Shown here piece by piece: positions 1-53,707 of a stretch of DNA of 53,707 nt. The notes beneath the pieces are model-generated. The model was given only the letters and a program-made list of their open reading frames with translations, was not told where the DNA came from and did no database searches. A program made the translations under genes and the position numbers. The stretch is from a bacterium (GTDB lineage: Bacteria; Actinomycetota; Acidimicrobiia; Spongiisociales; Spongiisociaceae): assembly GCA_028820935.1 (NCBI GenBank), contig JAPPHZ010000019.1, positions 18,586 to 72,292 of the forward strand, written 5' to 3'. Numbering within the stretch: position 1 is the stretch's first letter; the number at the start of each line of letters is the position of its first letter.

Positions 1-600
1 GAAGAAGACGATGATCACGCCGACGAAGAGGACGACCACGCCCACGAAGAAGACGGCGGACACGTCCACACCGGCGCGGATCCCCACTTCTGGCTCGATC
101 CGCTGCGAGTCGCCAAAGCCGCTCTCCTGATCGCAGAGGCGCTTACGGAGATCGACCCGTCGGGTGACTGGATGTCCCGGGCGGAGGCCTACGCAGCCAC
201 CCTGACCGAACTGGACGCCGAGATCCAGGACATCCTTGCCCCGATCCCACACGAGAACCGCGTGCTGATCACGAACCACGACTCGCTCGGCTACTTCGCT
301 GATCGTTACGAGTTCGAGGTCATCGGCGTGGTCATTCCGGGCGGCTCAACACTGGCCGATCCCAGTTCGGCAGAGCTCGCCGCGTTGGTCGAGGAGATCG
401 TGGAAGAAGGCGTGAAGGTGATTTTCGCCGAGACCATCGATTCCACCGCCCTGGCGGAGGCGGTTGCGGCCGAGGCCGGCACCGACGTGGCAGTTGTCAC
501 GCTCCACACCGGATCTTTGGGTGAGCCGGGAACGGAGACCGACAACGTCGTCGGAATGCTCAGAAGCAACGCCATGAGGATCGCCGACGCGCTCTCTTAA
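1..600 (+). CDS. Zinc/metal ABC transporter substrate-binding protein, 5' partial
   Basis: C-terminal 199 residues of a ZnuA/cluster A-I solute-binding protein; the frame is open from base 1, so the start lies outside the window. The visible part begins with an acidic His-rich loop (residues 1-23, E/D/H almost throughout), the mobile metal-collecting loop typical of ZnuA. The PHFWLDP motif follows (His at visible residue 29, a metal ligand), then the NHDSLGYFADRY segment carrying the next ligand, and a FAETIDST stretch matching the second lobe. It would capture Zn2+ (or Mn2+) outside the membrane for the permease at 795. No ATPase gene lies between the two, so the ATPase must be upstream or elsewhere. 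Family certain; metal specificity inferred from the His loop. Confidence 0.93.
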   Translation, partial: EEDDDHADEEDDHAHEEDGGHVHTGADPHFWLDPLRVAKAALLIAEALTEIDPSGDWMSRAEAYAATLTELDAEIQDILAPIPHENRVLITNHDSLGYFADRYEFEVIGVVIPGGSTLADPSSAELAALVEEIVEEGVKVIFAETIDSTALAEAVAAEAGTDVAVVTLHTGSLGEPGTETDNVVGMLRSNAMRIADALS

Positions 601-613
601 GAGGGTGCTACAG

Positions 614-644
614 CTCGGCGCCGCTTGCGGTGCGCGGCGCCGAG
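614..644 (+). terminator. GC-rich hairpin after the znuA-like gene
   Basis: Perfect 10-bp inverted repeat CTCGGCGCCG / CGGCGCCGAG with an 11-nt loop, 13 nt after the znuA-like stop codon. There is no T-tract, as is common for terminators or mRNA 3'-end stabilisers in high-GC actinobacteria. It could attenuate rather than stop transcription into the permease gene. Confidence 0.5.
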
Positions 645-794
645 AAGGACTCTGAGAGTTCGCCGGTGGCAACCGCCTGACTCGAGATCTGCCGGCTACC
701 TCGCGACCCTTTCCGTTAGGGGTAACCTCCCAGCACTCCTGCAACACTGCAGGCAACCGTCACAGCCTCCCACAGAGCAAGGGTCTGATACCCC

Positions 795-1661
795 ATGGAA
801 TGGTTTACCGAACCCTTCGCGTTCGCCTTCCAGCAGCGGGCGATGCTGGGTGGCGCGCTGGCCGCCATCGCCGGCGCCGTGGTCGGGACCTGGGTGGTGA
901 TTCGGGGTATGAGCTTCCTGGGTGACGCCCTGATCCACGGGGTGATACCGGGGATCACGCTGGCCATCCTCCTCGACTTCAACGTGTTCATAGGAGCGGG
1001 GATGGCGGCGGTGGTCATGATCGCCGGGATCAACCTGGTCCACCGCCAGACCGTTTTCTCCGAGGACACCGGTATCGGGCTGCTGTTCGTGGGAATGCTG
1101 GGTCTGGGGGTCATCTTCATCTCCCGGTCTCCTTCCTACAGCGGCGGGATCACGGCGATCCTCTTCGGCGACACGCTGGGGGTCCAGGCGTCGGATATCC
1201 AGGTCCTGGCGGTGGTGACGGCCGTAGTGGTCCTGGTCTCGCTCATCCTCTACCGACCTTTTCTCGTGCTGTCCTTCAACGAGACCAAGGCCAGCCTGCT
1301 GGGGCTACGCCCTTCTCTCACCAACGCCGCCCTGCTGACGTTGATCACCCTCTCCATAGTCGGCTCGTACCGGACTGTCGGAACCTTGCTGGCATTCGGC
1401 CTGCTGGTCGGGCCTCCTGCAACGGCCGCTCTCCTGGTGCGGCGGGTTCCCTCCATGATGGTCATGAGCGCGGTTATAGGGGTTTTCAGCGTCGCCGCCG
1501 GACTGGTGGTCAGTTACCACGCGAACACTTCGGGGTCGGCAACCATGGCAGTCCTCCCGGTGGTGCTGTTCTTTCTGGTACTGGCCGTCACCAACCTCCG
1601 GGAGAAAGTTGCGTCAACGGCAAAGGATGCGCGCGGTGACAGCCAGACCGGTGTCTGCTAG
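795..1661 (+). CDS. ABC-3 family metal transporter permease (ZnuB-like)
   Basis: 288 residues with about eight hydrophobic segments and the features of ABC-3 permeases (ZnuB/MntB): an N-terminal MEWFTEP segment, the VIRGMSFLGDALIHGVIPG segment, and the GSYRTVGTLLAFGLLVGPPATA coupling region near residues 190-212. It forms the membrane channel for the metal delivered by the binding protein encoded at 1-600. The start is ATG with an AAGGG 11 nt upstream. The last ~15 residues are hydrophilic. A cognate ATPase gene is not in the window. Family assignment is firm; Zn2+ as substrate rests on the neighbouring His-rich binding protein and His-rich peptide. Confidence 0.92.
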   Translation: MEWFTEPFAFAFQQRAMLGGALAAIAGAVVGTWVVIRGMSFLGDALIHGVIPGITLAILLDFNVFIGAGMAAVVMIAGINLVHRQTVFSEDTGIGLLFVGMLGLGVIFISRSPSYSGGITAILFGDTLGVQASDIQVLAVVTAVVVLVSLILYRPFLVLSFNETKASLLGLRPSLTNAALLTLITLSIVGSYRTVGTLLAFGLLVGPPATAALLVRRVPSMMVMSAVIGVFSVAAGLVVSYHANTSGSATMAVLPVVLFFLVLAVTNLREKVASTAKDARGDSQTGVC

Positions 1662-1748
1662 CCTTGGTGCCTCGTAATCTCAGTCGGATTCCGTCCGGAT
1701 GGTAACGGTCGGGCCCGGCGGGGAGCCGTCAGCACGAAAGGAGCCCGG

Positions 1749-1967
1749 ATGGGTGGGCACGACACGCACGAGTGCGATACGCATGAGCACCACGGCGATG
1801 AGGAAGGCCACGTTCACGACTCGCACGAGTGCGATGACCACGAGCACCATGCCAATGAGCATGAGCATGATGACCACGAGTGCGATACGCATGAGCACCA
1901 CGGCGATGAGGAAGGCCACGTTCACGATCCACACGAGTGCGACGGCCACGAGCACCACGGCCACTGA
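1749..1967 (+). CDS. Small His/Asp/Glu-rich metal-binding peptide (72 aa)
   Basis: A 72-residue ORF with 24 His and 4 Cys, no Lys or Arg, and almost no hydrophobic residues. It carries four HEC motifs (Cys 9, 28, 45, 64) and four EHH motifs, and is built from an internal duplication: residues 4-24 and 40-60 are near identical. The start is backed by a strong AAAGGAG eight bases upstream, and a convincing terminator follows at 2029. No signal peptide is visible, so it is likely cytoplasmic. It lies 87 bp after the metal permease gene. I recognise no named family; composition suggests a zinc or nickel buffer/chaperone. The overlapping ORF in frame 1 encodes only Arg/Thr/Ser-rich nonsense. Confidence 0.72.
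   Translation: MGGHDTHECDTHEHHGDEEGHVHDSHECDDHEHHANEHEHDDHECDTHEHHGDEEGHVHDPHECDGHEHHGH
1768..1931 (+). repeat. Internal direct repeat in the His-rich peptide gene
   Basis: About 53 bp starting CACGAGTGCGATACGCATGA occur at 1768-1820 and again at 1876-1928, nearly base for base, with a degenerate third unit between them. The near-identity at third codon positions indicates recent duplication. Confidence 0.75.
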
Positions 1968-2028
1968 GTAACGAGCGACCGCTGGGATCGGAGCGGTAAT
2001 ACGTCCGGTCGCACGGTTACTCGAAGAA

Positions 2029-2057
2029 AGCCGAAGGATTCAACTCCTCCGGCTTTT
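2029..2057 (+). terminator. Intrinsic terminator after the His-rich peptide gene
   Basis: Stem AGCCGaAGGA / TCCTcCGGCT with a 6-nt loop followed by TTTT. It ends the metal-uptake/His-rich peptide transcript and sits 12 bp before the 3' end of the convergent helicase gene, so it may act in both directions. A longer imperfect hairpin (GAGTAAC 1966-1972 with GTTACTC 2016-2022, inner CGACCG/CGGTCG) precedes it. Confidence 0.75.
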
Positions 2058-2069
2058 CGCGTCCGGGAC

Positions 2070-4346
2070 CTACCCGACGGCGTTGAGGGCGGCCCTCAGG
2101 AGTCTGCGTGCTCCGCCTTTGGAGAGGGGCTCGTTGAAGTTGCCGCACTTGGGCGACTGGACGCACGAAGGGCACCCGGAGATGCACCGGCACCGAGCGA
2201 GTGCCGCCACCGTGGCCATGACCAATTCCTCGCCCGCCGGGTACGCCACCGGAGCGATGCCGGAGCCACCCCGGTAGCCCTCATGGATGAAGATGGTGGC
2301 CTCTCCCGTCTGCGGGTGGTGCGTGACGGAGAGGCCACCTATATCGGAACGATCGCAGATCGCGAACAGCGGGAGCATGGCGATCATGGTGTGTTCCGCG
2401 GCGTGAAGCGACCCGGGTGCCTCCCGCCGGTCGATACCGGCCCGATCCATGACCGAGGCGGGCACGGTGAACCAGAAGGCGTCGGTCTCTATCTGCGTCG
2501 GGGGCAGTTCCAGGGGGATGGTTCGCCGGTCGTTGCCTCTATCTCTCATCCGATACTTGCGGCGGTAGCCCAGCACATGGGCCGACACCCGCACCGGGCC
2601 GAGGAAACTGCCCATCGCCCCCACCCGACCCTGCTCGGAGACCCCTAGCACGTCGAGAGCTTTCTGGACGTGCGGCTCTGTGTAGTAATCCACGCGGGCG
2701 CTCCGGGCGCGGACCTCCAGCCCGGCCACGTCCAGCTCCTCCACCAGGTAGGTGCGGCCCTGGTGCAGGTAGACGGCGCCCTCATGTGCGTCCGAGAAGG
2801 CCCGGTCCCAGTCCACCTCACCGATCACCCGGCGGGAATCGACGTCGTAGATGGAGAACGAGCGGGCGTCGGATGACCGGATGCTCCTTCCGTGGGCGGG
2901 CGACCGGCGGCCCGCCCAGAGCAGCCGGCGGTCCTCGACTCGCAGTTCGCCTTCTCCGACCAAGCGGGCCCCCGACTCCCATAGATCATCTCCGAAGACG
3001 GGCCGGTCACGCCAGCCGAGAGGTAGCTCGTGGGCAGCGCAACTCAGGTGATAGTCCATGACGTTGGGGTTGGTCGGGTTGACGACCGCGGCTTCGGGCG
3101 TCCGGCCGAAGAGCTCGTCCGGATGGTGGACGAAATACTGGTCCAGGGCGTCCTCTCCGGCCACCAGGACGACCAGCGCCATGTCCTGTTCCCGGCCGGC
3201 CCGGCCGGCCTGCTGCCGGAACGAGGAAATGGTGCCGGGGAACGTGCACAGCAAGGCCGCGTCCAAGCCCCCGATGTCGACGCCCAGCTCGAGGGCATTG
3301 GTGGCGGAGATGCCGACCAGTTCTCGCGAGAAGAGCCGGGCCTCGATGTCCCGCCGGTCCCGGGCCGTGTAGCCGGCACGATACGGAGAAATCCGGTCGG
3401 CGTCGGCGCCCAGGCGGCGGGCGGCGTTGACATGGATCAGCTCGGTGGCGCGCCGGCTGCGACCGAAGGCGATCGTATGGATACCGCGGCGCACCAGGTC
3501 GACGTACAGATCGGTCGTCTCTGCGATCGAGGATCGGCGGCCGGCGGACTCCTCCTTGAGCGGCGGGTTCCATATCGCCACCATCCGTTCACCGGTAGCG
3601 GAGTCGTCGCTGTCCACCAGCGAAACGTCCAGGCCGCACAGGCGCTCGGCCAGATCCACCGGGTTGCCGATGGTGGCGGAGGTAAGCACGAAGGTGGGAT
3701 CGGCGCCGTAGTGGGCGGCCAGACGGCGCAGGCGCCGGATGATGTTGGCTGTGTGGCTACCGAACATCCCCCGCAGGTAGTGCATCTCGTCGATCACGAC
3801 GTGACCCAGGCGGGACAGGAAGTCCTTCCACAGGCCGTGGTTGGGGAGGATCCCGTAGTGCAGCATGTCCGGGTTGGTCAGGATGACGTTGGCGCGCCTC
3901 CGGACCCGGGAACGCTGCTCGCGTGGAAGATCGCCGTCGTACGCGGATACCTTCATCTGCGGGAGGCTCAAGGCCTGGATGGAACCGAGCTGGTCCTGGG
4001 CCAGTGCCTTGGTCGGGAAGATGAGCAGGGCGGTGCTGGTCCCAACCTCGAGCATTCGTTCGGCAATCGGTGCCTGGTAGCACAGCGTCTTACCCGATGC
4101 GGTGCCGGAGACCACCACCGTGTGGGTCCCGGCCCTGATCGAGCGGATCGCCCGGGCCTGGTGGCCGTATAGACGCCCGATGCCCTTGCCGGCGAGCCGC
4201 TCGGATAGGGTCGGATCGAGAGGGGGATCCAAGTCCTCGAAACGAGCCGGGCGGGCAGGAAAGATCCGGGCATGGACCAGGTCCCCCGGAAAGCGTTCGC
4301 TCTTCTCCCAACCCGAGACCAAGTCCCGGAAGTCAGTACTTGCCAT
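2070..4346 (-). CDS. DEAD/DEAH-box helicase with C-terminal DUF1998 zinc-binding module (MrfA/SftH-like)
   Basis: 758 residues, a superfamily 2 helicase of the YprA/MrfA/SftH group. Seen in order: Q-motif-like YGHQ (60-63), Walker A SGTASGKT (80-87), PTKALAQDQ, box II DEMH (186-189), TSATIGNP, then the second RecA domain with ATNALELGVDIGGLD and QQAGRAGR. A four-Cys cluster (CISGCPSCVQSPKC) near the C-terminus is the DUF1998/MZB module. Family knowledge: 3'-5' helicases acting in DNA repair, such as mitomycin C repair by MrfA. The ATG has GAGGA upstream. It stands alone, convergent with the metal operon. Confidence 0.93.
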   Translation of the reverse strand: MASTDFRDLVSGWEKSERFPGDLVHARIFPARPARFEDLDPPLDPTLSERLAGKGIGRLYGHQARAIRSIRAGTHTVVVSGTASGKTLCYQAPIAERMLEVGTSTALLIFPTKALAQDQLGSIQALSLPQMKVSAYDGDLPREQRSRVRRRANVILTNPDMLHYGILPNHGLWKDFLSRLGHVVIDEMHYLRGMFGSHTANIIRRLRRLAAHYGADPTFVLTSATIGNPVDLAERLCGLDVSLVDSDDSATGERMVAIWNPPLKEESAGRRSSIAETTDLYVDLVRRGIHTIAFGRSRRATELIHVNAARRLGADADRISPYRAGYTARDRRDIEARLFSRELVGISATNALELGVDIGGLDAALLCTFPGTISSFRQQAGRAGREQDMALVVLVAGEDALDQYFVHHPDELFGRTPEAAVVNPTNPNVMDYHLSCAAHELPLGWRDRPVFGDDLWESGARLVGEGELRVEDRRLLWAGRRSPAHGRSIRSSDARSFSIYDVDSRRVIGEVDWDRAFSDAHEGAVYLHQGRTYLVEELDVAGLEVRARSARVDYYTEPHVQKALDVLGVSEQGRVGAMGSFLGPVRVSAHVLGYRRKYRMRDRGNDRRTIPLELPPTQIETDAFWFTVPASVMDRAGIDRREAPGSLHAAEHTMIAMLPLFAICDRSDIGGLSVTHHPQTGEATIFIHEGYRGGSGIAPVAYPAGEELVMATVAALARCRCISGCPSCVQSPKCGNFNEPLSKGGARRLLRAALNAVG

Positions 4347-4451
4347 GGTCTCGATCCTCTCGCAGCCCGGTGGACACCGGCCACGCGGTCGCCGGCTATT
4401 ACCCGACTATCGGCACGGAGCGACGAAGTTTCAACCCCCTTGAAGCGGACT

Positions 4452-5126
4452 TCACGTCAGGCTGGGGAGTCTCTCCGGGAGCATCAGGTTGAGGTCGTCC
4501 TCGGTGAGTTCGAGTATCTCATCGGCGAGGTCATTCATCTCTCGCGAGACGCTGTGCCGATCAGGTGTGGCGATCACCACCCGTGCGCCCAGTTCCTGTG
4601 CCGATCGCACGGCTTCCGCCAGATCGCGATCACCGGAGAAGATCACGGCCGTATCGAAAGCCCCGCGGCCGGCCAGCCGGGTGATGTCGGAGCACAGCAT
4701 GGTGTCGACCCCGCGCTGGCGGCGTTCGGGCCGGAAGGTCCACTGCTGATCGAACTCCTCCATTACCCGATCCGGATCGAGGTCGAGCGCCACCGCGGTG
4801 CGGGTCAGCGCATCACGGATACCCTGCTCGAACCACGGCCGGTACTCCACGATGTGACCCAAGCGGAGCTGGATTCCGGCTGTCTGGCCGAGGGCCGAGA
4901 AGAAGCGGCGCTGGCCGTCCGCCAGCTCGTGGCCGCTATCGAACCGGGCGTCGTACCAGTAGACCCGGAGGAACCGCGCTCCCCGTTCGAAGGTCAGGTC
5001 CTGGAACCAGGAGACGACGGCTTCGCTGTCCATCCGCACGTTGCGGGGATTCTCATCGAGGGCCCGGGCGCCCTCAGCCCTCAGAAACCCTGCGTTCACA
5101 AACCCGGCATAAGTAGGCAACGTCAT
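4452..5126 (-). CDS. NYN/PIN-like domain protein (LabA/DUF88 type)
   Basis: 224 residues with the NYN fold typical of single-domain nucleases. The N-terminal FVNAGFLR takes the place of the usual first-strand FIDxxN segment, followed by YWYDARF, RGVDTMLCSDITRLA and SGDRDLAEAV; the Asp residues of the last two motifs would bind the catalytic metal. ATG at 5126 is chosen over TTG at 5141 because GAGAGGG lies five to six bases upstream. Likely an RNase acting on structured or damaged RNA; the substrate cannot be told. It sits 105 bp upstream of the helicase gene on the same strand, so co-transcription is possible. Confidence 0.85.
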   Translation of the reverse strand: MTLPTYAGFVNAGFLRAEGARALDENPRNVRMDSEAVVSWFQDLTFERGARFLRVYWYDARFDSGHELADGQRRFFSALGQTAGIQLRLGHIVEYRPWFEQGIRDALTRTAVALDLDPDRVMEEFDQQWTFRPERRQRGVDTMLCSDITRLAGRGAFDTAVIFSGDRDLAEAVRSAQELGARVVIATPDRHSVSREMNDLADEILELTEDDLNLMLPERLPSLT

Positions 5127-5271
5127 TGAAGGCCCTCTCAATCGCTAATAGATACGAGAACAATGGTGATCGATGTGATACATGGCGCTCGCCGGTCACA
5201 AGCCATGCCGCCGGAGGCGGGTCCCAATGGATTGGGCGGCACCCTTCCAACGATAGCTTGATGGCTCTCCA

Positions 5272-6066
5272 ATGCTTAACCTTGGACCGATGCCTTCGAT
5301 CTCCACGGGCCGCCTGTGGCGCCACAACCTCACCGGAGACCGGCGCCAGGTGGTGGTGGTGCTGGTCGTGTCGGCGCTCAGCCTGACCTTTCTCAACTTC
5401 GGGACCAACCCGGCGTGGTTCGTGGCCGTGCTGGAGACGGTGGGTGCAGGCGGTTGGGCCGAGCGGGCTAGGGGTGCCTTCGAGGGATCGGACTCCGCCC
5501 AACTCAACCGGTTGATCTTCTGGGGCGGTGCGCAGATCCTGGCGTACACCCTTCTCCCGGTTGCGGCCATCAAGCTGGTCCTCAAGGACAGAATCCGGAA
5601 CTACGGGCTCCGGATGAAGGGGATCGGAGCGCACGGCGGCACCTACGTGATCCTGCTGGCGCTATCGATCCCCTTCGTGGTCCTCGCTTCCTTCACGCCG
5701 GCATTCCAGGCCAAGTACCCGTTCTACGACCTGGCCCCCGGTGAAGGGCTGTGGCCCGCCATGACGGTCTGGTGGGTGGTCTACGGCTTGCAGTTCGTGG
5801 CGCTCGAGTTCTTCTTCCGCGGGTTCATGGTGCACGGTCTCAGCGCCCGCTTCGGCTACCTGTCGGTGTTCGTGATGATGGTCCCGTACAACATGCTTCA
5901 CTACAGCAAGCCGGTTGCCGAAGCACTGGCGGCGATCCTCGGAGGGATCATCCTCGGATCGCTGTCGTTGCGGAGCCGGTCCATCTGGTGGGGAGTCGGC
6001 GTTCATGTCGGGGTGGCGGCCACCATGGATGTGGCCGCCCTTGCCCACAAGGGCTTCCTGTGGTGA
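5272..6066 (+). CDS. CPBP-family intramembrane metalloprotease (Rce1/Abi-like)
   Basis: 264 residues with about seven membrane segments and the CPBP motifs: LEFFFRGFMVHGL (the EExxxR motif, here with a single Glu), MLHYSKP (motif 2 His) and HVGVAATMD (motif 3). Related proteins are glutamic-type intramembrane proteases involved in prenyl-protein processing, bacteriocin self-immunity or anchoring. A second in-frame ATG at 5290 is possible; neither has a strong ribosome binding site. The stop overlaps the GTG of the next gene (GTGA), so the two are translationally coupled. Loss of the first Glu of the EE pair could affect activity. Confidence 0.85.
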   Translation: MLNLGPMPSISTGRLWRHNLTGDRRQVVVVLVVSALSLTFLNFGTNPAWFVAVLETVGAGGWAERARGAFEGSDSAQLNRLIFWGGAQILAYTLLPVAAIKLVLKDRIRNYGLRMKGIGAHGGTYVILLALSIPFVVLASFTPAFQAKYPFYDLAPGEGLWPAMTVWWVVYGLQFVALEFFFRGFMVHGLSARFGYLSVFVMMVPYNMLHYSKPVAEALAAILGGIILGSLSLRSRSIWWGVGVHVGVAATMDVAALAHKGFLW

Positions 6067-6809
6067 GCGAGCCGAGTGGTCGACGGCCCCTGGTCGCGGC
6101 CGTGGAAGCTGTCGGGGTCGGGGTCGCCGGGGCGGCGCTGGCCTGGCTGTTCATCGCGGCCCTGCGATGGGTTCCGGCCGCGCTGGCGGGCGCCGCGGTG
6201 GGGGCGGCCGGGCTAAACGGGGCGATCAGCGGCGCCAAGGGCATCTACCAGTGGCGCCGGCCCCGCGGCTGGGTGTGCTGGGGACTGGACTCCACCTGGG
6301 GGCTGATCAGCGTGGCAGGCGGGGTGCTGCTGCATCTGGTCAACGCCTTCTACCCGTCCTCGTACTTCGACGGCATGAGCCGCCGCACCAACCGCCATGT
6401 GTACGAGGCCGGTTTCACCTTCCGGTCCCGGTTCGCCATCACCTTCGGCAACGTGGTCTCGGCCGCCGGGGGCGACACCGGCCTCCGTGGGGATTCACCG
6501 CAGGTGACACGGCGAAGGCGCCTGATCGACGTGCACGAGGAGGCGCATGTCTTCCAGAACCGATCGTTCGGCCCCCTCTACGTTCTCGGATACGGCGCCT
6601 GGCTGCTGCTGGCGGGCGCGGCCGGCCTGTTGGTCGGGCTGGTGCTGGATCGGAGCAACTGGCGATCGGTGGTGGAGACCTTCGCCTACTACGACAACCC
6701 CTTCGAATACTGGGCCTACCGCAAGGACCGGTACTGGCCGCCCCACGGTGCCCATCCCCGCTTCGTCTGGAGGCCCGGGAACCAGTGCCGGCCGGGCGAA
6801 GATCCGTAG
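6063..6809 (+). CDS. Membrane protein with HExxH motif, translationally coupled to the CPBP protease
   Basis: 248 residues from GTG at 6063, which overlaps the preceding stop. Hydrophobic segments lie at about 11-55, 75-95 and 170-195. Between them is HEEAHVFQNRSFGPLYVLGYG (residues 158-178): an HExxH followed by Q..(L/F)GPLY, the pattern of an uncharacterised family of membrane-embedded putative zinc peptidases (HEYGHxxQS...GPLYL). A conserved-looking ETFAYYDNPFEYWAY (about 205-219) could supply a third ligand Glu. Function unknown; coupling to a CPBP protease suggests a shared membrane target. I did not find a better family match. Confidence 0.65.
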   Translation: MSEPSGRRPLVAAVEAVGVGVAGAALAWLFIAALRWVPAALAGAAVGAAGLNGAISGAKGIYQWRRPRGWVCWGLDSTWGLISVAGGVLLHLVNAFYPSSYFDGMSRRTNRHVYEAGFTFRSRFAITFGNVVSAAGGDTGLRGDSPQVTRRRRLIDVHEEAHVFQNRSFGPLYVLGYGAWLLLAGAAGLLVGLVLDRSNWRSVVETFAYYDNPFEYWAYRKDRYWPPHGAHPRFVWRPGNQCRPGEDP

Positions 6810-7279
6810 AGCCTCCTCGTAAGAACGCGAAAAACTGCGGGCGAACAGGCTCCGCACGCCGGGCCCTCCCCCACCGCCGCCACCTTGGTGTCGAGCGCGT
6901 TCCGTCCTCCCCCAGGGTGGGGGCTGCCTCGACGATTTGTTCTCTCTCACGGTCCGGCCGACGTCGGGTCCGGATCGCAGGTGCTTCAACCCTGATTCCT
7001 GATGTGGGCGAGACGGCAACCGATGCGGCCAGGGTCGGTGTGCCCTTCCGTGTCGCTTCGACAAACCGTCCATCCGGCATGGAGAATCGCGGTTAACGGT
7101 TGACCACTACCATAAAATGAAGGTGTGACACGAGCGGGTGAAGAAGGGCCGATTCCTCTTTTTCGATGGGGAGTCACGTAGCGAGAGGATGCAAGAGGCC
7201 GCCTGGAAGTGTCGCCGCCTAGACGAGGTCTCATGAGCACGAACCAACCCGATCACGCAGATCGCTAGCCTTTCACCCC
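6810..7279. other. Intergenic region with hairpin and promoter-like elements
   Basis: 470 bp with no convincing ORF; the 213-residue frame on the minus strand (6439-7080) is Arg-rich and reads through the upstream gene, so it is a shadow. Seen: a perfect hairpin CCCCCA-GGG-TGGGGG at 6910-6924, a TAAAAT -10-like box at 7113-7118, and a TAGCCT box at 7266-7271 just before the first candidate start of the oxidase gene. Confidence 0.5.
7266..7271 (+). promoter_or_regulatory. -10 box (TAGCCT) placed for a leaderless start at 7280
   Basis: TANNNT-type hexamer whose last T is 9 nt before the ATG at 7280, the spacing of leaderless actinobacterial promoters and of other such sites in this window. That ATG is out of frame with the downstream oxidase because of the 20-bp duplication. 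Confidence 0.35.
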
Positions 7280-7319
7280 ATGGGCATATTCAGGACAATA
7301 TGGGCATATTCAGGACAAT
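7280..7319 (+). repeat. Exact 20-bp tandem duplication containing the start codon
   Basis: Unit ATGGGCATATTCAGGACAAT occurs twice without a gap (7280-7299, 7300-7319). As 20 is not a multiple of 3, the first ATG opens a 16-codon frame ending at TAG 7328-7330, while the second ATG is in frame with the oxidase. The duplicated CAGGAC gives the second ATG a Shine-Dalgarno-like sequence. Confidence 0.95.
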
Positions 7320-8520
7320 CAGGTCCGTAGCGCGGTTCCGGACCTTCGAAAGAGACCCCGACCTGCGGCGCATGCAGTCGTCGGCAAATATCGACGACCT
7401 TCGCCTCATCGCTCGCCGCCGCCTGCCCCGAGGGGTGTTCGACTACGTGGACGGCGCTGCCGAGGACGAGATCACGTACCGTCGCAACAGCTCCGACTAT
7501 CACAATTGGGAGTTCGTTCCCTCCGTGCTCCGGGACGTATCCCACATCGATACCTCCACCACCCTGCTCGGCCGGCCCCTCCCGATGCCGGTGGTCCTAG
7601 CCCCTACCGGCTTCACCAGGATCGTCGATCCGGGGGGCGAGCTGCCGGTGGCTCGGGCCGCGGCGCGCCGTGGCATCCCCTATTCCCTGTCCACGCTGGG
7701 GACCCGTTCCATCGAGGAAGTGGCCGACGCGGGCGCCGGGGGTCGCAACTGGTTCCAGGTGTACGTCTGGAAGGACCGCGAGCTGGTTCGCAACATGATC
7801 GAGCGGGCGGCCGATTGCGGCTACGAAGCGCTGTGCATCACCGTCGACCTGGCGGTTCCGGGACGCCGGGAACGGGACGTGCGCAACGGGATGACCCTGC
7901 CCCCCAAGCTGGGGCTGGACATGCTCTTCGACGGATTGCGGAGGCCGTCGTGGACATGGCGTTTCCTCAACGCCGAACCGATCACCTTCTCCAACGTGGT
8001 GGGCCTTACCGACCATGACGGCAGCTCGGCCGTCGCCCTTGCCAGCCTGGTCCACGACCAGTTCGATGCCAGCCTCTCGTGGTCGGACATCGAGTGGTTC
8101 CGTTCGGTCTGGGACGGCCCGATCATCATCAAGGGGATCCAATCCGTGGCGGACGCTCGGCGGGCGGTCGAGCACGGCGTGGATGCCATCGCCGTCTCCA
8201 ACCACGGCGGCCGACAGCTCGAAGGCGCCCCCACGTCCATCGAGCTCATCGAGCCGATTGCCCAGGAAGTAGGCAACGACGCGGAGATCATCTGCGACGG
8301 CGGCGTACGGCGGGGGTCCGACATCCTGAAGGCACTCGCTCTGGGCGCCCGGGCGGTGATGGTGGGCCGCGCCTACCTGTACGGGCTGGGCGCCGGCGGG
8401 GAGAAGGGAGTCGACTGGGTTCTCGACTTCTTGGCCGAGACCATGCGCTCTACCATGGCGCTGGCCGGAGTGCGGTCGGTTGGCGAGGTGGGCCGGGACC
8501 TCGTGCGGCGCCGACCCTAG
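7300..8520 (+). CDS. FMN-dependent alpha-hydroxyacid oxidase/dehydrogenase (glycolate oxidase / LldD family)
   Basis: 406 residues of the FMN 2-hydroxyacid dehydrogenase family. Seen: RRLPRGVFDYVDGAAEDE near residue 46, the FMN-binding VLAPTGFTR, QVYVWKDRE, the TVDLAVPGRRERD segment, IIIKGIQSV with the catalytic Lys, and the active-site SNHGGRQLEGAPTS with base His and substrate Arg. It oxidises glycolate, L-lactate or a similar 2-hydroxyacid to the 2-oxoacid. Malate synthase G follows 27 bp later, which favours glycolate-to-glyoxylate chemistry over lactate; that is inference. The start lies in the second copy of a tandem repeat. Confidence 0.9.
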   Translation: MGIFRTIRSVARFRTFERDPDLRRMQSSANIDDLRLIARRRLPRGVFDYVDGAAEDEITYRRNSSDYHNWEFVPSVLRDVSHIDTSTTLLGRPLPMPVVLAPTGFTRIVDPGGELPVARAAARRGIPYSLSTLGTRSIEEVADAGAGGRNWFQVYVWKDRELVRNMIERAADCGYEALCITVDLAVPGRRERDVRNGMTLPPKLGLDMLFDGLRRPSWTWRFLNAEPITFSNVVGLTDHDGSSAVALASLVHDQFDASLSWSDIEWFRSVWDGPIIIKGIQSVADARRAVEHGVDAIAVSNHGGRQLEGAPTSIELIEPIAQEVGNDAEIICDGGVRRGSDILKALALGARAVMVGRAYLYGLGAGGEKGVDWVLDFLAETMRSTMALAGVRSVGEVGRDLVRRRP

Positions 8521-8547
8521 GGTCGGGAGTCGCCGAGGAGAAACACC

Positions 8548-10704
8548 ATGAACATCGATGGTCTGGTAGTCGCCGACGAGCTGTACCAGTTCATCACCGA
8601 GGAGGCGCTCCCGGGCAGCGGCGTGGACCCCGGTGCCTTCTGGAAGGGATTCTCCGACCTGATCCACGACTTCGGTCCTCGGAACCGGGACCTGCTCTGC
8701 CAGCGCGCCGAGCTCCAGGCTGCTATCGACGGTTGGCATCGGGCCAACCGGGACGGGGCCTTCGATCGGGCGGCCTACCGGGCCTTCCTGGAGGAGATCG
8801 GCTATATCGAGCCGAGGGGCCCGGTGTTCTCCATCACCACCTCCGGCGTGGACCCCGAGGTGGCCGGGGTGGCCGGCCCCCAGCTGGTGGTCCCGATCAC
8901 GAACGCCCGGTTCGCCCTCAACGCCCTGAACGCCCGATGGGGATCCCTCTACGACGCCCTCTACGGAACCGATGCTCTGGGCGACCCGCCCCCGGCGGGT
9001 GGGTACGACCCGGCCCGCGGTCGGCGGGTGGTTACCTGGTCCCGGAGCTTCCTGGACGATGTGGTCCCGCTGTCCGGCGGCTCGCACGCCGACGCCGCCC
9101 GGTATTCGGTGGCGGATGGCGGGTTGCGGGTGCTGCTGTCACCGGGCGTCGCCACCGGCCTGGCCCAACCTGACCAGCTGGCCGGTTACCAGGGATCCCC
9201 CGACGCCCCCACCGCGGTGCTGCTCCGGAACAACGGCCTTCACATCGCCATCGAGATCGACCCCGAGCGTCCCGTAGCCGCCGACGATCCGGCCGGCGTG
9301 TCCGACATCGTGCTGGAGGCGGCGGTCACCACCATCCTCGACCTCGAGGACTCCATCGCCGCCATCGACGCGGCGGACAAGGCGCTCGCCTACCGCAACC
9401 TGCTGGGCCTGACCAGGGGTGATCTGACCGCCGAGGTGACCAAGAACGGCCGGGCCTTCACCCGCCGGCTGGCACGGGATCGGACCTACACCGCGCCCGA
9501 CGGGTCGGGCTTCACGCTTCCCGGTCTCTCCCTGTTCCTGGCCCGCAACGTGGGCCACCTGATGACCACACCTGCCGTCCTCGATCGAGACGGGAACGAG
9601 GCCCACGAGGGTCTGGTGGACGCCATGGTCACCACTCTGGTGGCGTGTCATGACCTCAGAGGACGAGCCGGCAGGCGCAACTCCCGGACCGGTTCCTACT
9701 ACGTCGTCAAACCCAAGATGCACGGATCCGCGGAGGCGCGCTTCACGTCCGACGTTTTCGACCATGTGGAGGACGTGCTGGGCCTGCCTCGCGACACGGT
9801 CAAGATCGGTCTGATGGACGAGGAGCGCCGCACCACGCTCAACCTGGCCGAGTGCATCCGGGCCGCCCGGTCGAGAATCGTCTTCATCAACACCGGCTTT
9901 CTCGATCGCACGGGCGACGAGATCCACACTTCCATGGAAGCCGGGCCGATGGTGCCCAAAACCCGCATGAAGGCCCAGGGCTGGATCCAGGCCTACGAGG
10001 ACTGGAACGTGGATGTGGGTATCGCCTGCGGTCTGCGGGGCAGGGCACAGATCGGCAAGGGGATGTGGGCTGCGCCCGACCTCATGGCGGCCATGCTCGA
10101 GGAGAAGGTGGGCCACCCGGAGGCCGGCGCCGACTGCGCGTGGGTGCCCTCCCCGACCGCCGCCACCCTCCACGCCACCCACTACCACCGGGTTGACGTG
10201 ACCGCCCGCCAGGACGAGATAGCCGACCGCCCGCCGCGAGACCTGGCAGAGCTGCTCGAGATACCGCTGGCCCCGAGTGCCGACTGGACATCGGACGAGA
10301 TCGCCGCCGAGCTCCGCAACAACGCGCAGGGGATCCTGGGCTACGTGGTTCGATGGGTCGATCAGGGCATAGGCTGCTCCAAGGTTCCCGATATCAACGA
10401 CATCGGCCTCATGGAGGACCGGGCCACCTGCCGCATCTCGTCCCAGCACATCGCCAACTGGCTTCACCACGGGGTGGTGGACCGCCGCCAGGTCATGGAG
10501 ACGATGAAGACGATGGCGGTGGTGGTCGATCGCCAGAACGCCGGCGATCCCGGCTACAAGCCCATGGCGCCGGCCTTCGACGGCCCTGCGTTCCGGGCTG
10601 CATGCGATCTGGTGTTCCTCGGGACGCAGCAGCCCTCCGGCTATACCGAACCGATCCTGCACGCCCGGCGCGCCGAACTGAAGCGCCGCCGAACCGCTAG
10701 CTGA
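8548..10704 (+). CDS. glcB: Malate synthase G
   Basis: 718 residues, the full length of isoform G. It condenses glyoxylate with acetyl-CoA to malate. Seen: N-terminal [13 protein letters not shown], the inserted domain after residue 100, catalytic-core segments [50 protein letters not shown] and the C-terminal [19 protein letters not shown] that carries the Asp/Glu catalytic base region. ATG has GAGGAG eight bases upstream. It is almost certainly transcribed with the 2-hydroxyacid oxidase, forming a two-step glycolate-to-malate module without GlcDEF. Confidence 0.97.
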
Positions 10705-10710
10705 TCGGCC

Positions 10711-10736
10711 CGAGGAGGCGCGCCTCGCGTCGCGCC
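10711..10736 (+). terminator. GC-rich palindrome after glcB
   Basis: Contains the perfect palindrome GAGGCGCGCCTC (10715-10726) and an alternative stem GGCGCG/CGCGCC with 8-nt loop (10717-10736). No T-tract. Lies 7 nt after the stop codon, upstream of the hppA promoter. Confidence 0.4.
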
Positions 10737-10772
10737 CAACGGCCGGACGGACCAGCCTCGCCGCGAGGGCCA

Positions 10773-10778
10773 TATACT
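10773..10778 (+). promoter_or_regulatory. -10 box TATACT upstream of hppA
   Basis: Good match to TANNNT, 33 bp before the ATG; a transcript starting about 7 nt downstream would carry a short leader with the AGAGGT ribosome binding site. No clear -35 is seen. Confidence 0.45.
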
Positions 10779-10811
10779 CCGGCATCCCGAGTCGAACAAG
10801 AGGTCTGACGT

Positions 10812-12875
<2,064 letters not shown>

Positions 12876-12897
12876 TCTGTTACCACCCAGTTCCGTC

Positions 12898-14136
12898 GTG
12901 AAACGGGTGCTGCTGGTCCGCCACGGGGAGTCCGAAGCCAACGCCGGCGAGATCTGGCAGGGTGCCACCTCCTCACCGTTGACCGCCAGGGGTCGCCACC
13001 AGGCCGGATTGGCCGCCGAGCGGTTGGCCGGCGGACGGTTCGATCTGGTGGAGAGCTCCGACCTCGAGCGGTCCCTTCACACCGCCGAGATAGCCGGCTT
13101 CCGGCCGCGGGTGAAGGCCGGTTGGCGGGAAGGCGACATCGGTGTCTGGGAGGGCCGGCCCGGCGAGTGGGTCGAAGCCCACTACGGCCAAGACCTGACC
13201 CGGCTGCACGGGGACTACGACCTGCGGATGGGCGAGACCGGTGAGTCACCCCGCCAGGTGTCCGAGCGGGGCTGGGAGGCGCTGGCCGGACTGTTGAGCC
13301 GTCTCGAGGAGGGGCAGACCGGCCTGGTGTTCACCCACGGCGGCCTGATCGAACTGGTGCTGTGGCGGCTGCTGGGTCTTCCGATAGGGCGCCGCCGCCT
13401 CGGGTTCCTGTCCAACACTTCCCTTTGCGAATTGGCATTCGAGGACGGGGAGGCGTGCATCCTGCGCTACAACGACGCCGCCCATCTCGGGCCGGTGTCC
13501 TTCTGGGCCGATGTCAACCGGGACGGAGGCGGCATCGTGGTCGATCTGATCCGCCACGGTGTCACGCAGGCCAATCTGGAACGGCGCGCCCAGGGGCGAG
13601 TCGACAGCGATCTGCATCCCTGGGGACGGGAGCAGGCCCGGCGGCTGGCATCATGGATCGGGAAGGTTGACGAAGTCTTCTCCTCCACGCTGCGAAGGGC
13701 GTCGGTCACGGCAGAGATTGCACTCGGGCGGCCGCCCGTGCTGGTGGACGAACGGGTCGAGATGAGCTTCGGCGAATGGGAAGGTGAGCTGTGGGAGGAA
13801 CTCGAGGCGTCGGGCCGGCTCAGCGGCTATCCCCGGGACGGAAAGGACATCCGGCGGGGCGGCACCGGCGAGACCTGGAGCGAGGCCCAGGAGCGGGTGA
13901 CCGCGTTCATCAGCAGCCTTGCCGGCACCTACTCGGGGCGCCGGGTAGCGGCCGCGTCACACGGCGGGGCGATCAAGGCCTATTCCACCGCGGTCCTGGG
14001 ATTCGACTACGGCAAGGCCCGGTTGCTGGGTCCACTGGAGAACACGTCGGTCACCCAGGTGGCGATCGCGCCGGACGGGCACTCGACGCTGGCCACCTAC
14101 AACATCACCCACCACCTCGAGGGCCTGGAGGGCTAG
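12898..14136 (+). CDS. Double-domain histidine phosphatase (phosphoglycerate mutase-like fold)
   Basis: 412 residues from GTG, made of two complete histidine phosphatase domains. Domain 1 (about 1-200) has LVRHGESEAN with the catalytic His 9 and a later FTHGGLIE; domain 2 (about 205-405) has LIRHGVTQANLERRAQG and AASHGGAIKAYSTA. Both keep the RHG motif and the second His, so both look active. Such domains act on small phosphorylated metabolites such as alpha-ribazole phosphate or phosphosugars; the substrate is unknown. It begins 22 bp after hppA and could share its transcript. Tandem fusion of two active copies is uncommon. Confidence 0.88.
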   Translation: MKRVLLVRHGESEANAGEIWQGATSSPLTARGRHQAGLAAERLAGGRFDLVESSDLERSLHTAEIAGFRPRVKAGWREGDIGVWEGRPGEWVEAHYGQDLTRLHGDYDLRMGETGESPRQVSERGWEALAGLLSRLEEGQTGLVFTHGGLIELVLWRLLGLPIGRRRLGFLSNTSLCELAFEDGEACILRYNDAAHLGPVSFWADVNRDGGGIVVDLIRHGVTQANLERRAQGRVDSDLHPWGREQARRLASWIGKVDEVFSSTLRRASVTAEIALGRPPVLVDERVEMSFGEWEGELWEELEASGRLSGYPRDGKDIRRGGTGETWSEAQERVTAFISSLAGTYSGRRVAAASHGGAIKAYSTAVLGFDYGKARLLGPLENTSVTQVAIAPDGHSTLATYNITHHLEGLEG

Positions 14137-14199
14137 CTCCGGGAACTCCCTTGCAGGCACCTCTCTCAACAGTCCGCTCAGATTCCTGTGGGACCATAG

Positions 14200-14701
14200 G
14201 TGGCTGTGAGGGGAGCAGACGAGACCGTCGTCCTGGTGGTGGAGGACGATCCGAATATCGCCCGCCTGGTGGACGTGTACCTGCGACGGGACGGCTACCG
14301 GGTGTACAAGGCGGCGGACGGCGCCACCGGGCTCGACCGTATCAAGCAGTACCGGCCCAAGCCGGTCATCCTCGACATCGGGTTGCCCGGCGATGTCGAC
14401 GGCATCCAGCTGTGCCGCGAGTTGAGGGCCACTTCCGATATCCCCATCATCATGCTCACCACCTGGGCCGTTGTCACGGTGGACGACGACGGTCCCGGTA
14501 TCAGCCGCGAGGACCGGCCCCACGTGTTCGAACGCCTCCTACGTGGCCCGGCACACGCCCCGGATCGAAGAGGCCGGCTCGGGTCTGGGCCTCACCATCG
14601 TGGCCGAACTGACCGAGGTCATGGGAGGCACGGTGAGCATCACCGCCCGCCGGCCCACCGGCACCCGATTCATCGTGCAGCTCCCCGCCACGGAACATTG
14701 A
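14200..14701 (+). pseudogene. Remnant of a response regulator fused by deletion to the end of a histidine kinase, with a frameshift
   Basis: From GTG 14200 the frame encodes a receiver domain: VVLVVEDDPNIARLV, phosphoacceptor in PVILDIGLPGDVDG, and the T-motif IPIIMLTT. There, near 14458-14466, it jumps straight to a kinase ATP-binding domain (AVVTVDDDGPGISREDRPHVFER, the N-terminal side of the G1 box). The receiver Lys, the output domain and the kinase sensor/HisKA parts are missing. A second lesion near 14535-14540 (one extra base in CGCCTCCTACGTG) shifts frame; the next frame continues as SYVARHTPRIEEAGSGLGLTIV to EH* at 14701. So an RR-HK operon lost its middle and then its frame. It cannot signal. 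Confidence 0.8.
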
Positions 14702-14708
14702 GTCCATC

Positions 14709-15623
14709 GTGAGCAGGCGCACCAGGTTCGTCACAGGAGCAGTGGTCGCGATGTTGTGGGTGGCCATCGCCGCGGTCGGATGGTGGAGCCTGCGGACCGA
14801 CGGACCGGAACCGGTAGATCTGGAGGCGGCTGTAGCTCGGCTGGAAACCGCACCCGGCGACGACAGCGGCGGCTTACCGGCCTCCGAGTCTGACGACCGT
14901 GCCTTGGGCTCCACGCCCGCCACCGGGTCCAGCGAGGACTCCGGAGTGGCACCGAGCGCCGGACCGGATGCTTCGGTCAGCACGTCGACCGCCGCGGCCG
15001 GGGACAACACCGCGTCGACGGAAGCCGGCAGCGAGACGACAGCTGTGGACACCGAGGCGGCCGGCTTGGCGGGGGTATGGACCGTAGTTACCAGCGAAGG
15101 CACCGACGGGACGACCGGAGAAGCCCCGGTCAGCCTTGCCGGATACCGGGTGGTGGAGGTGCTGGCGGGCGGTGTTGACGAGTCCACCGTGGTGGGTCGC
15201 ACCGCCGACGTGGCCGGCGCCATCGAGCTGCGAGGCGGCACTCTGGTTGCCGCGACTGTGCAGGTCGAGATGGCCACTCTGCGGACCGACGACAGCCACC
15301 GTGACAGCCATGCGCGCAAAGCCCTCGACACCGAGGGGTTTCCGCTGGCCACATTCAAGCTCGCAGAGCCGGTGGAGTTGCCCGCCGGGGTGTCCGAGGG
15401 CGAGCGTTTCTCAGGATCGGTCCTGGGAGACCTCACGATCAAGGGGGTAACCAACCGCGTCGTGTTCGATCTGGAAGCTCAACTCGCCGGCGACGGCATC
15501 GTGGTCGTGGGTTCGGCTCCGGTGACCTTCAGCGACTACGGAGTGACCGCCCCGACGTCCATCGCCGTCATCTCGGTCGAGGACCACGGCATCATGGAGT
15601 TCCAACTCTTCTTTGCCCGGTGA
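14709..15623 (+). CDS. Membrane-anchored YceI-family protein
   Basis: 304 residues from GTG. One N-terminal membrane segment (about 8-27) is followed by a long Ser/Thr/Asp/Ala-rich linker (about 30-120) and a C-terminal YceI lipocalin-like domain with GVWTVVTSEG, the hallmark TLVAATVQVEMATLRTD, DSHRDSHARKALDTEGFP and FSGSVLGDLTIKGVTN. YceI proteins bind isoprenoid or other amphiphilic ligands; here the domain would be displayed outside the membrane. The gene starts 8 nt after the broken two-component gene and may have been regulated with it. Ligand unknown. Confidence 0.88.
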   Translation: MSRRTRFVTGAVVAMLWVAIAAVGWWSLRTDGPEPVDLEAAVARLETAPGDDSGGLPASESDDRALGSTPATGSSEDSGVAPSAGPDASVSTSTAAAGDNTASTEAGSETTAVDTEAAGLAGVWTVVTSEGTDGTTGEAPVSLAGYRVVEVLAGGVDESTVVGRTADVAGAIELRGGTLVAATVQVEMATLRTDDSHRDSHARKALDTEGFPLATFKLAEPVELPAGVSEGERFSGSVLGDLTIKGVTNRVVFDLEAQLAGDGIVVVGSAPVTFSDYGVTAPTSIAVISVEDHGIMEFQLFFAR

Positions 15624-16088
15624 GCATCGGCTGGTAGCCGTGCAAGTCCGCGCGACGCCGCAGCACCGACGTTCGTCTAGGCCGGTCCCGAGCGGGCCGC
15701 AAATGGCCCCCGAAAAACCGCGACCCGCACACGGTCCCCTGGATGGACGGACAAGGCCTCTCGCACAGCCTTGGGCAAGGTGGTCTGTCCTTTGGACGTA
15801 ATAGTTGATTCAATCATTTATCACCACCACTTTCCGTGATAACTCCAATATCATTACATCAGTCACAACAGCAAGGATTCTCACCGAAGTCATGGGGTCT
15901 CGGTCAGCGATCCGGCGACCCTTTCCTTGATCCCCTCGGGCCGGTTCGATCCGATCGGTGTGGCGTCATCAACCGGCGTAGGTGCTTAGCGATATGCAAC
16001 TCATGACTCAGGTGGGACAGCAACGTACCCGCAGCTCAGAACGCAGAAAACACTTCGAGGCCCCGGTCGGCTCGAGCGCAGCGGGCGG
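15624..16088. other. Convergent intergenic spacer with an AT-rich island
   Basis: 465 bp between two converging 3' ends with no supported ORF. Bases 15791-15880 have only 33 G/C of 90, far below the surroundings. No tRNA, no clear terminator with T-tract and no repeats found. The island could hold a small RNA promoter or a foreign remnant. Confidence 0.5.
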
Positions 16089-16706
16089 CTAGCGAGTCTC
16101 CCACACGATCAGCGAGGCCCAGTCGTCGACCTCGGGATCCTCCATGTAGTTCTCCAGCACCCCGCGGGCCTCGAAGCCGTTCGCGATCTGGAAGCTCAGG
16201 GTCCGGTCGTACAGTTCGCCGGCGGCCACCTTCTCCACGTACTCGGCGGCGGACATGTTGTCCTTGTGCCGGGCGTATCCGGGGATCACCCCGCCGGCGA
16301 CGATGCCTCGCAGGCCGAGAGTCCGGCACACCTCCTGGCGCAGGTCGTACAGGCGGCTGCCGATCCCGCGGCGGCGGTAGCGAGGGTCCACCGCGATGTC
16401 GGTGCCGTAATACCACTCGCCGGTCGGATCGTGTCCGGCCTTGTGCTCCCCGGACATGATGTCCTTCATGCGGTGCTGGGGGCGGGACAGGTCGAAGTGG
16501 ACCCTCACCCCCAAGCCCATCGCGATCGGCGTCTCGCCGTCCAGTACCACGAAGTTCCCCTCGGGGAAGACCTCGGCGAGCTCGACCAGTTCCGCGGCGT
16601 TGTAGAGGTCCGCGGGGTTCACGCTGGGAAAAGACCGGAGTTCGAGTGCCTCCAGTTGCCGGGCCCATCGGGCCTCCAGATTCATGTAGCGGAGGTCTTC
16701 GGTCAC
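16089..16706 (-). CDS. GNAT-family N-acetyltransferase
   Basis: 205 residues with the GNAT fold: GNFVVLDGETPIAMGLGVRV (beta strands), GTDIAVDPRYRRRGIGSRLY with the acetyl-CoA pyrophosphate-binding RRGIGS, and a C-terminal FQIANGFEARGVLENY matching beta6-beta7. Start: TTG 16712 abuts the -10 box and is unlikely; GTG 16706 lies 8 nt from a perfect TATAAT and fits leaderless initiation; ATG 16685 is a fallback. It is divergent from the FAD oxidase and shares its promoter. Substrate unknown, perhaps an amine related to the oxidase substrate. Confidence 0.85.
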   Translation of the reverse strand: MTEDLRYMNLEARWARQLEALELRSFPSVNPADLYNAAELVELAEVFPEGNFVVLDGETPIAMGLGVRVHFDLSRPQHRMKDIMSGEHKAGHDPTGEWYYGTDIAVDPRYRRRGIGSRLYDLRQEVCRTLGLRGIVAGGVIPGYARHKDNMSAAEYVEKVAAGELYDRTLSFQIANGFEARGVLENYMEDPEVDDWASLIVWETR

Positions 16707-16713
16707 CCCCAAA

Positions 16714-16721
16714 ATTATACT
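16714..16721. promoter_or_regulatory. Bidirectional promoter with overlapping -10 boxes
   Basis: Minus strand reads TATAAT (16719 to 16714), 8 nt before GTG 16706. Plus strand reads TATACT (16716-16721), 8 nt before GTG 16729. The two hexamers overlap by four bases, so one near-symmetric element can fire both genes, both leaderless. Confidence 0.65.
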
Positions 16722-16728
16722 TCCGGTG

Positions 16729-18105
16729 GTGCCCGACTACTCGAACCTGTCGCTTTGGATGGCGACATTCGAAGGCGACCTCACGCCCCGCCCGCCCCTC
16801 GATGGCGATGCCTCGGTCGATGTGGCCATCGTGGGGGGCGGCTTCACCGGCCTCTGGACCGCCTACTACCTCACCGAGCGGGACCCGTCCCTGTCGATCC
16901 TGGTAATCGAGCGGGAGATCTGCGGCTTCGGCGCCTCCGGGCGCAACGGCGGATGGGCGGTGGGGGAACTGGCCGCCGGCTTCGGGGCCTACGCCCGTCG
17001 CTCCAGCCGGCAATCGGCGGGCCGTCTCATGGACTACGTGCATGGCTCGGTCGACGAGATCGGGCGGGTGGCGGCAACCGAGGCCATCGAATGCGGGTTC
17101 GCCAAGGGTGGGGTGATCCGGTTCGCCCGCAGCCGCGCCCAGGCGGAGCGCCAGGCGGCCGAGATCGAGAGCAACCGCGCCAACGGCATCGGCGAGGACA
17201 TCATCCGCCTGCTGGAGCCGGAGGAGGTGCGGCGCTTCGCCCGGCCCACCGACCTCCACGGTGGCATCTTCTACGCGCCCTGCGCGGCGCTCGATCCGGC
17301 CCGGCTGGTAAGGGGGCTGGCCGGGGTGGTGGAGAGGCGCGGGGTCCGGATCGTGGAGCGGACCGCGGCCACAGCCATCCGGGACGGATCGGTCACCACC
17401 ACCGGCGGGCGGGTCGGCGCCCGGGTGGTGATCCGGGCCACCGAGGCATACACCCGCGACCTCCCCGGGGAACGGCGGACCCTCGTGCCGCTCTACTCGT
17501 TGATGATCGCCACCGAGCCGCTGGACGCCTCGACCCTTGCCGAGATCGGGCTCGACACCCGGCCGACCTTCGCCGACGATCGCTACGCGGTGGTCTACGG
17601 GCAGCGAACCGCCGACAACCGGATCGCCTTCGGGGGGAGGGCGATCCCTTACCTGTACGGCTCCCGGATCGACCCGGCCACTGAGAGGAACCGGCGTTCC
17701 CACGACCTCATAAGAAGGGTGCTGGTGGACATCTTCCCGGCCCTCGGCGACGCGGCCATAACCCACGAGTGGGGCGGCGTGCTGGCGGCGCCCCGCAACT
17801 GGGTCCCGGCAGTGCGCTACGACTCCCGGACCGGATCGGGTACGGCCGGGGGCTACGTCGGCGAGGGGGTGGCGCCCTCCAACCTGGCGGGCCGCACCCT
17901 GGCCGATCTGATCGTCGGCGCCGATTCCGAGCTGGCCGAGCTCGCCTGGGTCGGAATCGAATCCCGTCCGTGGGAACCCGAACCGCTGCGCTGGCTGGGT
18001 ATCCGGGGCACCCGGGCCGTGATGGGCTGGGCCGATCGCTTCGAGTTCGGCACCGGACGCTCCTCCCGCCTCGGCCGCCTGGCCTATGGACTGCTCCGCC
18101 GCTGA
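16729..18105 (+). CDS. FAD-dependent oxidoreductase, DAO/PuuB-like
   Basis: About 458 residues. The Rossmann motif DVAIVGGGFTGLWTAYYL (about 31-48) binds FAD, followed by VIEREICGFGASGRNGGWA, typical of the glycine/D-amino acid oxidase group that includes gamma-glutamylputrescine oxidase PuuB. A late GGRAIPYLYG, EWGGVLAAPRNWVPAV and GGYVGEGVAPSNLAGRTLADL match the second FAD-contact region. GTG at 16726 is an equally in-frame option; 16729 fits the promoter spacing. It likely oxidises an amine or N-substituted amino acid. A truncated relative of its C-terminus lies at 18332. Divergent to a GNAT and 7 kb from a polyamine transporter operon. Confidence 0.88.
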   Translation: MPDYSNLSLWMATFEGDLTPRPPLDGDASVDVAIVGGGFTGLWTAYYLTERDPSLSILVIEREICGFGASGRNGGWAVGELAAGFGAYARRSSRQSAGRLMDYVHGSVDEIGRVAATEAIECGFAKGGVIRFARSRAQAERQAAEIESNRANGIGEDIIRLLEPEEVRRFARPTDLHGGIFYAPCAALDPARLVRGLAGVVERRGVRIVERTAATAIRDGSVTTTGGRVGARVVIRATEAYTRDLPGERRTLVPLYSLMIATEPLDASTLAEIGLDTRPTFADDRYAVVYGQRTADNRIAFGGRAIPYLYGSRIDPATERNRRSHDLIRRVLVDIFPALGDAAITHEWGGVLAAPRNWVPAVRYDSRTGSGTAGGYVGEGVAPSNLAGRTLADLIVGADSELAELAWVGIESRPWEPEPLRWLGIRGTRAVMGWADRFEFGTGRSSRLGRLAYGLLRR

Positions 18106-18249
18106 ACCGCTGATCTCCCTCCAACGGAGGGGTTGTCCGTCGTACCCACGGGGGTAACGATGCCCTATAGGAGAACGGACGACAGCCGGATGGCCGTCGC
18201 CCGTCACCCCGAACTGGCGGGTATTGCCTGTGGGTACAGGACCGGGCCT
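18106..18249 (+). repeat. Structured downstream element, copy 1
   Basis: Begins right after the oxidase stop and matches copy 2 at 18422-18569. Shared blocks include GGGGGTAAcGATGC, the stem ACGGACGAC/GTCGCCCGT (18175-18183, 18196-18204, one A.C mismatch) and GGTATTGCCTGTGG(G)TACAGG followed by ACCGGGCCT. Confidence 0.75.
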
Positions 18250-18331
18250 GAGAAACTCGGAGCCGGGAGGAGTGCCTCCTGGTTGCGGTTCGACTCCGCT
18301 GCCCGCCGCCGTTTACCGCAACATTGGTTAG

Positions 18332-18421
18332 ATGGTAACAGCGCTGCGTCTGGAGGACTACCCCTATACCCGACGTTCCACCCGCCTTGGGTGCCTCGCC
18401 CACAGGCTGCTCCGCCGCTGA
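18332..18421 (+). pseudogene. C-terminal remnant of a second FAD-oxidoreductase paralogue
   Basis: A 29-codon stretch ends in RSTRLGCLAHRLLRR and a stop, aligning with RSSRLGRLAYGLLRR at the very end of the intact oxidase (stop 18103-18105). Upstream of 18332 the similarity fades and a TAG interrupts the frame, so nearly the whole gene is gone. The stop is followed by a second copy of the same downstream element as the intact gene, showing that gene end plus tail were duplicated together. Confidence 0.75.
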
Positions 18422-18569
18422 AGCTGACGAGTCATCACCCCAGGGAACCGGAGGGGCGCCCGTCGCTCCTAGGGGGTAAGGATGCAGCCTCGGACAACGG
18501 GCGACAGCCAAACACCGTCGCCCGTCGCCGCGGCTTGGCAGGTATTGCCTGTGGTACAGGACCGGGCCT
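18422..18569 (+). repeat. Structured downstream element, copy 2
   Basis: Diverged direct repeat of 18106-18249. The stem is perfect here: ACGGGCGAC (18497-18505) with GTCGCCCGT (18517-18525); the 11-nt loop differs from copy 1. Then GGTATTGCCTGTGG-TACAGG and ACCGGGCCT are conserved nearly unchanged. Retention of paired arms with altered loops suggests an RNA structure or a terminator-like element. Confidence 0.75.
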
Positions 18570-18831
18570 CAGATGCCCTAACGGTAACGCTGTCCAGGCC
18601 CGTTGCCTTCCCCCGTCGGGTTATTGTCCTGATCCCTGGAACGGCGGCATCTGATCCTCATGGAGTGGGAAAATGCATCACAGTGAAGCCATTGGAGCAC
18701 TTGTTCGAGCATGGACCGCGTCCTCCATCGGCCGGACCGCGTGATATGAGTGGAGCCGGTCCGAACCCCACCCCGCCCATCCTTCCGGCGTGTGTGGGAG
18801 ACCCAGACCTCGCCACCGGGTGAGATCGCCG
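18570..18831. other. Leader region before queG
   Basis: About 260 bp with no supported ORF. I looked for cobalamin and preQ1 riboswitch cores and did not see their conserved boxes. No clear promoter was identified. Confidence 0.4.
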
Positions 18832-19956
18832 ATGGCTGCTTCGCAAGTCCAAGTTGAGGCAATTCTCGACATCGGGCGGCGGGCCGGGCTGGCCGCGGTG
18901 GGGGTGTGCCGGGCAGAGCCGTTCACCGAGATGGCCGAAACGTTGCACCAGCGTAAGGAAGACGGGCTCCACGGCGGGATGCAGTTCACCTACCGCAACC
19001 CGGAGCGCTCTACCGATCCGTCGCGCATCCTGCCGGGAGCCGCCTCCCTGGTGGTGGGCGCCCTCGACTTCTGGCGCTGCGAGCCGGATCACCCGGACGA
19101 CGGGCTCCCGTACGGACGGGTGGCGGCCTACGCCCGGGAGGATCACTACGCCGCCCTCCGCTCCGCTCTCGATCAGGTGGCAGACGCGCTGCGCGCGGCG
19201 GGACACCGGGCGGTGGTGGTGGCCGACGGGAACAGCCTGGTCGATCGGGCGGCCGCCTACCGGGCCGCCATCGGTTGGTGGGGGAAGAGTTCCAACATCC
19301 TGGTGCCAGGAGCGGGGAGCCTGGTGGTGCTGGGCGCGGTGGTGACCGACGCCCCTCTGTGCGATACGGATCCGGCGCCGATGGCCGACGGCTGCGGGTC
19401 GTGCCGTCAGTGCCTAGACGGGTGTCCCACCGGCGCCATCATCGCTCCCGGGGTGGTAGATGCCCGCCGCTGCCTGGCCTGGCTGGTCCAGGAGTCCGGG
19501 GTCTTCCGTCCCGAGTTCCGGGTGGCGCTGGGGGACCGGATCTACGGCTGCGACGACTGTGCCGAGGTGTGCCCCCCCAACCGGGTCCGCGTCCGCCTCG
19601 ACAGCCCGAGGGCGAAGAGACCGAACGAGGCCTGGGTCTCTCTGGTCGATCTGCTCGACGCCTCCGACGAAGACCTCATGGCCCGCTTCGGACGCTGGTA
19701 CATCCCGCGCCGCCAGCCCCGATACCTGCGGCGCAACGCCCTGGTGGCGCTGGGCAACGTCGGGGATCCATCCGAACCCCGGGTCCGCTCCGCTGTCAGC
19801 CAGGCCCTGGCACATCCCGACCCGCTGGTGCGCGCCCACGCCGTCTGGTGCGCTCGACGCCTCGAGTTGGGCCTCACCGCTTTACAGGGCCGCGACGACC
19901 CGCTGGTCCGTGAGGAACTGGATCGCCGGGTGCCGGTTCGTGCACCCCTCGCGTAG
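18832..19956 (+). CDS. queG: Epoxyqueuosine reductase with C-terminal HEAT repeats
   Basis: 374 residues. Catalyses the last step of queuosine tRNA modification, reducing epoxyqueuosine in the tRNA wobble position with cobalamin and two [4Fe-4S] clusters. Seen: SRILPGAASLVV, ADGNSLVDRAAAYRAAIGWWGKSS (QueG active-site Asp and Gly-Lys motif), cluster Cys at 188, 191, 194, 198 (CGSCRQCLDGC) and 240, 243, 247 (CDDCAEVCPPN), plus Cys 214. HEAT-like YLRRNALVALGNVG lies near 300 and onwards. ATG 18832 is chosen over the longer frame from 18790, whose first 14 residues are Arg-rich. Converges with potD with 3 bp between stops. Confidence 0.93.
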   Translation: MAASQVQVEAILDIGRRAGLAAVGVCRAEPFTEMAETLHQRKEDGLHGGMQFTYRNPERSTDPSRILPGAASLVVGALDFWRCEPDHPDDGLPYGRVAAYAREDHYAALRSALDQVADALRAAGHRAVVVADGNSLVDRAAAYRAAIGWWGKSSNILVPGAGSLVVLGAVVTDAPLCDTDPAPMADGCGSCRQCLDGCPTGAIIAPGVVDARRCLAWLVQESGVFRPEFRVALGDRIYGCDDCAEVCPPNRVRVRLDSPRAKRPNEAWVSLVDLLDASDEDLMARFGRWYIPRRQPRYLRRNALVALGNVGDPSEPRVRSAVSQALAHPDPLVRAHAVWCARRLELGLTALQGRDDPLVREELDRRVPVRAPLA

Positions 19957-19959
19957 GCC

Positions 19960-21069
19960 CTACCCCACCGCCTCGATGAACGCGTCGGTGTAGTTGATCT
20001 CGAAGTCGCCGGTGTCCTGTATCTCCTCCAGCGAACCCACCCCGCCCGGGATCACCGCCGGGTCGGCCACGAAGTCCAGCAACTCCTGCTCCAAGCCGTC
20101 AAGGGCCGCCTCGTTGGGCGTGGAGTAGTAGTTGTAGTTGGACAGCGCCGCACCGTTCTCCGGATCGAGAATCCAGTTGATGAAGGTGTGGGCCGTGCAG
20201 GGATTGGGGGCGTCGTGCGGGATCGCCATGTTGTCGATCCAGCGCGTTCCGCCCTCCTCCGGCACGAAGTACACGTAGCGGGACGGGTCGTCGGTCTCCA
20301 GGAACTGCGTGAACATGTCACCCGAGTAGCCATGGGCTATCGCCGTCTCGCCGGTAGTGAGCAACTCGTCGGCCTGATCCGTGTCGAAGGCCGCCACCCG
20401 GCCCCGCGCCTCGGCGACCAGCTGCTTGGCCTCCTCCAGCTCGGCGTCGTCAGTGGTGTTGAGCGAGTAGCCGAGGTACTTGAGCGCCGCGCCCAGGGTT
20501 TCCCGCGGGTCGTTCAGCAGCGAGATCCGGCCTGCGTACTGATCCGCGAAGCTCGGGTCGAAGACGATCGACCAGGACCTCGGGAAGTCGGTTCCCACCA
20601 CCGCGGTGTCGACGGCCAGGCCGGTGGTTCCCCACTGGTAGGGCACCGAGTAGTCGCCGGCGGGGTCGTACACCAGATCGCTGAAGTCCGCCGAGATGTT
20701 GCCGATGTTGGGTATGGCATCCTTGTTGAGAGGTTGGATGTCCTCGCCGGCGATCAGGATGGCCACCATGTAGTCGGACGGAACGATGAGGTCGTATCCC
20801 GAGTTGCCCGCGGAGATGATCGGCTGCATGGCCTCGTTGGAGTCGTAGACATCCACGGTCATCGCGACGCCGTACTCGGCTGCGAAGGCGTCCACCAGGT
20901 CCGGATCGATGTACTCGGCCCAGTTGTACAGGTTCAGGTCACCATCCGTCTGGCCCACTTCGCAATCTGCTGCGGCAGCAGAGTCTCCGCCGTCCTCCGC
21001 ACAGGCGGCCGCCAGGAGCGTCATTGCCGCCAGCACGGCGACCAGGCGACGCATCGGGGTAGGTCTCAT
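19960..21069 (-). CDS. potD: Spermidine/putrescine-type ABC transporter substrate-binding lipoprotein
   Basis: 369 residues. Lipoprotein signal with lipobox LAAAC (Cys 23), then the PotD fold: LNLYNWAEYIDPDLVDAF, DLIVPSDYMV, VPYQWGTTGLAVD, LLNDPRETLGAALKYLG and RWIDNMAIPHDAPN. It would bind a polyamine or similar cation outside the membrane. The ATG is preceded by AAAGAGG. It is the last gene of a leftward operon after the potA, potB and potC homologues, separated from potC by 178 bp. Exact ligand not determinable; the PotD/F family also takes other cationic or betaine-like compounds. Confidence 0.92.
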   Translation of the reverse strand: MRPTPMRRLVAVLAAMTLLAAACAEDGGDSAAAADCEVGQTDGDLNLYNWAEYIDPDLVDAFAAEYGVAMTVDVYDSNEAMQPIISAGNSGYDLIVPSDYMVAILIAGEDIQPLNKDAIPNIGNISADFSDLVYDPAGDYSVPYQWGTTGLAVDTAVVGTDFPRSWSIVFDPSFADQYAGRISLLNDPRETLGAALKYLGYSLNTTDDAELEEAKQLVAEARGRVAAFDTDQADELLTTGETAIAHGYSGDMFTQFLETDDPSRYVYFVPEEGGTRWIDNMAIPHDAPNPCTAHTFINWILDPENGAALSNYNYYSTPNEAALDGLEQELLDFVADPAVIPGGVGSLEEIQDTGDFEINYTDAFIEAVG

Positions 21070-21247
21070 TGCAACCTCTTTCTATGTTCTCGCTCGTGAC
21101 TTCGAAGCCCGCCCCAGGCTCGCCCTCCGAATGGCGGCCGCGTCGAGACGGCTCAGGCGGATTGTATCGGCGCGCCGGAGAGAAGGTGGCGCTGATCGGT
21201 AGTTCTCGTGGTCGAGGGATGTGGTCTGCCGGTCCCCGGACAGACCA

Positions 21248-22123
21248 CTAATCCGATCGCCTTCGCAGGCGGGCTCCCAGGCTCCGGCCCGTCTCTCCGG
21301 TCCGGAGGCGTTGGGTGGCAAGCGACAGGATCACCAGCACTATCGACGCCGCCAGCATGATGACCGAGACGGCGTTGATGAGCGGGGTGACGCCGCGGCG
21401 GATCATGCCGAACACGAACACCGGCAGGGTGGTGGAACCCGGGCCTGAGGCGAACTGGGTGACCACCACATCGTCGAGCGACAGGGTGAGGGCGAGGAGC
21501 GCACCGCCTGCTATGCCCGGCGCGATCTGCGGCAGGGTCACGTAGCGGAAGCTGCGCCACCGGTTGGCGTAGAGATCGAGGGCGGCTTCCTCCAATTGCT
21601 CGTTCATGCCCGACAGCCGGGCCCGGACCACCACCGACACGAAGCTGATGTTGAAGGCGATGTGGCTGATCGTGATGGTCGTGAATCCCTTGGTGAGGTC
21701 GAGGCCGAACAGCAACTCGGCGATGCGGATCCCTTCGGAGAAGAACAGCAGCATCATCACCGCCATGGTGACGTCGGGGATGATGATCGGCAGGTAGAGG
21801 AGGGCGTCGAACACCCGCTGCCCCCTGAAGCGGAACCGCTCCAGGGCCAGCGCGGCCAGCGTCCCCAGCACCACCGAGATCACGGTGGACAGCAGGGCCA
21901 CCCGGATGGACACCCACAGGCTGTTCTGGAGCTGCGAGTGGTCGATGAACTGCTCGTACCAGGACAGGGTGAAGCCGCCCCATCGCCCCACGTTGCGGTC
22001 GTCGCTGAACGAGAACACCACCAGCAGGACGATCGGGGCGTAGAAGAAGGCGTACACCAGCCAGGCCGTTCCCGACAATGCCCAAGCAGTGACGCTGCCG
22101 GGCCGGGCCGCACCGCCCATCAT
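21248..22123 (-). CDS. potC: Polyamine-type ABC transporter permease (PotC)
   Basis: 291 residues, about six membrane segments, binding-protein-dependent permease. The segment EEAALDLYANRWRSFRYVTLPQIAPGIAGG is the EAA loop that contacts the ATPase. FFYAPIVLLVVFSFSD near the N-terminus and the late TQFASGPGSTTLPVFVFGMIRRG are PotC hallmarks. Gene begins 16 bp after potB ends, consistent with one transcript. The last 25 residues are basic. Confidence 0.93.
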   Translation of the reverse strand: MMGGAARPGSVTAWALSGTAWLVYAFFYAPIVLLVVFSFSDDRNVGRWGGFTLSWYEQFIDHSQLQNSLWVSIRVALLSTVISVVLGTLAALALERFRFRGQRVFDALLYLPIIIPDVTMAVMMLLFFSEGIRIAELLFGLDLTKGFTTITISHIAFNISFVSVVVRARLSGMNEQLEEAALDLYANRWRSFRYVTLPQIAPGIAGGALLALTLSLDDVVVTQFASGPGSTTLPVFVFGMIRRGVTPLINAVSVIMLAASIVLVILSLATQRLRTGETGRSLGARLRRRSD

Positions 22124-22139
22124 GGCCGCCTCCCGCGGA

Positions 22140-23066
22140 TCACAGGTTCCGCCCTCCCGCCCGGAAGTAGATCAGAGTGGCGGTGAGCATCACGGTCATC
22201 AGCACGAAGGACAGCGAGGCTCCCAGAGGCCAGTTTCGAGCGGTCAGGAACTGCACCACGATGTAGGAGCCCAGCATGGTGGACTTGCCGCCGCCCAGGA
22301 TCTGGGGGGTGACGTAGGCGCCCAGGCTGGGTACGAACACCAGGATCGAACCGGCCAGTACCCCGGGCATCGACAGCGGCAGCAGCACCCGCCGGAAGGT
22401 CTGGGCGCCGGACGCGTACAGGTCACGGCCGGCTTCGATGAGGCTCCCGTCGATTCGCTCGATGGCTGCGTAGAGCGGCAGGACCATGAAGGGCAGGAAC
22501 CCATATACCAGGCCCAAGATCACTGCCGAGTGGGTGAAGAGGATCTCCTGACGTCCCAGACCGAGCGCCTCGGTCACGGCGGCGAAGGGACCGTCCGACC
22601 CGAGAATCACCCGCCAGGCGTAGTTGCGAACCAGGAAGTTGGTCCAGAACGGGATCATCACGAACACCAGCAGGATGTTGCGAACCGTGGGCGTCCGGGT
22701 GGCGATGAAATATGAGAAGGGATAGGCCACCACCAGGCAGATGAGAGTGGTGAGCACCGCTATCCAGACAGATCGGAACAGGATGTCGCGGACGATCGGT
22801 TCGGCCAGGCGGCGGTAGGAGTCGAGGTTCCAGCCGGCCAGATCGGTCCCACCGATCGTGTTCCGGGTCGCCACCGAGTAGATCACCACTATCCCGAACG
22901 GGATGGCGAAGAACAGTACGAGGTAGACGTAGGCGGGAAGTGACAGCAGGAACCCCCGCCTGGAATCGGCTCGCGCGGCAGCCCGCTCGAACTCCGGGGT
23001 GGCCTCCGGCAACGCCGCGCCGGCGCCTCCCGGTCCGGAGGGCGGTGGGGCGGCGGTCAGAGTCAC
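22140..23066 (-). CDS. potB: Polyamine-type ABC transporter permease (PotB)
   Basis: 308 residues. A ~35-residue Pro/Ala/Gly-rich N-terminus precedes six membrane segments. Seen: PAYVYLVLFFAIPFGIVVIYS, MIPFWTNFLVRNYAWRVILG (PotB motif) and the EAA loop EAGRDLYASGAQTFRRVLLPLSMPG. Pairs with PotC as the transmembrane channel. Starts 4 bp after potA ends. Confidence 0.93.
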   Translation of the reverse strand: MTLTAAPPPSGPGGAGAALPEATPEFERAAARADSRRGFLLSLPAYVYLVLFFAIPFGIVVIYSVATRNTIGGTDLAGWNLDSYRRLAEPIVRDILFRSVWIAVLTTLICLVVAYPFSYFIATRTPTVRNILLVFVMIPFWTNFLVRNYAWRVILGSDGPFAAVTEALGLGRQEILFTHSAVILGLVYGFLPFMVLPLYAAIERIDGSLIEAGRDLYASGAQTFRRVLLPLSMPGVLAGSILVFVPSLGAYVTPQILGGGKSTMLGSYIVVQFLTARNWPLGASLSFVLMTVMLTATLIYFRAGGRNL

Positions 23067-23070
23067 TCCA

Positions 23071-24141
23071 CTAGTCCTGTACCACCGCTACCGAGGATGG
23101 CTCCCACGACACGGTCACCTCGTCGCCCGTGCTGACCGAGGCCCCGCCGGGCCGGTTCTCCTCCCGGACGTCGACTTGCATCCATTGGAAGGACACGCGG
23201 TAGATCAGGGCGTTACCCAGGTAGGTGACCTGCTCCACCTGGCCGTCCACGGACGTGTGGTGCGCTGGCGCCCCGCCCCGGTGGTGCAGGAAGGCCTGCT
23301 CCGGACGCAGGCTGACCGCCACCCGGCCTCCCGGTGGGATGTCCGAGGGGGCTGCAATGGTGACCCCGTTGGTGAGGGTGACCCGATCCGGTCCGGTCAC
23401 CATCCCGTCCAGCAGGTTGGCATGCCCGATGAAGTCGGCCACGAAGCGGTTGGCGGGCCGGGCATAGATCTCCTCGGGCGTGCCGACCTGGAGAAGCCGA
23501 CCCCCGTCCATCACCCCGATCCGGTCGCTCATGGCCAGCGCCTCCCCCTGGTCATGGGTGACGAAGACGAACGTGATCCCCACCTCGCGCTGGAGAGCCT
23601 TGAGCTCGAGCTGCATGGCTTCGCGCAGCTTGAGGTCGAGAGCTCCAAGGGGCTCGTCCAGGAGCAGGACCTTGGGGCTGTTCACCAGCGCCCTGGCCAG
23701 CGCCACCCGTTGCTGCTGGCCGCCCGACAGTTGGTCGGGGCGGCGTTGCTCCATCCCTTCCATGTGGACCAGGGCTATAGCGTCCCGGACGCGAGGTACG
23801 ACCTCGGCCTTGGGGATCTTGCGCATCCGCAACCCGAACGCCACGTTCTCCTCGGCGGTCATGTGGGGAAAGAGGGCGTAGTTCTGGAAGACGGTGTTGA
23901 CAGGCCGCCGGTTGGGGGGCAGGGTTCCGACCTCATCGCCGAAGATACGCAGGCTGCCTGTGGTGGGGAACTCAAGACCCGCGATCAGTCGGAGCGTGGT
24001 GGTCTTACCGCATCCGGAGGGACCGAGCAGGGCGAAGAACTCGCCGTCGGCGATATCGAGATCGACGCTGTCCACGGCGACGACATCACCGAAGCGCTTG
24101 GTGATCTGATGGAGCCCGACGGCTGGAACAGCTGGTGGCAT
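23071..24141 (-). CDS. potA: Polyamine-type ABC transporter ATP-binding protein (PotA)
   Basis: 356 residues. Walker [13 protein letters not shown] (about 38-49), Q-loop [12 protein letters not shown], signature [15 protein letters not shown], Walker [14 protein letters not shown]-loop FVTHDQGEA, then a C-terminal TOBE-type regulatory domain (about 235-356). Energises PotBC. ATG preceded by GGAAGG; 15 nt separate it from the C45 gene upstream. Confidence 0.95.
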
Positions 24142-24156
24142 GCCGACCTTCCGTGG

Positions 24157-25242
24157 TCAGAGGAACTCGATGGGTACGTAGTCGTTCATGCTGGGGAGGC
24201 CCCATACCGCCCAGAAGTCCCCGGTTCTGGGCCGCATAACGGTAGCCCCGGAAGTCTCCACCTCATACGGCGGCGCGGGCACCTGGCACACGCCGTGGCG
24301 GGTGAGATCCATCAGGTCCTCCTCGGTCAGGTCGGTCCGGTCGAGGTGATCGGAGGCGACCGACAACCGCCGACGGGAGCTGTCCTGCAGGTCGGAAGGC
24401 CGCTCGGTCTCGACCGCTCGGGTGGCTTCTTCGAGCGTGTGGTTGGTCCGGACCAGCGTCTCGGTGGACAGGGTTGTCACGGGTCTGGCGCTGGGCATCG
24501 CTTCGATGCTGAAGCCCGTCCCCTCCGAGTCGAAGACCAGGTAGTTGTGTCCTCCCGCCAGGTCCGCGTCCAAGATCACATCCCGGGCCTCGACCGCAGT
24601 TTCGGTTAGAAGAGCGTGGCGGACCACGGTCGGCCACGTCACCCCGATCTGCCCGTCGGAAGCGGTCAGGTTGGTGATGCCCACGCACACCCCGTGCTCA
24701 TTCATACCGATCTGCCCGAGGCACCCCACGGTGGTGAAGATCAGTGCCCGCGGCCCATCGTCAGGTCTGGTGCGCATCAGGATCACGTGGTCGGTGGCGG
24801 AGGCGTGCATATCCCAGGTCTGCCCGAGGAAACCGGCGCCCGCCGCCCGGTGGTCCGGCACGATGAACGCCGTGCAGTCATCTTCCACCACCACGGGGGC
24901 AGAGACTTCGCCACCCAGGTGTGTCCGCACAGTGTCTACGAAGTCGGTGAAGCCGCCCACCACCACCGCCTCGGCCAGGCTGATCCCTGCCCCGGAGGCC
25001 GTCGCCGACATCTCCTCGTACAGCGGAGTGGACTCCCGCTCGTGCGCTTCCAGGCAGGCCTCGGCCAACTCGAGAACCGTCCTCCTGGAGACTGGCGCCC
25101 CGGTCCACAATCCGGACATCACAAGCCCGATGCGTTCCTCGGTGTACTCCCGGATCTCTGCCGCATAGGTACTGCCATGGGCATGACCCATCTCGGCAGG
25201 AATTCCGCCCACATCCAGCATGCGAATAGGAGGCCGTCGCAT
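24157..25242 (-). CDS. C45-family N-terminal nucleophile acyltransferase/amidohydrolase
   Basis: 361 residues from ATG 25242, chosen over an upstream extension to 25413 that is low-complexity Arg/Pro. Matches the acyl-CoA:6-aminopenicillanate acyltransferase (peptidase C45) family: N-terminal GGIPAEMGHAHGSTYAAEI, EEMSATASGAGISLAEAV, then VEDDCTAFIV where the Cys becomes the N-terminal nucleophile after self-cleavage, GQTWDMHASATDH and GMNEHGVCVGITNL. These enzymes cut or transfer amide-linked acyl groups. As first gene of the pot operon, it may hydrolyse an imported N-acyl or beta-alanyl amine; that is inference. Confidence 0.85.
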   Translation of the reverse strand: MRRPPIRMLDVGGIPAEMGHAHGSTYAAEIREYTEERIGLVMSGLWTGAPVSRRTVLELAEACLEAHERESTPLYEEMSATASGAGISLAEAVVVGGFTDFVDTVRTHLGGEVSAPVVVEDDCTAFIVPDHRAAGAGFLGQTWDMHASATDHVILMRTRPDDGPRALIFTTVGCLGQIGMNEHGVCVGITNLTASDGQIGVTWPTVVRHALLTETAVEARDVILDADLAGGHNYLVFDSEGTGFSIEAMPSARPVTTLSTETLVRTNHTLEEATRAVETERPSDLQDSSRRRLSVASDHLDRTDLTEEDLMDLTRHGVCQVPAPPYEVETSGATVMRPRTGDFWAVWGLPSMNDYVPIEFL

Positions 25243-25562
25243 CTGTCCCAAGCGTAATGGTCCGAACTGCACGACTGCATAACCCCATCGTGCTCCACTA
25301 TGAGCAGGACAACGGTGAGGGCTCGGAAGAGTGGGCCGACTCCGGCCGACGGTATTGCCTTTGAGCGGAGGGCTTCGCACGCCCGGCGAGTCAGATAGGA
25401 GGTCGGGTTTCATTCCGACCGCTGGTCATGTCTCGCTGGAACTCACTTCCTGCTGCGAAGGTCGAACAACCTCACCGGAGCTACGTCCGGTCGTCGGCGG
25501 CGACGTCACCAATCAGTCTCTCGGACCATGCCGACGCCACGGCCTCGGGGCCTCCCGATGGA
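25243..25562. other. Intergenic region upstream of the C45-pot operon
   Basis: 320 bp between the C45 start and the xsc 3' end; no supported ORF. A TACGCT -10-like box on the minus strand (25256 to 25251) ends 9 nt before ATG 25242. Bases near 25320-25440 carry short imperfect inverted repeats but no clear terminator. Confidence 0.45.
25251..25256 (-). promoter_or_regulatory. -10-like box for the C45-pot operon
   Basis: TACGCT on the minus strand, last T 9 nt before the ATG, consistent with leaderless or near-leaderless transcription seen at other genes here. Weak on its own. Confidence 0.3.
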
Positions 25563-27275
25563 CTATTCACTGCTGTACTTGGCGTACTTCTCCAGCAGCC
25601 GGACCGGCTTCTGGAGGGCGTCGCGGCGGAAGGGCTCGCCCAGCTCCTGGCTCACCTGGATCTCGAGCACGGCGGGCCGCCCCGATTCGACGGCCGCTCG
25701 CAACGCGTCCCCGACCTCCCCAGGCTTCTCGACAACCTCGCCCTCGGCCCCCATGGCGCGGGCGATGGCCGCGAAGCTCGGATTCTCGAGCATGGTCGCC
25801 ACGTAGCGGTCGTCGTAGAAGTCGATCTGGTTGCGCTTCTCGGCGCCCCATTGGCCGTTGTTGAACACACACGCCACTACGGGGATGTTCTCCCGCACGC
25901 AGGTCATGACCTCCGCCAGGCTCATCCCCCAGGCGCCGTCCCCCACGTAGGCGATGGCAGGCCTTTCCGGGGCGGCCACCTTCGCCCCCATCGCGGTGGG
26001 GAAGGCGTAGCCGCAGTTCCCGAACATCATCGCTGCGAACATGCTGTTGGGCCGGTCGAAGCTCAGGTACGAGTTGGCCACGGAGCAGATATTCCCGATG
26101 TCGGTGGTGACCATGGAGTCGGCCGGCATGGCGAGTTCCAACTCCCGCAGCGCCGTGCGGGGCTCGATGGGAACATCACGTGAGGAGGAGAGGGAATCCA
26201 GTTCCCGTCGCCAGGCTTCCTTCTCGGCCTGGATCCGGGCCATCCGGTCGTCACAGGTTGCCGCGCACGCCAGATCCACGCCCGTCAACCTGCGCGTCAA
26301 CTCGGCGGCCACGGCCCCGGCGTCGCCGTGGATCGCCACCTCGGCCGGCTTGACCAGACCCAACGACCGGTGGTCCGTATCGACCTGGATGATCCGGGCG
26401 TCCTCCGGCCAGTATTCGATGCCGTACTGGGGCAGCGTCCCGAATGGTCCCAGCCGGGAGCCGAGCGCCACCACCACGTCGGCCTGGGACACGATGCGCA
26501 TCGCCGCCTTGGAGCCCTGGTAGCCGATCGGCCCGCAGGCCAGGTCGTGGCCGGCGGGGAAGGCGTCGTTGTGGAGGTACGAGCAGATGGCCGGAGCCCC
26601 CAGCAACTCGGCCAGGCCCACGGCTTGGGCCTGCCCGCCGCCCATCACGACGCCCCCTCCCACCATCAACACGGGGAAGCGCGCCTCTGCCAGCAGCCGC
26701 GCGGCGGCGGCCAGGCCGTCCGACCCGCCCGAGGAGCGCTCGATCACGAGGGGTTCTCTGATGTCGAAGTCGGCTTCCCCGTAGAAGTAGTCGCGCGGGA
26801 TGTTGATCTGCACCGGGCCCCGCTCCGCCATCGCCAGCGTGAAGGCCCGATGGGTCAGCTCCGCGATCCGCTCGAACCTCTTGACCTCCACCTGGTACTT
26901 GGTGATCTTCGAGAAGATCGGCATCTGGTCCGTCTCCTGGAAGCCTCCCAGACCCTCCCCCATGGAGCCGGCCTGCGGTGTTATGGCGACTACGGGCGAA
27001 TGGGCCCAGTATGCGGCAGCGATGGCCGTTACGAAGTTGGTGATGCCCGGACCGTTCTGGCCGATGCAGACCCCGTGCCGGTTCGAGACCCGGCTGTAAC
27101 CGTCAGCCATGTGCGCGGCGTTCTGCTCGTGGGCTACCGGCCAGAACCTGATCCCGGCGGGCTCGAAGATGTCGAGGGCTTCCATGAAGGCCGATCCGAC
27201 GATGCCGAATACGTCGGTCACTCCCTGGGCGGCGAGGGTCTCGACAAAGGCCTCGCTAGCGGTCATCCGGACCAT
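25563..27275 (-). CDS. xsc: Sulfoacetaldehyde acetyltransferase (ThDP-dependent)
   Basis: 570 residues. Converts sulfoacetaldehyde and phosphate to acetyl phosphate and sulfite, the desulfonation step of taurine, isethionate and sulfoacetate catabolism. Seen: GIVGSAFMEALDIFEPAG, AHEQNAAHMADGYSRVS (ThDP-activating Glu), GQNGPGITNFVTAIAAAYW, GFQETDQMPIFSKITKYQ, the ThDP/Mg motif GDGAWGMSLAEVMT...NNGQWGAEKRNQ and the C-terminal RRDALQKPVRLLEKY, all features I associate with Xsc rather than acetolactate synthase. Start: ATG 27275 with GGAGGAGAG just upstream; the longer frame to 27518 has no support. Cytoplasmic. Confidence 0.85.
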   Translation of the reverse strand: MVRMTASEAFVETLAAQGVTDVFGIVGSAFMEALDIFEPAGIRFWPVAHEQNAAHMADGYSRVSNRHGVCIGQNGPGITNFVTAIAAAYWAHSPVVAITPQAGSMGEGLGGFQETDQMPIFSKITKYQVEVKRFERIAELTHRAFTLAMAERGPVQINIPRDYFYGEADFDIREPLVIERSSGGSDGLAAAARLLAEARFPVLMVGGGVVMGGGQAQAVGLAELLGAPAICSYLHNDAFPAGHDLACGPIGYQGSKAAMRIVSQADVVVALGSRLGPFGTLPQYGIEYWPEDARIIQVDTDHRSLGLVKPAEVAIHGDAGAVAAELTRRLTGVDLACAATCDDRMARIQAEKEAWRRELDSLSSSRDVPIEPRTALRELELAMPADSMVTTDIGNICSVANSYLSFDRPNSMFAAMMFGNCGYAFPTAMGAKVAAPERPAIAYVGDGAWGMSLAEVMTCVRENIPVVACVFNNGQWGAEKRNQIDFYDDRYVATMLENPSFAAIARAMGAEGEVVEKPGEVGDALRAAVESGRPAVLEIQVSQELGEPFRRDALQKPVRLLEKYAKYSSE

Positions 27276-27937
27276 CTTCTCTCCTCCTCCGTACGAAGCC
27301 AGGTGGCGCACCGGTGCTCCTGTTACCCGGCACGAGACGCCAAGGAGACTCCTCGCGCTTCCCGGCCCCAGAAGGGTACTCCACCCATAGTGATGGGCAC
27401 TCCCGACCGGAGCCATGGAGTCCGGAACGAGCAGGCCCCGCCGGCTCGCTGACCGTCTGAAGCGGACCGCCGGTCTGGTCCCGTGACGGCATGGGCGCGA
27501 TTGGCGGCCCCATGCCACCAGGAGCCGGGCGCCCTCGGCGGCGGTGAATGTGTGGTGAGTACCTGTTCACTATCACCGCGCGTATGTGAGGATCGATTCA
27601 CTTTGTATATCAAGCGGTTTCCTACCAATACAATGAGAAGTGGAGCGTCGATCCGGGCGGGAGCCTAGGACTCGAATGCTTCATACCCCTCGCGTCGGGC
27701 CACCCGGGCGGCGCCAGCCGGCGATCGCAGCGGCCGGACGCGGGCTACCAGGCGCCGCCAACCAGGAACTCCCGGTGCGGAACCGCGAGGGCCTCGGCGG
27801 CACGTGGAGAATCAGGCACGAGGATGCGCGAATGAGTATGAAGGTATGGTGAAAACAAGGCAGGCAGCGGCACGACCGCTTGTGGAACGTTTAAGGGACC
27901 GTGAACAGCACCGCGGCGCGACTCGCTCGGTGTCCAC
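27276..27937. other. Divergent intergenic region between xsc and the sensor kinase gene
   Basis: 662 bp without a convincing ORF. Holds a two-step hairpin at 27541-27579, and on the minus strand a possible promoter TTGTAT - 18 bp - TATACA (27633 to 27604) that would give xsc a leader of about 320 nt. The same stretch has TTGTAT/ATACAA inverted repeat symmetry, so it may serve both directions. Confidence 0.45.
27541..27579. promoter_or_regulatory. Nested inverted repeat, possible operator
   Basis: Outer arms GCGGTGA (27541-27547) and TCACCGC (27573-27579), inner arms GTGA/TCAC (27555-27558, 27567-27570). Located about 265 bp upstream of xsc. Symmetry fits a regulator binding site or RNA hairpin; no T-tract. 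Confidence 0.4.
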
Positions 27938-30310
27938 ATGACCCGTTTGAACGAAGGCGACCGGCTTCGGGCCGAGAACGAGACGCTGCGGGCCCGTATC
28001 TCCCGGCTGACCGAGGCGATCCTGCGGATCAGCGAGGATCTGGACCTCGAGACCGTTCTCCAGCACGTGGTAGACGGTGCCCGGTCGCTGACAAGCGCTC
28101 GTTACACGATACTTACCACGTACAGCGAGGAGGGCGAGCTTCAGGACGCGCTGTTGTCCGGCTGGAGCGAAGAGGAGACCGGCCGGTTGCTCGCCTACGA
28201 TTCCGGGCCGGCCCTGGTCGAACACCTCAAGGGACTACGGGAACCACTCCGGACCCGGGATTTTGCGGCCTACGCCGCCGCGGCCGGCTTCACTGATCTT
28301 CCCATCAAGTTGAGGGCCTTCCTGGGTATGCAGATCCGCATTCGGGACAGGCACGTGGGCAACATCTACATCGCCGAGAAGGAGGACGGCGGGGAGTTCA
28401 CCCTCGAGGACGAGGAGACCGTGAAGATGTTCGCCGCGCAAGCGGCGACGGCTATAACCAACGCCCGCCGGTACGGCGACGAGCAGCGGGCCAAGGCCGA
28501 TCTCGAGGCCCTTGTGAACACATCCCCGGTCGGGGTGCTGGTCATCGACGCCGTCACGCGGGAAGTGGTCAAGATCAACCACGAGGCGAGCCGCATCTTC
28601 GGCTGCGGATCCGGAGACCCAGCCGACTGCGCACGGGCTCTTGAACGGGTCCAGTTCCGGAGCTTGGACGGAACCGTGCTACCGGCCGGCGAGGTTCCCT
28701 ATGAACGGGCTGCCCGGACCGGCGAAGCCGTTTATGCGGAGGAACTGGTGATCTGCCCTCCATCCGGCGGCCAGGTGACCACGCTCGTCAACACCACTCC
28801 GGTCCTTTCCGAGCAGGATGAGTTGATCGCTGTGGTGGTCACGATCCAGGACATCACACCCCTCGAGGAACTGGAGCGACTGCGTACCGAGTTCCTGGGG
28901 ATGGTCAGCCACGAGTTGAGGACGCCGCTGACGTCGATCAAGGGCTCCGCCGCCACCGTGCTTGCTGCCTCATCGCCGCTCGACCCTGCCGAGACCCGCC
29001 AGTTCTTCCACATCATCGAGCAACAGGCCGATCACATGCGGGGCCTGATCAACAACCTGTTGGACCTGAGCCGCATAGAGGCAGGAACCCTGTCCGTCAT
29101 CACCGAACCTACCGACGTCGCAGCCGTGATCGACCAGGCGAGGAACCTGTTCCTGAGCAGCGGATACCGCAACAGTATCGAGGTGGATGTGGCGCCGGGC
29201 CTGCCGCGTGTCCCGGCGGACGGGAAGCGGATCGTCCAGGTGTTGCACAACCTGTTCTCCAACGCGTCGAAGTACTCCAGGGACTGGTCCCCCATCCGGG
29301 TGACAGCCTGGCTGCATGAGGCCCAGGCCGTGATAGCGGTATCCGACGAAGGCACAGGTATCGCCAGCGAGCACCTGCCCCGCTTGTTCACGAAGTTCTC
29401 CCGGGTAGACGCCGGAGGAGACCACCGGGTTGGCGGCCACGGCCTGGGCCTCGCCATCTGCCGGGGCATCGTGGAGGCCCATGGAGGCCGTATCTGGGCG
29501 GAGAGCGATGGGGAAGGGCATGGAACGCGGTTCCTCTTCACGATCCCGACCGTCGACGAGTCCACCGCGAGCCCTCTACCCGACCGCATCGACGGATCCG
29601 CCGGTCCCGGGCATGCGCCCCGAGAAAGCGACCGGATCCTGGTGGTGGACGATGATCCCCAGATGCTGCGCTACGTCCGCAATACCCTCGCCGAGGCCGG
29701 CTACACGCCGATGGTGACCGGCGACGTGAGCGAGGCGAGCACCATGCTGGAGTCGGAGAGGCCACAGCTCGTACTGCTGAATCTGGTCATGCCCGGAGTC
29801 GCAGGGTTCGACTTCCTGGCGCGAATTCGTACGGATTCGCACATCCCGGTCATCGTCCTGTCAGGGCGTGGGCGTGGCCAGGACATCGCCAAGGCATTCG
29901 AGTTGGGTGCGGCAGACTACGTTGTCAAACCCTTCTCGCCGGCGGAACTGGTGGCCCGTATCGGAGCGGCGTTGCGACACGCGGCCGCCCACCCGCACGG
30001 CGGGATGGAGCCCTATACATACGGCGACCTCGTCATCAACCACTTGGAGCGTGCCGTGACCATGTCGGGCAAACCGGTGCGCCTCACGCCCACCGAGTAC
30101 AAGCTGCTCTTCGAACTCTCCAGGCACCCCGGACGGGTACTGACCCACGACCAGCTTCTGCGGAGTGTATGGAGCGAAGACCACCCGGCCGATCAGCGTC
30201 TGCTCCGCTCGTTCATCAAGAACGTGCGCCAGAAGCTTGGAGATGACGCGAGGAATCCCTCATACATCTTCACGCAGTCCGGCGTCGGTTACCACCTCGC
30301 CAAGCCCTAG
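27938..30310 (+). CDS. One-piece two-component protein: GAF-PAS-HisKA-HATPase-REC-winged helix, with Asn at the phosphoacceptor
   Basis: 790 residues holding a whole signalling path. Coiled-coil start (5-30), GAF (about 35-180), PAS (185-310), HisKA with MVSHELRTPL (His 325), HATPase with N-box NLFSNASKYS, G1 DEGTGI and G2 GGHGLGLAI (about 430-535), receiver (565-680) and an OmpR-type DNA-binding domain (about 690-788) with LTPTEYKLLFELSRHPGRVLT. In the receiver, the acid pocket DDD 571-573, Ser 642 and Lys 664 are present but the phosphoacceptor reads VLLNLVMPG: Asn 615 (codon 29780-29782) instead of Asp. No membrane segment, so cytosolic. Start ATG lacks a clear ribosome binding site. Confidence 0.9.
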   Translation: MTRLNEGDRLRAENETLRARISRLTEAILRISEDLDLETVLQHVVDGARSLTSARYTILTTYSEEGELQDALLSGWSEEETGRLLAYDSGPALVEHLKGLREPLRTRDFAAYAAAAGFTDLPIKLRAFLGMQIRIRDRHVGNIYIAEKEDGGEFTLEDEETVKMFAAQAATAITNARRYGDEQRAKADLEALVNTSPVGVLVIDAVTREVVKINHEASRIFGCGSGDPADCARALERVQFRSLDGTVLPAGEVPYERAARTGEAVYAEELVICPPSGGQVTTLVNTTPVLSEQDELIAVVVTIQDITPLEELERLRTEFLGMVSHELRTPLTSIKGSAATVLAASSPLDPAETRQFFHIIEQQADHMRGLINNLLDLSRIEAGTLSVITEPTDVAAVIDQARNLFLSSGYRNSIEVDVAPGLPRVPADGKRIVQVLHNLFSNASKYSRDWSPIRVTAWLHEAQAVIAVSDEGTGIASEHLPRLFTKFSRVDAGGDHRVGGHGLGLAICRGIVEAHGGRIWAESDGEGHGTRFLFTIPTVDESTASPLPDRIDGSAGPGHAPRESDRILVVDDDPQMLRYVRNTLAEAGYTPMVTGDVSEASTMLESERPQLVLLNLVMPGVAGFDFLARIRTDSHIPVIVLSGRGRGQDIAKAFELGAADYVVKPFSPAELVARIGAALRHAAAHPHGGMEPYTYGDLVINHLERAVTMSGKPVRLTPTEYKLLFELSRHPGRVLTHDQLLRSVWSEDHPADQRLLRSFIKNVRQKLGDDARNPSYIFTQSGVGYHLAKP

Positions 30311-30330
30311 GACTACTGCCCGAGACAGAG

Positions 30331-30356
30331 ACCCTGCAGGGTTCACCGGGTGGTGA
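30331..30356 (+). terminator. Two adjacent short hairpins after the sensor kinase gene
   Basis: ACCCTGCAGGGT (30331-30342) is a perfect palindrome and TCACC-GGGT-GGTGA (30343-30356) follows immediately. No T-tract. Confidence 0.35.
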
Positions 30357-30558
30357 TGCCTGGTCGGATGCCGGGCCCCGGTTCCGGAACCCACCTGACG
30401 GAGCAGGTTGCGATGGATGGAATCCTGTCCGCCCCCGCGGCGACCACCCGCTTGGGGCCGTTGCGGTCCCGGCGCCGCCACTTACCGACGATTGTGCACT
30501 CCCTATACGCCCGCGCGGATATAGAGTTACGCCTCACCGGCACGTAGGAGGTGAGAGG

Positions 30559-31548
30559 ATGGCCGGGCTCACGGTGGACCAGTTGGACCGGTTCCAGGAG
30601 GACGGTTACCTGATCGTCGAGGATGTACTCACCGGGGAGGATCTGGCCGCGATCGAGGCCGAGTACCGGAAGATCGTCGATCGGGTCTCAGCCGACCTGG
30701 CCCTCGAAGGAAAACTGCGGCCGCTCACCGGGACCACCTTCTCGGAGTGCTACATCGAGGCGATGCAGCAACTCGACGACATGTACGACCTCTACCAGCA
30801 CCTCGACATCTCCCTCCCGCTGCTCGAGGACCTCGACCATAGCCACACCATGAACGCCGGGCCGGAGGCGTTCCGCCTGCTCACCAACCCGCGCCTACTC
30901 GACATCGTGGAGTCGGTGATAGGACCGGAGATCTACTCCAACCCGGTGCAGCACACCCGGATCAAACCGCCCGTCCGCCATCTGCCGGAGGCGGCGCTCG
31001 ACGCCAACATCGCCGCCACCCTGTGGCACCAGGACTCGGCCGTCATCGATACCGAGGCCGATGAAACCGACATGCTGACCGTATGGCTCGCCGTGACGGA
31101 TGCCACCCTCGAGAACGGGTGCCTGATCGTGGAACGCGGCAGCCATCGCGAGGAGATGACCCTTCACTGTCCGGGCAAGATCTTCCCCGCCGAGATCTAC
31201 ATTCCCGAGTCGATCATCGACGACGGACGGGTCATTCCCATGGAGGTGCCGGCCGGAGGTGCGATCCTGCTGAACAAGCTCACCGAACACGGTTCCCTGG
31301 ACAACCACAGCGACGACATTCGGTGGAGCTTCGACCTCCGCTACCAGCCGATCGGCCAGCCCACCGGCCGCTCCGTGTTCCCCGGATTCGTCGCCCGCAG
31401 CCGGGCCCACCCCGAGTTGGTGGTCACCGACCCCGAAGAATGGGCGAACCTGTGGTGGGACGCCCGGGACCGGATCGCCGGCGGCGTGACGTCCATGCAC
31501 CTGAACGCACGATGGGAGGCCAACGCCCGCCAGCCCATCTGCGCCTGA
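30559..31548 (+). CDS. Phytanoyl-CoA dioxygenase (PhyH) family protein
   Basis: 329 residues, Fe(II)/2-oxoglutarate dioxygenase. The facial triad is visible: WHQDSA gives His 157 and Asp 159, and the distal His is His 244 or His 250 in TEHGSLDNHS; DIRWSFDLRYQP supplies the Arg that holds 2-oxoglutarate. NGCLIVERGSHRE is the typical product-side loop. Strong ribosome binding site GGAGGTGAG six to seven bases before ATG. A TATAGA box lies near 30520. Substrate cannot be read from sequence; bacterial relatives hydroxylate diverse small molecules. Sits between the one-piece regulator and a convergent hydrolase; may be the regulator's target. Confidence 0.88.
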   Translation: MAGLTVDQLDRFQEDGYLIVEDVLTGEDLAAIEAEYRKIVDRVSADLALEGKLRPLTGTTFSECYIEAMQQLDDMYDLYQHLDISLPLLEDLDHSHTMNAGPEAFRLLTNPRLLDIVESVIGPEIYSNPVQHTRIKPPVRHLPEAALDANIAATLWHQDSAVIDTEADETDMLTVWLAVTDATLENGCLIVERGSHREEMTLHCPGKIFPAEIYIPESIIDDGRVIPMEVPAGGAILLNKLTEHGSLDNHSDDIRWSFDLRYQPIGQPTGRSVFPGFVARSRAHPELVVTDPEEWANLWWDARDRIAGGVTSMHLNARWEANARQPICA

Positions 31549-31583
31549 CCCGTCCCGGCATCGGGGCTCCTCCCCCCGGCCGG

Positions 31584-33404
31584 TCAGCAGATCGTGGTGC
31601 GTTCTTCGGGAAGAACGAGGTCGATCAAGGCCCGGTGGATGATCTCGTTGGCGCATTCGTTGTTGGGATACACGCCGTGCGCGAAGTGCTCGGCCACGAC
31701 CAGGTAGCCGTTCGACAGCGTATCTTCCACCAGCTCGCGTGACTCGCTGAGCGGCGTGGCGGGATCCTGCGGGTTGCCGATGACCACGATGGGCACATCG
31801 CTGCCGTCGAGCGTCCCGCCGAACGAGGCCCGATCGAGCAGGTCGTAGAACGCGCATGTGCCCGGCGCTGCGAACTCGAGGTGGGCCAGTAGCGGCAGTT
31901 CCCGGCGCACCGCATCCTCCATCGCCTCCTCGTCGGACAGCCGCACGTGGCGATCCAGTTGCGGGTTCAGCACCCACGAGTCGAGGCAGTTGACATGCTC
32001 GACGAACGTGGTACCACCGCTGCTGTCCCCGAGCTGAAACCGGGCGAACTCGGCGAGGAGGGATGGATCGTCGGCCTCGACCAGCAGGGCGTAGCCTATC
32101 CACAGGTACGGCCAACTCTCCTGGCTGTACAGCGGCGTGATGATCGCCAGTGCTCCCGCGACCGGATTCCCGCCCGTGGCTTCGACCACCGCCTCGAGCG
32201 CTCCGACGTTCTCCTTGAAGTACCCGCGCGGGTCGCCGTCGTTGTATATCGGGCACCGGGGCTGATCACACGCGTCAAGGGCTTCGCCCAGCAGCACCTC
32301 GAACTGGCGGAGCTCATCGATGACGTTGGCGACGCGCGCCTCGACCGTGCTGACATCGTCGACCGGGTTGTCCGCGCCGTCGACCACCATGGCTCGCACC
32401 GACTCGGGGAACAACGTCGCGTACCACACGCCGAGCGCGGCGCCGTACGAAGCGCCGAAGTAGCTGATCCGCTCCGCTCCGAGCGCCTTGCGGATCTCGT
32501 CCATGTCGCGGGCCACGTACTCGCTATGCAGCAGTCCGGCTGCCGTGCCCATGGACTCCACGCAGAGCAGCGCCGCCGCCTCGGCCGCAGCGTATTCCTC
32601 GGCGGTGTCGAACGGGAGTTCCACCTGCGACAGCAACTCGAGTTGCGCTCCGGGCTCGCCGCACACGAAGCGCGGCTCCGAGAGCCCCACGCCACGCGGG
32701 TCGAAGCCCATGATGTCGAACCGTTCGAGCACCGGTGCGGTGAAGACCACACCGGGGCCGTCCAGGGCCCACGCAGCCATGTCGATGCCGCTGGCGCCGG
32801 GTCCTCCGGGATTCACCACCAGGTAGCCGATGCGGCGGTCCGGATCGGTGGCGCGGTGCACGGCGATGGTGAGGGCCAGCTCTCCCGCACCCGGGTCGCG
32901 GTAGTCGAGCGGCACCGTCACGACACCGCACTCGAGCCCCTCGACACCACAGTCGATCCACCGGACGGTGCGCTTGGGGGCCGCAGGGCTCCCGTCCGCG
33001 CCATCCACGGCGCCGACTTCGTCGACCGGATCCGCCGTGTCCCCTTCGTCCGCGCTGTCCGCGGCGCTGTCCGGGTCGTCCCTGCGATCCGCGCCTGCGA
33101 CGGAAGTGACGGTGGTCGTCGCGCTCGGATCAGGACCTGTCGTCACCGTCCCGCCGGCGGCGGTGGATGTGGTGGTCGCCGGCTCGCCAAGGGCGGAAGA
33201 AGACGTGGTGGTAGCCGGCTCGCTCACCGAGGCCGGAGTCGGGCTCGTCGTTGCCCCGGCCTCGCCGCCGGCGTCGTCGTCGTCCGGTGACGAGCATGCC
33301 GCTGCCAGCAGTCCGAGCAGCATGACCGTTATCAGGATGCGGCACCGATGAGTACGAGCGCCGCCCCTGCCACCGCCACGAGGTAGTGGAGTGTTCCAAG
33401 ACAT
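31584..33404 (-). CDS. Secreted lipoprotein alpha/beta hydrolase (tripeptidyl aminopeptidase-like)
   Basis: 606 residues. Lipoprotein signal with lipobox LLAAAC (Cys 37), then a Ser/Thr/Asp-rich linker (38-145) and an alpha/beta hydrolase of the SlpD/TAP (peptidase S33) group. NPGGPGASG (198-206) forms the oxyanion region, FGASYG holds nucleophile Ser 319, and the C-terminal NPQDPATPLSESRELVE and HFAHGVY supply Asp and His; the last ~100 residues match the TAP C-terminal domain. It would trim peptides or esters outside the cell. ATG has AGGGGG upstream. Gene is convergent with the PhyH gene. Confidence 0.88.
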   Translation of the reverse strand: MSWNTPLPRGGGRGGARTHRCRILITVMLLGLLAAACSSPDDDDAGGEAGATTSPTPASVSEPATTTSSSALGEPATTTSTAAGGTVTTGPDPSATTTVTSVAGADRRDDPDSAADSADEGDTADPVDEVGAVDGADGSPAAPKRTVRWIDCGVEGLECGVVTVPLDYRDPGAGELALTIAVHRATDPDRRIGYLVVNPGGPGASGIDMAAWALDGPGVVFTAPVLERFDIMGFDPRGVGLSEPRFVCGEPGAQLELLSQVELPFDTAEEYAAAEAAALLCVESMGTAAGLLHSEYVARDMDEIRKALGAERISYFGASYGAALGVWYATLFPESVRAMVVDGADNPVDDVSTVEARVANVIDELRQFEVLLGEALDACDQPRCPIYNDGDPRGYFKENVGALEAVVEATGGNPVAGALAIITPLYSQESWPYLWIGYALLVEADDPSLLAEFARFQLGDSSGGTTFVEHVNCLDSWVLNPQLDRHVRLSDEEAMEDAVRRELPLLAHLEFAAPGTCAFYDLLDRASFGGTLDGSDVPIVVIGNPQDPATPLSESRELVEDTLSNGYLVVAEHFAHGVYPNNECANEIIHRALIDLVLPEERTTIC

Positions 33405-33726
33405 CTAGCAGCCCCCTGCGGGAGTGGTTCGGTGGACGGCAAATCCTATCCGTGAGCCGGGTCTACAGACGACCCGGCTTGCCGGCCTCAGCTCCCCAGG
33501 TCAATTATCGAGGAGCCAGGCGAGCATCGAGGTCGAGATTGCGATGAGTTCCGGCGGCTCCGGATCGAGCACCCTGCGGGCGGCCACGATCCCCCGCCAC
33601 AGGAACCTGCGATTTTGAAAGCCACAGTTTCAACTTCGGGCGTTTTTTGAAAGGCACGTTGTCAAAATTGGAGGGTTCCACAGATTCTCGGCTCCACGTC
33701 GATGTAGTTCCGCCGCGGTGATGGCT
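33405..33726. other. Intergenic region with a pair of 32-bp-spaced palindromic repeats
   Basis: 322 bp between the hydrolase start and the DUF4143 gene end, no supported ORF. The right half (33610-33675) is AT-rich and holds the repeat pair described separately; the left half is ordinary GC-rich DNA that should hold the hydrolase promoter, though I see no good -10. Confidence 0.5.
33613..33674. repeat. Tandem operator-like repeats TTTTGAAAGNCAC
   Basis: Units at 33613-33642 and 33645-33674 start TTTTGAAAGCCACAGTTTCA and TTTTGAAAGGCACGTTGTCA, with a 32-bp period (three helical turns). Each is an inverted repeat (TTGAAA...TTTCAA; TTTTGA...TCAAAA). Placed upstream of the hydrolase gene and just past the DUF4143 stop. 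Confidence 0.7.
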
Positions 33727-35010
33727 TCACGGCCCCAGCGACGTGATGGGTATCACGCACACCCCGTCGGGGCGCTCGAACGCATAGCCGGTGGCGGTCA
33801 ACACGATCAGCCGCGACGGGACACCTTGCGAGGCGCTGTCGACTCTGGTCCGGAGCCTGATGAGAGCTTCCGCGGCCTTGTCGATGGCGTCGCGGCCACC
33901 CAGCTTGACCTCCGCCGCCGCCCAGCGGCCGTCCGGTTGGGTTATCACCAGGTCCACCTCGAGGCCCTGGCTGTCGCGATAGTGGGAAAGAGTGGCCCGG
34001 TTGGCGGCGGCGTACACCTGCAGGTCGCGGGTGACCATGGATTCGAAGAGCCGGCCGGCGAAGCGCAGATCCCGCATCAGGGCCGCTACCCCCGTGTCGA
34101 GAACGGCGACCGTCAGGGAGGGATCGGCAAGGTGGAGTTTGGGGGCCTTGCGCGCCTGTGCCCGGGAGGCCAGGTGCGGTCTCCAGGCCGGTACCTGCTC
34201 CACCACGAACAGGCGACCAAGCGCATCGAGGTACTGGGGAACGGTGCGGCGCTCCAACCCCGGCTGTCCGTTACCGGGCGCCGTGTCCGCCGCCAGCGTG
34301 GTGTGTTTGACGTCTGTGGCCACGTTTCTGGCTATTGAGATCAGCAGGCGCTCCATCTTGAGAGGATTCCGCTCGACACCGTCCACCCTCGACACGTCGG
34401 TGCGGGTGATCTCGGACAGGTAAGCCCGGGCCGCGTCGCGCGCGGCGTCGACGCTCGCTCCGACGTGCTGGGGCCATCCGCCTCGGCAGGCCAGCCCGAG
34501 GACGTGGTCGAGGGAGTGGCCCTGGTCAGTGGCCTGGCAGGGCCCGCCCTCCAGAATGTCGCTGAGCGATATCCTTCCGTCTGACTCGCCAGACTCGAAC
34601 AGGCTCATGGGACGCATGCGCACCCGGATGATCCTGCCGGCGCCCGAATGCCTGGTGACGTCGTCCGGAGGGTTGGCGGAGCCGGTGAGGATGAACTGGC
34701 CTTTGAGGCCTCGAGCATCGCAGGCCCGGCGCATGGGGTTCCAGATGCCCGGCGCCAGTTGCCATTCATCGAGCAGTCGTGGCGTCTCTCCGGCAAGGAT
34801 GCCACCGGGCTCCATACCGGCCGAGAGGGCTTCGTTCGCGCGTTCGTCGAGGTACACGGCGCTCCGGGCAAACCTTCGACCGGTCCATGTCTTGCCGCAG
34901 GCCCTCGGGCCCTCCACCACGACGGCGGGCATCGTCTCCAGGGCAGAACGCATCTCGCCGTCCACGATCCTGGCCAGGTAGCCGGTAGGCGTGATCGTGT
35001 CCGGTACCAC
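33727..35010 (-). CDS. ATP-binding protein, AAA_14 / DUF4143
   Basis: 427 residues from GTG 35010, preferred because AAAGGG lies seven bases upstream; a TTG at 35082 would add 24 residues. Walker A VEGPRACGKTWTGR (Lys about 40), LLDEWQLAPGIWN as Walker B, ILTGSANP as sensor 1, and the C-terminal DUF4143 nuclease-like part with FESMVTRDLQVYA, HYRDSQGLEVDLVI and AAEVKLGG, the last resembling a PD-(D/E)xK core (ExK). Such genes are sporadic, often multi-copy, and of unclear role; some are considered defence or addiction related. It stands alone beside unusual repeats. Confidence 0.88.
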   Translation of the reverse strand: MVPDTITPTGYLARIVDGEMRSALETMPAVVVEGPRACGKTWTGRRFARSAVYLDERANEALSAGMEPGGILAGETPRLLDEWQLAPGIWNPMRRACDARGLKGQFILTGSANPPDDVTRHSGAGRIIRVRMRPMSLFESGESDGRISLSDILEGGPCQATDQGHSLDHVLGLACRGGWPQHVGASVDAARDAARAYLSEITRTDVSRVDGVERNPLKMERLLISIARNVATDVKHTTLAADTAPGNGQPGLERRTVPQYLDALGRLFVVEQVPAWRPHLASRAQARKAPKLHLADPSLTVAVLDTGVAALMRDLRFAGRLFESMVTRDLQVYAAANRATLSHYRDSQGLEVDLVITQPDGRWAAAEVKLGGRDAIDKAAEALIRLRTRVDSASQGVPSRLIVLTATGYAFERPDGVCVIPITSLGP

Positions 35011-35209
35011 CCGCTGCCCTTTCTTCGCGATCTCCGTTGCGCAGACCCTGGTAAGCCTATATGCCACTTTAGCGGCGTTCAATATGCCAATAAACCGGCC
35101 GCCTCAGCCCTCGGGCTCCGGTCAGGCAGCAATTACCGGGATCTGTGGCCACATCGGCGAGTGGCCACAGGTCAATGGCGGATGTATTCGCGGAACGATC
35201 CGTAACCGT

Positions 35210-35215
35210 TAACGT
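35210..35215 (+). promoter_or_regulatory. -10 box TAACGT for a leaderless ThDP enzyme gene
   Basis: TANNNT hexamer with last T 8 nt before ATG 35223; no ribosome binding site is present, fitting leaderless initiation. Confidence 0.45.
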
Positions 35216-35222
35216 GCCCGGC

Positions 35223-36887
35223 ATGATGATGGGGGCCAGGGCCCTGGCGGAGATGCTCGACGGGTACGGAGTGACCCATATCTTCATGGTGCCGGCCGTC
35301 CTCCGGCGAACACTTGCGGAACTGGAGCGGTTCGGAGTGCGGCGCATCCACACCCACGGGGAGAAGCCGGCCGCGTACATGGCCGACGGGTACGCCAGGA
35401 TGGCGGGCCGGCCCGGGGTCTGCATGGCCCAGGCGGTGGGAGCGCTGAACCTGGCCGCCGGCCTCCGCGACGCGCGTCTGGCCGGCTCTCCCATCATCGC
35501 CCTCACCGGAGGACGTACTCCGGACGCAGCCGGCACGGGCGTCTACCAAGAGTTGGACGACCTGCCTGCCTTCGTCAACGTCACCAAATTCAGCGCTGAG
35601 GTTGACTCGGTGGAGCGGATTCCCGATCTGGTCCGGCAGGCATTCCGCTCGGCGGTGTCAGGCCGCCCCGGGCCGGCACACCTCCAGTTCGTCGGCAACG
35701 AAGGCCAGATCGACCTCGGGAACGGAGACCTCGATCCCTCCGTCGAGCCACGGTTCGCTTCGGTGCCTCCGGCGCGGCCCCTCCCCGACCGCCAGGCCGT
35801 GGCGGCCGCACTGGACCTGCTCGAGCGCGCCGAGCGGCCGGTGCTAGTGGCGGGCGGCGGCGTGCGGGCCTCCCGCGCCTCGGGCGAGTTGGTGGCTGTC
35901 GCGGAACGGCTGTCGATCCCCGTGGTGACCTCCCTCAACGGGAAGGACACGATTCCGGGAATCCACCCCCTGTGCGTCGGGGTGGTGGGCACCTACTCAC
36001 GGAGCGCCGCCAACCGGGTCGTCAACCAGGCGGATCTGGTGTGTTTCGTGGGGTCGAGCACCGGCAGCATGACGACCCACTTCTGGCAGGTTCCGGCACC
36101 CGGGGTTCCCGCCATCCAGATCGACATCGACCCGGAAGTGCTGGGTCGCAACTACCCGCTGCGGGTGTCCATCAACGCGGATGCCCGGGCAGCCCTGGCC
36201 TCCATCCTCGAACGAGCCGGCCCGGCCGGTGCGAACCGGCAGGAATGGCTCGCCACTGCCCGCGATGAGGTGGATGCGTGGCGCCGGCAACACCTGGGGC
36301 GTCTTCGCTCGGATGCGGCGCCCATCCGCCCGGAGCGGATCTGCGCAGAGTTGACGGATCTCGTACCCGACGATGCCTGCATCGTTGTCGACACCGGCCA
36401 CGCCGGCATGTGGATGGGCGGCATGTTCGACACCCGGACGCCCGACCAGCGCTACCTCCGCACCTCCGGACACCTCGGCTGGGCGTTCCCCGCCGCGCTG
36501 GGCGCCAAGTGCGCGGCCCCGGACCGCCCTGTGGTCTGCTTCACCGGTGACGCCGGGCTCTGGTACCACATCGCCGAGATCGAGACCGCCGTCCGGTGGG
36601 GCATCAACACGGTGACGGTGGTCAACAACAACTCCTCGGGCAACCAGTCCGCCCGCGGGTTCGACCGCGCCTACGGAGGAGAGCAGACGCCCGAGGGCCG
36701 CCGCCTGTGGACCTTCACCGACGTGGACTTCGCCCGGCTCGCCGAAGGGATGGGGGCGATGGGCATCCGGGTCGAGAAGCCCGACCAGATCGGCCCCGCC
36801 CTCGACCGCGCCCTGGAGGCGGAGCGACCCGTCATCATCGACGTAGTCACCGATGTCGCGGCAATGGCACCCCTCGCCGTGGTTTGA
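35223..36887 (+). CDS. ThDP-dependent enzyme, acetolactate synthase-like, substrate unknown
   Basis: 554 residues, three-domain ThDP enzyme of the acetohydroxyacid synthase/benzoylformate decarboxylase superfamily. Seen: LDGYGVTHIFMVPAVLRRT, HTHGEKPAAYMADGYARM with the activating Glu, a central domain from about 180 to 320, and the ThDP/Mg motif FTGDAGLWYHIAEIETAV...VVNNNSSGNQS. The IFMVPAV segment replaces the GVPG seen in synthases. Start ATG 35223 fits the -10 box; frames extending to 35145 are not supported. It converges with the NCS2 gene (21 bp gap). Only distantly like the xsc product. Could act on a 2-oxo sulfonate or ordinary 2-oxoacid; not decidable. Confidence 0.82.
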   Translation: MMMGARALAEMLDGYGVTHIFMVPAVLRRTLAELERFGVRRIHTHGEKPAAYMADGYARMAGRPGVCMAQAVGALNLAAGLRDARLAGSPIIALTGGRTPDAAGTGVYQELDDLPAFVNVTKFSAEVDSVERIPDLVRQAFRSAVSGRPGPAHLQFVGNEGQIDLGNGDLDPSVEPRFASVPPARPLPDRQAVAAALDLLERAERPVLVAGGGVRASRASGELVAVAERLSIPVVTSLNGKDTIPGIHPLCVGVVGTYSRSAANRVVNQADLVCFVGSSTGSMTTHFWQVPAPGVPAIQIDIDPEVLGRNYPLRVSINADARAALASILERAGPAGANRQEWLATARDEVDAWRRQHLGRLRSDAAPIRPERICAELTDLVPDDACIVVDTGHAGMWMGGMFDTRTPDQRYLRTSGHLGWAFPAALGAKCAAPDRPVVCFTGDAGLWYHIAEIETAVRWGINTVTVVNNNSSGNQSARGFDRAYGGEQTPEGRRLWTFTDVDFARLAEGMGAMGIRVEKPDQIGPALDRALEAERPVIIDVVTDVAAMAPLAVV

Positions 36888-36908
36888 CGGCTGATGCTCC
36901 GTCGTGCG

Positions 36909-38645
36909 CTAGCGGGGGCCGTCGACCGTCACCGTTACGACATCGACCCCGTGGTACTTCTGGTGGCGTACCGACGACGAGTAGTGCTCCAGCAGGCGGA
37001 ATGAGATCTCCCGGACGTCGGTTATCTCGGAGGCTTCGCCCAGGTAGGACAGGCGGTCCTCCAGGTTCTCCCTATCCGACGCGCACACGAACTCCAGCTC
37101 CGCCCCCTCTGCACGGGACCGGGCGGCCACCACCAGGCGGCGCTCGTCCTCGGTCTGGTCCTGGGCCGTTTCCAGGCTGGACAGGGTCTCCTCGCCGACC
37201 AGGACCAGCCTCTCCGCCGAGTCCGAGTCCCACCCGACCTTGGAGGCAAACCTGCGCAGGAAGTCTCCGAGTTTCGGCAGCGTTTCCGAGTCGAGTCCGA
37301 GCTCCAACCGCATGCGCCGGGGGCCGGTCAGCTCTATGAAGGACGTCATGAGAATGGCGACGATCGCTCCTGACGTCATCCCGTTTCCGAGCAACACCCC
37401 CAAGAACCCCTTACCCAGCAGATCGGGGTAGATCACCTGGTTCTGGAAGCCCACGCCGATCCAGAAAGCCAGTCCCGCCACCACGGCCTTGCGATGGTCG
37501 AGGCCATCCTGGAGGACGATCTTCACGCCCTGGATGAACAGCAGAGCGAGCAGGACGGCGATGTACGCGGCCGCCACCGGCGCCGGGATACCGATCAGGA
37601 GAGCCGTCGCCTTGGGCAGGAACGCCACGGCCACGAAGATGATGCCGATTACAGCGCCGACCCTCCGCGCGGCGATGCCCGTGACCTCGGCCAGCGAGAC
37701 GCTTGACGAGTAGGTCGTGTTGGGAAGGGTTCCCGCCAGGCCGGAAAGCAGGTTGCCCGTTCCGTCGGCGTTCAGTGCTCCCTGCACCACGCGGAAGTCG
37801 GTTGCCTGCTGGCGGCGCCGGGAAACCCGCTGGATGGCTACCCCGTCACCCAGGGTCTCTATCGCTCCCACGAGGGTCACGACCACGAACGCAGGGAGCA
37901 GCGCCCAGAACTCGGGGCCGGGAGTGACTTCCAGTCCGGGCCAGCCGCCCGAGGGCACGCCCACCCAGGGGGCCTCCAGCACGGGTCCCACGTCATACAG
38001 TCCGAACAGGGCCGCCACGCCGCAACCCACCGCGATGCCGATGACCGGCGACCACAGCCGCAGCGCCGACGGGGCCCGCAACACCAGCCCGGCCACCGTC
38101 ACCAGGGTCGCCACAGCAGCGGCCGGCGCGGCAGCCGACGACATTCCCTCGGGTACGTCCGTCAGCGAGTCGAACACGACCGGCATGACCGTGGCTGTGA
38201 TGAGCATGATCACGGTTCCCGAGACGACCGGGGTGAATATGCGACGGAGCAGCGAGAGCCGGGCTGCCATCAGGTACTGGAACAGGGACGAGACCACGAT
38301 CAGGCTGGCCATCGTGGCGGGTCCGCCCTCCACCAGTGCCGCGACGCAGACTGCTATGAACGCCCCGGAGGTTCCCATGACGAGCACGTACCCGGCGCCT
38401 ATGCGTCCCCACTTCACGGCCTGGAGCACGGTGGTCACGCCGCTCACGATCAGCGCCGCGAACACGGCCCAGGAGATGTAGGACTCCGGTTGTTCCGCCA
38501 CCCTGGCGACGATCACCACCGTCAGGACGATCGGCGCGACGATTATCGTGGCGGCCTGCAGGCCGGCCCCGGCCGTCACGGCGGGCGGGGGGTTCTCCTC
38601 CGGTTCGTAGCGCACGTTCCGGTTCTCGCGTTCGGCGGCCGCCAT
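36909..38645 (-). CDS. NCS2 (uracil-xanthine) family transporter fused to a degenerate GHKL/anti-sigma-like domain
   Basis: 578 residues. Residues about 20-430 form an NCS2 permease with 12-14 membrane segments; typical pieces are GAIETLGDGVAIQRVSRR and NADGTGNLLSGLAGTLPNTTYSSSV, the substrate-region motifs of xanthine/uracil permeases. After IELTGPRRMRLEL comes a soluble tail (about 445-578): LPKLGDFLRRFASKVGWDSD, ERLVLVGEETLSSLE (an N-box-like helix where Asn is Ser), ELEFVCASDRENLED and GVDVVTVTVD, the layout of RsbW-type GHKL domains but without clear ATP-binding Gly boxes. ATG has GAGGAGGAG. Transcribed after the PP2C and aldehyde dehydrogenase genes. The tail would face the cytoplasm. 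Confidence 0.8.
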   Translation of the reverse strand: MAAAERENRNVRYEPEENPPPAVTAGAGLQAATIIVAPIVLTVVIVARVAEQPESYISWAVFAALIVSGVTTVLQAVKWGRIGAGYVLVMGTSGAFIAVCVAALVEGGPATMASLIVVSSLFQYLMAARLSLLRRIFTPVVSGTVIMLITATVMPVVFDSLTDVPEGMSSAAAPAAAVATLVTVAGLVLRAPSALRLWSPVIGIAVGCGVAALFGLYDVGPVLEAPWVGVPSGGWPGLEVTPGPEFWALLPAFVVVTLVGAIETLGDGVAIQRVSRRRQQATDFRVVQGALNADGTGNLLSGLAGTLPNTTYSSSVSLAEVTGIAARRVGAVIGIIFVAVAFLPKATALLIGIPAPVAAAYIAVLLALLFIQGVKIVLQDGLDHRKAVVAGLAFWIGVGFQNQVIYPDLLGKGFLGVLLGNGMTSGAIVAILMTSFIELTGPRRMRLELGLDSETLPKLGDFLRRFASKVGWDSDSAERLVLVGEETLSSLETAQDQTEDERRLVVAARSRAEGAELEFVCASDRENLEDRLSYLGEASEITDVREISFRLLEHYSSSVRHQKYHGVDVVTVTVDGPR

Positions 38646-38797
38646 CGCCTCTCCTCCTCGTGGTACCCACCAACCTTGCCGTCCGATCGGACGGATCTAC
38701 TGAGCGGTCTCTCGGCCCCGCTGAGTACGTTCATGATAAGAGCCGGAAGGCGCCGCGGACGGGGTTTGGGGGTCCCTGAGGGCCCAGTTGGGGTTGC

Positions 38798-40225
38798 TCA
38801 TTCTCCGTATCGACGCCAGTGGTCGCCGAACAGGGCCTCTTCGGTGGGTCGGTCCTCGGCGATGGTGGTGGACAGGTGGGTCAGGTTGATGAAGTGGCGG
38901 TAGTTCAGATTCTCGCTGATGCTGTTTCCCGCCCAGGTTCCGCAGCCCATCGTCAGGGTGAAGGGAAGCCCGTTGGTGAAGCTGCCCCCGTTCCCGATGG
39001 CGTGGGCCTGGTTGACGAGCACCCGGACCACGTCCAGCTCGGTCGCAAGGAGGCGGGCATTGTCGACCGAAGCCGTGTATATCCCGCACGAGTGGCCCCG
39101 CCCTCTGACCTCCAGGACGGCCCTCACCGTCTCGATAGCCTCCCGGATGCCGGCCGCCCGGTAGACGGTGAGCACTAGCGAGAGCTTTTCGTCGGCGAAG
39201 GATGCGGCGGTGGCCGGCAGCTCGTCCTCGACCAGGAACAACCGAGCCTTCGCAGCCTGGCCGCCCAGCCCGGCGCGCCGGGCGAGGACGTCCGCATCCC
39301 GAGCGATCATCTCGCGGTTCAGCCTCCCGTCCACCCACAGAGCGTCCCGGATCGCACCCTTCTCCCGCCCGTCGACCACGTAGGCCCCGGCCTTGCGAAG
39401 CTCGTCCAGCGCCCGGTCGTATACGTCATCGAGGATCACCAGCGAGTTCTCCGAGGAGCAAGATGTGGCGTTGTCGAAGGTCTTGGAGGCCACGATGCCC
39501 GCGGCGGCTTGCCCGAGGTCGGCGGTGCTGTCGATGATCACGGGCACGTTGCCTGCGCCCACTCCGATCGCCGGCTTGCCGCTCCGGTAGGCGCGGCGCA
39601 CGTTGTTCTGCGACCCGGTGACCACGGACAGGTCGCAAGCCTCCATCAATGCCGTGGTGGAGTTTCGGGTGACCGGTTCCGGGAGGATCTGGACCAGATC
39701 GCACGGTGCGCCCACGCCCTCCAGCGCATCCCGCATGAGCTCCACCGCCCGCGACGTGGTCGCGTAGGCGAGCGGCGAGGGCGCGATGATGACCGCGTTG
39801 CGGCCCTTGACAGCCATCATCGCCTTGTTGACCGGGGTGGCGGCGGGATTGGTGGACGGCGTGACGGCGGCCACCACCCCGACCGGCTTGGCGTAGATCA
39901 TCAGGCCTCGGGACGGATCCTCCTCGATCAGGCCCACCGTCCTGGCCCGGCTCAGGTCCCGGAGGGTGCCGAAGGTCTTGCGGCGGTTCTTGAGGATCTT
40001 GTCCGGGACGTTCCCGAGGCCGGTGGTCCGGACGGCGAGTTCCGCCAGTTCCCGGGCGTGCTCGGGCTTGTAGAGCGACCAGGCCAGCGCCGTCACCACC
40101 TCGTCCACCCGGTCCTGGTCCGATTCGGCGAACTTGGCCATGGCCGACCGGGCTCGGTCCACCACCGCGGTCACGATCTCGCCCGCCGAGTCCTCGGCGC
40201 CCGGAGCCTTCGGTCGAGCGGTCAT
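38798..40225 (-). CDS. CoA-acylating aldehyde dehydrogenase, sulfoacetaldehyde dehydrogenase-like (SauS/SqwD type)
   Basis: 475 residues of the EutE/AdhE/SauS acylating aldehyde dehydrogenase group. Seen: YAKPVGVVAAVTPSTNPAAT (nucleotide site), VKGRNAVIIAPSP, GVGAGNVPVIID, the catalytic FDNATSCSSENS (Cys 256), and the C-terminal NLTHLSTTIAED. These enzymes interconvert aldehyde + CoA and acyl-CoA with NAD(P). The window also has xsc and a CoA ligase pair, so sulfoacetyl-CoA to sulfoacetaldehyde is the favoured reaction; that specificity is inferred. ATG at 40225 has GGTGAGG six bases upstream and lies 10 nt after the PP2C stop, so the two are co-transcribed. Confidence 0.83.
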   Translation of the reverse strand: MTARPKAPGAEDSAGEIVTAVVDRARSAMAKFAESDQDRVDEVVTALAWSLYKPEHARELAELAVRTTGLGNVPDKILKNRRKTFGTLRDLSRARTVGLIEEDPSRGLMIYAKPVGVVAAVTPSTNPAATPVNKAMMAVKGRNAVIIAPSPLAYATTSRAVELMRDALEGVGAPCDLVQILPEPVTRNSTTALMEACDLSVVTGSQNNVRRAYRSGKPAIGVGAGNVPVIIDSTADLGQAAAGIVASKTFDNATSCSSENSLVILDDVYDRALDELRKAGAYVVDGREKGAIRDALWVDGRLNREMIARDADVLARRAGLGGQAAKARLFLVEDELPATAASFADEKLSLVLTVYRAAGIREAIETVRAVLEVRGRGHSCGIYTASVDNARLLATELDVVRVLVNQAHAIGNGGSFTNGLPFTLTMGCGTWAGNSISENLNYRHFINLTHLSTTIAEDRPTEEALFGDHWRRYGE

Positions 40226-40235
40226 GCGCCGGGCC

Positions 40236-41045
40236 TCACCGGTCGGGCGGGCGGCGCCGGTGCGCGACCGCGACGGTGGCGTTGTCGTTGAGGCCGAGGT
40301 TACGGGCCTTCGCGAGGATGCACTCGGCGATCCCTGAGGCGTCTTCGGCTTCAGGGTCACATGCCGACCCGATGCCGGCCGGTGAGTCGTCCCACAACCA
40401 CTCCATGCCCCCACCCTCGGCCGCAAGCGGTTCCCAGGCGCCGTCGCTGGCGATGATCACAACATCGGGTAACTCGGAGTCCTCGAACCCGTCGACCATC
40501 TCCACGTCGACCGGCCCCGCATCGTGGCCGCCGTCCTCGGGCGGTTGACCCAGGCAAACCCGGATGAACCCGTAGGGATCTCGATGGGGACGACCGCAGC
40601 AGGATCCCGAGTAGCCGTCCGGCCCGAGCCACGCCACGAAGGGCATCGTGTCGCCCATCCACCCGATCCGCAGACCACCCTCCGGTGTCCACGCCGCCAT
40701 GCACAGCGTGCTCATCGGGATGCTGGCGCCCGAGACCCAAGGACTCTCCTCCCGCAACGTCCGGGACAGCTGGAGCACCTGCTCGTTGGCGTCGGCAAAG
40801 GCCATTGCCATGTCCGCCTCGCTGCCGATCCGCTCCGGCAGGCAGTCGACGGCCGCCTGCGCCGCCTCATCGCCGCGGGCGTGGCCCCCGAGTCCGTCGG
40901 CCACCGCGATCACCCATGAACCGTCATCCGACACTGCCGTGAACATGCGGTCCTCGTTCACCTGGCGTGGTCCGGCGTCTGTCACCGCGGCGACCGACGC
41001 TACCCCCGGCGACCGGCCCGGCTCAGTGGATTCAAGACGCGACAT
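40236..41045 (-). CDS. PP2C-family serine/threonine protein phosphatase
   Basis: 269 residues. Metal-site motifs are all present: VNEDRMF, VADGLGGHARGDEAA, ASDGAWEPL and LNDNATVAVAH. Cytosolic, no transmembrane part. It would dephosphorylate Ser/Thr residues. The longer frame to 41336 is rejected; ATG 41045 starts the conserved part (SVAAVTDAGPRQVNEDR). Directly upstream of the acylating aldehyde dehydrogenase and the NCS2-GHKL fusion, so a regulatory link to the kinase-like tail of the transporter is attractive. Divergent from the CoA ligase genes (87 bp between starts). Confidence 0.88.
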   Translation of the reverse strand: MSRLESTEPGRSPGVASVAAVTDAGPRQVNEDRMFTAVSDDGSWVIAVADGLGGHARGDEAAQAAVDCLPERIGSEADMAMAFADANEQVLQLSRTLREESPWVSGASIPMSTLCMAAWTPEGGLRIGWMGDTMPFVAWLGPDGYSGSCCGRPHRDPYGFIRVCLGQPPEDGGHDAGPVDVEMVDGFEDSELPDVVIIASDGAWEPLAAEGGGMEWLWDDSPAGIGSACDPEAEDASGIAECILAKARNLGLNDNATVAVAHRRRPPDR

Positions 41046-41132
41046 AGCGACATCATGCCAGATCGCCGGCTCCCACTGGCGTCCGAGCCACAGGGACGGC
41101 GTGCCGGACCGCATAGGATCAACCACTCGAGC

Positions 41133-42269
41133 ATGAACATCCCCGAGCACGCAGCCAAGGCCCTGCTGGAGGACGCCGGCATTAGGGTTCCCGCCGGCAC
41201 CGTGGCCGACTCGCCCCAGGGAGCGGCCCGGGCCGCCGCCGGCCGCGGCCCGGTGATGGTCAAGGCGCAGGTACCGGCGGGAGGCCGGGGGAAATCGGGT
41301 GGCGTCAGGCCCGCTCGGAACCCGGCCGAGGCGCATGCCGTCGCCGAAGATCTCCTAGGCAGCCGTATCGACCGCCACCTGGTAACCGGAGTTCTGGTCG
41401 AGGAACGGATACCGGTCGCCAGGGAACTCTACGCCGCGGTCCTCAACCATCCCGCGGGCCCGGCGCGGCGGGTGGTGCTCTCCGAGCGTGGCGGGGTGGA
41501 CATCGAGGTAACGGCCCGTACCGACCCGGGGTCGATCCGGACGCTCGACATGGACCCGAGAACGGGTTTGCGCCCGCACGCCGCCCGGCGTTTCGTGGCA
41601 AGGACGGGAGTGGATGCGGCCGCTCCGGCCGTTGCCGATGTGCTCATTCGGATGGACCGCCTGCATCGGGACTCCGACGCCCAACTCCTCGAGATCAACC
41701 CGCTCGCCATCACGGATGCGGGCGACGTGGTGGCGCTGGACTGCAAGCTCGTGATAGACGGCGCCGCCGCGGCCCGCCGGCTGTCGCTTGCCGCCGTCGC
41801 CGCACCGGAGCCGCTCACCGAGCTGGAACGGGCCGCCCGGGAACTCGGCCTCCAGTTCGTCGAACTCGACGGGGATATGGGCGTGCTCGCCAACGGCGCC
41901 GGCCTCACGATGACCACCATGGACGTGATCGTCCACCTGGGGGGCCGGCCCGCCAACTTCCTCGAGATCGGCGGCGACGCATACACGAAGGCGCGGCCGG
42001 CGTTGGAACTCGTGCTCAGGCAGCGGGGACTGCGCTCCCTGGTGGTCAACTTCTGCGGGGCCTTCGCCCGGACCGACGTGATGGTCGACGGGCTGACCGA
42101 GGCGTGGCTCGAACTGCAGCCCGATGTCCCCGCCTTCTTCGCCATTGACGGCACCGGGGCGACGGAGGCCAGGAGGATGCTTCAGGAGCGGCTGGGCCTC
42201 GAGCCGTACCCGACCATGGATGAGGCGATCACGGCCGCTATCCGTGACGCTGGACAGGATGCCCCATGA
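41133..42269 (+). CDS. ADP-forming acyl-CoA ligase beta subunit (SucC-like)
   Basis: 378 residues with an ATP-grasp fold: MNIPEHAAKALLEDAGIRVP, VKAQVPAGGRGKSGGV (nucleotide site), LEINPLAI (Mg site), NGAGLTMTTMDVI and GGRPANFLEIGG. Typical length of succinyl-CoA synthetase beta. It and the next gene overlap by ATGA, the usual sucC-sucD coupling. Because the neighbours are a CoA-acylating sulfoacetaldehyde-type dehydrogenase rather than TCA genes, a special acid such as sulfoacetate (SqwKL-like) or malate (MtkAB-like) is possible; succinate cannot be excluded. A TAGGAT box at 41114-41119 may be its -10. Confidence 0.88.
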   Translation: MNIPEHAAKALLEDAGIRVPAGTVADSPQGAARAAAGRGPVMVKAQVPAGGRGKSGGVRPARNPAEAHAVAEDLLGSRIDRHLVTGVLVEERIPVARELYAAVLNHPAGPARRVVLSERGGVDIEVTARTDPGSIRTLDMDPRTGLRPHAARRFVARTGVDAAAPAVADVLIRMDRLHRDSDAQLLEINPLAITDAGDVVALDCKLVIDGAAAARRLSLAAVAAPEPLTELERAARELGLQFVELDGDMGVLANGAGLTMTTMDVIVHLGGRPANFLEIGGDAYTKARPALELVLRQRGLRSLVVNFCGAFARTDVMVDGLTEAWLELQPDVPAFFAIDGTGATEARRMLQERLGLEPYPTMDEAITAAIRDAGQDAP

Positions 42270-43150
42270 TCGTCCGGGGCCACGAGCGGGTACTGGTCCA
42301 GGGCATCACCGGCCGCCAGGCCACGTACTGGACGGCCCGCATGCAGGAGTACGGCACCCGGGTCGTCGCCGGGGTCAGTCCCCGGAAGGCGGGCATCACC
42401 CACTGCGGCGTGCCGGTGTTCGGCAGCGTGCTGGAGGCCGCGGAACATGTCCCCCTGGACGTCTCGGTGTTGTTCGTTCCCCCTCTGAGCGTTAAGCCGG
42501 CGGCGCTCGACGCGGTGGCCGCCGGCGTGCCCAAGCTGGTGATCCTCACCGAGCACGTCCCGGTTCAAGACGCCATGCACGTGATCGCGGCCGCCCGGGA
42601 GGCCGGAACGGAATTGGTGGGCCCCAACACGGCCGGCCTCGTGACGCCGGGCGAGAGCTCCGTCGGCTTCATGCCCGCCTTCGACCCTGCGATCTTCCGC
42701 CCCGGCCGGGTCGGGGTGGTCTCGCGCAGCGGGAGTCTCGGCACCCTGGCCTGCCTGAACATCGTCCGCGCCGGGCTCGGCCAGTCCGCCTTCATCGGGA
42801 TCGGAGGCGACCCGGTGCTCGGTACGCGCACGCGGCGCGCCCTGGAACTCCTGGAGCAGGATCGGGGCACCGGAGCGATCGTCCTGATCGGCGAGATCGG
42901 CGGCGACATGGAGGAGGACGCCGCCGGTTACTTGCCGGAGATGAGCAAGCCGGTCGTGGCCTTCGTCGCCGGGCGAGCCTCGCCCCCGGATCGGAGGATG
43001 GGACACGCCGGAGCGATCTTCCAGGGAGATCGGGGGTCGTACGAATCCAAGCGCCGGGCGCTGGAGGGTGCGGGCGCCGTCGTGCTGGACACCCCGTCAG
43101 GCATCGGACCGGCCCTGCTTGCGATGGAGGAGAGCGATGGCATCCCATAA
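42266..43150 (+). CDS. ADP-forming acyl-CoA ligase alpha subunit (SucD-like)
   Basis: 294 residues. CoA-binding Rossmann part with VLVQGITGRQATYWTARMQEYG and GVSPRKAG; GVVSRSGSLGTLACLNIV; and the phosphohistidine motif GHAGAIF near residue 250. Standard length for SucD. Together with the upstream subunit it makes acyl-CoA from an acid, ATP and CoA. Standard SucD has GGKGG and THLGLPVFN; here the text is KAGITHCGVPVFG, so it is a diverged member. Its 3' end overlaps the VanZ gene by 14 bp. Confidence 0.88.
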   Translation: MIVRGHERVLVQGITGRQATYWTARMQEYGTRVVAGVSPRKAGITHCGVPVFGSVLEAAEHVPLDVSVLFVPPLSVKPAALDAVAAGVPKLVILTEHVPVQDAMHVIAAAREAGTELVGPNTAGLVTPGESSVGFMPAFDPAIFRPGRVGVVSRSGSLGTLACLNIVRAGLGQSAFIGIGGDPVLGTRTRRALELLEQDRGTGAIVLIGEIGGDMEEDAAGYLPEMSKPVVAFVAGRASPPDRRMGHAGAIFQGDRGSYESKRRALEGAGAVVLDTPSGIGPALLAMEESDGIP

Positions 43151-43733
43151 AGAGTCCTCCTCGCTGTTCGCCTCGGATCGGGAGCGGCGGCTGTGGACTT
43201 GGACGCTGGCCGTCGTGGTGGCCATCTACTCGACCCTCGGCTTGGCGCGGACCCTGGCGGGAATCCTGCGGGACGAGGGTTTACTCGTGGCCGCCTTCCT
43301 CATCGGCATGGTCCTCGTCGCGGCGACCGTTCTGGCCCTGGGGCTGAGGACGCGGCCGGGGGCGGCGGAGATAGGCATCGCGCTGGGCATCGCGGCCGTG
43401 TACTTCATGGTGATGTTACGGATGGCGCTCCCGGAGGAACGCACCCATCTCATCGAGTACGGCGTGGTGGCCGTCTTCATCCACGAAGCGCTCAAGGAGC
43501 GGGCCCGCCAGGGTCGTCGCGTCCCGATCCCGGCCCTGTTGGCGATTGCGGCGGCTTCGGCGGTCGGGACGATCGACGAATGTATCCAGGCATTCATACC
43601 CAGCCGCGTCTTCGACCCCGAGGACATCCTGTTCAACTTCCTGGCTGCCCTCATGGCGGTGGTCTCCAGCGTGGCGCTGTCCTGGGCGCGCCGCCGGCGG
43701 GACAGGGTGCGGGGAGAGGCCGACCGCCGGTAG
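43137..43733 (+). CDS. VanZ-family membrane protein
   Basis: 198 residues from ATG 43137, with GGAGGAGAG right upstream inside the sucD-like gene. Four to five membrane segments, with the VanZ hallmarks HLIEYGVVAVFIHEAL and the IDECIQAFIPSRVFDPEDILFNFLAAL segment (Asp/Glu/Gln facing the membrane). VanZ proteins are associated with low-level teicoplanin resistance and cell-envelope functions; mechanism unknown. It is coupled to the CoA ligase genes by overlap, which is an odd pairing. Confidence 0.85.
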   Translation: MASHKESSSLFASDRERRLWTWTLAVVVAIYSTLGLARTLAGILRDEGLLVAAFLIGMVLVAATVLALGLRTRPGAAEIGIALGIAAVYFMVMLRMALPEERTHLIEYGVVAVFIHEALKERARQGRRVPIPALLAIAAASAVGTIDECIQAFIPSRVFDPEDILFNFLAALMAVVSSVALSWARRRRDRVRGEADRR

Positions 43734-43756
43734 CGGCCCCCTGAGATACGCGCCGG

Positions 43757-44452
43757 CTACACCGGAATCGCTGCCGCGGCGAGGGCCGCTAGGTCGGGGA
43801 CGACGAGATCGGCGACGGCATCGGTTCGCCGCGTCGCGCCTCCCTGGCCGGCACGGTTGACCCATACCGACGAGATGCCCAGCTGGTTTGCCGGCCCAAT
43901 GTCGTGGAAGAGGCTTTCGGCCACGTGCAGCCACGCCCGTTTGCCGACCGCCATACGGGCTGCGGCTAGCTCGAAGTTGTTGAGGCTGGGCTTGTAGCTG
44001 CGAGCCTGCTGAGCGGTCACCACCACGTCGAAGTCCACGTCCAGCGCCCGGGCCGTGCCTTCGAAGAGGTCGTCGTCCACGTTGGAGATCACCGCGAGCC
44101 TGTAGCGCGCCTGCAACGCATCCAGGGCGCTGTTGACATCACCGAACACCGGCCAGCCGGGCAAGGAGTCCGCCAGAGCGTCCTTCTCCGACCCCGCGCA
44201 CCGGAAGCCCAGTTCCGTTGCGATCATCGCCATCACGTTGCGCAGCACATGCCGATACTCCAGAAACGTCTGCGAGTCCTGCGCCCGGGGCTCCAAGTCC
44301 GCGTACAGGGCCAGAATCTCGGCCCTGGATCTCCGCATCCCGTGAGACTCCAGCACCTCGCCGACAGCCGCGCATATGCCGGACTCCCAATCGACCAAGG
44401 TCCCGTAACAGTCGAAGCTGACCCACTCGAACCCGCCGAATTCCAGTGTCAC
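43757..44452 (-). CDS. HAD-superfamily hydrolase, haloacid dehalogenase type II-like
   Basis: 231 residues from GTG. Motif I SFDCYGTLVDWE (nucleophile Asp 14), motif II VISNVDDDLFEG, motif III Lys in ARSYKPSLNNFELA and motif IV VAESLFHDIGPANQLG. This matches the L-2-haloacid dehalogenase branch, whose members are dehalogenases or phosphatases; the region after motif IV (VWVNR) fits the dehalogenase group. Starts 35 bp after the molybdoenzyme gene on the same strand; could be in the same transcript. Substrate unknown. Confidence 0.85.
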   Translation of the reverse strand: MTLEFGGFEWVSFDCYGTLVDWESGICAAVGEVLESHGMRRSRAEILALYADLEPRAQDSQTFLEYRHVLRNVMAMIATELGFRCAGSEKDALADSLPGWPVFGDVNSALDALQARYRLAVISNVDDDLFEGTARALDVDFDVVVTAQQARSYKPSLNNFELAAARMAVGKRAWLHVAESLFHDIGPANQLGISSVWVNRAGQGGATRRTDAVADLVVPDLAALAAAAIPV

Positions 44453-44487
44453 ATCAACCCAGGATCTTCACGGCCGGTAGGTTTCCG

Positions 44488-47226
<2,739 letters not shown>

Positions 47227-47244
47227 GGTGACCTCGGTGCCCGC

Positions 47245-48825
47245 TCATGACAGGGGCACGCTCTGCCCTGCCCTGACGAAGGCGTCATCAGCGAACCAGA
47301 GGCCGACCAGGGCCGCCAGGCCTCCCAACTCGGCCACCCAGAGCGGAACGCCGGTGCCGGCCAGGAAGACCGCTCCCAACACCACGGGTATAGCCACCCC
47401 GATCACCTGGCCTCCGAGCCACCATTCCCTCGCGTGCGCGCCTCTGGTCAGGTGGTACATCGCGGCGGCATGGTTGCGGGTCGGGTGCCGCGAGACGAGT
47501 TCGACCGCTCCGATGACGCCCAGCGCCGCCGCGCCGCCGACGAGGGCCCAGGCGAACGCCCGCTGTACCCCCGGCTCGAGGTCGAAGACCGCAGCCAGCA
47601 GCAGTCCCGCCGCGCCGCCCGCCGTGAAAGCCCCGGCCAGCATGTGCCACAACAGCGTCGGGCTCTGCCAGAGGTCCCGGCCCTCCGCCTGGCCGAACAG
47701 GAAGGCGGTGTAGCCGGCCACGCCAACGCCTACCACTGCCCCCGCCCAGATGAGTACGGGGAGGAAACCGGCGCCGGCCAGCCCGGAGACGAACCAGAGG
47801 CCGAGGATCACGGCGTGCGCGGCCAGGATCCAGGCGCCCTTGACCAGCCACGATCCAGGATTGCCCTTGGTCAGGAGGTAGTAGAACCGGTCGGGTCGTT
47901 TGAGGTCCCAAATCAGCAGGACACCGGTCAGGGCCAGGAAGAGCCCGGCGATCAGAGGAACTCCCCACCGGGCGAAGGCGCTGTCCGTACCCGCGCCCGA
48001 CAGCAACGAGAGCGCCAGGACCATGACGATGCCCGCCGAGATGCCCTTGGTGAGGAAGTAACTCGACACCCTCCAACCCCACGGCATCGGGTGGTCGGTG
48101 TTGTAGACGACCCGCGGTGGCGCCTCCTTCGGGGGTCGTGGCGCCGACGGCTGCCCCTTGCCCCGGCGGCTGCCGCTGCGCCCGGCCGTCGGCGTCAGGT
48201 CCACGGTCATGAACGACGGCGCCGGATCGCTCCAGATACCCCCGTCGCCCGGGTCGACCGCCCCCAACGGATCGATACCCGCCGGCTCGACGCCCTTGTA
48301 CCACAGATTCGGCGCTGTGCCCTGCTCCGGGGACCGCTGGAGCATCCGCTCGGCGTGGACCATTCGCGAGATGGGCGTGGTCGGGTCGTGGACATCGCCC
48401 GAGATGATCGCTCCTTCCGGACACACCACCACGCAGGCGGGCTCCAGCCCGACCTCGACCCTATGCACGCAGTAGTTGCACTTCTGGGCGGTGTTGTCGT
48501 GGGGATCGATGTAGAGCGCGTCGTAGGGGCAGGCCTGCATGCAGCTCTTGCAGCCGATACAGAGGCTGGTGTCGAAGTCGACTATCCCGTCGTCCCGCCG
48601 GAACAGGGCATTGGTGGGACAGATCGATATGCAGGGGGCGTCGGTGCAGTGGTTGCACCGCATGACCGAGAAGGACCGTGTGGTGTCGGGCCAGGTTCCC
48701 TTCTCGATGTACTTGACCCAGGTGCGGTTCACTCCCAGCGGGACATCGTGCTCGGTCTTGCAAGCCACGGTGCAGGCGTGACAGCCGATACACGCCGTCT
48801 GGTCGATGACGAAGCCGTACTGCAA
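47245..48825 (-). CDS. Fused four-cluster ferredoxin subunit and NrfD-type membrane subunit
   Basis: 526 residues from TTG 48825, chosen because GGGAG lies five bases upstream and QYGFVIDQTACIGCHAC begins the conserved part; the frame up to 48915 is unsupported. Residues 1-150 carry 16 Cys in four [4Fe-4S] motifs (12/15/18/22, 57/60/65/69, 89/92/95/99, 116/119/131/135). After a Pro/Arg linker (about 200-245), residues 250-520 form about eight membrane segments of NrfD type, with WDLKRPDRFYYLLTKGNPGSW. It would pass electrons between the molybdoenzyme and the quinone pool. Separate proteins in NrfCD, PsrBC and SoeBC; here one chain. Confidence 0.88.
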   Translation of the reverse strand: MQYGFVIDQTACIGCHACTVACKTEHDVPLGVNRTWVKYIEKGTWPDTTRSFSVMRCNHCTDAPCISICPTNALFRRDDGIVDFDTSLCIGCKSCMQACPYDALYIDPHDNTAQKCNYCVHRVEVGLEPACVVVCPEGAIISGDVHDPTTPISRMVHAERMLQRSPEQGTAPNLWYKGVEPAGIDPLGAVDPGDGGIWSDPAPSFMTVDLTPTAGRSGSRRGKGQPSAPRPPKEAPPRVVYNTDHPMPWGWRVSSYFLTKGISAGIVMVLALSLLSGAGTDSAFARWGVPLIAGLFLALTGVLLIWDLKRPDRFYYLLTKGNPGSWLVKGAWILAAHAVILGLWFVSGLAGAGFLPVLIWAGAVVGVGVAGYTAFLFGQAEGRDLWQSPTLLWHMLAGAFTAGGAAGLLLAAVFDLEPGVQRAFAWALVGGAAALGVIGAVELVSRHPTRNHAAAMYHLTRGAHAREWWLGGQVIGVAIPVVLGAVFLAGTGVPLWVAELGGLAALVGLWFADDAFVRAGQSVPLS

Positions 48826-48985
48826 GGCACTCCCTCTATACCTGGACCGCGGGCGCAACCCCGGCCCTGCAAGGGTAATCCGCTTCGGAGTGCCGGACGC
48901 TCTATACCGGGACACCGCCCGGGCGATACGTGTCTGGGCCGCGATTCGCCCTCAGGCTTACCGACACTTGGTCGGATAACGCGTG

Positions 48986-48991
48986 TAACGT
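48986..48991 (+). promoter_or_regulatory. -10 box TAACGT before the ABC exporter operon
   Basis: Last T is 10 nt before ATG 49001, with no ribosome binding site; fits a very short or absent leader. Confidence 0.4.
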
Positions 48992-49000
48992 TCTGCGACC

Positions 49001-49924
49001 ATGCAACCCCTGGTAGAAGCCACCGACCTGACAAAGCGATTCGGCGACTTCACCGCAGTCGACGCGATCGGCTTCTCCGTCGCCTCGGGAGAGGTGTTCG
49101 GCTTCCTCGGTCCCAACGGTGCGGGCAAGAGCTCCACCATGCGGATGATCGGCGCCGTCTCGCCCGTGACGTCCGGACGGCTGCGCGTGTTCGGTCTCGA
49201 TCCGGCTACCGACGGCCGGCACATCCGGTCCCGGCTGGGGGTGGTACCCCAGGACGACTCGCTCGACATGGAGTTGAGCGTGGAGGAGAACCTGTACATC
49301 TATGGCCGGTACTACGACATCCCGCGCCGCGAGATCCGTGCCCGGATCGACGAACTGATCGACTTCGCCCAGCTCCGAGAGCGCCGCACCTCGCGGGTGG
49401 ATCCGCTCTCGGGCGGGATGAAGCGGCGCCTCACGATCGCCAGGGGCCTGATCAACCGTCCCGACCTCCTGCTCCTCGACGAGCCGACCACGGGACTCGA
49501 CCCCCAGGCCCGCCACGTGTTGTGGGATCGTCTCTACCGGCTCAAGCAGGACGGGGTTACCCAGATCATCACCACCCACTACATGGACGAGGCCGAGCAG
49601 TTGTGTGATCGGCTGGTGATCATGGACCGGGGCCGCATCGTCGCCGAGGGGTCGCCCCGCGGTCTCATCGAGACCCACGCAACCCGCGAGGTGTTAGAGG
49701 TGCGCTTCCCTGTGGGAGAGTTGGAGCCGGCTGGACCGACGCTCCAGGGGACGGCCGATCGGGTCGAGTTGCTGGCCGATCGGGCACTCCTCTACACCTC
49801 CGATGCCGACTCTGCTCTGGGGGAGGTACACCGGCTCGGTCTCCGGCCGGAGAGCGCGCTGGTGCGCCGCAGCACGCTCGAGGACGTCTTCCTCAAGCTG
49901 ACCGGGCGCACCCTGGTCGACTGA
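49001..49924 (+). CDS. ABC-2 type exporter ATP-binding protein (NodI/DrrA-like)
   Basis: 307 residues. Walker A GFLGPNGAGKSST, Q-loop VVPQDDSLD, signature LSGGMKRRLTIARGL, Walker B LLLLDEPTTGLDPQAR, H-loop TTHYMDEAEQ, and a C-terminal substrate-region extension (about 220-307). First of three exporter genes; the permease gene follows after 13 bp. NodI and daunorubicin-type ATPases are the nearest relatives by pattern; substrate unknown. Confidence 0.94.
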   Translation: MQPLVEATDLTKRFGDFTAVDAIGFSVASGEVFGFLGPNGAGKSSTMRMIGAVSPVTSGRLRVFGLDPATDGRHIRSRLGVVPQDDSLDMELSVEENLYIYGRYYDIPRREIRARIDELIDFAQLRERRTSRVDPLSGGMKRRLTIARGLINRPDLLLLDEPTTGLDPQARHVLWDRLYRLKQDGVTQIITTHYMDEAEQLCDRLVIMDRGRIVAEGSPRGLIETHATREVLEVRFPVGELEPAGPTLQGTADRVELLADRALLYTSDADSALGEVHRLGLRPESALVRRSTLEDVFLKLTGRTLVD

Positions 49925-49937
49925 CGAGGGCCGGCTG

Positions 49938-50717
49938 ATGCAGGTACCGGGAGCGCTGCGAGTCGTCGAGGCGAACGCCATCGCGTACCGGCGGGTCTGG
50001 AAGGGGTCGGCGTTCTCCTCGTTCGTCACCCCGGCCCTGTTCCTGGTGGCGATGGGCCTGGGCCTCGGGTCGCTGGTCGACCGTGGAACGGGCGCCGCCG
50101 CTTTCGAGGACCTCAGCTACGTGGCCTTCCTCGCGCCCGGACTCCTCGTCGCCAGCGCCATGCAGTCCGGAGCGGCCGAGGGATCGTTCCAGGTGATCGC
50201 CGGGATGAAGTGGACCCGCAACTACCACTCGGTGGTCGCCTCGCCGGTCGGCACCGGCGGCCTGGTCGCGGGTCACTTCATCTGGACCGGCCTCCGGGTG
50301 TTGATGGTCTCGGTGATCTTCGGGGCGGTAGCGGCCGCCCTGGGGGCTATCTCGCCGGTAGCCGCCCTGGCCCTGGCGCCCATCGGGATACTCATCGGCC
50401 TGGCCACCGTGGCGCCGATGACCGCCTTCACCGCCAACCGGGAGAACACCGAAGCCCTCACCGCCGTCTTCCGTTTCGGCATCACGCCCATGTACCTCTT
50501 CTCGGGCGCCTTCTTCCCGATCACCCAGCTACCCGGTTGGCTCCAGTCCGTGGCAACGGTGACGCCGTTGTGGCACGCGGTCGAGCTGGCCCGGCGGGTA
50601 GCACTCGGCTACGACTCGGCCCTTCCGGCCTGGCAACACGTCGGGTACCTGGTCCTGATATTCGCCGTGGGGGCTGCCCTCACCCGCCGCCTCTTCTCCC
50701 GGCGGCTGAACGTATGA
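49938..50717 (+). CDS. ABC-2 type exporter permease (first)
   Basis: 259 residues with six membrane segments, ABC-2 (NodJ/DrrB) family: FLAPGLLVASAMQSG after the first helices, AFTANRENTEALTAVFRFGITPMYLFSGAFFPITQLPGWLQ near 165-205. Stop overlaps the next ATG (ATGA), so it is translationally coupled to a second permease; together they would form a heterodimeric channel. Confidence 0.92.
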   Translation: MQVPGALRVVEANAIAYRRVWKGSAFSSFVTPALFLVAMGLGLGSLVDRGTGAAAFEDLSYVAFLAPGLLVASAMQSGAAEGSFQVIAGMKWTRNYHSVVASPVGTGGLVAGHFIWTGLRVLMVSVIFGAVAAALGAISPVAALALAPIGILIGLATVAPMTAFTANRENTEALTAVFRFGITPMYLFSGAFFPITQLPGWLQSVATVTPLWHAVELARRVALGYDSALPAWQHVGYLVLIFAVGAALTRRLFSRRLNV

Positions 50718-51523
50718 CCACCCGCACGCTGGCACTCCGGATCCTGCCGCCTCCGCTGGTGGGGCTGCGCGCCCAGCGCCTGATCGAGCGCAACATGCTC
50801 GTCTACAGGCGGGCGTGGATGATCCTCGTGTCGGGCTTCTTCGAGCCGGTCTTCTACCTGCTCTCGCTCGGGATCGGGATGGGCCGCCTGGTCGGAGAGG
50901 TGGCCGGCCCGGGGGGTACCACCCTCAGCTACGCGGCCTTCGTGGCGCCGGCCCTGCTAGCGGCCTCGGCCATGAACGGAGCGGTGTTGGAGTCGACCAT
51001 CAACATCTTCATCAAGCTCCGGTACGGCAAGATCTACGACGCCATCCTCGCCACCCCCCTCCGCCCGTGGGACATCGCCATCGGGGAGATAACCTGGTCG
51101 TTGATCCGCGGCGTCCTCTATTCGACCGGATTCGTCGTGGTCATGGCGGCGATGGGCCTGGTGGCCACACCGCTGGTGATCCTGGCCATACCGGCGGCGA
51201 CCCTGATCGGCTTCGCCTTCGGAGCGGTCGGCATGGCGGCCTCCACCTTCATGCGTAGCTGGCAGGACTTCGACCTGGTCGTGCTGTTCCTGCTGCCCAT
51301 GTTCCTGTTCAGCGCCACCTTCTACCCGCTCGACGTCTACCCGCCGGCGCTCCGGGCCCTCACCCAACTCTCGCCGCTGTATCACGGGGTCGAGCTCATC
51401 CGGGCTTTCACCCTCCGCTCCTTCGACCTGGGGATCTTGGGCCACGTGGCCTACCTGATCGCGCTCGGATCGGTGGGACTTGTGGTGGCCGGACGGCGGC
51501 TCGGCGCCCTGCTCAACCCGTAG
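50714..51523 (+). CDS. ABC-2 type exporter permease (second)
   Basis: 269 residues; ATG 50714 overlaps the preceding TGA, making the longer frame from 50210 a shadow. Same ABC-2 layout as the first permease: LIERNMLVYRRAWMILVSG, VAPALLAASAMNGAV, FLLPMFLFSATFYPLDVYP and ALTQLSPLYHGVELIRAF. The two permeases are paralogues (about 30% by eye over the core), supporting a heterodimer. Confidence 0.92.
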   Translation: MTTRTLALRILPPPLVGLRAQRLIERNMLVYRRAWMILVSGFFEPVFYLLSLGIGMGRLVGEVAGPGGTTLSYAAFVAPALLAASAMNGAVLESTINIFIKLRYGKIYDAILATPLRPWDIAIGEITWSLIRGVLYSTGFVVVMAAMGLVATPLVILAIPAATLIGFAFGAVGMAASTFMRSWQDFDLVVLFLLPMFLFSATFYPLDVYPPALRALTQLSPLYHGVELIRAFTLRSFDLGILGHVAYLIALGSVGLVVAGRRLGALLNP

Positions 51524-51651
51524 GCAGCGAGGCATCCGGCCGCGTCGGCAACCCCGCAGATCTCCTCGAGCAAGGGCGCCAGAGATGCGACGGTCCGCCG
51601 GTCGGGGGCGCCGGTAGCAACCGGCCGAAGCGACGCGCCCCGGTCCTGTTC

Positions 51652-53707
51652 CTAGGAATCGGGGACCCGGCTCTCGGCGCGGTAGAGGAACGCCGCCATC
51701 TGCGCGCGTAGCGTGTCACGCTCGGGGCAGAACACCGAACCGTCGCCGCAGCCGGCGGTGATCCCCCACGCGGCGAGCCTGGCCACGTGGTCCGCGTACC
51801 ACGCGTCGGAGGGCACATCCGCAAACGCCGGGGCCAGGCCCCGTGCCAGCTTGTAGGCCCGCGACAGGAACACCGCCATCTGCGCGCGGGTCACGGTGCC
51901 ATCGGGACAGAACACGGAACCATCCTTACAGCCCGCCGTGACGCCGAGTTCGGCCAGTCGCTCGATGAACGGCACATGGAACCCCGAGGCTTCCACATCC
52001 GCGAACCTCGACGTCGAGACCGCAGACGGGTCCCTGCCGTCGAGGACGCGCACGATCCACACCGCCGCCGTCTTGCGGTCGATCGCCTCGCCCGGGCAGA
52101 AACCCTGCTCGCACTCGGTACCGGCGAACACACCGAGTGGGCCCAGCGTCGACACCGCCGCGGAGTAGTACACATCACCGGCAACATCACCGAACACACC
52201 CACCGGACCGGCAGCCGGCGCCGGACCGGAAGGACCGCCGCCAGTGCCACCGCCACCACTAGCACCGCCGCTGCTGCTCGGCGTCGACGATGGGCCGGAC
52301 GGCGGCTCCGGACGTTCCTCCGTCACGGCCACCCTCACGTCGAGGTCGGTGGCGTGGTCGGCCGGATCTGTGGCCGTCACCGTGATCTCGTAGATGTTGT
52401 CGCCGCCGTTGTCCCCCGGCGTGGCGTGGTCCGGCGGCTCGCGGAAACGCAGCCGGCCACCGCTGATCGTGAACTGGCCGCTGTCGGCACCCGACCGCGA
52501 CCAGGTGATCGATTGCCGTTCGGGGTCGGTGGCCCGGTAGGTGAAGACAGTCCTGGTCTCGCCGCTCGGGTAGAAGACCACCGCGTCTCCGGTCAGGACC
52601 GGGGGCTCCTCCACGTCGGTGACCGTGATCGTCACCGTGACCGAGGCGGAGGCGAGCGAGGGGTCGGTGGCGGTCACCCGCACCCGGTAGCTCGACCTGG
52701 TCTCGCGATCGAGCGCCGCCTTCGTACTCAGCAGGCCGGTAGCGCGGTTGATGTCGAACAGCGCCGCGTCCGCCCCGCCCAGCGTGTAGGTCAGGGGGTC
52801 GCCGGGGTCGCTGGCCGTGACAGGGTCGCCGATCGCGGTCTCCGGGTCCGTCTTCTCGGCCACGCTGCGCGTGGTGCTCGTGGATTCGAACTCGGGCCGG
52901 CTGTTCTCGGGCGGCGGTGTCCGGACCGGATTGTCCGACTCCACCGTCGTGGTCTTGGTCGTGCCGTGGCGGTCGACGTACGACACATCGAAGCTCAGGT
53001 CCTTGCCGACGTCTTCATCGTCCGGCACGTAGACGGGCGAAGTGGCCTGGGCTGGTAAAACAGCAGCGCGGAACGGTACAGCGGCGAAGGCGCCGGCAGC
53101 CGCGACGACCGGTGAGGCGGTATAGCCGAGGGCCGAGCCGGTCTTGGTGCCATCCGGCAACGTCCACGAGATTTCGGAGATGGTCCCGTCGGGATCGGCC
53201 AGGGTGGCCCGCAATCCGGTGCCCACCTGCGGTTGCAGGTTCGACAGCTGGACGACTCCCGGCTCCTCCACGTTCGTGACGGTGACCGTCACGTCCAGTG
53301 TTCCGGTATGGGTGCCGTCGAAGGCCCGTACCGTCACGTCGTAGACGTTGTTGCCGCCGCTGTCCTGAGGGGCTTCGAAGTCGGGAACGGTGACGAACGA
53401 GAGCTCACCGTCGGTCGAGATCGTGAAGTCGCCGGAATCGCGCCCACCCAGCGACCAGTGGACGATGAACTCCTCCGGGTCGTTGGCCACGTAGGCGCCC
53501 ACCGGCCCGTCGTGATCCTCCTCAACCGTGATCGTGGCTTGGCTGTTCGGAGCGGCGGGTCCGGGCTGGGGCGGCTCGTTCACGTCCGTGACCGTCACCG
53601 TCACATCCAGAGGGGTGCTCTTGCCGGCCGCCGTGGCGGTCACGGTCACCGAATAGACACCCCAGGAGCGGAAATGTCAAGCTGCAGCTCGGTTGGCGGG
53701 TTGTCGG
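51652..53707 (-). CDS. Surface protein with cadherin-like repeats and Cys-containing SLH-like repeats, 5' partial with frameshift
   Basis: The C-terminal 665 residues read without interruption from 53649. Cadherin-like beta repeats come first (VTVTVTDVNEPP, VTVTITVTDVEEPP, NIYEITVTATDPADH), then a Gly/Ser/Pro linker near residues 430-475, then three SLH-like repeats (about 480-665), two with GCxDGSVFCP and RAQMAxFLxRA. The Cys pairs may form disulfides outside the cell. At the window edge a GT dinucleotide appears duplicated near 53656-53660: upstream DNPPTELQLDISAPGV is in another frame, then YSVTVTA follows. Either sequencing/assembly error or real frameshift. Role: adhesion or cell-wall-attached surface layer. 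Confidence 0.85.

Follow-up and report, generated by a model that had tools for sequence, protein, structure and literature searches.

The start region of a gene for an FMN-dependent alpha-hydroxy-acid dehydrogenase in the analyzed window (the whole stretch of 53,707 nucleotides of contig JAPPHZ010000019.1) carries ATGGGCATATTCAGGACAAT twice head to tail, at 7280–7299 and 7300–7319 on the forward strand, and the two copies are 100% identical. We regard it as probable that a chance duplication of these 20 bp made a leaderless gene into a 5′-AUG upstream open reading frame (uORF) followed by a weakly leadered gene, with lower enzyme synthesis. The architecture, a 5′-AUG overlapping uORF in front of a weakly leadered gene, is of a known type that was reached by an unusually clear route.

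The array comprises exactly 2.00 units (40 bp) and is not extended by the bases on either side, so that no microhomology flanks the duplication. If up to three mismatches were allowed, the unit still had no further occurrence in the genome. Copy 1 opens with the ancestral ATG at 7280, which aligns to the start codon of single-copy relatives, and copy 2 opens with the present ATG at 7300 and is in frame with the enzyme. As the unit length is no multiple of three, ATG 7280 is out of frame with the enzyme and opens a frame of 16 codons (translated as MGIFRTIWAYSGQSGP and a stop; 7280–7330, forward strand), the last 31 nt of which are shared with the beginning of the enzyme gene. Its stop codon TAG (7328–7330) lies inside the enzyme gene, 28 nt beyond ATG 7300. 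Both the exact tandem duplication and the out-of-frame mini-ORF ending at this TAG had been claimed in a preliminary description of the region, and both are confirmed to the base.

The enzyme gene (7300–8520, forward strand) encodes 406 amino acids with a match to PF01070 (E = 1.9e-140), and its product scores under the NCBIfam cut-offs for LldD, lactate oxidase and MftD. Malate synthase G (718 amino acids, 8548–10704, forward strand; TIGR01345 above cut-off) begins 27 bp downstream and possesses a strong Shine-Dalgarno (SD) sequence of its own (−8.7 kcal/mol). Both genes are adjacent in 10 out of 10 members of the genus. Because of this close neighbor, glycolate is a plausible substrate of the dehydrogenase.

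The predicted −10 element of the ancestral leaderless promoter, TAGCCT at 7266–7271 (forward strand), is conserved in the congeners. Its presence before the first ATG had been noted correctly, the distance being 8 nt and not the 9 nt claimed. TANNNT is found 7–9 nt ahead of ATG or GTG in nine of nine congeners, in eight of them as TAGCCT; across the genus the hexamer reads TAGCCT in 9 of 10 members and TAAACT in the tenth. The columns CGC-TANNNT-TT reach a mean conservation of 0.92 compared to 0.60 for the 27 nt upstream, where one must keep in mind that the genus alignment was anchored on the hexamer and its T, A and T are therefore fixed. Many class-level homologues outside the genus also show TANNNT at 6–8 nt before the start. 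Given the −10 element at 7–9 nt in all nine congeners, the ancestral enzyme gene was almost certainly leaderless, as far as can be judged from these alignments.

To place this in the context of the genome we counted starts and repeats in a 797-kb sample of stretches of this genome. TANNNT at a gap of 6–9 nt precedes 65 out of 1147 in-frame ATG/GTG candidates compared to 3 out of 498 out-of-frame ones, and the leaderless signature occurs in 65 out of 491 genes (about 13%). The genome-wide peak lies at gaps 6–9, with 8 nt, the gap observed here, as the commonest spacing among leaderless-type genes. Together with the −10 element in nine congeners, this signature bears out the previously suggested leaderless-type start as the ancestral state. 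The ancestral state resembles the TA-led leaderless genes of Actinobacteria reported by Zheng et al (2011, PMC3160421), in which TANNNT precedes the start codon by about 10 bp and an SD is absent. In contrast to these, the true start has been shifted 20 nt downstream by the duplication, so that in its present form the gene cannot simply be called leaderless.

Two further observations were made around the −10 element. A frame of 11 codons (ATGAGCACGAAC...TAG, window 7233–7268) ends with the first three bases of TAGCCT, and the relatives L004 and L006 share this frame. In class-level homologues from a group of freshwater Actinobacteria (L045, L046, L049 and L055) TAGCCT is located approximately 23 nt before the ATG with an AAAGG site in between, so that the promoter-to-start layout seen here also exists in a natural, leadered form.

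With regard to a mechanism, we propose that RNA polymerase used TAGCCT in the ancestor and that transcription would have begun at the ATG or within about 2 nt of it. The 20 bp beginning exactly at this ATG would then have doubled in tandem, without the aid of flanking microhomology and probably recently. The 5′-terminal ATG 7280 would now open the 16-codon frame as a dead end reaching 28 nt into the gene, and the complete enzyme would be made from ATG 7300, behind a leader of about 20–22 nt with only a weak AGGA. In mycobacteria leaderless initiation requires no more than a 5′ ATG or GTG, and genes with a leader depend on an SD (PMC4633059); by analogy, ribosomes may be expected to start at ATG 7280. 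Most likely the 5′-AUG would capture or block many ribosomes, leaving less enzyme to be made. Because of the dead-end frame and the weak AGGA at ATG 7300, enzyme synthesis was, following this analogy, probably lowered by the duplication; malate synthase G would be less affected owing to its own strong SD. The sequence itself establishes the duplication, its derived state, the reading frames, the conserved −10 element and the leaderless signature across the genome, and from these we infer the transcription start, the translation of the uORF, and both the direction and the size of the expression effect.

The AGGA in question (7292–7295, forward strand) is a weak SD-like site located 4 nt before ATG 7300, with a duplex energy of −4.0 kcal/mol, where the standard anti-SD was assumed and the 3′ end of the genome's 16S rRNA lies off the contig. 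It is contained in CAGGAC, codons 5–6 of the gene, which was copied along with the repeat; by its sequence context the site appears as inherited, not selected, in its role before ATG 7300. The earlier proposal of CAGGAC as ribosome binding site therefore stands in so far as an SD-like AGGA is there, but the site is weak and its spacing is 4 nt. Its energy is at background level, approximately the median of in-frame start candidates, and its score is matched by 42% of nearby out-of-frame start triplets. One point counts against our preferred explanation: a start at the in-frame ATG at 7372 (M25; SD only −2.7 kcal/mol) could, according to the translated sequence, supply a protein with the entire FMN domain (residue 38 onward, downstream of M25). 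We also considered and rejected a hairpin CATATT-CAGGAC-AATATG at the repeat junction, with the SD in the loop and the ATG in the stem, as it reaches only −1.2 kcal/mol. No stable RNA structure was found, and the predicted folds of the longer stretches were not more stable than those of shuffled sequences.

The upstream start could also act in the opposite direction, the 5′-AUG loading ribosomes as a standby site or the uORF melting structure, and thereby raise or couple enzyme synthesis. In Escherichia coli the deletion of 5′-uAUGs shifts downstream expression up or down, and ptrB with its 26-nt leader requires the 5′-uAUG so that 30S subunits can bind at its downstream start; a 5′-AUG can thus raise downstream expression there (PMC4965119), which counts against our preferred explanation. 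However, there is no stable structure to melt at the present site and the arrangement is not conserved. The coupling of uORF and enzyme suggested in the preliminary description is also unlikely. The uORF stop lies 28 nt past the enzyme ATG, the overlap exceeds 1–8 nt and the pair is not of the coupled ATGA type, and in native gene pairs of E. coli and Haloferax, for which forward distances were varied, reinitiation is strongly local (PMC10666635). As a ribosome would need to move backward over 28 nt, termination-reinitiation is unlikely by analogy to these pairs. We consider such a standby or coupled regulation as a whole rather unlikely.

The closest precedents for the architecture are the E. 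coli 5′-uAUG mRNAs and the mycobacterial overlapping leaderless small ORFs. The former, e.g. ptrB (Beck, Fleming and Janssen 2016, PMC4965119), share with our case the predicted 5′-terminal AUG, the short frame and a true start about 20–26 nt downstream behind an SD-like site. They differ in that the arrangement here originated from tandem duplication of a leaderless start, has a weak SD, and is known from sequence alone. Like the latter (Shell et al 2015, PMC4633059), the present small ORF is actinobacterial, predicted to be leaderless and runs into an annotated gene in another frame. Unlike them, it is not of the coupled ATGA/GTGA type and not conserved between species, and its translation is predicted. 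No precedent for a tandem duplication of a start codon was found in the open-access literature searched.

The start region is single-copy in all nine other genomes of the genus compared (encoded protein 81–96% identical) and also in the more distant homologues examined from the family and order; the duplication was absent from the nine congeners and the 47 class-level homologues screened. With one copy in all congeners and in the outgroup homologues, the comparison identifies the duplication as derived and confined to this genome. The preliminary description had regarded single-copy strains as a mark of an artefact. Since the compared relatives are other species, all with one copy, their state points to a derived duplication instead. 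Both copies carry the A of ACA where the congeners have ACG or ACC, and the duplication therefore postdates this base change. While only few sites are available, the contrast between 0 out of 20 differing positions in the two copies and 18% difference to the closest relative at fourfold sites suggests a duplication younger than the split from this relative, and probably one of recent date.

It could nevertheless be that most of the population has a single copy and that a rare or erroneous allele entered the consensus, be it by assembly or from a minority variant. The source genome is a draft (3.30 Mb, 51 contigs) and apparently metagenome-assembled, as are its named relatives from the Acidimicrobiia, and every relative compared is single-copy. 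On the other hand, the 40-bp array is far below short-read length and would be resolved directly by an assembler, and both copies share the base that all congeners lack. An artefact is thus improbable in our view.

The duplication is ordinary as a mutation, because exact tandem repeats are common in this genome. Letter-shuffled sequence yields about 1.2 exact tandem repeats with a period of at least 10 per 407 kb, and the probability that an exact 20-bp tandem repeat arises by coincidence is negligible. In the 797-kb sample 15 real ones with a period of at least 12 were counted (heptamer arrays excluded), about half of them with a period of at least 13, which scales to some 30–40 per genome. 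With roughly 2–3% of a genome located no more than 20 bp from a start codon, approximately one start-spanning repeat per genome is expected by chance as a rough estimate. The array at 7280–7319 is the only start-codon duplication among the exact repeats of the sample. A second candidate, a 35-bp exact repeat in L145, was rejected since it belongs to a degenerate intergenic repeat and contains no start. Leaderless overlapping uORFs as a general class were also discarded, with 5 candidates at gaps 6–9 compared to 7–8 per control gap class and hence no enrichment. No signs of selection were found in the conservation of the arrangement, in peptide bias or in stable RNA structure. Most likely the mutation arose by chance and is neutral, tolerated or mildly tuning; regulatory and phase-variable readings are speculation.

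Among the latter, slippage between one and two copies could turn the enzyme up or down. Two exact copies at the start codon are in place, and as the period is not a multiple of three, the gain or loss of a copy would alter the architecture. But there are merely two copies of a long unit, the congeners (other species) all have one copy without copy-number variation among them, and an enzyme of central metabolism is not a typical phase-variable gene. Phase-variable slippage as put forward in the preliminary description finds no support beyond the two copies, with one copy in nine of nine congeners, and we judge it very improbable. A new −10 element, CATATT at 7285–7290, located 9 nt before the second ATG and making the gene leaderless again from ATG 7300, was rejected as hardly credible: it matches TATAAT at four of six positions, with A at position 2, T at position 6 and a spacing in the leaderless range, but without T at position 1 it scores −4.4 bits compared to +7.9 for TAGCCT on the genome's own −10 matrix (derived from TANNNT sites and hence biased toward them), and such non-T1 hexamers are not enriched at gaps 6–9.

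How genes pass between leaderless and SD-led initiation is an open question. The duplication represents one directional event, with the single-copy ancestral form still present in nine congeners; on its own it is one mutation in one uncultured genome. That duplication over a leaderless start provides a one-step route to leadered, uORF-controlled expression, with one or two copies as a heritable population switch of the enzyme level, is an idea to which we assign only a slight chance.

Other repeats were observed along the way. Tandem arrays of the 7-bp unit (TTGCTAG)n occur outside the window, e.g. at L137:1–55, L143:6309–6351, L197:2558–2616 and L202:3873–3934, and are reminiscent of the heptamer TAACTGA arrays in Beggiatoaceae (PMC4679880). 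The 21-mer TTGCTAGTTGCTAGTTGCTAG has 112 matches in this genome, 73 in G006 and none in G002, G005 and G009, and its reversed control has 0 matches. Repeat units of 45 bp, at 4–55 of the window and at L140:18300–18485, form a region that continues from contig C19 across the beginning of the window; the region holds four exact copies surrounded by degenerate ones, and codons for His, Asp and Glu are abundant in it. The degenerate intergenic repeat at L145:6245–6378 consists of GAACCTGAGGAACACCGCACCAAAAATGACGCCCT and variants with one exact 35-bp doubling, and is located upstream of a gene resembling a Rieske-type oxygenase.
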